This document shows, piece after piece, positions 1-64,000 of a stretch of 64,000 nucleotides of DNA; position 1 is the first letter of the stretch; each line of letters starts with the position of its first letter. The position numbers and the translations under genes were made by a program. This DNA is from Hydractinia symbiolongicarpus (taxonomy: Eukaryota; Cnidaria; Hydrozoa; Anthoathecata; Hydractiniidae): assembly GCF_029227915.1 (NCBI RefSeq), contig NC_079888.1:2057001-2121000 (forward strand), written 5' to 3'. A model generated the notes under the pieces. The model searched no databases and had not been told where the DNA came from. It saw only the letters and a program-made list of their open reading frames with translations.

Positions 1-489
1 CTGATTCTTTAAAAAAAAACCAAGATCTTCGCGGAACGAAGGCCATTTTGATAATGGTCGTGTTTGTGGTCAGTGTGTGAGGTTTGTAGGCCTGTTTGAC
101 TTTTTTATCTTCTAAAAGCCTTATATATTTGTAATATTTGTTTTCTGTTTGTTTTCAATGTTAGGATAAATATATTGTGACGTTTTTTAGCCACGTACAG
201 ATCTTAAACGCACCAGTTTTAGGATGTTTGGCTAGGAACGAAGATTAGCTAGCTATAGCTACTAGCTAGCTAGAGCCTCACTTATTGCTATTCTGTTTGG
301 TATAAGAGCTTTTTATCCTAGCCAACATTTATTTTTATGTTTAGGCTGTGGCTATTTAGCTAGCTCCTTAAAAAGTGAAAGTATAAAAATGCAGTTTGGC
401 TACAACAATATTCTTAAGCAATATATAATTTTTATGCTAAATGCAGTTAGCTAGCTAGGTATAGCTACATATTTTATTATTTTTCTGCA
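1..489. other. GCTAGC-rich spacer, no gene seen
   Basis: AT-rich DNA with a dense scatter of GCTAGC/TAGCTAGC words, for example around 245-275 and 445-465. The same words return at 1490-1900 and near 16.6 kb. I see no coding exon. The words look like low-complexity drift, not a regulatory site. Confidence 0.6.
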
Positions 490-1445
490 AACTTTTTCTG
501 CAAATGAAATGGCTGAGCGATTGTTTTGGCTGGACGAGTAACGACAGACTGTTCCCTTTGTTTTTATTTAAACCAAAGTTGCAATGAACATTTTCGGAAA
601 AGGGCAATACGCCTTATGCGCCTGTTCAACTGTGTTTAACTGTACTAAGCGGTTAGCCCAGTGTTAAAAACAGACTGTTTTTTGTAAAAGGCTGTTACGC
701 CTATGGGCATGTGCAACACCGTTTACCTGTATATACTAAGGTCAGCCCACCACTGTGACAATTAATTTTTAAACTTTCTTGGGAATCACGCCTGGACTAA
801 TCGCTCAGCCCTGTGTCTGCGAGAAAGTTTTTTTCAAAAGGGTATTATTCCTATACGCTGTACAACACGGTTTAACTGTACTAAGCGCTCAGCCCAGTGT
901 CACGATTAATTTTTTAACTTTTAAAAAGACTTTTCCACAAAATAAAATAATATTGACCGATTGTTTTTGCTATGACAGGGTAACAACGGTTTGTAAACTC
1001 TGTTTTCATATCAGCTATTGTTGCGGGAAAGTAATTTTAAAAAAATATGTTACAGTCGCACACTATAATGGTGTATGTGCTTAACTTGATTTACGCCTGT
1101 GCAACACAGTTTAACTGTACTAAGCGTTCAGCTCAGTGTCACGATTAATTTTTTAACCTGCGCAAAAAGTTATTCCGCAAAATGAAATAAAATTGACGAT
1201 TGTTTTTGCTATGATGGAGTAACAACACTTTGTGAACTCTGTTTTTATATCAGTTATCATTGCGGGAAAGTTATTTTTTGAAAAATATGTTACAGTCGCA
1301 CACTATAATGGTGTATGCGCTTCAAATGATTAACGACATACTGTATACCTGTACTAAAGCGCTCCACCTTATCGTGTGGGACAGTTTAGGGCTCTTATTA
1401 AGCGCTCCACAGAGTGTTCAATGCCGGATCACACCTTTACTTGTG
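490..1445. repeat. degenerate tandem repeat, period about 239 bp
   Basis: The block beginning with a short A-rich segment, followed by 'gattgtttttgctatga', a 'gggtaacaac' type segment, 'tgcgggaaagt', 'tgttacagtcgcacactata' and 'tgtactaagcg', is repeated. The clearest pair of units lies at about 930-1160 and 1165-1400. The marker 'tgcgggaaag' falls at 1022 and 1261, a spacing of 239. A more diverged unit can be followed back to about 510 ('gattgttttggctgga'). Short open frames inside it repeat each other and are not genes. Confidence 0.75.
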
Positions 1446-1449
1446 GCTT

Positions 1450-1473
1450 AACCCGGCGTTTCGACGCCGGGTT
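1450..1473. other. perfect 9-bp GC-rich hairpin
   Basis: AACCCGGCG and its reverse complement are separated by TTTCGA, at the downstream edge of the 239-bp tandem repeat and in otherwise AT-rich DNA. It could be the terminal hairpin of a non-autonomous element or a fold-back structure. Function unknown. Confidence 0.7.
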
Positions 1474-2024
1474 TCCCGGCTTATGTATAATAGCTAGCTA
1501 GAGGATAGGCAAAAAATCTTTCTCAAAGAATTTTTCTATGCTAGCTATGTTGCTGATTTTATGCCAGCAAAAATAGCAATTTATTGCTAGCTACATGGGT
1601 ATCCCAGCTAAGTAGTTAATTTTATGCAAGCTTTGTAGCTAGTTTTATGCTAGCTATATGGCATTGTTTGTTGGTTTTTATGCTAGATAACTCTTACAGT
1701 AGCTAGGTAGCTAAATGCTATCTAAGTTCTATTATTATTCTATCTAAATCTGCAGTTTTAAGCTAGCTAGCTTTAGGTGTGAGTGAAAATAAGAATGGGT
1801 TCATTACATGTAAAAAATAGTGATATACTAGCGAGCTAAACATACCCTTTCTTTGTTTTCATGAACAAGCCCTTCCTCCGTCGGCTGCGATATAGCTAGC
1901 TTATATTAACGGAAGTTTGAGTTTGAGGCGCTATGTTATCCGAGAAAAAGTCACATGATATTAGTCAAAGTGACCATATATCACATGGCTAAAGCTAACT
2001 TAATCTCAACTGGAAATCCCCAAC
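1474..2024. other. spacer upstream of THAP pseudogene
   Basis: GCTAGC-rich AT DNA that ends just before the ATG of the THAP gene. It would contain that element's promoter and left end. I looked for an inverted match to the DNA right of 5142 and did not find a convincing terminal repeat. Confidence 0.4.
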
Positions 2025-3664
2025 ATGCCTGGCGAAAATTGCTCTACATACGGTTGCACAGTTTCACGAAGGGCTAAATATAAAGGTCTATCTATTTTTA
2101 AAGTTCCTGCTGGTGAAAATCAATTTGACAAGTCGTGGAGAGAAAAGTTAGTTGATGTTGTGATAAGAGATAGGGAAGTTGATCATGCTCTAAGGGATAG
2201 AATTCAAAGAAAGAAAATATATATTTGTGAAAAGCACTTCAGCGAAGATCAAATGAATCGTTACCACTCTAGCAGAACCACACTTGTTCCCGGTGCTATC
2301 CCCACAATAAACCTTCCTATTAAAAGTTTTCCTTCATCCTCCACATCTTCTAAGCCTCGTCAATCAGCACAATTAATTTTGCAGAAAAAATTGAACCAGT
2401 GGAAAATGTCATTACTGATCAGTACAAGTCATTTACAGATTTTATTTCTAAAACTCTGTTATTGCAATTAGTCGGTTGGAGTTTTACCTATACAAGTGAT
2501 TGTGCTTCTTTTGCCTGTCATGATGCTATCCACTCAGTTCCAAAGTATGAGATATATGTTGATAATAATCTTGTTTTTACTGTTCGTGTTTTATTATGGT
2601 CTGTTCCTGCTAAACACGACATTTATTCTCAATCACTAAAACTTATTACAATCACATATTTAACAAGATTAATTATGGATTTGAAATTATGCCCAGGTTT
2701 GACAGACCACTTTGCTGGTAGCTGTCTTGAGCACTGTGTTCCAAAAGTATTTAACATCAAGGATAGTACTAGTGCACCTCTTCATCAAAGCAAATGGTAT
2801 CAATCTCCAAATTGCATAGTTCTTATTCCACCTTCTTCTGAAAAATGCTTGGAATGTGTTAGGTCGGAGTAAAAAGAAAGCTTAAGTTTGAAAAGGAAAA
2901 GGGACAATTTAATTTCACCTGCCAAACTTAAAGCACCAATTTCCATGACTTCTCCAGACCGAATCATAAAAACCCTTCAAAATCACCGGTTGGAAAATAA
3001 AGAATTAAAGGATGAGTTAAAGAAAATGCAAGATGAAATTTCCACTTGTGCAGTTCCAGTCCAAAAAAGTCTTGGTGATGATTTCATAAAAATTATGTCA
3101 ACAACTAATCTCAAGATACCACCATTCATGAAATTTTTTTGGGAAGAGCAGCAGAAATATTTATCATCATCAATTTTTTGACTGTCTTAACGTCAAGAAT
3201 ACCAAAGAAGCAGCAATTAAACGTAAACCATTTCTTAAACCGTACACATCTGTTGATGATGAAAGATTCTTATGGTTGACCGAAACATTTCTAGGATATT
3301 TCAAAACATGGAAGGATTCAATTGCTGATAGGCCTGGTAATTTTACGGATAATGCTAGAGCAAATATGTTTATTTCACGGCAAACCTACCAAGGAATCAA
3401 AATCACTGTCCACTCTACTGTTGAATTAATCCAGTATTTAATTAATAATGGAGTTCCATATGTACTGACAGAAAGATTTTGTCAAGATCCCCTTGAAAAC
3501 TACTTTTGTCGTCAACGTGCAATTGGTCATAGGAAAGATAACCCATCAATCCGTGATTTTGGTTATAACGACAACACAATTGAACACAAAAGATTTTCCG
3601 ACCCATAGCTGGTAACTGTCATGAAATTGATATTGAAGCTGTGCCATGCCGTAAGAGCAATTAA
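2025..3664 (+). pseudogene. P-element/THAP9-like transposase, frameshifted and internally deleted
   Basis: The first frame (from ATG 2025) encodes a THAP zinc-binding domain: Cys pair in 'CSTYGC', 'CEKHF' Cys/His pair, and the closing 'VPGAIPT' motif. After about 2400 the coding sense moves to other frames. The 2888-3180 segment carries the coiled-coil region seen in THAP9-like proteins ('SPAKLKAPIS', then a heptad-like Leu/Lys stretch). The 3276-3607 segment carries the conserved C-terminal motif 'DPLENYF' followed by 'GYNDNTI'. A last shift lets the frame run on to 'VPCRK' and a stop at 3662-3664. The RNase-H-like catalytic core expected between the coiled coil and 'FLGYF' is missing, so this copy is a decayed, internally deleted relic. 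It lies tail-to-tail with the intact C2H2 gene at 3957-5141. Family assignment rests on motif memory, with good confidence. Confidence 0.85.
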
Positions 3665-3956
3665 ACACACTTGGAAGAAAGAAGAAACTAAAAACGGTTA
3701 TTTTTATAGCCACACATTTATAAAAAACATTAAATTGGCTTAATAAGCAAGAACAAGCACTGTATTTCTGCTTAACACAAACATTAATAAAAAATATTTT
3801 AAAATACCTTAAAACCTATATACACTACCTGGACCTTTTTGTAGACTTCCATAATTATTTATTATACCATGTGCCAAAATAATATTGTTTTAAAATTTGT
3901 TGCTATAAAAATAGCAGTTGTAACAGGTTTATAGTCACTGTTCTGGACTCTTAGTG

Positions 3957-5141
3957 TCAATGTCCATCTGAAAGATTGCTTGAAGATTTCTTGATTTCAG
4001 TGCGTAGAGATCGAGCTTTTTTCTGTTTTGATGCAATTTTGTGCAGCTCACATTTATCTTTCACAAATGAAAAAACACGAACACGAACATAAAGCATAAT
4101 GAGATGCTCAAGTAAGTTCATTGCTAATTCTTTTGTGACTTTTTTGGTTGAGTGTGATGTTATTTTGTTGTAATTACAAAGCACAACAGGGTTCTCAAGC
4201 AGGTCTGAAAAAATTTTCTTACTATCAATTGTATGGTGAAAATTAGCAGTTGCAGCACGAACTTCAAGTTCTGCACAACAAAAAATTCTGAAAACATCAT
4301 CGGTTACTGACCATAACCCTCCTCTGTCCTTCATATTTACTAAATCAGAATTTTTATCGTCTTCCACAAGACATGACTTTCCAGCTAATAAGATGTCCAA
4401 ACTTTGAACTCCAAGCATACTTCTTGATTTTTTTGATCTCCTAATGCGACGATATAGGGTACTAAATACATAACCACTTAGATATTGAATTATGTTTCTT
4501 TCTTTGGGTGAAAAATTCACATGGGAAGAAAATTCTACAGTGTTTTCTTTTACAGTTGAATTAGTGAGATGAGCAAGTACGTGATTAGCCACTTCAAAAC
4601 CAAGGAGAATAGAGCTTCGATTTGATAAATTTCTGAAAACAATATTTACAGACACAGATTTATAGAAGGCCGGATAAAACTTTTCAGCATCGCCTTTAAA
4701 ACTACCAATCACATCTCTGACAAAACTATAGGAAAAGTTTGTATCGTCGTTTGTAATAACATAATTGACAAATTCATTTCTGGTCTTCTCACTATAGCAT
4801 TCATCTTTAGAAAGTTTACTTGCACTTAATTGGGTGTACTTCTTAAAGTATAACGGATGGAGCTTGGTTTCAGCAGTAGTGAGGCTGTCGTCATTTAACT
4901 GGTTTTGTGGCTGACGATGTTTCGCATTTCGGTGTCTTGTGAGTCCCCGTTGTGTTTTGCATGTTTTGGAGCATATATCACAGAAAAAACAGCTTTCAGA
5001 AGGGTCGTCAACTATTTCTTCAACAATTTCGGATAATTCTTTAGTTAAATCACGATTTTTCTCTAATAAATCTTCATCAATAACAGCCAAGATTGCATCA
5101 AAATCATCTTCACCAAAGAAATCCTCCCCATGGGCAGCCAT
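3957..5141 (-). CDS. intact 394-aa C2H2 zinc-finger protein, convergent with THAP transposase relic
   Basis: A single uninterrupted frame of 394 codons starts at ATG 5141. The N-terminus (residues 1-50) is acidic. Residues 54-75 form one classical C2H2 finger (C-x2-C-x12-H-x4-H). The rest has no domain I can name, but 'IIQYLSGYVF' with the following 'RRIRRSKKS' is a segment I associate with cnidarian repetitive genes. The C-terminus is Lys/Ser-rich. There is no intron and no stop, in contrast with the neighbouring transposase, whose end lies 293 bp away on the other strand. It may be a second gene of the same P-like transposon (accessory DNA-binding protein) or an independent repeat gene. DNA binding is inferred from the finger; the job of the protein is unknown. 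Confidence 0.7.
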   Translation of the reverse strand: MAAHGEDFFGEDDFDAILAVIDEDLLEKNRDLTKELSEIVEEIVDDPSESCFFCDICSKTCKTQRGLTRHRNAKHRQPQNQLNDDSLTTAETKLHPLYFKKYTQLSASKLSKDECYSEKTRNEFVNYVITNDDTNFSYSFVRDVIGSFKGDAEKFYPAFYKSVSVNIVFRNLSNRSSILLGFEVANHVLAHLTNSTVKENTVEFSSHVNFSPKERNIIQYLSGYVFSTLYRRIRRSKKSRSMLGVQSLDILLAGKSCLVEDDKNSDLVNMKDRGGLWSVTDDVFRIFCCAELEVRAATANFHHTIDSKKIFSDLLENPVVLCNYNKITSHSTKKVTKELAMNLLEHLIMLYVRVRVFSFVKDKCELHKIASKQKKARSLRTEIKKSSSNLSDGH

Positions 5142-5329
5142 TATTGATAATTCCGTGCAGTCTTAAACTGGCCACCCCGATTTAAGAAACATCTGCTTGT
5201 GAACAATAGGAACACATTATGGACGGCCCGGAATTACCAGACTATCTCTTTTTCTTATGACTATGATTTGATGAGTGTTATTTGTAGCGATGTAGTGTAG
5301 TGTTCAAACTAAATATAAGTACTGTTCCG

Positions 5330-5530
5330 ACCCATATTGTCCGGCCGACCCATGTTGTCCGAAGAACGGCAACAACCCATATTGTCCGAATCCAACCCAT
5401 ATTGTTGGGATAACCTTTACCCATATTGTCCTAAAATATCTCAGGCAACATGGGCAGGCATATAACCTCTACCCATATTGTCCTAAACCTTTTCGGACAA
5501 CATGGGCAGACATATAACCTCTACCTACGT
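5330..5530. repeat. array of CCCATATTGTCC boxes, direct and inverted
   Basis: At least six direct copies of (A)CCCATRTTGTCC begin near 5330, 5348, 5374, 5395, 5419 and 5471. Two inverted copies (CAACATGGGC) lie near 5446 and 5495. Part of the array is a 52-bp tandem repeat ('catataacctctacc' at about 5459 and 5511). The 16-mer GACCCATGTTGTCCGA at 5347-5362 recurs in inverted orientation at 17807-17822. The array lies about 360 bp beyond the last exon of the KRBA2-like integrase gene, so it may be the subterminal transposase-binding region of that element. Confidence 0.8.
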
Positions 5531-5891
5531 TTTCCCGAACTTTCTTGGATCATATGGGTTGGGGTGTCTGTTGAACTTCGAAACTTTAAAAACCTGCATA
5601 TCGGACTCGGTGACCTTAAAAACAAAAGAAAAGATAACAAATGACAAAGACAGTAAGTATTCTTGCCGAATTTTTTTAACAAGTACATGAATATAACATA
5701 AGTCAAAGAACATAGTAAAATAATTGGTAATGTAGGACACGTATAATGAAATCTACTACTGTTCATTTCGATCAAATAAGTCTTTAAACTTAGTTGTTAT
5801 GTATCCAATCCGGCTATGTGAAGTTGCACTGATGCCTAATTCAGAAAAGTTGCTTCAGAGAAAATGTACAAAACCGGTGGGTACATTTTCA
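5531..5891. other. no gene seen
   Basis: AT-rich DNA between the box array and the 3' end of the integrase gene. The short open frames here overlap the box array and show no domain. Confidence 0.5.
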
Positions 5892-7090
5892 TTATTCAGA
5901 GTGATGACGTAGTTTTTTTGGTATCGCCAAGGTCACTTTATCTCCTTGCGTGAAGTTGATGGTTTTGACTCGTTTTCCATTAAAATATTTTTTTTGTCAT
6001 CATAGTTGCATTCCTAGCAATCTCAGCAGCAACTTTCTCCCGTACAGTTGATCTTTTAGGGAATGTTGTTTCAAATGGTGTTTCACTACGTGGATTAGGT
6101 TGATCTGCAGAAAAATCGACTGTTTCATCGATTTCGATAAGTTCTGAAGTATCTTCTTCTACCCAGTGTGTTGCAAGATCCAGTTGATCCAAACCGTTTG
6201 GTTTCTGTCCAAAAACAACTTTGAACGGTGTCTTTTTAATGCTGCTAACAACAACCGTAGGTGAACAACTAAATATAAATATAGGACTAACATTCCATAT
6301 GTTTACCAGTTTTTCTAGATTTTAGCAAGGATTCATGCAAGATACTGGTTTAAAAATCAATGGAGCAACTTAAGCAGCCAAAGTCAGGATAATTATTTTT
6401 AAATTCACTCCCTCACATAGACATAACTGGGTAATACAGTTTGTTTATGTCACAAGCGTGCACTTACACTGTATTTCAGGAAGCCATTTAGACCAGAAGG
6501 AAGTCTTTGTATCCATCTCTTTGGCACTTATCATGGTCTGGATTGTTGCGTTTCCCTGCTCAACTAAACCTGAAAAAACAGTATTCCTTACACACAGATA
6601 AGAACCCAGTAAAATTTACCACAGCCTTTAGCTGTATTAGAAAATATATGTTTTCTTCTTTTTGGTAATTGAGTTGTACTTACGCTTATGCTTAGTTCCA
6701 GTACCATTAATTATGCCTAAACTTTATCTACCAACAATGTGTAAAAAAATAATATATGCACAATACAAAAAACACCTAACACAATAGAGACATTTAAAAA
6801 CCTTGGGACTGGGAATGACCAGGAGCACCATGACCGAATGTTGTTTTTCCTGGCCAGGATGCAGCGACATGTTCCATGACACCATTAACAAATTCTCTCC
6901 CATTGTCTGAGTGTATGATTTTTGGCAGTCCAAACACACTAAAAAACCTATCTTTAAATCTTTTGGATCTTTCTTCAGCTGTTTTTCTGTCCAGGGGGGA
7001 CAGCACACGGAATTTCGAAAAATGGTCAACTATGTCACCAATATATTAGTAAATTCCATCAGGTTTTGATTGCATATCAATCAAGTCAAT
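5892..7090 (-). pseudogene. KRBA2-like integrase, exons 4-6 (catalytic core and C-terminus)
   Basis: Three exons on the minus strand join in phase: 7090-6802, 6569-6470 and 6244-5892, all with GT..AG borders. Exon 4 opens with 'IDLIDMQ' (first Asp of a DDE/rve integrase core), continues with 'VDHFSKF' and then 'SDNGREF' (second Asp). Exons 4 and 5 join as 'GHSQSQ-GLVEQGN', which supplies the catalytic Glu, 38 residues after the second Asp. Exon 6 has 'KTPFKVVFGQKP' and, after a shift in an A-run near 5985-5992, 'FNGKRV' and 'GDKVTLAIP', the usual tail of this family. Damage is an in-frame TAA at 7046-7048 and that A-run frameshift, so the copy is dead. The first exons of the same gene lie at 11832-11951 and 11470-11613, with the probable first exon at 17415-17654. 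The 4.25-kb transposon at 7102-11353 sits in the intron just upstream of exon 4. KRBA2-type proteins resemble Ginger-class DNA transposon integrases. Confidence 0.85.
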
Positions 7091-7352
7091 CTGAAATTTA
7101 AAGGGGAATTAAGCCTCAAACTTAAATAGCATTATTTCGGTTAACATTATGTTCGTTTCCCAAATTCTGGTCAAAATTTTGAAAAATAAATATTATTTGG
7201 ATTGATTTTAATATAAAAGTTACCCCTTCTATGAGCGAACGGTAAGCGCCATTTAAATTTTCTGAGGTCACGGCTGATTCTGGAGACTGTTATATCGTGA
7301 CGTATATTACGCTGAAGAAGCATAAGCTTGCGCTGAGCGAAAGCAGCGAGAT

Positions 7353-8240
7353 ATGGAAAATTCAAGCTCCTGCTCTGACTCTCCTATTTCAGAAGTAGAA
7401 TATTCAAGTGACTCTAGCGAAACGTCAGTAACAGGATGTTACATGAATGAGCCTGAATACTCCAAAGCAGAACTTGAAAAAGTGACTTTTAAATCTAGTG
7501 ATAGCGAAGAAGAAGACGAATTGAATTCAAGCAGACTTGAAAATTTGCATTGGTGTACTTGTACATGTTGCGTTATTTATAATTGCTTCACTCTTGTGGA
7601 ATGCAAGTGTTGCCAAGAATTTTTCAATTTATTGAACGACAAGTTGAATGATAACAAGTGCATCACGATGCACAAGGATTTTGAAATTTTATGTTTGAAC
7701 CGCACAGTGTTAGAGACAGCCAGCATACGACCTCGACGATATCAGAAAAAATATAACGAACTCTCCACATATACTAATAAGTAAGTCTTTCTTCAAAAAA
7801 TATGTTTCTCGTAAATATTTTCACAGACCATATTTCTCATTGTCATACACTTAATCTTACAGGTCCATGCGCTATGAAAATACACACCATCGCAGATTAT
7901 TTAATTAAATTTAAAATAATGTCATTCCTTGAATATCTAATAAAAAAGGAGGAGAGCCCATGTGCCTCAAATAACAATTTGTTTCAAAGAAGTTTTGATG
8001 AATAAATAATTTCTTTCGAATATTTTATCCTGGTTTACACTATAACATAAACTTTGATTCCGTTGTAGGGAAATGAGGTACACCAGTTACCGACAGTACA
8101 CGGCCATGGTACATTATTATGAAAGGCTTGGAAAAGGATGTCGCGTGGTGATTCCAGCTTGTGTTGTGCGGAAAATAAGGGAAGAATTTCCTGATTCAGA
8201 TGGAAAATATACTGGATTCAAAGAATTTGTTGACATATAA
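7353..8240 (+). CDS. P2X7 C-terminal (ballast) domain-like protein, two exons
   Basis: Exon 1 is 7353-7780 and exon 2 is 8069-8240, with GT..AG borders and matching phase. The joined product is about 199 aa. The N-terminal ~60 residues are Ser/Glu-rich and low complexity. Then come the Cys clusters 'CTCTCC' and 'ECKCC', the 'CITMHKDFEILCLN' segment and, in exon 2, 'YRQYTAM', 'GCRVVIPACVVRKIREEFP' and a 'GKYTGFK' end. This succession is the Cys/His signature of the cytoplasmic C-terminal domain of the P2X7 receptor, which in the receptor is known to bind zinc and guanine nucleotide. No channel part is present. The gene lies inside the 7102-11353 transposon, converging on the transposase gene 70 bp away, so it is probably cargo or an accessory protein of that element. 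No stop or frameshift was found. Confidence 0.85.
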
Positions 8241-8309
8241 CGGGACTTAACATTTTTAAACAAACAATAACAACAACAAAAAAGCGAAATAAAGTACAAC
8301 GGACCAGAG

Positions 8310-11063
8310 TTATTTTTTGAATCGTTTTGCATAATTCCGTTTCTCTAAAATTTTCGAAGTGTCAGGTCTGGCTGTGTGGGCAATGTTACGTGGTCGACTA
8401 AGCTTGTTTACAACTTCTTTACCAGAGATCTTTACCTTTACCCCACTCTCCTTTCTTTCAATTATGTCATTCATTATCGCATCAACAAAACTGAAAGACT
8501 TGGGTTCTTTCACAGGTTTCGCGACCCACTCTTTATTCAATTTGCTTGAGACAAACTTCCACTTTTTTTCACCGATCTTCTGACTCCCTTTACGCGCGCA
8601 TTTTACAACAGCCTGCTTTCGACGAACGTTATTGTTATGGTCCAAGATAGCCAACTTCACTCGGGCGTTCATCACATTCAACTCGAAATGTTGCCGTTTT
8701 GGTGTGTACGCTGTTATCAGTGAGTGAAAAACTTCCACGCCCCCTGTGTGGTATGATTCGCAAAGAAGTTCCATATCCTTAAAGTTTTTTTTATCAAGGA
8801 CGATTTCTTCCAATGCATTATACGCTGGCGAATGTTTCTCAATTCACTTCTTCTTTCGTGCCTCAGCACTAGAATAGGCTTCGTGTCGGCACCTGAGATA
8901 CTTGGGATATTGCTTCGCGAAATTATATTTATTCGTAACATGTTGAAGTATCGACTTCCACATTTGCACCAGCAGCTCTGGGTCACCTTGGCAGTTTTCG
9001 GCACACCAGAAAAGATGATTTCCTATTGGTTTGATCCAATCCTGTAATATTCGCCTATCTTTTCGTTTTACTAATGGTCTAAGTTTGGCTTTGATGTTCT
9101 TAGCAAAATGCCATGGATCATACCGATGCATGATATCTAACCTGTTTTCACGTATCCATTTAGCGATTTGCCTGTTTCGGTCCGTGGCAACTCTTCCTAC
9201 AGGATAGTTATCGGAACTTAACTGCTCAAGGCAATTTTTGAAGCCTTGTAACTCCAAGGGCGCCGAAACTTTACCGGTTGTTGTTTGGATTGTGGTTGTC
9301 GCAACAATTTTGTTAGACGCTGACAATTGTAAACTATATGTGCAATACTTGGCAGATTTACCAGGTGAGTCAAATCTGCAATCGCCAAGACATGCTTCAT
9401 TCTCTCCCCGACTATCCTCTCTTGCACTGGCAATATTTTTCACGAAATGGTCGTTTACAGTTGGGATTATCAGTGATCGCTGAACATCATAGTATGTTCG
9501 TTGATTGACAAAATTTAAACCAGAAAAATTCGCAACTTTCTTAACCCTTTCATATGTGTTTCCTAAAATGGTAATATATGATTTTAGGTGATCCAGACTG
9601 CAGCGTGCTGAATGAGCAGCGAAAATAACAAAAAGTCAACATGTCCGAGAGATGAGGTTGCTTTCAACCCGTTTGAAAACATGGCATAGCCTGCTGTAAA
9701 TTTGCATATCATCATGCAGCATGCAAAAGAAGATTTTTTTTACCTGAACAAAATATTGCAGAGGATAGCAACAAATTAAATGCTGGCATTTTTCCAAGCA
9801 TGGGTTGACTTTTCCAGTCAAAAACCACATGCTCATTGATGCAATACCCTTTGTATAGTACACACGTTCCCTGCTCACGCTTTTCGATACTGGTTGCGGT
9901 TCCATCACATGAACGACAGGGCAGTAAGTTAAATATTTCATCTAGCATGCTTTCGAAAACAACAAATTTCTTTTCTTTTAAAATGCTTCGTTCGGTTTCA
10001 TGAGCATCACTAATATTGATTGACTCTTCTGCACTTTCAGCGATGTAATCAGAGTCTTTTTCATCGTCAGTTGGTAAGGATTGTAATGACGAGTTTATAG
10101 GAGACAGTGAGACGTCCTCACAAACGTGCTTTCTTTTAGAAGGAGTGGAGCAAACAGTTTTTTCTTTGGAATATGCGTGATTGTTTACCACAGCAACGTA
10201 ATTAGCAGAAATGGAATAATACTCGGGAGCTTGCGCTTCAAAGTCACATGATTCTAACCGATCAGTTTGACAGCTTCTGTTTAAGTCGCTTAGTGATATT
10301 TCACATTGAACTCCAACGTTCTTGTGGGTTGGTTCAATAATCTTGAAAGATAAAATGACTAAGTTTTACCGAAAAAAAAGTTGCAACAAATCAAAATCAG
10401 TTACAGCGTGACTTACATCCTTCACACTTATGATCATGATGGTTTCTTCTTCAACCAAAGTTGGATTTGTTTGAACATTCACAGTTTCGTTTTGAGAAAC
10501 TTCGTTTTCCGTTAGCAGATGGCCGATAAGCTGTAAAACACAAAATTAAATACAACTCAGTGTAAACAGGACCTAAACAATATCATTTAAAAACACTCCA
10601 GAGGTAGTCTAGATAAAAAATAGAAAGAAAACTGATGTAATTATATGTTAGAAAAAAGTGACCAACTTCAGAACGTGCTAATTCTTCACTTCGTCTAACA
10701 GATAATTTTTTTTCGTTGCTGTAAATGTTTTGTGCCGTCCATGTTTATTTCATCGTATGTTTTGTGCGAAAATTTTGTTGGCACTGCCCCCGGTACTAAC
10801 TCTTTCTTTTTTCTTTTCGTAAAATATTCCGGCAATGTTATTTCTTTTTTTAAACAATCTGGGTGAAAATGATCTTCGCATAACACAGCGTCTTTACCAA
10901 ATTTCAACGTATTGATGTTCACATCGGCACGACCCATGTTGTTTATCCGTCTCAAACAACGCAACTTTTCTTCGTTACTGTTCGGTCGAGGAATCATAAA
11001 AAAAGACTTCACCTCTCCTTTCCCAGTACTATTTCTACAGCCATAAGCTTTACAAGTAGGCAT
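8310..11063 (-). pseudogene. THAP-domain DDE transposase, four exons, one TGA stop
   Basis: Exons on the minus strand are 11063-10667, 10530-10417, 10341-9744 and 9607-8310. The last three join in phase with clean GT..AG signals. Exon 1 starts 'MPTCKAYGC' and is a THAP domain ('CEDHF', 'VPGAVPT'). Exon 3 is an acidic linker ending in a Cys-x2-Cys region and 'NLLLSSAIFCS'. Exon 4 has the core: 'GLNFVNQRTYY', 'CRFDSPGKSAKYCTYS' (first Asp), 'VATDRNRQIAKW' (second Asp), 'RYDPWHFAKN', and 'RHEAYSSAEARKKK' (candidate Glu). A TGA at 8844-8846 interrupts exon 4 where a Trp codon is expected in this family; the frame then continues to 'KRFKK' and the true stop at 8310. In exon 1 the frame also needs one fewer A in the eight-A run near 10706-10713 to reach the donor at 10666. 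The copy is thus nearly intact, about 800 aa, and recently dead or recoded. The element's ends are still recognisable. Confidence 0.85.
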
Positions 11064-11469
11064 CGTGTTTGGAAGAAAGATAACATCAACAAATACGCTG
11101 TTACTTTTGTTCACATTGTGTAAACAACTTTAAAAAAGATGAAGAGATCAAAAAATTGAAATGAGCGTAAAATACGTCATAGATCTCCATCGCAGATTTT
11201 TTATGATTTAAACATGGCGATTACTGTTGTCAACTTTTATGCTAGAAAAGGGATGTAAATTCAAAGAATTTCAATTTTTTTTATATACCATCAAAATAAG
11301 TAGGGTTTGTAAAAGATATTTCCGAAGAAAAAAAATTTGGACTTAATTTCCCTGTAAGCCAATATATAGGGAACAGTAACTATGGTACCAATTTATATCA
11401 AAAACTTCTATTTGAGCATTATGTGTAAAAGTAATTAGATACAACTAAAACAGTTTTTTACAATGTCAC

Positions 11470-11951
11470 CTGAATTCTTTGAAGAAAGCCAGTTGAGATA
11501 ATGGGCTTCAGAGGAGCCTTTTTCAGTTGGACAGATTTTAAGGCACAGACAGTACAATGCCTTGTGTAACACTCCACAGTCCTTCTTGGAATGTTGCTGT
11601 ATGTTCTACTAATCTGAAACATGTGAAGGAATTATACAGCATCTGATTAGGATTTGAAAGGCTATTAATATCAATCAATTACCGTTAAAAACTTGTTTCT
11701 TTAAACATATTTATTTTTTTATAAGTTAACAACTTTATTAACTGACAATGTTTCATTGTTATCTTATATTTATGTTTGATTTCCTAATTACACTTTCCCG
11801 TAAGGCCAAAAATAGTTATAGGCGTTAATACCTGTTCAAAAGTTTTTCTAGAACCACAATGCATGAGTTCCTTGCTATGGATTCTTTCGATTATGTCAAA
11901 CATCTTGTTTCCTGTGCATACCCTCTTAAAATTTCCAAGAGTTGCGTTGCA
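11470..11951 (-). pseudogene. KRBA2-like integrase, exons 2-3 (HHCC zinc-binding domain)
   Basis: Two minus-strand exons: 11951-11832 (acceptor 'ttttttcag', donor GTATTA) and 11613-11470 (acceptor 'tttcag', donor GTGACA). Exon 2 ends 'MFDIIERIHSKELMHCGS' and exon 3 has 'RTYSNIPRRTVECY' and 'HCTVCALKS'. Together they give the two His and two Cys of the integrase N-terminal zinc-binding HHCC domain. Exon 3 ends 'GFLQRIQ', which continues into 'IDLIDMQ' at 7090. The 4.25-kb transposon lies in the intron between them. No stop is seen in these exons. Confidence 0.85.
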
Positions 11952-12059
11952 CTGAAAAAAGCATTTAGATATATATAAATACTTTGTGAAATCAACAATT
12001 ATATATATACATACTTACATAAACATCTACTCTATATAGCCATTATAAAAAACAGAATT

Positions 12060-12127
12060 GATTCAGACAGGATTCGAACCTGCATTATCCTGTTAACAGG
12101 ACATCCTACCAATTGGATGACTGAATC
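12060..12127 (-). pseudogene. tRNA-like sequence with truncated anticodon loop
   Basis: On the minus strand the 68 nt fold as a tRNA: 7-bp acceptor GATTCAG/CTGAATC, D arm ATCC/GGAT with an AATTGGTA loop, and T arm GCAGG-TTCGAAT-CCTGT with a B-box-like GGTTCGAATCC. The anticodon stem TCCTG/CAGGA encloses only TTAA, a four-base loop in place of seven. GTTAA fits a tRNA-Asn ancestry, but the loop is too short for a working anticodon arm. It is a probable tRNA pseudogene or tRNA-derived relic, lying in the first intron of the integrase gene. Confidence 0.65.
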
Positions 12128-12220
12128 GAAAGTCAAAGTTAATAGACATATATGAAACTAAACTTACATTTTGCTACTTTAAGTTTCCAGTCTATGATAC
12201 TTGATTTTATTATCTAAGAA

Positions 12221-12962
12221 CTAGTGTATAAAGCCCGTGGATAAATCCACTTAGGCAAAAGGTCAATAAAAAGAAAGTTGTTTTAGATGTTTTGCTGACG
12301 TCAGCAGTGCAGTGCAGATAAAAAAAAACATTGCGAAATTTGTTTAATCTTTGTCTGTAATGTGTAGAGGTTGAAACACTGGTCAAAATAACGTACAGAA
12401 TCATATGTTCTCGACGAACGCCTAATGAGATATCAGGGATTAAAAATTTTGCTGACGTCAGCAAAGAACCGTCAAAACCCTAAATATTTTTTTAGAAATT
12501 AGTATACCTGTTGCCTCCATCGCATAGATCTTAAAACGCTGATCAAGAAAATGTATAAGATGATGTACCTTTGAGAAACGGTTGCAGAAATATTAGGGTT
12601 TAAAGGTTTTTTGATGACGTCATCAACTCGTCCATTCCGAAACGGATTCGGGGATCCGGGTTTGGGAAAATTACCCAATTTGATCCTAGGTGGTCCCTAG
12701 TTACCCACGCGGTGAAAAATCATTGACGTCACCACCTCGTTTCCAAGTTATTTGGCCTCAATGTTTTAGGTGCACTGTAATGGTTTCATTAATTTAATAT
12801 AGGATATTGACGTTAAAGTAGTGTTATTTTCGTCACGCCGTAACGTCAGAAAATTTGACATATTAGAGATGCATTTTTCGGCAACATCAAAGGAAAATGA
12901 AGACATCCACTTTGCCTGTCACAGACACACAGACAGACACACTTAGCGTATTATATTATAGA
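12221..12962 (+). repeat. GACGTCA-rich interspersed repeat, unit 1
   Basis: The unit begins CTAGTGTATAAAGCCCGTGG with a GTGGA/TCCAC hairpin. It carries several CRE-like palindromes (GCTGACGTCAGC near 12295 and 12450, TGACGTCA near 12614 and 12724) and ends with 'cacttagcgtattat' plus 'tatagact'. The next unit starts directly after it. It is 742 bp long and non-coding. Confidence 0.8.
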
Positions 12963-13468
12963 CTAGTCGATAAGGTCCGTGGAAAAATCCACTTAGGCAG
13001 GATAACAGAGAAAAACAACCGTCATTTAAATTTTGCTGACGTCAGCAGAGACCTGTCAGAACGCAAAAAATCTTTTTTCATAAATTTGTATGCCTAATGC
13101 TTTCATCGTATAGATCTTGAAACGCTGATCAAGAAAATGTATAGGATCATGTACTTTTTACAAATAGTTGCGGAGATATTAAGGTTTGAGATTTTTAGAT
13201 GACGTCATCAACCCGTCCATTTTGAAACGGATTTGGTGACCCAGGTTTGAGAAACTTACCCAAATTGGTCCCAGGTAGTCCCTTGTTACCCAAGCAGGAG
13301 ATGACGTCAGTTATTTCTACCCGTTTCCAAGTTATTTAGCCTTAAATTTAAAAGTGCAATGCAATGGATTCACTAATCTTAATATAATTTCCTTTGACGT
13401 CTTTATCAAAGAAATTTTATCCACTTTGCAAAAGTCACAGACAGAACTGGCGTATTATTATATAGACT
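12963..13468 (+). repeat. GACGTCA-rich interspersed repeat, unit 2
   Basis: Starts CTAGTCGATAAGGTCCGTGG and ends 'cgtattattatatagact'. It is head-to-tail with units 1 and 3. It is shorter (506 bp) because the middle region and most of the 'ttttcggcaacatc' tail are missing. The CRE palindromes near 13037, 13200 and 13302 are kept. Confidence 0.8.
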
Positions 13469-14197
13469 GGTCGATAAGGCCCGTGGAGTAATCCACTTAG
13501 GCAGAGGGACAATGGAAAATAGGTTTTTTTAGATTTTTTGCTGACGTCAGCAGTGCAGGTACAAAAAAAATTGGCGAAGTTTAGTTTATTCGTTCCCTGT
13601 AATTTGTAGAGGTTAAAACGCTGATCAAAATAATGTATAGGATCATATGTTTTTGACAAACGCCTAATGAGATATAAGGTTTTAAAAATTTTGCTGACGT
13701 CAGCAATGAACCGTCAAAACCCATAATTTTTTTTAAGAAATTCGTATACCTGTTGCCTTCATCGTATAGATATTAAAGCACTGATTAAGAAAATGTATAG
13801 GATCATGTACTTTTGGTAAACGGTTGCAGAGATATTAGGGTTTGAAGATTTTTGATGACATAATTAACCCGTCCATTCCGAAACGGATTCGGGGGACCCA
13901 GGTTTGGGAAAATTACCCAAATTGGTCCTAGGTGGTCCCTAGTTACCCACGCGGTGAAAAATCATTGACGTCACCACCTCGTTTCCAAGTTATTTGCCCT
14001 CAAAGTTTTAGATGCACTGTAATGGCTTCATTATTTTAATATAGGATATTGACGTTAAAGTAGTATTATTGACGTCGCGCTGTAACGTCAGAAAATTTGA
14101 CGTAATAGACATGTATTTTTCGGCAACATCAAAGAAAAATGAACACATCCACTTTGCCTGTCACAGAGACACGGAACTGGCGTATTATTATATAGAT
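13469..14197 (+). repeat. GACGTCA-rich interspersed repeat, unit 3
   Basis: Starts CTGGTCGATAAGGCCCGTGG and resembles unit 1 along its whole length, including paired CRE palindromes near 13542 and 13696 and the 'ttttcggcaacatc' tail. It ends 'cgtattattatatag'. About 729 bp. Confidence 0.8.
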
Positions 14198-14289
14198 ATC
14201 TTATTATAGATATGTTTGATATCTAGTCGATTAGGCCCGTGGAAAAATCCACTTAGGCAGAAAAACAATTGAAAAGTTCTGTCATTTGA

Positions 14290-16400
14290 ATTTTGATGAC
14301 ATCAGCAAATATTTCAGTATATTGAATATGCCTTTTACTAAAAAAAATAATCTGAAAATGCATAAAAAGAAAGTATATAAGTCATAATTTAACAAAAAAG
14401 TTCTTAAAATCTAACACAAAATATCAAATGTCAAATCGCATGAAATCCTCCCAACAAAACTTCAGACAAAATATGAAAAACAATGGCGTGCAAGGTGTAA
14501 AATCTAGTTAGCAGAAAGTTACAACATTGACAGTCACAACCCAGACAGTTACGACAACAATAATAATAATGTCAGAAATAACACATATCTCAAATATGTA
14601 TACATCTTATTATGTGATTATGTTGCAAACCTTCAATATTTTAATCTGAAATGTCGAAAAGAAAGGCTTGCAACAGTAAGCACAGATCTATGAAATAAGT
14701 TCTTTAAGCATTTTAAACATTGTCTTTTCCCTAAATGCTTATACAACAATACAACCTGAACAATATCAAAAAGCGGCGCCGTAGATTAGTGGTTATAGCT
14801 CTCGTACTCTGTGCGGGAGACCGGGGTTCGATTCCTCTTGACGGCGATTCAACATGGGCGAGTGAATGTTACCATAGCCCCGGGTTAACCCAAGCCATGT
14901 GAGGGAAATTGGGAAGATGGCACACTGTGTGGGCCGTTGGATGTTGCCGGGAGTTGTCTAGTAGAGCGCGGGCCCTAATTGGGTCTGCGTCGCTCAAAAT
15001 GAGCATTAAATACTCTAGGACTCTCCATCTAAGCCATGGCCCTTCCTGGAAATAATAGAAAGGGTATATCCCTCGATATTTGTGAGGCTAGCCATGTAAA
15101 ATATGCACATCTATCTATCTATCTAAGCCAAACTTAAACAAACACAAAACACCTAAAAACAAAAAGTTAAACTTTGAAAAATCATTTATTCGGTTGCATA
15201 CCATCCTCTCCTGCAAAAATATGCACAAAATGTAAAAATTAACCGGTTAACAAAACAATTTTTTGTCTAATGATCCGTACTGACTTTACCAAACATTTTA
15301 ACCTGAAATGTCGAAAAAGCAATGAGCAAGGAGTAAATTTCAAATCAACAAAAATCATTATTTTGAAAACATTGTATATATATATGGTCCTTCCTCACAA
15401 AAGTTTACAATAAATGTAGAACACAAAGGTTTATGAGGAGCAAATCAAAATATGAACAAAAATCAGTTCAATTGGCATGTTCTATATTGTCTTCAGCCAT
15501 AAAATCTTCCACAAAATTGATATGAAACCCATCAAATTCAATTCAGAAAAAGCAGTCATTTAAGTGCATACAAAAATACAACTTGTAGAATATCAAATTA
15601 TTATTTTTAGTATATATAATTGCATATGGTCCTCCCTCACAACAGTTAAATTTTTGCACTAAATTTGCAACACAAAATACAAATTCTAAATAATTCCTAT
15701 GGTTTTCCTCAAAAGTTTAATCAAAATATAAAAGATGAGAGGTGAACGACAAAATCAAAGTTTGCAGAATTTAATTATTTTGGTATATATATGTCTATTG
15801 ATATATGCCCTTTATAACAATATTTCAATCCAAAATGTGAAAAAGAAAAACAGTTTGCAACAAAATCAGTTATTCTGATGATATTGCATAAACTTTTTCT
15901 CCACAAAAGTGTAAAAAAAGAATGGTTGTAGGAAATACTTCTGATTCAACAAAAATCAGTATTTGCATCTTGTACTCATTAAATATTACCCAAACTATCA
16001 AAAAACTGTGATTTGGAACGCATCAAATTTATAAATAGAGAGGGATCAGTCATTTCGGTATGTTGTACAGAGTCCTGCCCGGTAAGAATTTATACAAAAT
16101 ATAAAAAAACACAAGTTTTTTCGGTGTTGTACTCTCTCAAAAAAGTTGAAACTTTTCTTAATTGAGACAAAATGCCATAAACAAAAACATTTTAGTCAGA
16201 ACATCTAGAACAACAAAAATCACTACACTTAAGGTACCAGAATTACTACATGTTAAATAAAAATCGTTTCGTCATATTGCATGTAACCGATGTAGCTATA
16301 TAAGTTTAGTTACACAAAATGTGAAAAATACATTATTTGCATACACAATTTGTGAAAAATACATTATTTGCTTAAAAACAGTCCTTAAACTCTTCTTAAA
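14290..16400. repeat. degenerate tandem array inside unit 4
   Basis: Poorly conserved units share the order 'aaaaatcag(t)', 'attttggtata', 'atggtcctccctcaca', 'aaaagtt' and 'aaaatgtgaaaaa'. Clear examples begin near 15345, 15592, 15765, 15862 and 15950. The unit is roughly 100-200 bp. The array is interrupted by the SINE at 14773-15125. No coding potential is seen. Confidence 0.55.
14773..15125 (+). mobile_element. tRNA-derived SINE, copy 1, with short TATC tail
   Basis: The 5' head looks like a tRNA: A-box-like TAGATTAGTGG (14782) and an exact B box GGTTCGATTCC (14825-14835), with GCCG/CGGC closing ends. A GC-richer body of about 270 bp follows ('gggttaacccaagccatgtg', 'gggccctaattgggtc'). 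The end is 'aaaatatgcacatctatctatctatct'. It is almost identical to copy 2 at 18861, with only about five differences in ~330 bp, so the family has moved recently. Pol III transcription is expected from the boxes. Confidence 0.88.
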
Positions 16401-17047
16401 TATTATGTAATACTTTTTTAAAAGTTGTTGTGGCTTGTTAATTTAAGCTTAAAATGTCAATTAAAATAAGTTACAGTCACATTCTCAGCAAAGACCACTA
16501 AGATTAGCTTACATGTAAAAAGCAACATAAAACTGAAGCTAACATAAGGTAGCTACAGCAGCTAATAGCTGGTCACTTAAATATAAACTGGACACTTAGC
16601 TAGGTATAAAGAACATGGCTACATATTTATAAATTCCTAGCTACCTAGCTAGTTGTTGTTGGTGTGGTTGATGCTAGCTAACAAACATGTCTCGCATCAA
16701 TAATATCATCAAAACTTTAAAAAACATAAACAAACCTTACAGAAACCTTTCTATACTTCATTTATATACCATGCCCCTTTTTAAATGCTTTTGTAAAGAT
16801 TTATTTTGAAGGCAAGAGAAGACAAATGCTTAAAAAGGACAGCCATCTTTTTTGCAAACACAATTTTCGTTACTTTGTGCTAGAACTTCATTTAACAAAC
16901 CACACAAAACTCGCGGCTTTTCACGACAAAGAAGACATATTTTTTTCGGCAACATCAAAGATTTTTTCGGCAACATCAAAGGAAAATTACGACATCAACT
17001 TTGCATGTCACAGACAGACGGACACACTTAGCGTATTATTATATAGA

Positions 17048-17414
17048 TTATGGTATATATACAGAAATAACAATAAAAAAAGAAATATTACATAACAGGA
17101 TAAAAAACCATCTCAGTTTACCACAGTAACTGAAACATAATTTAGAGGTCATGCCAAAACTGAACTTGCCAAAGAAACAATCCATGGGCATTAACTAACA
17201 TGCATCTTTACTCTTTCGCTATTGTAGTTTGTCGTTCATATTTTTGGCCTTTAGAGATGACAAATAGCTAAGCATTGTTCACAATGGGAAATGAAAAAAT
17301 TACAAACACCATAAAAAGTATAAAAAGGTATATATATAATATATACCTAGGTACATGAATGTGTAATAAAATGCAGTATAATTAAAGTATAAAGGAGAAT
17401 AAAAAATGAATTAC
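17048..17414. other. no gene seen
   Basis: AT-rich intronic DNA between the repeat array and the first integrase exon. Nothing recognisable. Confidence 0.5.
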
Positions 17415-17654
17415 ATCAACTGTAGTGCTAGGAACACATAAAATATCCACCAACCCAAGTGTAGGGTAACTCATCAAAACATAATTGCTTCGTCTGATAC
17501 ACCTTACAGTACTTTCTGATACATCGCTCTTTTGTTTTTTCAAGTATAAAACAATGTCGTGATAGGTCTCTTGGGAAATTATTGTGGAGTTCCTTTTGCA
17601 CGCTTCCACCTCCAACCAGGCCTGGAACTGTTTTTTTATGTTTTCCCAGATCAT
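17415..17654 (-). pseudogene. probable first exon of the KRBA2-like integrase gene
   Basis: From ATG 17654 an 80-codon frame reaches a GTAATT donor in phase 0, which fits the acceptor of the exon at 11951. The text resembles the N-terminus of KRBA2-like proteins: 'EACKRNSTIISQETYHDIV', then 'TVRCIRRSNYVL' and 'LGLVDILCVPSTT'. Upstream, a run of seven T puts an earlier ATG (17676) out of frame; with six it would be in frame. The exon is separated from exon 2 by about 5.5 kb of repeats. CCCATATTGTC boxes lie 100-170 bp upstream. Confidence 0.65.
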
Positions 17655-17753
17655 TTGTATGAAAAAAATTCTCCATTAAAAATATAGCTAGCTAGATATC
17701 CACAATACCCACGATCCACACACAACAACCGCGCTACACTAAATTGTCGGTTT

Positions 17754-17822
17754 ACCCATATTGTCGGAGAGCCGTCTATATTGTCTTTTTTCCACAGTTC
17801 AAAATATCGGACAACATGGGTC
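17754..17822. promoter_or_regulatory. CCCATATTGTC boxes upstream of integrase exon 1
   Basis: Direct boxes at 17754 (ACCCATATTGTCGG) and 17774 (variant CTATATTGTC) and an inverted box at 17807-17822 (TCGGACAACATGGGTC). The last is an exact inverted match to 5347-5362. These boxes sit 100-170 bp before the first coding exon, and the similar array sits after the last exon, as expected for subterminal repeats or terminal inverted repeats of an integrase transposon. Confidence 0.7.
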
Positions 17823-17859
17823 GACAGACATCGCGGGATGGCACAGTTCAAATTACTTG

Positions 17860-18289
17860 ATATAAAACATGAATTGAGCGTATAAAACTCTTATCAGCTT
17901 GCCTATAAAATATGAGTAATAGATTGAAATTAACAGCCAGGAACTTGAAGTTTATTGTAAAGTATTGTAAAATATTGGTTTGATTGATATTACAACGCTC
18001 CCGAACTCACTTTCTTAATAGATAAAAGTGTGCGAAAATCGTATGAGCAAAATGGAAAATGATTGCGCTAGTATATATAAGCACAAAACATAATGAACTA
18101 TGAAATACAGTTCGGTAATTAAATTTTTACACATACATGAATTCACAATACGGGAGTACCAAGGGACGTGTTGAAGTGAAACTAAGTGATTAAATACGTA
18201 ACTATGGAAACATACATTCAACATGGGTACGAAACAAGTACAACAAAATGGTAGGACACAAACAATAAAACAAACATTATTCTTTATTA
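17860..18289. other. no gene seen
   Basis: AT-rich spacer. The short frames found here show no domain. Confidence 0.5.
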
Positions 18290-18530
18290 GTATTTGCATA
18301 TGTACATTGAAAACTTATCAATATCACTAATAAGGATCAGAAATATAAGTACGCCCAAACCTCCTTGTGGTACACCAGAGAGAACAACAACTAGTACTGA
18401 TGTCTCGCCGTCCACTGCTAAGATTGAGTGCGACAGATCAAGAAGCTTTTTAACCAATGAAACAGTTTACCAGAGATACCAAGGCTTTTTATCTTATTAA
18501 GCACAATGTCAAAATCAACTTTTTCAAAAG
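18290..18530 (-). pseudogene. LINE reverse-transcriptase fragment
   Basis: The minus-strand translation reads 'EKAFEKVDFDIVLNKIKSL' and 'GKLFHWLKSFL', then after a stop (TAG, 18418-18420) 'LSGVPQGG' and 'LILISDIDKFSMY'. These match RT motifs around the first catalytic Asp and the GVPQGS motif of an APE-type LINE. It is truncated on both sides, and the YADD part is absent. Confidence 0.75.
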
Positions 18531-18547
18531 CTTTTTCTTTTAAGCCT

Positions 18548-18838
18548 TTAAGTCTGGAGGAGAAGCTGAGACTAGAGGATCGCCGAATCTGGCAGGAGAA
18601 GATGACCACTGATCTTAGCAGACTTTAGGACAGAGGATAGACTTTTTAAAGGTAGAGGGCATGGCGATGAAGCGGAATACCAACTTATGTTAGAAATAGA
18701 GTGATGGAGTCTCATCCTCTTTCTTATGAAGAAAGAAAACTTTTGTTCTAGTGACACAATACGAGATATCGGAACTTGGTAAATTAAAAAACGCCATCGT
18801 ATCCGAGTAATTAGAAGATGATGTAAAAACCACACTTT
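18548..18838 (-). pseudogene. R2/NeSL-like LINE fragment
   Basis: The frame 'LLITRIRWRFLIYQVPIS', 'LEQKFSFFIRKRMRLHHSI', 'SSPCPLPLKSLSSVLKSAK' and 'ISGHLLL' is clearly homologous to residues about 30-110 of the 34547-36976 ORF. Only this 90-residue piece, from the region after the RT palm, is present. It is joined directly to the unrelated LINE RT fragment at 18290-18530, so two elements have been fused by deletion or nested insertion. Confidence 0.8.
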
Positions 18839-18860
18839 GTGAATGCCTCTATGGGAAGTA

Positions 18861-20699
<1,839 letters not shown>

Positions 20700-20718
20700 A
20701 GATTCACCAAATTGCTGG

Positions 20719-21525
20719 ATTGCTCCCGAAATGCAAATTTCGTAATCAGTCTTTAAATCGATCTAGCATCTTCTGTAGTAGGAAATACGTGGCTGTTAAG
20801 TGCCGAAAAGAAAGTTCCATGCCTCTTTGATGGAATTGAAGTTAAAAATTTCTATAATTTACATTTACAAAAAAAATTGAGCAGAAGTGCGCAAAGCGTT
20901 TGCATTTCGGGAGCACGCATGTTTTCTCGGGCTACATTGACCCCCATAAGTTGTCCTTTGGTCCCATATTAGCTTGCTTTATTCCCTCTTAAATGGTAGA
21001 ATCCCACTCCATTCCACCTTTATTTTATCATATCTATCTAGGAAAAATACAAAAATTTTGATAAATTTGGTTGAGTCAAGTTCATAGTGTAATATCGGGT
21101 ATGTGTTACGTACGCTGATGTAAAATGCGACTTCGATAGCGTTTGATTTTTTCAGTGTAACTCTCATATCATCTTTAAACACTACAAAACCAGTTTAAAT
21201 CCTTTTGCTTCTTAACAAAGTGGGTCTGGGGTATGTTTAAAGGATGGAATGGAATAGTAAATATTTTTTGAAAAAAAATATAAGCATTTTCTCGAGTTTT
21301 TGCCTTCAAAAAATTTGATTTGAATTTCGGGAGCAAAAATTTAAGGCGTTTTTGTGTAATTATTCTTAAAAAATGTCATTACACAATGCGGTTCAGTTGT
21401 TAAAAGAGAAGGAACAATTCGCACAACTCAATTCAAGAAAAAAATTGTTACAATTTATATCAATGTGCTCGATTTGACGCATGCGCAAAAAGACCCAATT
21501 TTGAAATTTGGATTTCAGGAGCAAT
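20719..21525. mobile_element. small TIR element (MITE-like) with ATTGCTCCCGAAAT ends
   Basis: ATTGCTCCCGAAATGCAAATT (20719-20739) is matched at 19 of 21 positions by the reverse complement of 21505-21525. An internal perfect 16-bp inverted copy lies at 20899-20914, and another 'atttcgggagca' at about 21325. The element is about 0.8 kb and shows no coding frame. AAATTG occurs just outside both ends and may be the target duplication. Confidence 0.6.
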
Positions 21526-22931
21526 TCCCTGGATAAATTGTTACCTTAAAAAGCGCAAGTTTATTCTTGTTTCAATAGGTTTCCAGTTGTTCATTAACGT
21601 GCAGTACTACAATAAATGAATTAAGTTAATTTTCTGTCAGTTCTTAACAAGTAGTTGAAATATTCTTGCCCCCTATTTTGTGGATAAGTCGTATGTAGCT
21701 TGTTTTTATGTATTTTTTATCTTACCAACTCCCGTATTCCTCATAGATAGGACACGTAGGTAGAAAGTTGGTATAGGTGATTATTATGATGACACAACGA
21801 CAGGAAAATTGCTGACGTCAGCATTTTTGTGAAGGTTCCTCATTTCTGCTGACATCATCAAGTTCATTGTTGTTTTAAAACCATTGAAGAAGCTTCTTTC
21901 TTCCTCAATTATTTGAGGGGTAGTCATTAGTATGTGTCATTTGCAGGTTCGAGTTTTTAGTTAACAAATTGTGGTTGTTCCACCGGACTTTTACATTTTT
22001 TGGGGTATTTCCTATGTATGTTTTCCACATGTTAGTCTGTCTTAATGTTTAGCGGAGGTGCCCGCAAGAAGTTTGTACGTGGCGTATTAGTAATTATAGC
22101 GTTTCGTTGTTTCATTGATGCACAAGACAGATGTGTTGCACATAACATTATTGCGCGCAAGAAGATCGGTGCTACGGAAACATAAAAAACGTCCGGGCTG
22201 GGCAAATTCGTGGGTTTATCCATGGGCTGTGGACTTATATGAATTTATTTTGTTTACATACGGAAAATCTGCACCATTTTTACTAATTACCATCCCTACG
22301 TAAGCGGTGCTTGCCAGAACAGCAGTTAATGTATTAGTTTTAGAACATTGTATGTAGCTATATCGACTCCTACAGTTTATTTTACTAACATTATGACAAT
22401 TACTTCAGAGTAACATCTTTGGTACTACCTACGAATGTCCTGTGGGAGAACATCTTTCTCTATACTGTATCAAAGAATAGTTTGATATGTTGGTTAATAC
22501 ACGCCATAATAGACACTGTAATGTTAAATGTGTTTTATTTAGTCAGAGACGCCGTGAATAGTAGTTTCTAAGGCAGAACAATATGTTAATGCTGGAAAAA
22601 GGTAAGTTCCTTACAGAAATGTTCATTTAAACACAAACGTTTACTTGAATTATTATTTCTAACGGAATAATTATCGGGAACATTTGTTAATACAATGTTG
22701 AAAATTAATAACAATATATCGTGTTGCAACATACAGTTAGATATTCATTAGTTAAAAATAGCTCTGAAAGGGTATTACACGAAAGAGGTGTATGAGAGGA
22801 TGGTAAATTAAGAAAATGATCAGAAACATTTTGTTGGTGGGAATTGATTTGGTGGGAAAATAAATTTCACTTTTTGATTATATTTTTTTATTGCTACTTT
22901 CTATATGCATGCTGGGAAATATACTAATGTT
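21526..22931. other. no gene recognised
   Basis: AT-rich DNA. A lone GCTGACGTCAGC palindrome sits near 21810. Around 22040-22300 two overlapping short plus-strand frames contain a hydrophobic stretch followed by 'RKHKKRPGWANSWVYPW'. This is faintly like a PIF/Harbinger transposase N-terminus, but too short to call. Confidence 0.35.
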
Positions 22932-23251
22932 CTAACTAGCATTGTCCTTTGCAAATTTCTTTTTCTCAGTGCGAATTTTCATCACTATTGTGGTTACACC
23001 GTATTTTTCGATCAAATCTTTCACAACTCTGTCAGCTTTGCTTGCACTGCGAATATCTGCCTCCTTAATTAATTTACTTCCTGTTATCAGGTCTCCAAAT
23101 TTTCCCCAAATTGATTGGTTATCTTCGCTGGAAAACTTCACCCTATCTTTTCTAGTTCCAAACAAGGATGAAGTCGTTTCACACGTCGAAATCGATGTAT
23201 TGTCGCTGATCAGAGCCTCATTATCGTTAAAAGGGGCTTCTGGTTCGTGCA
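22932..23251 (-). CDS. C-terminal exon of the SET/recombinase gene
   Basis: Acceptor 'aattaacag' at 23252; joins in phase 1 to the recombinase exon, forming 'KVHEPEAPF'. It encodes about 106 residues ending 'KKKFAKDNAS' and a stop at 22932-22934. The segment 'FSSEDNQSIWGKFGDLI' with following 'KADRVVKDLIEKYG' looks like a short helical DNA-binding tail, but I do not recognise a named domain. Confidence 0.7.
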
Positions 23252-23910
23252 CTGTTAATTCTAAATGTTTAATTTTCTATTTTAATTATGTACATTTTTA
23301 AAGTTATCCGTTTTAATTTTCCTTTTAAAAGCTATTTAGAACAGGGTTGTATGTAAATGTGTATTATTTAAGTATAACTGAGTTATTGACGCAACACATT
23401 TTCATTTTATTTTAACCATATATGAAAAGCAACTTCAACGCCTCACTCACAAAATATTAAAGGTATATTGACGGAGAACAACATGATTAGCAATGTGAAG
23501 TTAATACACCCCAAGAGTCCTTCGCCTGTTACCCCAGTACGGCAGTTTGTCATTATTATCTTGGAAAAGCAAAATCTAGTGACTACAGTGACTGGACACT
23601 TTTTCTAAAAGCAGAATATATTTTTTACAAGATTAAGTCTCCAAGTGCCACGCGAGACAACGCAGCGAAACTTGTAAATTACATTTGTTTTGAAAATATG
23701 ATTTTTTGGGAAAGAAATGGTTAATAGTAGTCACTTTCTTTTTTAAAAGTCTAAGTTTTTTAAAAAACGTAAAGCTTACAGGGGAATTATAACGTAATGT
23801 GCAGAAAGAATGGGATAATAATAAATTGCGTAATCAGGTTAAAATTTTAATAAGAAAACTAAAAATCAATTTGTGAAAACGTATTAAAATGCTATGTCTC
23901 AAATTATTAC

Positions 23911-25290
23911 CTTTATCTCTAACTTCATCGTTATTCTGTCTCTTCGTCTTCGACATGATAAAATAACGAATTTTATCTCGTAGCTGTAGTGAGGTAAGAT
24001 TAAAAAAGCTCGGATGTAATGTTGACTTTTCTTTCACGACAGTCAGAATGATTTTACCATCACTTATCTCCTTTGCAAAATGCACTTTAATGGCATCCTC
24101 TAGAGACACATCAACGTTATTCCCAGTTTGGCGTAGGACAGATCTCAGCTCCCTACTTGTTTCTGCGGCATTTTTTGACTTTTCTTGCAGAAAGTACGAC
24201 CGTCTGGCTGTTGCCTTGGAGTGGCACATTAAATTTGCCAACTGTTGCTCCAACTCTGCCCTCAAAGAATGAGTTTTAGTGACACACGTCTTGCGGACTA
24301 GTGTTGCATTAAGACGTGGTCGCAGCAAACTCCTTCCCACTGCTTTATTCCAAAATGAGTTCAACTGGCCTGTGGCCATTGAAGAAGACATTTTATTTCC
24401 GCTCCAGCTGGTAAAAAACGGGTTGTTGGCAGAACCTTTTTCGTCGTCTAGGCCTTCTAGCCTATTTCAGAAATGTTGAAAGAAAATCGATGATTCTTTA
24501 TATAGATTTGCAGTGAAGCAAATTGTCGCTGGTCCCGACGTCGCTATTGTTTTGTGGTTAAAAACACTTACAATATATACTCCATTTTCCATTTTCCCCG
24601 TCATGAACTCTTTGGTTGTCATGTTAGCCAAAGCACCGGTCCTTGACGCGTTATCCAAGCAGAGATAAGTTAAGATATAATCTCGAACAGAGGTAAATTG
24701 CTTGAATGTTGGAACTTTACCAGTGGTCAACACTTCCTTGATATTCCTGCGACAATTGGATACGTGTGTTGAATTATCGAAGGTGTTGACCTCTTCAGCT
24801 GTTATGAGCTGATCTAACTGCTCCAAATCTTTCATCCATTTCTCACTTTTGGCCTTCTTTCTATACTCCACAATCCAGTTTTCCATGATAACTATCATGC
24901 TTGGACAGTCCTTAACGAAATCTTTGAAAAGCACAGGTGTGTCACACAAAATATACTTGTAAAAATGACATAGAGAATGGAGATAACTTTTTATAGTTCC
25001 AGCTTTTCTCCGTTTTTCAAATTTCAGTAACCATTGATTCCTGATCTTCATGCGGTCAAAAAGAACGGATAATTCGTATGAATCTTGGCTGGTGTCCTTT
25101 CAAATCAGTTGCACTTGTCTGGAATGTTGTTTCGCAGCACGTTTATTTTTTCGCTTACCATCAGGGCTAACCAACCACAATTCAAATTTGTCAAAATGTG
25201 ACTCATTCCTCCATGGTGTAATTATAATATCCATATTCTCATCCTCCTCATCTTCATCCTCACTTCCATCCAAATCTTCAATTCTACATT
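23911..25290 (-). pseudogene. tyrosine-recombinase core exon (Crypton-like)
   Basis: A 1,380-nt exon. After an acidic start ('CRIEDLDGSEDED') comes 'FELWLVSPDGKRKNKRAAKQ', the usual opening of Crypton-like recombinases, then the SAM-like core-binding part ('NQWLLKFEKRRKAGTIKSYL'). The catalytic half has 'RDYILTYLCLDNASRTGAL' (Arg I), 'VYIVSVFNHKTIA' (Lys), 'NATLVRKTCVTKTH' (Arg II), 'LANLMCHSKATARRSYFLQ' (His and the Tyr nucleophile). All five key residue types are thus present. TGA codons at 25100-25102 and 24467-24469 break the frame; translation continues in the same frame on both sides. Donor GTAATA at 23910. Cryptons move by site-specific recombination of a circular DNA form; whether this gene does is inference. 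Confidence 0.82.
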
Positions 25291-26087
25291 CTAGAAGGAA
25301 AAAAACTTTTAAATGATGATTTTCCTCAGAGAGATAAATTATATTCTTTACACTAAGATATTGAAAGGCTAAAATAATATAATACTATGCATTTTTTACT
25401 AAGAAAATCCTTATGGTTCAACAGATTCAAGTATTATCAAGTTACTTACGCTCTTTGCGGAAAATTTATAGGTAAAAAATTCCTTTAAATACTTAATATT
25501 TTCTTGTAAATAAAAATTAACAAAATAATTTTTTTTAGAATATCCTGCTACTTACAAACAATTAGAAAATGTTCTTATTACGGACTGTTTTTTGTTTGAA
25601 TCCTTTTAGGTTAAAAATTCTGCTCACTGTTTAAGTTCAAATTTCTTAAGCATAAATTTTAAGTTGAACAAAAGTGGCAAATTTCTTTAAAAAATTAAAT
25701 CCTGTTTAATGCTGGATAGAAACAATTTTAATGAGAAAAGTTACGCAAAAATCATGTACGGAGAATAAAGTCGATATTTTCTTCATAACTTGCACGCTTC
25801 AATATATGTTCATATCAAACGCTCATATCTTAGGAGCAAAATTTTTACGCAGCGTTGTTACAAAAGAGGAGGGATTGCATACTTTTTCGGTAAACAAGTC
25901 AAACCTTACATACCTAGTGAATCGTTTTTGCTTGTTATTGGCAATTTACTACGGACAGGTTCTATAAATAAACAAATTAAAAGTAGAGTACGTCACAAGA
26001 AATACATTAAAGGTCTTCTGTTATCAAAAGAAAACTGTAGTTTTTAATGGTTGTTTATAAGACAGGTCATAGAATGAAAAATTATAC

Positions 26088-26551
26088 CTTGTTCTTGTTT
26101 TTCTTCGAAACGGACAGATAAAGGCTCAATCGTCGTTATGGAAGGAGCTGAGATGAGATAAAGACGATTTATTGACAATTATTGTGATATCATAACAGAA
26201 AGGATGAATTAAACAATCAAGAGTGCCATGACGACTTCTTATCAAATATGCACTTAAAGCTAAACATACATACCTAGTGTCTCATTGAAAGTTGGGAAAT
26301 TTGAGTCAGGTTCTATAAATTAACCGAATAAATTGTAAATAAGCAGCAAAATTTTGTTTTTAACGGTTTAAAGTGCTAAAAAAGCGCTAACTGGGACAAT
26401 AAACATCTTTTCTTTTTTGTATTTGAGAGAAATTAGGATAGTTTTGTGAAACGGACATGCGCTTTCGCAGAAATTAGGATAATGGTTATACCTATTTCTT
26501 CCGTTTCTTCTAAATCGACAGATAAAGGACCAACACTTGCTATGGAGGGAG
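26088..26551 (-). CDS. two duplicated 60-nt linker exons
   Basis: Exons 26551-26492 and 26147-26088 are each 60 nt, phase 1-1. They encode 'APSIASVGPLSVDLEETEEI' and 'APSITTIEPLSVRFEEKQEQ'. The flanking intron sequence is also alike (a 'gatgagataaag'/'gatgagacaagg' type run before the acceptor, GTATAA donor). This is a recent exon duplication in the linker just ahead of the recombinase core. Confidence 0.75.
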
Positions 26552-27117
26552 CTAAGATGAGACAAGGAATCGTATATTATTAACAGTGAAAGTAATAAAA
26601 TAGCGAATCAACGAAACAAGCAGCAACCAATCACCCTAGAATTATTTTTTTTATAAGCGCCTCCCTCATTTAAGCGCCCCATGTAACAAGTATTGTTCCC
26701 TCTAAAAGAAAAAGGCGCTTAATAGAATTTTTTTTCAGATTCGTATCAACCAAAACAAAAAACAAAAAAACTCTTAAATGATCTTAAAAAAAATCTTCTT
26801 ATTAAAACAGTTACAGCTTAATTTTCTGGGAATTTTAACTGCCATGTAAAACTTTTAACGTAGTATTTCTTCTTTTCGCCCCAACAAAAGAAAGAATGAA
26901 CTTAACTGGTTATTCATATTCGAATCACTAGAATCTTTGAAATGTTATAAGGGTCTCCTTGTTTTAAATACACACCCCTGTGATAATCTCCCTCCCCTAA
27001 AAACTGGAAAATTATACTTGCCTTGGGCAACTATGAAAATTCACATTTTAGAGCTTAGACGGTGACGTGTTTCAGTGAAAATCTGCTTTTTTTTAAATTT
27101 CGCGATTGAAAGTAGCC

Positions 27118-27172
27118 TTTTTTTGGAAAAATGAATGAATGAGTGAATGAAATAATGAATGAATGAAGAGAT
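27118..27172. repeat. short GAAT-type microsatellite
   Basis: Imperfect (GAAT)n with GAGT variants, lying in an intron of the SET/recombinase gene. Confidence 0.8.
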
Positions 27173-27760
27173 CGTTTATTTGTAATAGTTAGTTATAAAA
27201 CATACAAACCTACCTTTAGAAATCGTGGAAGAAGATTTTCGATGCTTAACCAAAACAGTTTCTTCTTGTCTTTCGCCTAGTGTACATAAAAATAGTTTTC
27301 TAAGCAAATTATCACCCTAATTTTTATTAATTATTACACCCCAGATCTGTATTGAGGGTTTTGGGTGTATATTGATTTCGTTATTAAAGTCATTGTTCAA
27401 CTCACTAGGTCATAAAGATTTTTAGATTCAAAGCGCAAAAAAACATTTGCATAATGTCACATGAGAATAAATTTTTCCGACTTTATAACATCTTTGCTTA
27501 ACCTAGTCTTTTAACAGCGCACTTTTGAAAGTAATCTTGTTTGATTCACCTGTTTTTTAATCGTAAATAAAGTGTGATTTGAGAAGTATGTTTTTTTTAA
27601 CAGGGAATTAATCAACAGGTTAATGTTTTAATTCCAGTGCGTCTCACTTTAAGAAGAAAGAAATTATTACGGCAACCAATATCAAACATTTATTTTTTGA
27701 ACAGGCACACAATCGTATGTCAACAAAATCTGCAATTAACAAAGTTAATAATTTTCTTAC

Positions 27761-28355
27761 TAGTTCTACGCTCTCTTTCTTCTCGCCTACGTTCAGCAAT
27801 ATTTCTAACCTTTCTCGAAAACCAATCTTCATCGCTGCTATCATTGGAATTCACAGGCGACATATTTTCAGCAACTTTGAGGTACTTCATTCAACCATTC
27901 CTCATGATCTTGTTTTCCTCTTCCCGTTCGCTACTTTCGCTGCAACTACTTGTCGCGCTATCTTCGCTTAAACCATTTTTAGGTGTAAATTCCTCGAAAG
28001 CAATGGCCTCTTTCAGAGCAGCCTTAAATTTTTTGTTATCTTTAATTTTGTGTGTTTCTCTCAAATGATTTTCTATTCGAACAACCACTTTTGAGCAGCC
28101 CAGAATGGGACAAATCTTTTTCCGGTGAAATCGAGGTTTGGTTTTCCTTTGCTCGTTGGCTAATCTTTTTCTCTCGTTATTTGAACTGATTCCGCTTTTA
28201 TAACTTTTGGCATTCTCTTCCGTTATCTGATGTACTCGAACAAGATGAACCACTAAATCAGTCTTGTCTTGAAAGCAGACTGGACAAGTGCACACTTTTC
28301 GTTTTCGTTTCTGTGAAAAAGTGCTCCTCAAAGATTTTCCCCATAGATTGAAAGT
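27761..28355 (-). pseudogene. zinc-finger exon of the SET/recombinase gene
   Basis: 595-nt exon, phase 0 in and phase 1 out (donor GTAAGA). It encodes a Lys/Arg-rich start, a first C2H2-like finger ('CTCPVCFQDKTDLVVHLVRV' then His) and a second ('KKICPILGCSKVVV' then 'HLRETHK'), followed by an acidic Ser-rich stretch. A TGA at 27891-27893 interrupts the frame, which then continues with 'MKYLKVAEN' and 'SDEDWFSRKVRNIAERRR' to the donor. Such paired fingers ahead of a recombinase core are usual, in my memory, for cnidarian Crypton-like genes. Confidence 0.75.
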
Positions 28356-29479
28356 CTAAATAAAATTTTAACAACTATTAATTTCGGTAGGTACCTAATG
28401 TTAACCATAAACAAAGGTGAATTGCTTACTTTTTTGGCTTCAGCTACATTTCCACTCCGAATCAACTGACACAATCTTTCTGTGACGTTCAAATCCTTCA
28501 ATAAGTATATTTTTCAGAAATACTTAGTAAATGTTACAAGATTTGTCAAAAAATAAGTGGGAAAAGTTATTACTGTAATACCTTTTCATCACAGTTTTCT
28601 TTTCGCTTCACACGTTTCATAGGTGGCATTTCTGGTAGCGGGTTATCCTAAAAATGGGTATATTGTCAGTGTAAATTATTTGCCGATCTTGAATTAAATC
28701 TACATTTTAATTATTTTGTAAAATTGAAACAAAACAAATGCTTGTCTTTCCTTGTGTCATATTATGGTATTTTGTTATTTATTTCTACGAAAATAGCATA
28801 GGATATATTTCCAATCGCTTTTAGAACATTTCCTCTTATAACGACGTTCCTTTAAATAAAATAAAATCGTAAAATCGTAAAATAAAATAAAGTAAAGAGC
28901 CTAAATCGATAAACTCAGATAGTTTTACAGAAAATCCTAAGTAAACATACACGTAAGCGTCTAAAACTTCTAATGTTAATTCATCGACATCAGCAAACTA
29001 AAAGTAAACACGTATTGCTACTATAACTATAGCATTCTGTTACCACTGATAGTCATTTTGGCATTTGTAAAGGGTGTTAGGCAACTTGTCAGTCCAAAAT
29101 GCTCATATAAAAAACTTCCTTAAGTGCTGATTAAGCAGTAAGGTACGTTACCTTTTCCTGAGCATCGGCGGGATTAAAAATTTCATTTAACATTTCCGCC
29201 GCATTGTATTCTTGAGTTGGCAATACTTCCACTTTCTACAGGCACAGAGAGTAAAAATAACAAGCTCAAGAAAATGTATAAAAAGCCCTACAAGAATACT
29301 AAATAATGAAGGAATTAATAAACAAATAAACTTGTTTTTACTCTTCCATGTCTAGCAGGTAACAGTCAAAATATATTAATACATTGCAATTATACATGCA
29401 CTTACATTTTAGCTTCGGTTAAGAAAACTGGTAATGTAATTAGAAAGCCAGTTTAAAATGAGAAATGTTTAAAACTAAC

Positions 29480-29874
29480 CATATCTAGAACTGGTTTTGA
29501 GCTCTCAGTTGTATCGTTAATGCTTCCCTCACCTGTCGCCTGTCTTTTATCCTACATGAGCAAATTTTTGGAATGAACAGCGTGTTATTATTGCGATATC
29601 AATATAGATTTAGAAATATTAAAAACTAACTGTATTTGAAAATTCCCTTGCGCTCTCAACTGTATTTTCCCCGCCTTTGTCAACTGTCTCTTGTCTTCTA
29701 CCCTACGAAAGTAATACAATTCATAGTATAAAGGCTATTTTACCAAAGATTGCGTGTTATAATTGCGAAATCGATATATAATGGAAAATAATAAAAACTA
29801 ACTGTATTTGAAAATGCGTTCACGCTCTCAACTGTATTCTCCCCGCCATCGTCAACTGTCTTCTGTTTTCTAGC
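29480..29874 (-). CDS. three tandemly duplicated 72-nt linker exons
   Basis: Exons 29874-29803, 29702-29631 and 29551-29480 are each exactly 72 nt, phase 0-0, with a short intron between them. The first two encode near-identical peptides ('KTVDDGGENTVES' and 'ETVDKGGENTVES', both ending 'FSNT'). The third is a more distant copy ('ATGEGSINDTTESS'). Introns are about 80-100 nt and also similar. They form part of the flexible linker of the SET/recombinase gene; no domain is known. Confidence 0.75.
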
Positions 29875-30444
29875 CTGCAGAAGTAAAATAATTCATAGTA
29901 TAAGGGCTATTTTACGTGTTATAATGAACTTGAGATATTTTCAGCCTTGTGATTTTGTTAAAATTTCTTAAGATTCTGGACTTTCAAGACTAAATTTCAT
30001 ATATTGGGCATTAGCTAAGTTTAAAAGTTTTTTTGGTAAATCTATTTTGAGTATCTAAGCAGAACGTATACTTTAACAAGATTCAAAATCTTATGATACC
30101 AATTTTCATTATGTAGATAAAGTGCCCAATTATCAAATAGTACCTTATTCTGTGGATCCACATCAATAAATGTTAATCCATCTTTTATGTATTGACTTCT
30201 TGCCAGTGCAAAGCCAACGTCACAATCACTGTTTTTCTAAAAGGTTGTGTCAAATGTGGAATGGTTATTATTTTAAAATTAATCACATTTCGTGCACATC
30301 TAAATAATATAATCACCTTCTTATTCTTTTCCTTTAGTTTACTTAAAGTGTATTTTACCTTGGACCTCTTATCCTATAAAAAGACAGTATTCAATGTAGG
30401 CACGCATAGGCTTGATGCATTAACATAAAGAGAAATTCACAAAC

Positions 30445-31549
30445 CTTTCTTCACCAAAGACCGCTAGCTCCATACGAGTATCGCAAATCCTCACCAGGGC
30501 AAATGTCTTTTAGTGCAAATAAGCACAAGTTCATTGCAGAGTTGGGAAACTTTGAATCGTTGACGTATTTTCCTAACCTTTCTTTGTGTGTTGCATCAAT
30601 GCTATAACATAAAAGTCAGATGTTACATCAACAATCTTACGTACTTGTTTAAGTTTACACATTTTATATTCGAAATGAATCACTTTGTGTGCTTTTGAGG
30701 TAAGAAAATATTTTTTGAGAAAATATTCTGTCTGAAAGAAAAAGTAACGGTAGGTGACTTACCATTTATTTTTATAAAAAAATAGGAACGATCCTATGTC
30801 ATCTGGATAAGTTTTCATCAACTCATCACCTTCCTCTTCTGTTAGCAAAGTACCAGGGTACTCCAACAAGAAATCATTCTTCTGGAAGTTAATCGTCGCA
30901 AAAATTCCATAACCTACACGAGATCAATAGACTCAAAAATAGACCTACAAATAAACGAGCGACTGAACAAACGACTACACGAACGACTATTCTTACCAAT
31001 GTAGTCATCGATGTAACATTTTTCAAATCCAGGAGGATCGGCTCCGAGCTCGCAAAAGATTTTTGCTACCTCTTCTCAAGTTTTTTTTCTTGATTTTTGT
31101 GGCTTAAGATAAGATGTTCATTGTTAGACTATTTTATGGTTACATTTAAATAAAACAACGGTTTGTAAGAAGCGGATATTTTTAACATCACCATCAAAAT
31201 TTACTAAGGAATTGATTTTTCGAATACGTTAACTGATATAATAGCTTTTGTGAGCATGGGCGTTCGTTGGTTGGGTGATAGCTTTTTGAAGACTCAAGTA
31301 TTGTTTGTTTTACACAAACTCGTCCCCAGCGCCTTCTCTCTCCTATTAGTGAAAAAGAGACAAAAGGCACTGGTACGAGTTTGCGTTTTACAGTTACTAT
31401 AATCTTCTTAGTACCAAATAACTTCTTATACAAATACATTGCCTTCTATTTCATTCATCTTCGCTGAAACTCTACAATCTCTAGTTTAAATTTTTTTGTT
31501 CTATATCAACTAAATAACTCACCTCTCTTGATCTGATTCCTGAACTCAT
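30445..31549 (-). pseudogene. exons 1-4: start codon and KMT5A-like SET domain
   Basis: Exon 1 (31549-31523) is a nine-codon start exon 'MSSGIRSRE' with a strong GTGAGT donor. Exon 2 has 'EEVAKIFCELGADPPGFE' and 'CYIDDYIG'. Exon 3 completes 'GYGIFATINFQKNDFLLEY' (SET GxG motif) and 'LLTEEEGDELMKTYPDD'. Exon 4 has 'CIDATHKERLGKYVNDS' (the usual NHS is NDS), 'CLFALKDICPGEDLRYSYG' (usual ELxYDYG) and 'LW'. The arrangement matches the KMT5A (PR-Set7) type of SET domain, which methylates lysine using S-adenosylmethionine. A TGA at 31076-31078 replaces an expected Trp just before 'EEVAKIF', and another TGA at 30451-30453 follows 'GLW'. The H-to-D change in NHS may lower activity. Confidence 0.82.
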
Positions 31550-33574
31550 TTTCGTGTTCTGGCTTTAAATTAACTATTTTTTCTGACTATTGTTTATAAC
31601 CTGCTTTTTAAAAATATTTATACACTAAATGTTGTACATTATTTTACAGGAATGTGTAATGTGTCAAACCTTGCTTGACTAAATAAACACTGACACGACA
31701 ACATATATACAAACTGAAAGCTGCCCTAATTAAAAGCCATACATCACGCTTACGTCTTTGACGTAGCTTATAAGTTGTTTCTTAGTAAAAACTTACACGT
31801 TCTTATTAAAACTGGTTAAATTATTTACCCTAATTCCTCGGTTGAGCACTATACTGGGGCCATTATTAGAGGTAAATAGTGTATTGAGCCTTATAATCGC
31901 CTCATTCAGGGAAAAGAAAGTTATTCAAATATTTTGACAATGATTTTAACAATGATAAAACAAACCATAGAGATATTTTAATGATATTTCTATGATAAAA
32001 CTAAAAATGTACTTCGGTTAGTTTAAAAAGCATTTTACTGAATACAAAGTTCTGCAGTGTTTTTTACTCCTGAAATTCTCCTGTCAATTAAATTAAGAAT
32101 TTCATTCACTTCAGAATTTCCATATATGTTTACTTTGCGTGCCCCTGTTTAAAACTATTGGGTCCAGAGTTTTTTAACATACTACTCCCCCTCCCTCCTT
32201 TCACAACTTTTGATAGGCTTTTTCTTTAAATTCAATCAAACTTGGCACACTTATACTACGTCACGACAGGAACGAATTTCTGACGTTATTTAACATATTT
32301 CATCCTTACCCTTATAAAATGATTTCAAAGAAATTTAAAGGGTAGTTTTACATATTGATCATACAGCATAGCAAAAAAGAGTTATAAAAAAAACCCGGCA
32401 GGGGGTTCGGCATCCGTCCCCATCCCCTGGACCAAGTAGGGTTACAGCCTGAGATTTAAGTAAACACACTTGCAATTTTAGAGAAAACATAGGTTCTTTG
32501 TTTGGGCTAATGAAAACAAGTCTAAGAAGAAAGTTTGTGATACATTCGCACAAAATAATTTCTTTGATCTACGTACAGCATACGCACTCACATGAAAACA
32601 GGCCCGAAGAGAAAATTTTGAAAGCTGGGGGGTAAAACAGTACATAAGTATTTAGTATATAAGGATACCCCAGTATGGTTGGTGCTGAGGAAGAAGAAAA
32701 TATTGTCAATTTTACTCCAAATTCTATAATTTCGCTTTCAGGTTTCAGGTACAAAGGTACAAAAATTATACTGGTAACGTCTTTTTGATGGATGATCTCA
32801 AGGAGCATAGCTCATTTTCACGTTTGCGCAGCATGTTTTGCGCTTTGACACAGAGGCGCGTAAAAAGGTTTTCTTGTCTCGCACCAAAAAAGTAGGTTGG
32901 AGGGAGTATTATGATCTTGTGATTTACAAATAAAAATAGGCAGGAGCAATAGCTTGTGTGCAGGTCAGAAGTATTAAATACTTCAGGTCAAATTCTTTTA
33001 TATTTTGTTTTTATGGTTATTTATTTGTAACAGCTTAGAGTACTGCCGAAGATAGATATTTTCAAGTTACGTCGGCGGATCGTTCTTAATGCGTTAAATT
33101 TAATATATGATTTTCAAGTTACTTTTAAAAGTGACATCATAAAAATTTTAATGGTTCTAGAAGGTTCGAATATTTGGAGGGCAAAATCAAAATCAAATCA
33201 ATCTCCCATTTATATATTTTTAGCATAAAAAGAAGAAAAACTAGTTGGACAAGTTGATGGAAAAAATCTGGTCTACTTGAAACGTTAAACACATTATTAT
33301 ATAACTAACATAACTTTTGGATGAGGTTTAATGTTAATGCTGCTTTCAAATTTCGGTTTTTAAAGGAGTTGAATTTTATGCTGCTTGCATAAAAAAGGCG
33401 TATAAATGAATTTCTTTTCTAAATTCCCTACCTGGAAAACGCCCAAAATAAATTGTTTATTTTGAAACGATGTCCCGGAGCAAAACTATTTCTAGGTCCC
33501 TGAGTTTAAGCAATATAAATATGCGACACATTTTCTGGTTTTCTACAGAATAATAATCAAGCTAAGCTATCAAG
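31550..33574. other. no gene recognised
   Basis: About 2 kb of AT-rich DNA upstream of the SET/recombinase start codon and of the LINE at 33.6 kb. It should include the promoter of the former. Short frames near 32360-32800 have no domain. Confidence 0.45.
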
Positions 33575-34395
33575 ATGGCGGAGAGCGCGGGCGTATTGTT
33601 GTTATACTTGTTTGTACTTGGCTTATATGTTTTTAATTATGAAAAGCAACGTTTTACTACATCGAATCGTATTACCGAAACTTGCAGTGATAGAGAATCG
33701 TTCGAAAAAGATGATTTATCTACTCGACGTAGAAATATAACAAATCAATATTCGAAATCTGTTACTGCTTTCATATTAATCTGGCCCTAATTTTACATGT
33801 ATCGCGGACTCTGTTAAATCTAAAGGTTTTACTGTGCTCCATCAAAATATTAAAGGGTTATGTGGGAAGAAAGATCTCCTTGAAGATATTTTATTTGAAA
33901 ATAAAAAAATCGACATTCTCTCCTCGAGTGAAACATTTGTTGCTAACGACAAGTTGTTTGACACAGAAATCCGAGGGTTCGACTTCGTGCATAAGAGTCG
34001 TACAACTGGAATGGGAGAAAGAGTGGGTGCATATATCAAGCAAGGTGTTCCATATGTGAGAAGAAGAGAAAAAAGGATATTGAAATTTTATGGCTCTTGG
34101 GAGATATAAATTGTTTTTCTTATAAGAATCGATCACAAAGAGATAAAAGATATATTCACTACCTTTGGTTTCAAACAATTAATTACACAACCAACGAAAA
34201 TAACCGAAAATAGTGCAACTTTAACAGACGTTGTACTATCAAAATCTCCAAACACCATTTCACATGGTAAAACGCTTTCATCCAGTCTAAGCGATCACGA
34301 CACGGTTGACTGTATCAGAAAGAAATTTGTTACAAAATTCGCTCCAAAGAAATTAACGAGTCGAAATTACAAACATTATAATTCAGAAACAGTCT
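33575..34395 (+). pseudogene. APE-type LINE, endonuclease part, broken
   Basis: An N-terminal frame from 33575 shifts near 33790 into 'VLHQNIKGLCGKKDLLEDIL', 'KKIDILSSSETF', 'FDFVHKSRTTGMG' and 'VGAYIKQGVPYVRR', the first half of an apurinic-type endonuclease. The centre is deleted near 34090-34110 ('ILWL' joined to 'LGDINC', with a stop TAA at 34107-34109). It resumes as 'FGFKQLITQPTKITENSAT' and 'LSDHDTVD', the SDH-type closing motif. The reverse transcriptase of the same element follows at 37740, after the inserted R2-like LINE. Jockey/CR1/L2-like by appearance; dead. Confidence 0.8.
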
Positions 34396-34519
34396 AGATG
34401 AGTTAGGGACAATACAACACGCAATTTATTACGAAAAGCAAGAAAGTCAGGTTAAGATTGCGACGTCGGTCTATTAACGGAAGAAAAACTACGTAAATAT
34501 TCTGATCAAAAAAGCCGAG

Positions 34520-34587
34520 CCTTCTATCAGCTTTTCCTCCAATTCGTTGAAGTCCATCAACGAATTGGAGGAAAAGCTGATAGAAGG
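34520..34587. repeat. perfect 31-bp inverted repeat, 6-bp spacer, at LINE 5' junction
   Basis: Bases 34520-34550 are the exact reverse complement of 34557-34587, separated by AGTCCA. The right arm is the first coding sequence of the R2-like ORF ('ELEEKLIEG' region). The left arm is an inverted copy of it abutting the dead APE LINE. It is probably a 5' fold-back formed when the R2-like LINE integrated. Confidence 0.95.
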
Positions 34588-36976
34588 GCTTGGTGTCATT
34601 AATAAGTCCTTATACACTGGAGCGCAAAAACTTTGGATCTTGCAACATCTTTTGATCCCGCGAATTCAGTGGCCACTGTTAATATACGAGGTCTCGATGT
34701 CTGTTGCTGGGCGCCTAGAGCAAAAGGTTTCAGTGTTCATACGAAAATGGCTGAACTTACACCGTTCCATCACAAACATTTCCCTATATGCTGACTCCTC
34801 TCCTTGCCCTCTGCCCATTAAGAGCCTCACTTCTATTTTAAAATCCGCAAAGATTAGCGGCCACCTACTTTTGCGTCACTCCAAAGATCCGATTCTGTCA
34901 ACACTCGATCCATCTTTAAAGGCAGGTTCTTGGAAGGTGAGCGATGCAGTTAACATAGCTGAGGGTGAATTAAAGTACAAGACCATAAGGGGTCCTGTAC
35001 AGCGTGGACGAACCGGTCTTGGCATTTGTAAAGTGGAAGTAATACCACCAAAAACCACTCACAAGTACAGAAAGTTAATCGCAAAAACATCGGCTGAGAT
35101 TGACGAGGAAAGCTATCTATCTAAGGCACTGCAACTTCAGGTGCAGGGCCAATGGACAAGATGGGAGAACTACGTAAAGTTTGATCTTTCATGGAAGAAC
35201 ATCCTAGCAACTCCTCCTAATCTCTTATCTTTCTGCCTGCAATCCACTTACGATGTTCTGCCATCACCAAGTAACCTAAGGAGGTGGAAAATAAATACAG
35301 AACCATCATGTTTCCTATGTCACAAAGAAATTTGCACTTCTGCTCACATTCTTGGTGCTTGTAAAACTGCTCTTTCCCAGGGTAGATATACCTTTAGACA
35401 CGATTCTGTACTTACCCATTTGGTAGAAACTTTGAAAAAGTTCATTTTTGAGCTTCCTTCTGAACCTCCTAAAAATTGTCAAAAAATAGCCTTTCTAAGA
35501 GCCGGGTCAAAGGCACATACAAAATCTAAAGTGTCAGGTATACTGCACCTTACCAAAGATTGGAAGATTGTTGCTGACACACACTCGAACTATGTGTTTC
35601 CTAGCCATATTGCCATTTCTGAGCTTAAACCGGACCTTGTGTTATATTCAAATGACCTTAAGCGCGTTATTATTGTAGAACTCACTTGCCCATGTGAGGA
35701 AAACATGAATGCTTGGCACTCCACAAAAGTTGCCAAATATTCCTGTTTAATGAATGTGATTATGGTTAATGGCTGGCAAGTTGATTTCTTCGCAGTGGAA
35801 GTAGGAGCAAGAGGATATTGTGCAAGAACCACCACTGCCTGTTTAAAAAGAATGGGTTTCACCAACAAACTTGCTTATTCCACTGCAAATGATCTCGGTA
35901 AAATCAGTATGAGGTCTTCTTTTTGTATCTGGCTGGCACGTGAATCCAATGTTTGGTCAACTGACTCCTTAATGCAATTATCCAAATCCAAGCAGGCTTT
36001 GCCCATTGTGGAGACCAAGGGTGTTTCATCTCGCCGAAAGGGGCCATCTAAAAAGGTTAGCCAAAATAAAAATGACACTCAACCAATTAGTGTCTATAAA
36101 AACATCGGTTTTTTAAACAAAGGCAACACTTGTTACGCCAACGCCATTTTGCAAGTATTAAGTACCATTCCAACACTCTGGTGCCAGAGTGGGTCAGAAT
36201 CGTTTCATTTATCACCTATTGCGAGGTCTATTTCGCTTAACATGGCGAAGCTGAAGCAATCATTGTCACCTGTTGACCCTTCGAATTTTCTCTGGGCCCT
36301 TGAACGTCAAATGCACTCTGATGGGAAACTGGACTTCCAATTTAATACTCAGCAAGATGTAGCAGAGATTTTGTTTGTGGTTTTGGACGCCCTTAAGGGA
36401 TTTTCCCCGACTGCTGCAGATAAAATCTCAACTGAAATCTCAATGTCCGTAAGCTGTAACACCTGCCTGTGCACCTCGGTAAATATCGAAATGCAGGACA
36501 TTTTAACACTGCCAATGACATCTAAAATCCAATCTTGTGTCAGCAAATTTTTAGAACCGGAAATTCTAACTGATGGAAACAAGTGGTTTTGTCCGCAATG
36601 CTTTGCACATAGAGAGAGTACTAGAGAAACGCAAATCAGCAGGAGTAGTGAAATCTTATTCCTGCATCTTAAAAGGTTTTTAAAACATGGTGAACATCTG
36701 GTAAAAGACAACAGAGTTGTTGAATGTGTTTCTTTACGTGACTCTCTCCTGCAACTACCTCTCGTCAGTGATACAGACACAATGTTTAATCAGAACTACT
36801 CATTGTTAGCAACAATTAATCACTCCGGTACATTAACCGCAGGTCATTATTGGGCTTATGTTAAGGATCCTGCCACAAATTCTTGGTACCACTGCAATGA
36901 TAGAGCGGTTTGCAAATGCTCTCCACCTATTCTCAACAACAATTCATGTTATATTCTTTGTTACGTTCGCTGTTGA
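34547..36976 (+). CDS. R2/NeSL-like LINE C-terminal polyprotein fused to USP deubiquitinase
   Basis: An uninterrupted 809-codon frame, 5'-truncated relative to a full element because the RT palm is absent. Residues 1-250: thumb-like region ('LLIPRIQWPLLIYEVSM', 'SSPCPLPIKSLTS'). About 255-275: CCHC knuckle ('CFLCHKEICTSAHILGAC') then 'RHDSVL'. About 360-390: restriction-like endonuclease signature PD..., 'VIIVELTCPCEEN', then 'VEVGARGYC'. These are hallmarks of R2/NeSL-type LINEs. About 515-809: a ubiquitin-specific protease: Cys box 'GFLNKGNTCYANAILQVL', 'QQDVAE', two Cys-x2-Cys pairs ('CNTC', 'CPQC'), His box 'TAGHYWAYVK' and 'WYHCNDRAV'. The Cys, His and Asn/Asp catalytic positions are all kept. 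NeSL/Utopia LINEs are known to carry Ulp1 or OTU proteases; a USP at this end is a different deubiquitinase class. The ORF is intact while its host LINE is dead, so the insertion is recent. Confidence 0.88.
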   Translation: MKSINELEEKLIEGLGVINKSLYTGAQKLWILQHLLIPRIQWPLLIYEVSMSVAGRLEQKVSVFIRKWLNLHRSITNISLYADSSPCPLPIKSLTSILKSAKISGHLLLRHSKDPILSTLDPSLKAGSWKVSDAVNIAEGELKYKTIRGPVQRGRTGLGICKVEVIPPKTTHKYRKLIAKTSAEIDEESYLSKALQLQVQGQWTRWENYVKFDLSWKNILATPPNLLSFCLQSTYDVLPSPSNLRRWKINTEPSCFLCHKEICTSAHILGACKTALSQGRYTFRHDSVLTHLVETLKKFIFELPSEPPKNCQKIAFLRAGSKAHTKSKVSGILHLTKDWKIVADTHSNYVFPSHIAISELKPDLVLYSNDLKRVIIVELTCPCEENMNAWHSTKVAKYSCLMNVIMVNGWQVDFFAVEVGARGYCARTTTACLKRMGFTNKLAYSTANDLGKISMRSSFCIWLARESNVWSTDSLMQLSKSKQALPIVETKGVSSRRKGPSKKVSQNKNDTQPISVYKNIGFLNKGNTCYANAILQVLSTIPTLWCQSGSESFHLSPIARSISLNMAKLKQSLSPVDPSNFLWALERQMHSDGKLDFQFNTQQDVAEILFVVLDALKGFSPTAADKISTEISMSVSCNTCLCTSVNIEMQDILTLPMTSKIQSCVSKFLEPEILTDGNKWFCPQCFAHRESTRETQISRSSEILFLHLKRFLKHGEHLVKDNRVVECVSLRDSLLQLPLVSDTDTMFNQNYSLLATINHSGTLTAGHYWAYVKDPATNSWYHCNDRAVCKCSPPILNNNSCYILCYVRC

Positions 36977-37735
36977 TCCGCTTTTTCTTTCTTTCTTATA
37001 CATTTATCATTACGTTTATAAAACCTGTACTTCCAGGGTCATGGGGGAGGAAAATGTAAATCCGAGCGGTTTTATATTACCCCAGCTAGTTCATTCGAAC
37101 CAGTTTGCCGTCAATACCCAGAGGGTAAAGAGTTCAGCTCACTCTTCTCTGGTAACTTAAAAGAAGCTTAGCAAGGGGGTTTGCTTTCAGCTTGTCTTTG
37201 GGTGTAACGACCCCACTTTTTACCCCAGTTCAGTAAGGTGCCCAAGTTTACTAACTTGGTCTTCAGGCTTGACAACCCTGCTGTCCTTAGTCAAAATATG
37301 TACAGGCTGGTCCTGTCATGACAACCTCCTGTGTAAGGCTGAGTGTTGGGGCCCTGTAACACATGTGGAAAGCTACAGCCAGAGTCACAAGTTCTGGCGC
37401 ACAGGAGGGTTTTATATAATTCTTTTTTTTATATTATATATTTTTGACATATACATTTTTTCCATTTGTGTTTGTTCTGTAACCAGTCCGTTTATGTTGT
37501 TAGATCTGTCTTGTGTCGTATTGTTTGTGATTGAAGGATTGTTTTTTCTCTTTAAGATTTTCTCAGTGAATAGTTATAGGTCCAAGTTGGACAGTACTCA
37601 TGCTTGTAATAAGCAAGAAAGTGTATTCAGCACCTTCTTCTGGGAGCCTAATCCCAATTTTATTTACATCCACCGTCCCTGTAGACAAGATACTTCAGTG
37701 CAGCTTGCTGTATTGTAAACCTTTTTCATCTGTAA
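36977..37735 (+). other. 3' untranslated region of the R2-like LINE
   Basis: Non-coding, less AT-rich DNA between the stop of the USP ORF and the point where the host LINE's RT resumes (about 37740). It has short GC-rich words such as 'gggtcatgggggaggaaaat'. No poly(A) tract marks its end, as is usual for REL-endonuclease LINEs with structured 3' ends. The boundary is approximate. Confidence 0.55.
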
Positions 37736-37739
37736 AAAT

Positions 37740-39107
37740 CAACTCCAAGACAATATTTCAAGTTTGAAACTTTCTGGAAATGCTTGAAAAATCTCTTTCC
37801 TGCGAAGGCAAAAAGGACTATATCAAACGCTAAACGGAACCGAGACCGCAAATAAAAAGAAATTGCAAATGGGTTCTGCTTGTTTTTCCACAGATAATCG
37901 AGAAATGTATTCATCAACAACTTTCAAAATACATGGAATCAAATAATCTTTTGTCATGAAAGCAATTTTGGGTTCCGTAAGCATAGATCAACTGAAACGG
38001 CTGCAACTTTGTTCTTGGATGACATTCACAAAGCAATGAATAAATCACAACTAACTGGCGCCATTTTTTATCGATCTTAGCATGGCTTTCGATACAATAA
38101 TTCATAGCGCCATTCTAAATAAACTACCGAATTATGGCATTCTCGATCATAAAAAACAATCTTTTACAGATTACTTAACCGTTTAACCGTTGGCAGCACG
38201 TTTCCTACAACATCACCCTATCTTCGAGTCAACCCGTATTTTATGGTGTCCCTCAAGGATTAATACTGGATCCGCTGCTCTTTTTACTCTATTTTAACGA
38301 GACTGAAAAGCAACTCGAGAACTGCGAAATTATGATGTATGCCACGGTCATTAACTTTCATCACAACAATATATTTTCAATCGAACATGCACTCACCAAA
38401 GACTTAAAGAATTTATCTGACTGGTTAGAAGAAAATGAACTCATCTTGAACCTTAAACAAGAAAAAAACAGAGGTCATACTTTTTGGGACACAATCACGA
38501 CTTACAAGACAAAACCAAAACATCAGCATTATGTATCGCTCAGATAAAATTAACAATACAGAAAGATACCAGTATCTAGGAGTCAACCTGGATCCACCAC
38601 TGACTATGGTTGATCATTTCAACTCTGTATACAGGAGAGTATCTGGGAGACTTCGAATGTTACGTAAAATTAGATCTAATCTATCAGCTACCGCAGCACT
38701 GCGTATCTATCAGGCTATGATCGTACCGAACGCAACATATTGTTCACTTACAAATTACTTCCACCAGCCATACAGAATGCATATGCTCGAGTTACTAGAT
38801 AGCACATAGTATCATCCGACACGACACTCACATTACAACAATTCATAATTATCAGATGCGAAAGCTCTGTACCACCGTGCATGAATGTTTAATAGGCGAC
38901 GTTCCTATGTTTGAAGAGTATTTTAAGGTGATATGTCACAACATCGGGACAAGGAACAATCACCACCTTCTTCGTGACCCAATAGTTAAGCTTGAATCGA
39001 CAAAAATCAATGCTGCACTAAACTATAATAAACTTCAACTTGATATACGTTCAGAAATTGGCACAAAGGACTCATGCCAAGTTAAAGTTTTATTCTGTAT
39101 GAATTAA
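37740..39107 (+). pseudogene. APE-type LINE, reverse-transcriptase part, broken
   Basis: Continuation of the element at 33575-34395. Pieces in different frames: 'IIEKCIHQQLSKYMESNNLL' (about 37890), 'KHRSTETAATLFLDDIHKAM', 'DLSMAFDTIIHSAILNKL' (first catalytic Asp), 'YGVPQGLILDPLLFLLYFNE', 'MMYATVIN' where YADDTVI is expected, 'DWLEENELILNLK', 'YQYLGVNLDP' and 'RRVSGRLRMLRKIRSNLS'. The two catalytic Asp codons of YADD are missing without loss of frame (a six-base deletion near 38340), and there are several frameshifts. It ends after 'VKLEST' and 'YNKLQLDIRSEIG'. The R2-like LINE sits between the EN and RT halves. Confidence 0.85.
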
Positions 39108-39242
39108 AATTTGAGTTTTTTTGAATGTTTATATACCTATCAGTTGAGTATGTCATTTGTGCTATGTGCTTTCTCTTTTTTCTGTGGTCCTCTTTTTTGT
39201 TTGTGATTTCTAATATTTTAATTGTGTTTATAATGTACATAT

Positions 39243-39248
39243 AATAAA
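39243..39248 (+). terminator. AATAAA polyadenylation signal of the APE LINE
   Basis: AATAAA about 135 bp after the last LINE codons, following a T-rich 3' region. A plausible transcript end of the dead element. Confidence 0.5.
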
Positions 39249-39299
39249 GAATGTTTTTAATTTTTCATATTTATTAACAAACAGGACTTTATAGAAAGA

Positions 39300-41182
39300 A
39301 CAGTTTATTTTTAACTGATATTTAGAACCTGTAAAATATTATTGAAATAAATTAAATAAATTAAAAACCTTAGAAAACAGTATATTATTTCATTTTAACC
39401 CAATTTTTTGACCTGCGTAAGTATTTGAGGGTAGCATAACGTGCATGCTATCCATAAAATCTGACAGAGTTATACCTCGGCACATTTGACGTCAGCATTC
39501 TTTGTGTGTCGTTTTGAGAAATTTTTAGGTCAGGTAAAATATTATTACCTATCAAAACGGTGTTAGAGACCGTTCTGTATAATACTTGGCTATTTTGCTA
39601 TAATTTTCTGTTGGTAATATACAATGGTGTATAACATCATCTATTTTTACACATAGTGAATCCTGATAAATATTATATCTCGCATTAGAAGCGTAAAAAC
39701 CAGGGAAGACAGAATTCGCAATCGAGAAAGCATTTTAGATATCAAAATTTAAATTTGCCGCAGGCACATTATGACCCCCGCCCATGATAAATAGAGTTAA
39801 TAAAGAATAAAAGTTAGAATAAATAAAGCTTTAAATTTTTCAAATATCTTTGTTGCTTCATCCAACTTTAAAACGCTCTATAAAAAGAGGACAGCCTCAG
39901 AGAGCACTTTTTTCCTGCTATTTTATCATTTAAGGCTGGTTATTACTTACAAGTCGTTTCATTCTTAAAAAAATTTGGAGCCCCGCGTTGCTTGAAAGAT
40001 GCTGATAAAAAAATTTTCATTTCAGTGCATTAAAAAACCCTTTTTCTCTCACTCGAGCAATGTAAGACAGCTTAAACTTTCCCCAACAATATTCTTCCGT
40101 TGGCCATTAAAAGGCTACCACCTTATATTTTGCGCAAAAAAACTGAAGATTTAATTATCGATGTTCGGATGTAAAACTATGGAGGTGTGGAGAAAGAGGA
40201 GAGCAATTAATTAAAAAAAGAAAAGGAAACATTGTTGTAGTGCAGCCTTGAAGGAAAAGTTGTGAAATAAGTTAAGTTTTTAACATTTTTGATCTAAACA
40301 GAGCGCTTATGTGATAAAAGCGCTTAATCAACGCATCTTAGTAACAAAAAAAGAACGAATAAGAAATATTTTTCAGTAGCACCTCCCTAATGCAAGAATT
40401 TGTCTGTCGTATTTAAAATGTGACGCATTGTAAAAAAATCCTTGTTTTAGTTAAGTTTAAATCCCTAACGTTCTTAATACTTTTATATTTGACACGTTGT
40501 AACAATTTGTGTAGAAACTCGGTATATATGCAATCCTGTTAGAAAGGAATATTTAAACGATTTATCAGTTTGATCAACGTGTGCAACGCAACATAAGATA
40601 AAAAACACCTACAAAAAATTTAAATAATTATGTTTATTTGTTGAAGAAAGCTGTTATATTGTGGCGACCTTATTATATTAAAATCTAATCATACAAAAAA
40701 TATGCAATATCAAGCGTGTTCATAATTAGCTGTAGTTTATCGATTATGGTTATGTTGTTTAAATAATATAATGGCAAGCGATATTTCGTATATGTGTGCA
40801 TGTAAGCGTCAGGAAGTGTGTACCGGAATTCATTTTGTATTCATTGTATATCATCATCAGCATGCGGTCGTTGCTATCAAGAATATTTTTCATCTGTAAT
40901 CTACAGGAAAGTAACAAAGTTAAAATTTATCAAACAAATGTTTTATATCTTTGTGATCATCGAAAAATTTATTCATATACTTTAAAAAGACAATCCAAAT
41001 TATTGCATTACGATAAGTAATTTTACCTATATAACACGCCAAATATTTTAAAGCTGAGAAAGTTTAATTGATCTTTTGATCAACTTTCAGCGTTTGAAAG
41101 AAAATAAAATACTCAATGAGAAAAGATAAGAAATAAGAAAAGAAAAAAGGAAAGTATTTCGAATGTAAATTTTAATTTTTAC
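39300..41182. other. no gene recognised
   Basis: AT-rich DNA. It contains one GACGTCAGC word at about 39490 and a pair of 'agcgctta' type words near 40305-40325. No coding exon is seen. Confidence 0.45.
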
Positions 41183-41687
41183 CTCGTTGATAACATGACA
41201 GTGATCTTCGTTAATTTCTTTTACAAAAAGATGCTGTCCGTCTTTTGATAAGCAAATTTTTTTAAACATCTCACACCCTTGCTGGAAAGTGCTGAAAAAG
41301 AAAATGAGATTAAAATCCACGTATACAATAAGTATATATCATCTAAGTAAGTTTTCACAAATGTGTAGTAGTGTCACAGTAAATCAATTTACCTCTGATG
41401 TGGACGAGCGCCAGTTGAAGTTGTTTTGAATTTCTTTCCACCTTTACTGCAGTGGTATACAATTTTTTGGTATATCAAATCTTTATTGGGAACGCGTTTT
41501 TTCTTTTTTCACGGTTAGAATAATCACCTTTAACCAATGAAATCTTTTTAGAATCGCGAATATACAAAGCTATAAATTTTTCTTTCTGATACTTTTCTAT
41601 AGCTTCGTTTAAATCTTTTAAAAAATAAAATCTTGAACCTATCTTCATGTTTGCGAAAACAGTTTTGAAAAGAAAAATATTTTCCAC
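41183..41687 (-). pseudogene. ZSWIM3-like / MULE-type N-terminal domain, two exons
   Basis: Minus-strand exon 1 (41687-41393) encodes 'KIGSRFYFLKDLNEAIEKY', 'FIALYIRDSKKI' and, after a one-base shift in an A-run near 41500, 'KDLIYQKIVYHCSKGGKKF' and 'TSTGARPHQ'. Exon 2 (41291-41183) joins in phase and gives 'FQQGCEMFKKICLSKDGQHL' and 'INEDHCHVINEV', closing on a GTAAAA donor. The Cys, Cys, His, His pattern is that of the FAR1/FLYWCH-like N-terminal domain of ZSWIM3-type proteins, derived from MULE transposases. No transposase core follows nearby on this strand, so this is a fragment. Confidence 0.7.
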
Positions 41688-41699
41688 GTGCGTGTGTTA

Positions 41700-42350
41700 T
41701 GTTTTCTTTTTTTTCCCGCGTAAATATGTCATATATTACGTACGAATAGCGCTACGCACTATTAATACGACAGTGGCAAATAATAATAAAACGTTATGCA
41801 ATCTAAAATAGGAATAGTAGCGACGGAAGTACTGCCTGAGCTGGTGAGATTGTACCCCTGTTTTTATGCGAAAAGCTGACAATGAATAAAAGAGAGAAGA
41901 CAGAAAAGAGAACGCTTAGAGATAGAGAGATGAAAAACTAGGGTATGGACAATGTTTAGTGCTTATTTTTTTTGAATTATTTTTTGCATATTTAAATAAG
42001 CAAAACTTAATTCCAAGATTTTTTACCTGCCCATACTTACAAGTTACAAATCTTAAATTTCGTTTGAGAATTTAGTTCAGTGTGAAGGCATAATCTTACT
42101 GCATATTAATTAGATGAAAATAAAATCATCCACGAGTTTAGTAATAAACATAATATTTAATAATAAAGCGGTGGTGGGATTTAGGCTTAACGGATTATTT
42201 CTGAACGTAATTCCTTTGTACAGATATAGTTTATCATGTAACTCATACTGTAAAATATTATCCTTCGTAACAAGATTATCTTATAAGTTCGTAAACGATG
42301 TCCAATACTGTCGTTTCACCCAATTTAAATTTTATACAATGGGCACTGTC
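41700..42350. other. no gene recognised
   Basis: AT-rich DNA without a recognisable domain. Confidence 0.5.
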
Positions 42351-43112
42351 TTACTCGTTTAATTCGTCTTCGTCATAACTAACTAAATCGTATTCAATAT
42401 AAAATGCATCAATAACATTCAAATTTTGATCACTTTTTATGTTTCGTAATATAAAGTCACTCACAACATTCTCTTTACCAAGGATGTAACGAATTACGGT
42501 GTTCACACTCTCCAAATACTGTACCCATCTAAAGCGTTTATTTACAATTTCATTGAATGCTCTGAAATGAATGGGTGGCTGGTGATCACTATAAACAACA
42601 AAGACGTTTCCAATCAAATAATACTCGCATCGCTTAACTGTAAAATTAATCGCTAAATTTCTTTATCGGCAGTACAATATCTTGCTTCGGCATCGGATAA
42701 AATTTTACCACCAAATAAAATCGGATATAATTCTTCCTCAAACTTTTGCGATGACGTAAAGCTTAATGCGTAATCGCTAGTGTGGGTAAGTACCACAAAA
42801 GGTTTGGTAAAATCAGGGTGAGGTAATGAGGTGAGTTTTTTGAGTTAATTTTTTAAAAATTTAGATTTTTCTTCACCCACTTCTGACAATATAAAAAACG
42901 GCCTTTTTCAACAAACGATATAAACAAGCTGACCTATCGGAGAAGACTTTTATAAATTTCCGAAAGTATGACGCGACTTCTAAGAATGATGTTAATTCTT
43001 TTGTATTGGATCGGCAAGCAAAATTAATCACATTTTGCGTTTGTTATGTTCAGGATACAATCCATTCTTACTGACGTTATGTTTAATGAATTTTACTTCT
43101 TCTTGCATAACT
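42351..43112 (-). pseudogene. Ty3/gypsy-type pol fragment (RT end and RNase H)
   Basis: Minus strand, reading from 43112: an RT C-terminal piece ('EEVKFIKHNVSKNG', then 'ASYFRKFIKVFS'), a linker, 'PHPDFTKPFVVL', 'SDYALSFTSSQ', 'KILSDAEARYCTADKE', then after a stop and shift 'GNVFVVYSDHQPPIHF' and 'VIRYILGKENVVSDF'. These are the connection and RNase H motifs of a Ty3/gypsy LTR retrotransposon. Several frameshifts and stops are present. No LTR, protease or integrase was found on either side, so it is an isolated relic. Confidence 0.8.
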
Positions 43113-43211
43113 GATGTTTGCAAATTTTCTTAAATCTTAGTCGACTTGATCGATATGTTTTTTACGTTTTTCCGCCGAAATACAGTCATTGTAGAAAGTC
43201 TTTGCGTCTTC

Positions 43212-43800
43212 TAAAGGCTCGTTTCCATTCGATTGCATCTTCCGCCATAGTGCAAAAGGCTCTTCAGAGTTTTGTTCTCGAGCAGAAATCAATTTCCATT
43301 GTGCTTTAATTTTCTCACGCGCGAAATTTAAAAGAAAGTTGTTGCTGCTATAAACAAAAAAATAATTTTATTCTATACACTAAATTCTATAAAACTAAAT
43401 CTTATTTGTCTATTTCAATTATACGTCAAAGAAAAAGAAAATGTGATTTTTTCCCAGAAAACACTACAAACATAGGGAAATTGTTGCGATTTTGAGGAAC
43501 TTGTAGTTTGATTTTGGTTCAGAATTATTTGTATTTACATTTATTGTGTTGTGAATAAAAAAACAACTAAATTCGTTGTTTCTTTCACAGATGTCTATTT
43601 CATCATCTATTTTTCTGTTATTCCCGCCAAAATTACGTAAAAGTTTAAAATACTCAAATATCATTCGCTATTTGCTGTTCGAGAGAATGAATTCAACTTT
43701 GACGCTGAGCTGTAATTTTGTGAGAGTGCGCATGCGCCAACAAAAAGCTCGAGCTTTTTGCGTTATAGCGGAAAATGCAGTCAAATGGAAACGGGCCTTA
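43212..43800. mobile_element. MITE-like element with ~45-bp terminal inverted repeats
   Basis: 43212-43257 (start TAAAGGCTCGTTTCCATT) pairs with the reverse complement of 43755-43800 (start TAAGGCCCGTTTCCATT) over about 45 bp with one single-base gap. All mismatches I see are transitions. The interior (about 0.5 kb) is AT-rich and holds a 20-bp perfect palindrome CAAAAAGCTCGAGCTTTTTG at 43741-43760 and a GCGCATGCGC word near 43728. An open frame of about 70 codons overlaps the left end on the minus strand (43349-43137), with no family recognised. Confidence 0.7.
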
Positions 43801-43860
43801 ACATCTAACCGATTTGTTTATATACATCTTCACGATAGGCATAAGGCAGTTCCCTGAGTT

Positions 43861-45246
43861 TACTTACTACAGGCCTATCGTGTTTTAGATCAATGGAATG
43901 TTCGTATGAAATTCGCGATCGATGTAAGTAATGATTTTCTGTTAAAACTGTCAACAATTTTTCCTTCTCAATGTCGGTTAAATGCTGATATCGAACTTTA
44001 ATTCTGTGTTCGCCACTTTCACACCTTGTACTTTTTCCAACAGCTATTACTGTTTTTAAGTTTTAGCCTGCCCTCCGAAGTATTTTATATTGGTAATTTA
44101 AAATTTCTTTGAGGTGTGGGCGTGGCCAATTCCATCATACGTATCATACATTATGAATGTGTGAGTTGGTAAGTTCTAACAAATCGGTGCTTACTTTTGG
44201 TAACGCTTCAAAGGGCTAAACACGTGCACGTATTGACTTTGTTTCACTTTTATTGACATCTGCGCATTTTGCAACTTGAATAAAGGCGCTGTTGGCAATT
44301 TTCTCTTTGTAGCAGGTGAGAGCAATGTGATCACTTAAAGTTTTTATACAAAATGTTTTGATGCTGAACGTCACGCGAGCATTTTTTAAAACGATTCTCC
44401 ATTTTTGCGCCAAGTATACTGTAATTAACGTCCCTGGAAATTAAAATAGCCTTCTAGCCGGTGGTGGATTTCTTAGCGTCGTGTTGCAGCGGTTTTGACG
44501 TCAATCTGTCGAAGGATTCACAAGTCATTATCACAAATTGTGATCATCTTTCATATAAAATTTCGACGGGTTAGTCGGCGATTTTAGTGATAAGATTGTT
44601 CGTTGTGCAGGTCTCGTGTTCACTTCTGTATTTAAACCACCAATTGACCATCGAACTAGTAATGGTTAGTTTACACGTCTAATATTTTGAAATTATGTCC
44701 TTTCACGTTACATGTGCGTTAAATTTAATTAAACGAACTTCTGAATGTCCAGTCTTATTGCAAAAATTGCAAATCGCTTTCCTTTTTTCTTCACGATTTT
44801 GGACATCGAGTCTCTCTCGATCACGTTCCATCATTTTTTTAACTTATGGATTCTTATGCAACAAACATTGAGAAAAATAACAACATTATTTTCTTCACAT
44901 ATTCCATTGAGCTATCGGCTCTTCTAGAGCCATGATCACAACATTACAAAAATTTTCTGTTTAAAACAAATTTATAAAGTTATTGCCAATTCCCTTGCTG
45001 ATAAATTATTTAAATAAATTTAAAGGCGTAGATGTAATCATACGAATGAGTACAGGTTTCTCTTTAAGAATTCCATTCTTACTTCATTTTTTGTTTTAAA
45101 TCTTCTAGCTGCACACGTTAACGGTTGATAACCAAAAATGCCGTTTCTAAAGATTTATTTCCTGTTAATTAAAAAGCTTTCGCCTTTGTAGTCAGTTCAT
45201 TGACAAATGCATTAATATTTATACCTTTGGTGAATTCCATGGCCTA
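43861..45246. other. no gene recognised
   Basis: AT-rich DNA between two TIR elements. Nothing coding could be supported. Confidence 0.45.
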
Positions 45247-46007
45247 GGGCCTTTTTATATGAGACCGGGAAACTTGGTCCACCGAGATATCCCGCATGAC
45301 TAAGATCTCGGATATTCGCCGGAAAGCGCTGAAAATTTAAGTCGTGTTTATATGGTGCATATTCCTCTCGCCCCGGCTACAACGGGAAACTCGGTCAACC
45401 GAGATCCCGGGCAAGTGACCCGGGGCCCGGTCAAAAGGGATGGATATTTGTCCATGTAAACAGAAAAACCCGGTGGCTAAGGACGGAAAAAGTTTATGTA
45501 AGCTTTAGAAGAGCAAATAATTATCACTATTAATGCAAATCAATGGATATATTTGTTTTTGTATTATATCGTATTTGTAATAAAAAGACAACAAAACCAT
45601 GAAACATGCTGAAAACACCAGGTTTCAATAAAATTATAATTGAGAATGATCTAAAATTAACTTTTTATCCTGTTTTAAGTGTGTGGGAGATAAATAATAG
45701 CCCCATAATATATTTAAATGAATAATATTTAAATTGATCTGCAATGATGTTAATTTAAAAAAAAAAGAAATAACTAATAGTGATAACCAAGTTGTTTCAA
45801 GCATAAACAGTATCGCTATCTTCTTTTTTCTGTTAATGGAAGCCACATTTGTTTATATACTCACCCCGCCACAATTTCCCGCTAATTTTCTACATGTAAA
45901 CCCGGGACGGAAAATGACAAATTTACATATAAACCCGAGTTGATATTACCCTGCTCTACCGGGAAACTCGATAGGCGAGTTTCCTGGTTCTCATATAAAA
46001 AGGCACT
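45247..46007. mobile_element. MITE-like element with GCCTTTTTATATGAGA ends
   Basis: The left end GGCCTTTTTATATGAGACCGGGAAACT and the right end (rc) TGCCTTTTTATATGAGAACCAGGAAACT pair over about 28 bp. Subterminal regions contain GC-rich hairpins built from GGGAAACTCGGT..ACCGAG (45390-45420 and near 45275) and a mirrored version at 45955-45990. Total about 0.76 kb, with no coding frame. Confidence 0.7.
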
Positions 46008-46947
46008 TACGGTAATCCTCGCCACTTAACCGAGTGTTATGCAACTTGCGCAAAATTTGCGCTTGGGGCAGCTGTTAAAAATGTGCGACTTCGGTAAACG
46101 CTGAATCTGTTAAGCCGCATAATAACATATAGGATTTCTCTTATCTTCAGCGTGGATATACGTCTTCAGCAACACCAACGGTCGTACAATGGGCGTTAAA
46201 TTGCTGTAACTATAATTCCAAGTTATGTGAATTATGACCTTTAAATTTGTTAGAAACTCCAAATGTTCTATGTTTATATATTTTTCATAATAACAACGTA
46301 TTTATTTCTACTTTTGTCACATTTAAATGGGAAAATATTTTTTCGAAACGCGGACTATTGTTTTCAAGGAACTTATGTACTAGAGTAAGAAGAAACACGA
46401 CGCAAAAGAGAGTACAGCAAGCGCATGCGAACTAACGGAAAAGTCACGCAAACACCGTCCTAGATAACCTCGTCGTGATTTTTTAAGCTCGCTATTGCTT
46501 CTCGGATTGAACCGTTTCCTCAAGACTTGTTAGCCGTTTACCTTGCGAGTCTCTAATTTTAATGTCCAAAACCTAAACGTTCTCAAAAGCTATATATTTT
46601 TAACCGTTCTGATAACAACATCTAAATTTTAGATAGGCTAGATGTACTTTTTTAACCGGTTTTCAGAAAATAGAACTGTTGAAGAAATACTTGTTTTTAG
46701 ACCACACTATTTTGTTTTTAAGCTATTATAATTATTGATTTTTATCAAAATACGAGCTTTTAACTCAGCAGTTAAAAAATCGTGCAACATCACATGAAAT
46801 TAACATTAAATGGACTCTTGTCGATTTTTTTCCCGCCTTCTATATGAAACTGATTACATAAATCGATCACTAACCTTTGAACGCATAAAAAGTTAGAGAA
46901 GTGTATCAAATAATGACGGAATAAAAGCTTTCTATTTTTAAAAATTA
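46008..46947. other. no gene recognised; upstream region of the 46.9-kb gene
   Basis: AT-rich DNA that should hold the promoter and 5' UTR of the four-exon gene beginning at 46948. No TATA or other site is distinctive enough to call. Confidence 0.4.
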
Positions 46948-47777
46948 ATGAACCAAGAAAATTTGCTATACAGTTTCAAAACAAACCACGCTGCTTCACA
47001 TACAAAGCTCTGGATAACAAAGAGGAAAGGATTCAAGTTTTTATCTGGTGCGTAATTTTTTTTAAGTTCTTTTCTCTGAATTAAAGTTTTATACTAAAAG
47101 CTATTTTTCATCCGTTAGATTTCTGAATACATAAGAATTAATAAGAAATATTTTGTTTATAGTGTAAAAGGAAATTACAGGATTTTACGACAACCGAAGA
47201 GCAACAAAAAAGTAAGTACTATATTTAAAGCGATCGATTCTTAGTATTTGAAGTGAGTAAAATTTTTGTGTAAACATCGTTATTCTTTTGTTAGGCAATA
47301 ACTGAATACACAAAATGGCGCGAAATTGTAGAAAAGACTACCGAAGTGTATGAAGTGTCTATGCAAAATGACAATGGTGAGTAAACATTTTTGTTAGTAA
47401 ATGCAATTAATTTATCCGCGCTCTACACACTTCTGGAAAACTTCCCTTTAAAGTTGGAGAAATGAGGGAAGCAATGGAAATAAATTTTTGGGACATTTTG
47501 TGCATGTTTTTATAAAGCAGTTACACTTAGCCACTACAAAAGCAAATTTTCTATGCCCGGGAAGCCCTTAACGAATAATGTGTAATTCAAAGAATACTTG
47601 AGGTTGACTAACTAATTTGGTATCGGTTACTCCAGCTAAAACTACTCTACTATGTACGACAGTAATCAGTTCTTTATTTTGTATTTACTTATTTAGATGA
47701 TTTTAACGAAATAATGATGACAACAAAAAGTTGCTATGAGAAAAAATTGATTGACGCAGAGAGGTTGTTCAAAGGTG
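46948..47777 (+). CDS. unrecognised gene, at least four coding exons
   Basis: Exons 46948-47051, 47163-47211, 47295-47376 and 47697-47777 join with GT..AG borders and fully matching phases (2, 0, 1, 1), starting at an ATG. The predicted start of the protein is 'MNQENLLYSFKTNHAASHTK', followed by 'LWITKRKGFKFLSG', 'NYRILRQPKSNKK', 'ITEYTKWREIVEKTTEVYEV' and 'DDFNEIMMTTKSCYEKKLID'. It is about 105 residues so far, basic then acidic and helical, with no domain known to me. The last exon ends in a GTATGA donor; the next exon was not found. The end of exon 4 and its donor are repeated at about 54335-54360 in a duplicated segment. This is the best candidate for an ordinary host gene in the window. 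Confidence 0.5.
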
Positions 47778-49077
47778 GTATGAAATGTTTTTATAATTTT
47801 GTGTATGCAGTTTTTATAAAGCGAAGCAGTAAGCAAATAACAGCGTGCAGTAGGTGTGTCATTTATAGTAGACATTGTGTATTTAGTTCTGCAAAGATAT
47901 GTAGCTAGGATTTCAATTATTTATGCTGCGCGATCTAATTAAAAATTCAGCAACGGAACGAGCGCACATTTTATGCTTGGACTAAATAGGTAACTTAAGA
48001 ATTCTTTAAGTGCAAAACATTTATATATTCAATTCGCCGTCAACAAAAGAGACTAAAAAGATTATTTAAAAATTAGCAAATTCGTCAACAAGTATTAAAT
48101 ATTCCATCCTGCCAACCCCGGACAAAAATTTCCTCAAAATTTTGTAAATTTTGTTGTGCATTTACTTTCAAAAATGAGCTAACTGTATGTGCAGAAATAT
48201 TTCATTTAGTGATCGAATTAAACAATTTCCTGCTATAAATCCCTTATCAAAATATAGACTGTCACACTTTGCAATCACAAACCTATCGCACTTTGTAATC
48301 ATTTCATATCGCAAACGTACCCCCTTGCTTCAAACGTACCCCCTTGCTTGCTTCTTACTGAAACATAGGACGAATCAGGCAGTTTTCACTCTGGCAGCAA
48401 TGCCATAATTTCTTTCTGCAATAATTCTGCGACATTTATAGCTACGCACCGTGCTAGCGTTATAAGGAAGCAGTTTCGTTGTGGTAATGGAGCTTTGCAA
48501 CGCGAGACTTATCTTTCTTCGAAACTTGACGCTGTTATACCATTATGATTTTAGAAAATGAGATAAAAAGTAAGGATACCGGCATATAAAATTAAAATAT
48601 AGGTAGCCATCAATATACTGCCTTTAAATAAACTGAAAGTTTATAAATGCTGAATAATTACTACAATTCTCACACGTTAGATACAATTTCCACGATGTGA
48701 AAACAATGCTTTCCTGCTGTTATGAAGTAGCTGTAAAACTTTAGCTTGTGATAAAGTAAAAAGCTTGTTTCTGCCTAATCCGGTCTGGTCTATTTGTGGC
48801 TGACAGCAGCCGAGCTACTAAGCCCTCAAAAAAAACAATATAAGTAAATTTCTTTCATTGCTAAAATTTTAAGGTTATATATAGCCCATCCAAATTCCAA
48901 TCATAACTGTGCAGGTATACATTCAGAGGTAAAAATTACCAAATAATCATTTCCATATTTTATGCTCGATACAATTTCGACGATGTTAAAGTAATGCTTT
49001 CCTGAACAAGGTTAATTTTTACAGTGCTGAAGTGTATTAAAGTATACTGTACACAATAATCAGTTGCAGGGACTGTT
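47748..49077 (+). repeat. segmental duplication A, copy 1
   Basis: Starts inside exon 4 of the preceding gene ('attgacgcagagaggttg') and ends 'aatcagttgcagggactgtta'. The same order of sequence is found at 54328-55247 with several deletions, and a short part at 53370-53440. Shared markers include 'gatatgtagctaggatttc', 'actgaaacataggacgaat', 'tgaaaacaatgctttcctgc' and 'tttcgacgatgttaaagtaa'. Confidence 0.85.
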
Positions 49078-49080
49078 AAT

Positions 49081-50481
49081 TTTCTTCCAGGTGAGTAAAA
49101 TGTATCAGTGTACTGTGGTGTGAGCTATACACATTATCCAATCAACAATCTGATATTTCAGAATTTTATTTATCAAAAAGATCTTTTCGTTGCTTTCGCT
49201 AATCGGCAAGATGCTGGCAACACCACTGCCTCCGCTATGTCACGATTATTGTCAGGGGAAGTACGAAAAACACTTTCTCTTGTCAATTATAGAATTTTAA
49301 CGTCGTGGAAGGGTTCAATAGCTCATCACAATTCCCTAAGCTTTTCCAGCAAGTCAAGGTAGCTCAAATGTTTCATAAAGTAACTTTATATCAGCTCCTC
49401 CATACCGATTGTACCATTTTTTTCTACTTTTAATCATGTAGTTACTCGCACAAAATAACAGAAATGTAACTTGCTTTAATCATTTTCCATGATTTTTGGT
49501 GAAACATTTACCGTGAACATTAATTTTTTTGTCTACTTTTATTTTTCTCTGGTACTTGTGGGCCCTTCATGAACCCATAAAAGTGAGAATGTAACAGTTT
49601 TCTTATTAATAGAGAGTCTGAAGATAATAATAAATTCTATAGAATATGCCGATACTAAATATTTTAATACAATTTCAATTTTAAACATCAAGTAAACTGA
49701 ACTTATTTACCAAAAGACAATTGAAGCATAAGTATTATACAAAAAGCGTGTAGCATTACTTTATGTTGAAGTTTTCCAACTTCTTCTTTTTTGTTTCTTT
49801 TTTTCGGCATCGGCTGAGCGAATAATCTTTTCCGTTTTCGCTAAAATAACAAAGAAAATATGTTTCTCAATCTACATCTTATATTCAGAGCAAATCAAGT
49901 TTGAGCTTTTTGACTGCGTGGTAAATCTACCTCCCTTTTAAGAAGAGAATATAGCAGCATGCAACCTACTTCGCTAAACGATATCAACCTAATTCGAATA
50001 CAAAATGCAACAACACTTTGAACCTTGCTTAATCTTTAAAAAATCTTCTTGCCAAACGCTCTCGGCTACTTTAATTGCGTCATCTATTCTCGTCAAATTA
50101 TATATGCACATTTTCTTACTTGTGAACCAAATCACGGGGAGGTCGAAAATTAAGCGCCGCCCGGGATTAAGCGCCGCCCTTTACTAAGCGCCGCACTTTT
50201 TAGGCTTCTTTTTGAACAAGCACCGCCCTTGAATAATTTCATGATGTAGAATTTTAGCATTACGTAGTTGTTTGGTAAATCAGATGACTTTCTATTTTTT
50301 AGTTAAAGCGAAAAGATTGGTCTGTCTAAAATCTTTAAAATGTTGAGTTTTGATTAATCTCGGCGGCGCTTCAAAATTCGTACTCCAGTATTAAGCCGAG
50401 ATTATTTTTACTTTGTCCGTATTATTTGACAAAATTTGAGGCTTTTGTTCTTGTAAAAGTGTTTTTATAAAAAGCATGAAT
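49081..50481 (+). repeat. tandem repeat B, copy 1 (about 1.4 kb)
   Basis: Begins 'tttcttccaggtgagtaaaa'. Copies 2 and 3 begin with the same words at 50482 and 51904 (spacing 1401 and 1422). It includes 'gctaatcggcaagatgctgg', 'ttaacgtcgtggaagggttc', 'ggcatcggctgagcgaataa' and a GC-rich 'attaagcgccgc' cluster near 50150-50200. Confidence 0.85.
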
Positions 50482-51903
50482 TTTCTTCCAGGTGAGTAAA
50501 ATGTATCAGTGTACTGTGGTGTGAGCTATATACATTATCCAATCACCAATCTGATATTTCAGAATTTTATTTATCAAAAAGATCATTGGCAAATATGTAT
50601 CTAGACAATTTTATGATTTATGATCGAAAGAATAGGAAAGGATGTGATGTTGTTATCTAAACAAAATATTCTTCAACATCAATCTCCTTCAATTGCCCAG
50701 TTGCAGAAAAATAAAAAGACTTTTCTCAGCTTTAGTTACATAATAATACATTGCTAGCACTTATAACTACTACATACCATTTTCTTTTCGTTGCTTTCGC
50801 TAATCGGCAAGATGCTGGCAACACCACTGCCTCCGCTATGTCACGATTATTGTCAGGGGAAGTACGAAAAACATAAAAAGGAAAATGTAGGTTCATATCC
50901 TCAATTCCACACTTTTTCTCTTGTCAATTATAGACTTTTAACGTCGTGGAAGGGTTCAATAGCTCATCACAATTCCCTAAGCTTTTCCAGCAAGTCAAGG
51001 TAGCTCAAATTTTTCGTAAAGTAACTTTATATCAGCTCCTCCATACCGATTGTACCATTTTTTCTACTTTTAGTCATGTAGTTACTCGCACAAAATAACA
51101 GAAATGTAACTTGCTTTAATCATTTTCCGTGATTTTTGGTGAAACATGTGGGCCCTTCATGAACCAATAAAAGTGAGAATGTAACACGTTTAGAGAGCCT
51201 GAAGAAGTATTATACAAAAAGCGTGTAGCATTACTATATGTTGAAGTTTTCCAACTTCTTCTTTTTTGTTTATTTTTTTCGGCATCGGCTGAGCGAATAA
51301 TCTTTTCCGTTTTCGCTAAAATAACAAAGAAAATATGTTTCTCAATCTACATCTTATATTCAGAGCAAATCCAGTTTGAGCTTTTTGACTGCGTGGTAAA
51401 TCTACCTCCCTTTTAAGAACAGAATATAGCAGCATGCAACCTACTTCGGTGGTTTTCTTCTCCCTATAATAACAAGAAAATTAAAAATAAAATTGAACTA
51501 AACGATATCAACCTAATTCGAATACAAAATGCAACAACACTTTAAACCTTGCTTAATCTTTAAAAAATCTTCTTGCCAAACGCTCTCGGCTTCTTTAATT
51601 GCGTCATCTATTCTCGTCAAATTATATATGCACATTTTCTTACTTGTGAACCAAATCTAGGGGAGGTCGAAAATTAAGCACCGCCCGGGATTAAGCGCCG
51701 CACTTTTTAGGCTTCTTTTTGAACAAGCACCGCCCTCGAATAATTTCATGATGTAGAATTTTAGCATTACGTAGTTGTTTGGTAAAGCAGATGACTTTCT
51801 ATTTTTTAGTTAAAGCGAAAAGATCGGTCTGTCTAAAATCGTATTATTTGACAAAATTTGAGGCTTTTGTTCTTGTAAAAGTGTTTTTATAAAAAGCATG
51901 AAT
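50482..51903 (+). repeat. tandem repeat B, copy 2
   Basis: Same order as copy 1 but with about 200 bp of extra sequence after 'aaaaagatc' (50584-50783) and deletions further on. The identical peptide-like stretch in both copies ('LTSWKGSIAHHNSLSF') reflects high DNA identity and is not evidence of a gene. Confidence 0.85.
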
Positions 51904-52070
51904 TTTCTTCCAGGTGAGTAAAATGTATCAGTGTACTGTGGTGTGAGCTATATACATTATCCAATCACCAATCTGATATTTCAGAATTTTATTTATCAAA
52001 AAGATCATTGGCAAATATGTATCTAGACAATTTTATGATTTATGATCACCACTGCCTCCGCTTCTTTTCT
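51904..52070 (+). repeat. tandem repeat B, truncated copy 3
   Basis: Repeats the first ~165 bp of copy 2, including 'attggcaaatatgtatctag', then stops at 'caccactgcctccgcttc'. Confidence 0.85.
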
Positions 52071-52499
52071 GGAAGAAATTATCATTTGAAGTACTTAGGA
52101 TCTTTAGAAAATTGATGATAAACCAAGTGTAAGTCACATGAAATTTCTCTTATCATGACTTACCATAATAGAGAGATAGATAGATATTTTCGTAAACAAA
52201 GGTACATACAATAGTAAAGTGTTACAGTATTAAATTCAATAAGTTTAATTGTTACAAGATAAAAAATATGTAATAATCCTATCTAACCAGGAATCTCACA
52301 GAAGACAAATAACTAGTCTTATCATTGAGAACCTGTTGAAATAACATATCATGCTCTTCCTATGAAGACGCTTATATAAAAAATATGCATGAAAAAGAGA
52401 AGTAAAATAACCTACGTAAAAAATGCTAAATAACAAGTGCCTGCAAAAGATAAATAAAGATCTAAAAGTAAAGACTTCATTGTTCAATCTGTGTAATAT

Positions 52500-53366
52500 A
52501 AATGCTTTTACTTTGTTTTGAAAACATTTAAAGGATCGCTCATTGTCAAATACAAATCTATCAATTTTGTGTATGCAATTCCAGATATATGGACCACGAT
52601 ATTAAGTTGAAAACTGACTGACCTTAGTTTTTCTGTATGGTGGATAGTACTGACCAGATGACATGATTGAATATTTACTTTCTCTTACTTGAAACATGTT
52701 AGAAATTATGGGGTTATAGATTTGTTTTTCATTTTATACATAAAGCATACGTTCTGAAAAATATTTATCTGGAAAATATTTAAAGCTTTTATAGACTGCA
52801 GTAGTGGTTTGCTATGTGTAAATTTGTCTTGGAAAAGAATAGTCCTTACAGCGTGTTTTTGACGGTTATATATCGATTCAAGTTTAGATTTATTAGTGCT
52901 GCCCCAAACTATATTTGCGTATGGTACGAATGAAAAATATAAATTTATTAGACAATGTTTATTTAGGAGGTGTCGAGCTTTATAAAGAACACCAATAGAT
53001 TTTGAAAGTTTTATACTTACAGTTTCAATGTGTTTCCGACAGGTAAGATTCTCATCTAGTAAAACTCCCAGGAATTTCGTTTCTGTTTTAAGTGAGGTGT
53101 GCGATTAGATAAATAACTTTCAAACCACTTCAACGTAATTCCGGCTATACCATATGCATGTAGTTTTTCTAGTAAAATAGGGTATATTTACCGCTTAAAA
53201 AGGAATTGTGTAAATCTTCCACAAGTTGCATAATGGCATGTTCTGTCAAGTGCTGTTGACGGAAGCCAAATTGTTTGTTATAGAAAAGGGAGTTTTTAGT
53301 AAAGTAATCGAACACTCTGTTATACATAATTCTTTCCAACAGCTTCGAAATTACTGACAATATCGA
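52500..53366 (-). pseudogene. LINE relic, RT 5' part joined to C-terminus, palm deleted
   Basis: Minus strand: 53360-53169 encodes 'ISKLLERIMYNRVFDYF', 'KNSLFYNKQFGFRQQHLTE' and 'AIMQLVEDLHNSFL', the start of an APE-LINE reverse transcriptase. From about 53095 it continues with 'FLGVLLDENLTCRKHIETV', 'SKSIGVLYKARHLLNK', 'YANIVWGST', 'QKHAVRTILF' and 'LNIFQINIFQ', to a stop at 52706-52708. The catalytic palm between these pieces has been lost by deletion. The element differs from the LINE at 33.6-39.1 kb. Confidence 0.8.
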
Positions 53367-53369
53367 TAT

Positions 53370-53440
53370 GTTTTACTGAAACATAGGACGAATTGCAGTA
53401 ATGCGATAATTTCTTTGTGCAATAATTCTCCGACCTCTCA
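53370..53440 (+). repeat. segmental duplication A, short third copy
   Basis: 'actgaaacataggacgaatt' followed by 'gcgataatttctttgtgcaa' matches 48357-48430 and 54772-54830, directly abutting the LINE relic. Confidence 0.75.
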
Positions 53441-54327
53441 ACCTCTTCAAAATTACAACAAATTTCTCTTGTATTATTAAAACAAATTTTCTCTTAATTA
53501 TTAATCTTAATTATTCTCTTAATTATTATTAATTATTATTACTGAGCCTTTCTTTGCTAGATGTACTAATTATTGTATAAAAAGTAGTACTTACATTTTT
53601 ACGGCCCATTTTTTTGAAGAGGGACCCAGTTTGAAAGTACTTTGACAGTCGGCGTCTACTGCGTAGTTGCACTAGTTAGCGGTGTAAGTTGTTAGCAAAC
53701 AAATTTGGTTCGATATTCAACCGAGCAAAAACTTATTCTGCGCAGAGAACAAATGAAATTAAACTTAATTGAAACCTCGTTTTCGCGGTCTGTTTAATAT
53801 TTTTATTATTGGATTACTGGAGAATTTCAGCAGGACGGCAAGTGCTCGACTAACTGAAATAGGAACTAGGCCCTGAATAAAACGGCTGTCGAACTAAGAC
53901 GAACTCTTTCTCTTTTCTGGGCTTTTTTTGCACTATGCGATTTAACTAACTCGTGCGCTAAAATTTCGAATGGGATTTGCCCAAGTAGTACTTAAGGATT
54001 TTGGCTAGTTTTAGCAAAATGTCAAATGTTAACATAAACATTCAAAAACTTTCAGTGGTCTGTATGAGATCTCTTGAAAGTATATGGCAGAAATTTATAT
54101 TCGGGCTTTAATTTCAATTGAATACGGTAGGCGAAGTCTGTAAATACGTGATAGCAAAGAACAAAAGTTCACCCTAATTGAGGTCCAAATGATTTTATTT
54201 CTGCCCTTGCTTGCAAGTCAAAACATAACGCTTTTAAAATATTTTTTAAGAATTCCTTTAATTTTACTAGAAAATAAAAACAAAGGCACAAGGCCGTTGT
54301 ACAAAAAGTTGCCTTGAAATTGATTTT
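53441..54327. other. no gene recognised; AT microsatellite-like stretch
   Basis: Contains 'cttaattattaatcttaatt' type low complexity near 53490-53540. No coding exon is seen. Confidence 0.45.
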
Positions 54328-55247
54328 ATTGACGCAGAGAGGTTGCCCAAAGGTGGTATGAAATGTTTTTACAATTTTGTGTATTCATTTTTATAAAGCA
54401 AAGCAAATAGCAACAAGCAGCGTGCAGTGGGTGTCTTATTTATAGTAGACGTATTTTGTGATATGTAGCTAGGATTTCAATTATTTATCCTGCGCGATAA
54501 AATTATTCCATCCTGGGAACAGAGACACAAATTTCCTCCAAATTTTGTGCATTTACTTTCAAAAATGAGCTAACTGTGTATGCAGAAATAGTTGATTTAG
54601 ATAGGTTCTTAACTTAGTGAACGGTCTCCCTTCTCCTCCCCTTCCCATATAATTAAACAATTTTCTGCTGTAAATCCGTTAATAAAGTATAGACTGCCAC
54701 ACTTTGCAATCATAAACCTATCGCACTTTGTAATCATGTCATGTTGCAAACGTACTTCATTGATTCGTTTTACTGAAACATAGGACGAATGGCAGCAATG
54801 CGATAATTTCTTTGTGCAATAATTCTCCGACCTGTGCTAGCGTTTTAAGGAAGCCTCCGAAACTTGACACTGTTATACCGTTTTATTTAAAGTCTAAAGA
54901 ATTTTATTTTTATTTTACGTTTGATGCAATTTCCACGATGTGAAAACAATGCTTTCCTGCTGTTATGAAGTAGCTGTAAAACTTTAGCTTGCGATAAAGT
55001 CAAAAGCTTGCTTCTGCCTAACTTGGTCTGGTCTCCTTGTTGCTGGCAGCAGCCGAGCTAATGACCTACAAAAAAACATATAGCCCAAACGTTGTAGGTA
55101 AAAATTACCAAGCAATTATTTCCATATTTTATGCTCGATACAATTTCGACGATGTTAAAGTAATGCTTTCCTGAAAAAAGTTAACTTTTACAGTCCTGAA
55201 GTGTATTAAAGTATACTGTACACAATAATCAGTTGCAGGGACTGTTA
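54328..55247 (+). repeat. segmental duplication A, copy 2
   Basis: A shortened copy of 47748-49077, starting with 'attgacgcagagaggttg' and ending 'agttgcagggactgtta'. It includes a decayed copy of the end of exon 4 of the 46.9-kb gene with its donor. Separated from copy 1 by the tandem B repeats and the LINE relic. Confidence 0.85.
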
Positions 55248-55324
55248 TGCAAGAATGATATAAATAGTTAGTATGTTCATTTTAATAATTTGTAATTCGG
55301 TTTTCTGAATGACGAAAAAGTTCA

Positions 55325-55546
55325 TCAAACGGCAGTTTCGTGTATTGTTTTGTGTATCATCTTCTTTAATTTTTTATTTGATTTGTGTCTTAATTTATAA
55401 CGTTTTTCATGGACTGTTGTGGAGGACACAAACCACTGAAGTTGAAATTCAATCCAGAGGGAATTAATTTTGCATATTGTCTTAATTGGTTTGTTTTCAT
55501 AGTTTTCGCGGAAAGTGATATTTTGAGTTAAAATTGTTCCCACCAT
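55325..55546 (-). CDS. small open frame, unrecognised
   Basis: A 73-codon frame starting 'MVGTILTQNITFRENYEN' and ending with a Lys-rich 'KSNKKLKKMIHKTIHE'. No neighbour, splice site or family supports it. It could be chance. Confidence 0.15.
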   Translation of the reverse strand: MVGTILTQNITFRENYENKPIKTICKINSLWIEFQLQWFVSSTTVHEKRYKLRHKSNKKLKKMIHKTIHETAV

Positions 55547-55549
55547 CTT

Positions 55550-58300
55550 TCCATCGCTTACAGTTGAATTATAAATATTTCACTTTTACGCGTTTTTGTC
55601 ATTCTCCAATTTACATTATTACTAAGTTAAGCCCCTTTCCATTAGTGGAGTGACAAGAATGAAAATGTTTAACATTTTTTGGCTGAAATTTACATTAAAA
55701 ATGGAAAATATCTTCATTCTTTGGAATCTAAATAAAGATGTAGGTATATAACAATAAAGATAAAAGTGTTTTGTCATCTTTTATGGTATTGATAAAAAAT
55801 ACAAAAATGTTTAAAAGTAATATCGCAGTAATAAAGTGGACTAAATGAATACAAAACATGGACCTAAAAACTGGTTTTTGCTAATTTATTTTTTATAGTG
55901 CAATAAAACATGCGCAAAATAAGCTTTTTCTCTTGCCAAGATATCTACCGTGGCCATTTCTTCTAGTTTGTTTTTGTCGTGGCAGTATCGACCAGTGTAA
56001 TAATTCATGAATCATTATGAAAAATAAAATAAAAAGACTACGTATACGTATAAACCAATTATTCATTCATTCTGTCAAAACAAAACAACTTTAAAGATCC
56101 TGTCGCATAATTGTCAATTGTACTAAAAATTACTGTCAATTGCTTTTTGACGTGAATGTGAGGTACCAATTGTAATAATTTTTAAACATTTTTAACCAGG
56201 ATACTTTCATACTACAAATTATGTTTTGGTGGCATCGTTTGTCCTATTTTTACTCGCTCATAATTCTAGCTAATTTATACCTGGGTACACTGTATATAAG
56301 CAGAGCTAAAAATAAACATAGCATCCACGTTTTCAATCGCTAAAATTATTTGTATCAAAGTATAACTTTACGACTGCTGGTAACGTTTGTGAAACGCAGT
56401 TGTTGTGCACTTGTGTCGTAGTATTCTGAAATTTCAGATCATTTTCAGTTCATGGATGCCAATTTTTGACAGTAAAGGTGAGAGAAATATAATTTTATCA
56501 TATTACTTGTATTTTATACTTTTGACTTTCAGTTCTTTCAGTTTTTCTATACTACGCATTTGCTTTATGAACTGAGCTGTTGTATTGTCTTTTTGTTTTA
56601 AAGGTTTTGTTTATGTATATTTAAATATTAAAATACCTGTCTTTTTTTAGAAAAGAACAATTGTGACTTTAATGGAAATAAAGAAGTGTTTAAGAAATTC
56701 CTATAGATGGATATAAACCAATTGTTCGTACAGGATCTTTAATATCCAATTGAAGAACAAATTAAACCACACTGCTGTTTCATATTTATGAAACGTAATC
56801 ACGCATTGATTTAAACCCATTAATGTACTGATGTATTGTATTTACAACAGATATGGAAAAGCGCCTTGCCGTGCTAATTTGAATACGGTTATCTTACGCT
56901 TGGTGTTGTTTAATACAAGAAATGACACATACAAACATGGTCAAATGTTTGTGCTGTTGGAGAATTTAAGACGACGCGTTAAAAGCAACAGATGACTCGA
57001 TCTATCCTACAAGAAATGTACAAGAAATTATTTTTGCCTGGTGATTTTATTTAAAACAATCTGCTGGTAGTAGATGATTGCTTTTCCGATACTCAAGAAT
57101 ATGATATGTAGAAGAATCCAATTAATTGGAAAATTTACAACTTCATAACTTATTTTTAAAATATTTTTTAATGTAGATATACACGTAGCATTTTCAAATA
57201 TTTGAAGTCGTCACCGTTCTTTTATATGCTAAACTTTCATAAAAACATTTTTACGGCATACATGAACTGAAATTTTTAAAATGATTTCTGCGGTTAACTT
57301 ATAGTAACAATGACATTAACTCCGTTTCACAAACACAACCACCCAATTCCTATGTTGAAAATTCTTCAAGCCAACTCAAAGCTAAATGCGAAATGCTGTT
57401 ATATTGCTTCATCCTATCTACCTCACAGTATGACAAAATAAGATTATTACTACCTACATCCGAATAGAGTCAATCCTTGTATCAAAGGTTTGTTTTCTTC
57501 TGTAAATTTAGGCCATAACAAAATCGTTTTCTTCAATTTTTTATCCGGGGAGGAAATGAGAAGAAAAATTACATTTTAAATAATGCTTTAAAGTCAGCTT
57601 GAGTTGATCAAACATCAGGTTGGAGCGTCATATTTTTAATTAAAAAATATCTATATATTTAAAAGACACGTAATTTTAATACTGTGGAACTCAAAATTAA
57701 ACCATCAGACGGATTTATGTTTGTTTTTATCCACTTAGCACAGGGTGGAATAAAGCTAGTTTTTGCTCGGCATGTAATTTAGTGCTAAAATTCTTTTAGG
57801 AGAGATTCGGTTTTTGGTTGGTTTATTGGGCATTAAGCGCAAAGTCTAGACATCCGTTTTAAACGGATGATCTATTACATGTATGTTCGTAACTAGGTGT
57901 TTAATAAGGTGTTGCTAAGAAGATTTATGGATCCTAGGAATAAAACACAACGACATTTGAAGTCATCGATCACGCGATATGAAAGACGTCGTTATGTTTT
58001 TTCAATTGTCATATTTACCAAGTTAAATGCATCTGAGAAACTAAATTTATTGCAAATTTAATATGACAGCATTTCTTATCTCCATGACGCAATCTAGTTA
58101 ATATTTTACCTTTACACTGTTATGATATTTTACAACTATACAAAGTTTTATTGCCTAAGCATAAGTAGCCGGTGTTACAGCAATTAAATATCTTGTTTAA
58201 AGTTAACTTCCATGTACTGGTTGCCAATACTTTATTAAGTTTCTAATATTAGAATATACATATTTTATATTTCATATCTGATATTTATATTTAATATTTA
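55550..58300. other. no gene recognised
   Basis: AT-rich DNA. From about 58190 to 58310 it becomes nearly pure A/T ('atatttatatttaatattta'). No coding exon or named repeat was supported. Confidence 0.45.
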
Positions 58301-58308
58301 ATATTAGC

Positions 58309-58345
58309 TGGTGGCCCGTGGAAAAATCCACGGGTTCGCCCAACC
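58309..58345 (+). repeat. repeat end with perfect CCCGTGGA/TCCACGGG hairpin
   Basis: 58315-58334 is a perfect 8-bp stem with an AAAA loop, preceded by 'ttagctggtgg' and followed by 'ttcgccc'. It resembles the 5' ends of the 12-17 kb repeats (GCCCGTGGAWAAATCCAC) and marks the start of a related element whose body I cannot delimit. Confidence 0.6.
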
Positions 58346-61009
58346 TTTTTGATACAACAATGCGTACGTCTTGCTACTTACGGTACTATTTTACGTAACA
58401 GAACACAGACAGGACTTATACGGGTATTATGAAAGAGATTTAATATTTCAAAGAAATAAACAGAACTTTGCTACCTTACCTTCAATGCTCTTTCCCTCAC
58501 GTAATACCTCAATTTCTTCTCCTTCTTCTTTTTCTTTTCTTCTTCTCTTACAGCTTAAGAATAAGTTAACAATATTATTTTAATCTAAAAACGCACTAAT
58601 AAAAACGCCAAAAAATATAAAAAATACTGTATTTGGCATTAATAAATTATCTTAATCAATTTGCTTACGTCGTCAAAATTGGAATGACGGAAGCTTTTTT
58701 TATTGTTCTGCTCGTCTGCTTAAGTGGAGTTTTATGTGGGAGATAAATCTCCATTGAGGAATTTTACTTTACGGCTAAATTACTCCTTTTGAAAACTATG
58801 CTAAAGTGTTACCATGACAACAATCTTCTCGAGTTGAGTGAATTTGCAGAATTAATTTTTGTAAAGAATTACTTTTTGGAAGTAATTCATTCCAATGTTT
58901 TTTAGTATATATTTTATTTTTCACATTATTTTTTGTTTTGTCACCTATGCTACTTTGAAACAAACATAAGCTACTTTAAAACAAATTCATCTTATCTTTT
59001 ATATTAAGTTGAGAATTAGTAATTTAACATTTAAGTAAAACACGAAATCATAAAGCAAATATAATATGTTTATAACATGCTTCCCCGACAAAAGCCGCCA
59101 TTCATTTTCTTCAGATGAAGCTCAGTATGACATTCTGGATGGTAAAACGGCCACGTGAACATGTCGACGGGAAAAAAATAAGAGTAAAGCATTGAAACTA
59201 TTTTTAATTTTGTGCGTCTACTTGTGCTACTTGGTCACAGATAAGAAACAAGAAACGAGTTGCGTTAACCATCCTCACCCATAAGATGTTTTGGTTGATG
59301 TCACAGTTGCCAGCGTCTGGCCTATGTCAAAAACTAAAGAACTTCTTCGGAGCAGGTTGTGCGTGGAATAACTAGCAGAATAGATACTGCTTCATGAATT
59401 TTGCGCAATTTCCTTGCACACTCTTCATTGCGTTGAGCATAGGCTTCTATGTTGTATTAGCAGGAATGTATGGGCTTCTATTTTGCTTCCATTTTGCTCT
59501 TACGATCCGTTGGAATCACTGTGCGTTTGCGTGAATTTCAAACTCGACAACAAGGCATGTAAAGTTACTACGATATCAAGGACAAAACGCTTCTTCCCTG
59601 GGTAATACTTTTCAACATTAATATGAAAGAGCGAAGGTAAGTTAAAGAAATATGTTAAAATGAGAGACATTAGGTCCAGATTGTGCAATATTTTCTGTAA
59701 TAAATGAGGACTTTTAGGATGATATTCTGCCAAATATTAAAAACACTTCGATAAAAAAGCATTTGACTTTCGATTGAAGAATTGTTTCTATATTTTAAAT
59801 GCTCAACTAAACTTTAGTTAAAATCATGTTTGTCGTCGTAGAAGACATGAAGGTTGATTTTATTATGTCACAGAACAGCGTTAATGCTTTTTTTCACGCG
59901 AAATGTCGTTACTGCTACTTTTTGTAGTAATACTTTTAAAACAAAAATTGTTTGCTGTTTTCCTTTTATCTTGTAGTTATTAAATCAAAAATGCTTTGCA
60001 TCCTTTCAAAATAAATTTCAATTTTGGAGAATTCTCAGATCTGTAAAATCTACCATATACAAATTTCTCCAAATCGATTTTATCGTCTCCATTGTACAAT
60101 AAAAACTATATTAGTTGATGCGTTAACATACGTCGTAACGTAAACAGAAACTAACCAGTACTTATTTACTTACTAAAAATTTTATTTCTTCGTCTCTTTC
60201 CGTTCTAAAACACCAAAGGACTAGTTGTTAACAGACAAGCAAGTTGATCATAATTATTTATTTATTTTGTGATATTCGGGTATTCTTTATGGTTCAGTCA
60301 AAAGAATGATTAGCTTGGGAACATGTTAACATAATAAGAAACAATGAAAATTGTCTTTTTAACATCTTTTTTAAATAAATATTTATTTAATTGTTCATGT
60401 TACCAATTGATGATTTAGCGCAAAGAAAACTTTTTAGAATAACAAACTTGTAAGGGTTTCTTTATAAATTCGGATTAAAAAGATATGAATTTTTACACGG
60501 GAAAACTACACTTCCTTATCACAAAGACTGAAAAAAGAAATGTCTAAGATTAATCAAAATAAGGAAACATACAAGGCTAAAATTTTCTAGTATTATCTTT
60601 TTTCCTAAATGTAGCACGAGAACCGTAGGGAAAATATATTTCAAAGTATAACTGTTCGCTTTGCTTTTGTGAATCATGTACTTGTCCAAAATGCTCAATA
60701 TAATGCATAAAAACAGCTCTAGAAGACAAAACAAAATACAATTTAGCTTTGTTTTTTAAAATGTATTTTGTGATGAAATTAACGTAAGAAATCAATAATG
60801 AATACTTACAGATCTTGTTTGAGCGTTGTAATCTAAAAAAGGTGTACATTTCTTACAAAAGTTTCCCCTATTTTATCAAACTTTAAAAAAATTAACTTGT
60901 TATTGAAAAGGCAGTGAGACTGAAGATAAATTGAAAATTGAGTATTAAACATCCAGGAAACTGAACTTCCTTATTCATTCAAGGTCAATTACAGCATGTT
61001 CTTATTTGT
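58346..61009. other. no gene recognised
   Basis: AT-rich DNA with only short frames lacking domains. Confidence 0.45.
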
Positions 61010-61350
61010 GAAAAATTTGATATCTTCGGTTTTTTTCTTATTTGCCATCTTGGGCATTTGCCGGGAGGGGGCTCTTTTCCTTTTTCTCTGAAATAGCAAA
61101 ACAAAAAATGTTTCTTTAGCTAATGCTTTTTTCAATCCACCTCTTATATTTAGAGCGAAAACTATTTGAGTATTTTGACTGCGTAGTGAAGATAAGCGTT
61201 GTACTTAATTCAGTAGTTGAACGTGAAAATCTCGAGATAATTTTTGTTGTCAGAGATAACCAGGAGTATGCTTTTAAGTCGTTGAAGAATGCCTAGAGGC
61301 CATGAAAATAACATTGCTTAATTTTTATGAAATCTTCTTGCCAAACGCTC
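61010..61350 (+). repeat. diverged copy of part of tandem repeat B
   Basis: 'atgtttctttagctaatgct', 'cttatatttagagcgaaa', 'ttttgactgcgtagtgaa' and 'aaatcttcttgccaaacgct' follow the order seen at 49860-50060 ('atgtttctcaatctacat', 'cttatattcagagcaaat', 'tttttgactgcgtggtaa', 'aaatcttcttgccaaacgct'). It is clearly older than the tandem copies. Confidence 0.65.
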
Positions 61351-64000
61351 TAGTATGTCTCTGTTTACAAAATGTTTCTGATCTATTATTTCTTTTCACT
61401 ATTAAACAGTTTCTTGTAATACAAAAAGCAAAGAAACCCTTTGATTTATCATCACCAAATAAAAACTTACCATATTCTTACACGCCTTAAAGAAACTATA
61501 CTCACATACACAAAATGAAATGAATATGTGAATAATATAAAGCCAAACAAGTGGGCGATTGTTTACTTACGGAAATCGCGGACTCTAAACAAGAAAAACA
61601 AGTTCATTTATAAAAATTCTATGACGGATTAAGACAGTGGTACTTCGCAATTTGCAGATTTTTTAGAGGTAGTATTGGTGGTGTACACCCAAGTCCTTCA
61701 CCGAAAACAACTCCCTGTCGTAAAATTGTTTAATATCTAATCGAACTTAATTATTGTACTCACAAATGTAGTTGCGTATAGGATTTTGTCTATCCCATGA
61801 AAAAACAAAAAAAACACATTTATGATAACGCAATAAGTATAGGGTATTCATGTTGTAGATATTGGTGTGGTTCTTATTGAAAAGATATTTTTCATTTTCT
61901 TTTGGAAAACTGAGTTCATAAATTCAAACGCCATCATTGTGCGTCTTCTCTTTTTGACACATTGCACAATGCGAACAAATGCGGAAGAGAACTTTTGAGT
62001 TATGAAAAGTGGAGTTTAACGTCCTTTAAGTTTGGTCAATGTTTACAACGACGCCGACATGGCCTATTGCTCAATTTCTTATTCATTCGCTATCCATCGC
62101 GTTAATGCAGAAGAGCAATTAGTGCATGTGCAATCTTCCTCGCTCGCAATTTTCATTTACCAAATCAGACCTTACGTAGCCTTTTGTCATGCAATGCTGT
62201 GTCATTTCAAATTGTGTCTAAGAAACAGCCATTTTCCAAAAACTTATGAGCAGGATCAATGAAAAAAAGTATCTTCAACGTGTGACAAAATATATAGGAT
62301 CTACACAATTTTTCAATTTGTCTTCAGCTTAATTGGTTTGATACAAACTCTTTAGCTGTACTAATTGTTGGCAACATAACAATTTTTTCCGATATTTTTG
62401 TACTTTATCGCAACTGGCTGAATCATACAATTATTACGGCTTGTTCTAAAGTGCGGCTAGCACATTCTAAACACTATTAAGCATGTATACGCATTTGCAA
62501 AAGTTGTTGTCGGAGTAATTGCGAGTTATGGTTTTTCAAAAGTACCCTAAAAACTTTTTAAGGAAGGGTATAGACACACATTCAGTATATTCATTGTTTC
62601 TCAATAATTATGTTTTTTTCTTCAAAATTATTTATTGAATAAAAAAGCAAATTAAATTGTCTATAGGATAATATAAATATAAAATTTATTTCTTTTCCAG
62701 GTAGCCATAAATTCACATCTTTGTTTTTCACTAAAACGTCCAAAATCCCCTACGTTTCATTTTTTCTACGTTATATTTATCAATCACTTTAGTATTACCA
62801 TAGCAACAATACTTTGTCACATTTTTTCGAAAAAGTGCGTCGTTTGTGTTTTATTTAAAAATTTGTAAAAAAAATGAATTTTTGCTCGCTCTTTTGTGTT
62901 TTAACCTGTCTTTTTCTTTAAATAATCAAAATATACATTAAATGTGCCAAAGTCATTTGCAACAATATACATCGTGAAAAACGAACAACTAAAAATCCTC
63001 GTAAAAAGGTTTTTCGCAACTTGACCTTTACAACAATAGCCTAAGTTAAGCGAACTACCCACAACTAATTAAATATTTATAAGTTATTAGGGAATATCAA
63101 ACTCCACATATTTTAATAAAAATTGTAAAAAAATTATGTTTATACCATTACAGTATCCTAAGCAACCAATCAGCAAGAAATTTTAATAAAAAGATTAAAT
63201 GGATTTTCTCAGTAAGCAAAGCTCCTAAATTTTCACTAGATAAATTCCGCAATATATTTTGTTCCTATAGGTAGCTCTTCGGGAGTCCTGTAGCGGTATA
63301 TTTAGTATTAAAAATATTTAAAATTAACTATTCCATTTCTAAAATTACATGCATACACCTTGCACTTTTTTTAAGTCGCGTAATTTTCATTATTGCTGGT
63401 GTAGCACTTAACACATATTTATTAAAAAATGCGCTACCTATGAGAATGTTTTTTATAGTCTTTAAACGTCTTAAATCTGATTTTGTCTTAAAATGTTTTT
63501 TCCCTGCTTGTCATCAATTATTTTCTAGCTTTTTTCAAAGCGTCTTGCTTTACTTTTAAAGTAAAATTATTGTTTTTCTTTCTTTTCTTGCTATTTTGTA
63601 AATTTAATAAAAAACCCTTCAAATACGTATAAACATTCAAAACCAACGAATTGAGAAAAGATTGCAACCTAATAACAATGGAGTAACATGATGAAAACAT
63701 TAAACTAGCTAAAGCTAATGAATGGTTTTCCATTCCTCGAGTTTTAACCGCATATTTTGCGCTGTTAAAGATCAGCCAGTATCAGGGATATTATTTCATC
63801 CCAGGTATAAAATGGAGACAAAAGATTTTAGGGATACAGGTTGCTATAAATCATTTAGATTATCGTATTTTTATACTTTTTAATCAATATGATAATAGGA
63901 TTTTAGAAAGCCTATTAAAACATTAGAACGAGAACGTTTTTTGTACTTCAAGCCAAAATTTAAAGTTAAAGAAATTTTAACTTACCATCCTCCTTGCGAT
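61351..64000. other. no gene recognised
   Basis: AT-rich DNA to the end of the window. A 76-codon frame at 62032-62262 has no domain and no splice context. Confidence 0.45.

Follow-up and report, generated by a model that had tools for sequence, protein, structure and literature searches.

The window, the whole 64,000-nucleotide stretch of Hydractinia symbiolongicarpus DNA that was analyzed, contains an open frame at 34547-36976 (809 codons plus a stop), and the same frame is open back to 34478. A sequence-only reading had placed a CCHC knuckle, a PD..E signature and a complete ubiquitin-specific protease (USP) in this one frame, and each was located there, with the Pfam UCH profile matched over its full length. 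The features, by position in the window, are the following.

34520-34548, + strand: 5' foldback, an inverted copy of 34559-34587 (sequence reading; non-coding for the element in native order)
34549-37730, + strand: LINE family A copy, from thumb to 3' end (alignment with L009; 3' end compared with 11 other loci)
34549-35308, + strand: end of the reverse transcriptase (RT) thumb and linker (place in the full-length protein P0002; the R2 match extends to the thumb)
35309-35362, + strand: CCHC knuckle, C-x2-C-x8-H-x4-C (motif; faces the CCHC of the R2 structure in a weak profile alignment)
35363-35950, + strand: restriction-like endonuclease (RLE) domain (motifs conserved in families A-E; weak collinear R2 match)
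35630-35635 (PD), 35678-35680 (E) and 35726-35740 (K..KY), + strand: RLE motifs (sequence signature)
35951-36103, + strand: poorly conserved linker, 22-35% identity between families (family alignment)
36104-36973, + strand: USP (Pfam UCH) domain, with the stop codon 36974-36976 directly after it (Pfam E 1e-32)
36131-36133, + strand: catalytic Cys codon, GNTCY box (motif; Cys invariant in the seven-row alignment)
36455-36466, + strand: first zinc CxxC pair of the USP (motif, alignment)
36590-36601, + strand: second zinc CxxC pair of the USP (motif, alignment)
36845-36847, + strand: catalytic His codon, GHYWA box (motif; kept in 6 of 7 alignment rows)
36896-36901, + strand: Asn-Asp pair of the third catalytic box, CNDRA (motif, alignment)
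36977-37730, + strand: 3' UTR (shares two conserved stretches with family B, one of 135 nt at 81% and one of 76 nt at 91%)

Window positions 34549-37730 are 99.66% identical to positions 5000-8182 of the full-length copy L009. The match begins at the RT thumb, and all element parts ahead of the thumb are missing from the window copy. Judged from this alignment, the segment is a young copy of LINE family A, 5'-truncated as had been suspected from the window alone. At its 5' edge lies a 29-bp foldback, with 34520-34548 reverse-complementary to 34559-34587; consequently, the frame ahead of 34549 does not represent element protein in its native order. This foldback may be a scar of cDNA synthesis. 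An older LINE seems to surround the copy, with endonuclease-like and RT-like pieces at 33780-34109 and ~37959-39107 in translations read by eye.

The full-length protein is encoded by a single ORF of ~1,426 codons, ordered as an R2-like RT, a thumb and linker, a CCHC knuckle, a restriction-like endonuclease and a compact USP that runs up to the stop. In the L009 ORF, the sole domains above the Pfam cut-offs were RVT_1 at residues 339-609 (E 8.2e-16) and UCH at residues 1137-1423, zf-RVT falling slightly below its cut-off. When the RT was compared with PDB chains, among which only R2 and L1 were available for a comparison of clades, R2 was the best match (E 1.4e-17), and a search with the family profile gave a whole-chain E of 2.1e-17. 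The C-terminal CCHC followed by the PD..E nuclease is present by motif and order and is conserved in families A-E. Against one R2 chain, the family profile aligned the CCHC and the PD..K..KY motifs collinearly, with 1.0 and 3.5 bits, scores that are near-meaningless alone, and the nuclease profile by itself matched no PDB chain. We call the element an RLE-type LINE on the basis of its sequence; NeSL, R2 and other RLE lineages are all candidate clades for it.

The element resembles R2 and other RLE LINEs in having one ORF with a central RT followed by a CCHC knuckle and a PD..E nuclease, in its closest PDB relative and in the lack of detectable target-site duplications (none of at least 4 bp in the 11 family-A insertions tested, the test being rough for the window copy, whose 5' flank was taken ~12 bases short of the foldback). 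It differs from R2 in the extra C-terminal USP, in a head-to-tail layout, and in that Pfam found neither an N-terminal zinc finger nor a Myb domain in the full ORF. Furthermore, the 3' flanks differ among 11 family-A and 6 family-B insertions, with no shared insertion target, unlike the single 28S rRNA site of R2. At L017, a 7-base string is common to both sides, 53 bases away from the 5' edge; it was not counted, and shuffled controls reached 8. A scan of IMG/VR with the full protein gave zero matches.

The USP domain is recognized with confidence. Pfam UCH matched residues 520-806 of the 809-codon frame over profile positions 1-254 of 254, with an E of 1e-32 and 114 bits (cut-off 23.9). USP8, USP15 and USP2 were the top matches of the window protein in phmmer (best E 5.5e-23) and gave the best scores when the USP family profile was compared with the PDB. 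The Cys, His and Asn/Asp boxes and the zinc CxxC pairs that characterize USPs (peptidase C19) are all present. Based on these motifs, the domain would be expected to remove ubiquitin. A structure model built from the single sequence had a mean pLDDT of 32.

Copies of the fusion are numerous in the genome. The window protein had at least 66 matches in the 481-Mb assembly (56 scored of 1,758 candidates), and the first 14, the window copy included, are 99-100% identical to the query, beginning at its residue 1 or 2 and ending at residue 809. Twelve close family-A loci were read at 10 kb (L009-L020, of which L016 and L018 adjoin as units of one array). An unbroken ORF with the USP is kept in seven of them, 1,426 aa long in six and 1,423 aa in one; L018 and L019 are broken by a stop, and L013, L015 and L017 are 5'-truncated. 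The full-length copies with a USP that the sequence-only reading had called for thus exist, and a search for a family consensus that ends ahead of the USP found none. Family A runs through the domain. One decayed match (C12:17516212-17517705, query 5-506) had no adjoining UCH row among the matches listed. A search of the genome for UCH returned at least 150 matches (149 scored of 1,015 candidates); among 16 places fetched, 14 were element USPs and two were host USPs, namely L038, which we take to resemble USP37, and L044, whose best PDB match is USP35. That a host USP gene had been mistaken for a LINE was ruled out, as RT and nuclease lie in the same ORF.

Four diverged families also carry the USP and are 45-65% identical to family A over the parts compared. 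Family B (L021-L024, L027, L028, L040, L046 and L053) shows 55-57% identity to A in L021-L024; family C (L025, L042, L043 and L048-L051), 45% in L025; family D (L026, L041 and L045), 65% over residues 423-1098 of L026; and family E (L039, L047, L052 and L054), 51% over the thumb-to-RLE part of L054. Linkage of the USP to the RLE was observed in A, B, C and D, and in E through the row C2:28421076-28423457 and through L052 and L054, which derive from one family-E copy. An RLE-type LINE whose own ORF ends in a USP, rather than in an Ulp1 or OTU protease, had been proposed from the window, and this arrangement recurs in all of families A-E.

The USP is under purifying selection between families, where 0.74-0.89 of its synonymous sites differ and are saturated. 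Nonsynonymous differences are 0.27-0.30 for C-E, 0.30-0.31 for B-D, 0.37-0.38 for A-B and A-D, and 0.46-0.51 for A, B and D against C and E; neutral drift would saturate both classes of sites. The selection sought in the USP half of the frame can therefore be recognized between families, but with dS at saturation it cannot be expressed as an exact dN/dS. Comparisons inside families (dS 0.01-0.11) rest on few changes and gave dN/dS values between 0.32 and 2.2, a scatter expected of copies that decay after insertion. The fusion predates the saturation of synonymous sites, and it is in frame in all five sampled families.

Trees were built with the element USPs, the human USP8 and USP15 domains and one or two host USPs (three or four cellular USPs in total). 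The element USPs grouped together, and the branch to the cellular USPs had a support of 99. Supports within the USP trees were 92-96 for ABD, 99-100 for CE and 80-82 for B+D; in the RT-to-RLE tree they were 97 for B+D and 100 for C+E. The topology A,(B,D),(C,E) is identical in both. This separate grouping and the matching topologies suggest a single old capture followed by co-descent with the RT-RLE part, although a second capture, from a USP beyond the four cellular ones compared, is possible.

Capture of ubiquitin-family proteases by mobile elements is already in print. The nematode LINEs NeSL and Utopia-1_TSP are described with an N-terminal Ulp1-like protease (PMC4640811). They are RLE LINEs with a captured ubiquitin/SUMO-type protease, as here, but theirs is Ulp1-like and N-terminal (PMC4640811), and ours is a USP (peptidase C19) at the C terminus; by Pfam, the full ORF has no Ulp1 domain, its protease domain being the C-terminal UCH. 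The sequence-only reading had credited NeSL and Utopia elements with Ulp1 or OTU proteases; the first holds, and the term OTU is absent from the main text of the Utopia paper (PMC4640811). Another study describes Ulp1 and OTU domains in transposons of the Ginger1, Mutator and Helitron types and, in T. vaginalis, a transposase_11 protein with a peptidase C19 domain (PMC2836005). These likewise place deubiquitinases or deSUMOylases in mobile elements, but in DNA transposons, not in LINEs (PMC2836005). The main text of a 2026 survey of animal R2 elements contains neither the word ubiquitin nor NeSL (PMC13188248), and searches of the open PMC literature turned up no LINE with a USP.

On balance, we think it probable that an R2-type LINE lineage captured a cellular USP and kept it as a C-terminal, active deubiquitinase that protects its own ribonucleoprotein in cis. 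Under this model, a lineage with RT and restriction-like endonuclease would have acquired the USP, probably once, ahead of the split of A-E, and retained it as a fused, presumably active C-terminal domain. Acting in cis on the element ribonucleoprotein, the enzyme would strip ubiquitin from the RT-nuclease protein and, secondarily, might act on host proteins present at the nick while target-primed reverse transcription proceeds. The deubiquitinated complex could then persist until the multi-kilobase cDNA is complete. The element inserts at unrelated sites, where no target-site duplications were found. Since the USP is covalently part of the RT-nuclease protein, the likeliest substrates are that protein and whatever is at the nick. 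With a selected USP inside a LINE, a single active-site change would suffice to test what ubiquitin does in LINE retrotransposition.

The same position next to the nuclease would also bring the USP to the nick as an enzyme aimed at host chromatin or repair factors (ubiquitinated histones, PCNA or RPA), shaping the damage response during target-primed reverse transcription. The Ginger paper proposes DNA-repair roles for the Ulp1 and OTU domains of transposases (PMC2836005). Nothing in the sequence tells a host target from cis-protection, and we regard host factors as the main target as a somewhat unlikely but serious alternative. We give self-protection the higher rank over remodeling of host factors, although the sequence does not settle the choice.

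That the USP fold was retained as a non-enzymatic scaffold binding ubiquitin or other proteins would agree with its faster divergence relative to the core enzymes. Identity between A and B is 69-73% in the RT, 62-64% in the thumb and linker, 55-56% in the CCHC and RLE, 32-33% in the second linker and 45-46% in the USP; the USP, lying below RT and RLE, is thus less constrained than the core enzymes. However, the catalytic Cys, His and Asn/Asp and both zinc pairs are kept in the better copies of five families despite saturated synonymous divergence, which makes a scaffold quite improbable. Seven rows from A-E, hand-picked among better-kept copies, were aligned; all seven keep the NTCY box, the four zinc Cys and the third-box Asp unchanged, and six keep the His. 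Key residues are lost in other copies: Cys to Tyr in L053, His to Tyr in L047, His to Ser in L052, one zinc Cys each in L048 and L041, and the Cys box in L025. We take these for dead copies. Finally, a private read-through or accidental fusion of one LINE copy to a host USP gene, which the window copy in isolation would permit, is ruled out for practical purposes by the many copies in five families that share the fusion.

The complete copies examined lie head to tail, an arrangement that is unusual for LINEs. Eleven complete family-A 5' ends (333 bp) have an identity of at least 94%, and each of the 10 examined is immediately preceded, with zero extra bases, by a like-oriented 3'-terminal piece of a second unit. 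The 3'-terminal sequence seen in the 3' UTR of the window copy is also found upstream of complete copies elsewhere. The upstream pieces measure 111, 204, 291, 480, 756, ~868, 1,030, 2,028 and 2,450 bp, plus one whole unit (unit length 5,369 bp); the ~868-bp piece is followed by an inverted piece, and the whole-unit case is the second unit of the L016-L018 array. In family B, upstream pieces of ~74, 1,309 and 1,455 bp occur at 3/3 loci that reach the 5' end, and three more loci are truncated short of it.

Upstream and downstream versions of the repeated part were compared at seven loci, leaving out positions a few bases from the piece ends (one L009 difference among them). Of eight private changes, four occur in both versions (L009 has two, L011 and the L016-L018 array one each) and four in a single version (L011 and L020 have one each, L014 two). 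The shared changes indicate that both parts were copied from the same source sequence at no fewer than three loci, like two LTRs. Re-reading of one RNA, either circular or by a jump to a sister RNA, explains the shared variants; complete insertions would then stem from templates that exceed one unit in length, so that part of a unit ends up ahead of the full one.

The layout might have arisen in already inserted copies, through tandem amplification of DNA or gene conversion, rather than from element copying, and some points favor this. Gene conversion could likewise produce shared private variants, 4/8 private changes are unshared, and one array of DNA type is known here. This array, on C13, has five 5' ends at a spacing of ~5.30 kb, and two partly read units share frameshifts at 99.86% identity, so it grew as DNA after decay. 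On the contrary, the upstream pieces elsewhere end variously (111 to 2,450 bp, one with an inverted piece) and have differing flanks, like the 5' truncations of reverse transcription, and they occur at every complete 5' end inspected in both families. A DNA origin of the layout is thus improbable, less so than a scaffold role for the USP.

Copying by the element itself leads to a broader and more tentative proposal, to which we give less than even weight: that the USP is a core replication domain in one lineage of R2-type LINEs, that, as in Penelope elements, a template longer than one unit arises when the RNA is read again, through circularized RNA or a jump to a second RNA from the same source locus, and that the resulting pseudo-LTR is born with the private variants of its source. 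To our knowledge, template jumping by the R2 RT has been described mainly in vitro. There it is established and tied to untemplated bases (PMC8857657); the zero untemplated bases at our junctions argue somewhat against simple template jumping. The paired-variant, head-to-tail layout would be a natural record of germ-line template handling by an R2-type RT.

Among known systems, the telomere arrays of HeT-A and TART are also head-to-tail LINEs, but they build telomeres. HeT-A and TART have a promoter in the 3' end, and we know of no RLE or USP in them. Penelope-like elements carry pseudo-LTRs, and their transcription is thought to give multi-copy RNAs (PMC11167929). Their partial-tandem layout and repeated flanking UTR sequence resemble the arrangement described here, but the elements of that study possess a GIY-YIG nuclease together with a hammerhead motif (PMC11167929). 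Our element has an R2-like RT and an RLE signature; GIY-YIG is absent from the Pfam listing of the full ORF up to an E of 10, and Rfam gave no ribozyme family on L009 2400-8300, only two matches at chance level. When the 5' end was folded as RNA, the two families disagreed, with z scores of -2.8 in family A and -0.2 in family B.

A decayed relative forms a head-to-tail array, which holds five 5' ends spaced about 5.30 kb apart and includes the following locus:

G000:C13:23681500-23689000 (L037), portion of the head-to-tail array of the decayed relative

The units read have frameshifts in common and are 99.86% identical, so this array expanded as DNA. At another locus of the same genome (L033, 1-1500), an inverted piece of the element adjoins the outer end of the upstream partial unit, which is about 868 bp long; this inverted piece calls to mind L1 5' inversions.

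The 3' UTRs of family A (L009 7425-8182) and family B (L021 7461-8268) have two conserved blocks in common, one 135 nt long (81%) and the other 76 nt long (91%), which may be the RNA recognised by the RT. The active-site motif of this RT is FMDD in the full-length family-A protein, whereas the R2 chains from the PDB with which it was compared carry FADD.

By our reading of the translations, the copy in the window is flanked by pieces of an older LINE:

33780-34109 and 37959-39107, on either side of the copy, endonuclease-like and RT-like pieces

The copy seems to have landed inside that older element. The window also contains:

19114-20753, simple repeat of about 1.6 kb with all three forward frames open, S-I-Y-L repeated
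8313-11129 and 23837-25099, minus strand, two open frames, presumably resembling a THAP-domain transposase and a tyrosine-recombinase-like protein

Finally, the UCH profile search of the genome recovered an 886-aa frame, possibly a retrogene, with a USP that we take to resemble USP37:

G000:C11:23531360-23532980 (L038), intronless open frame with a complete USP domain
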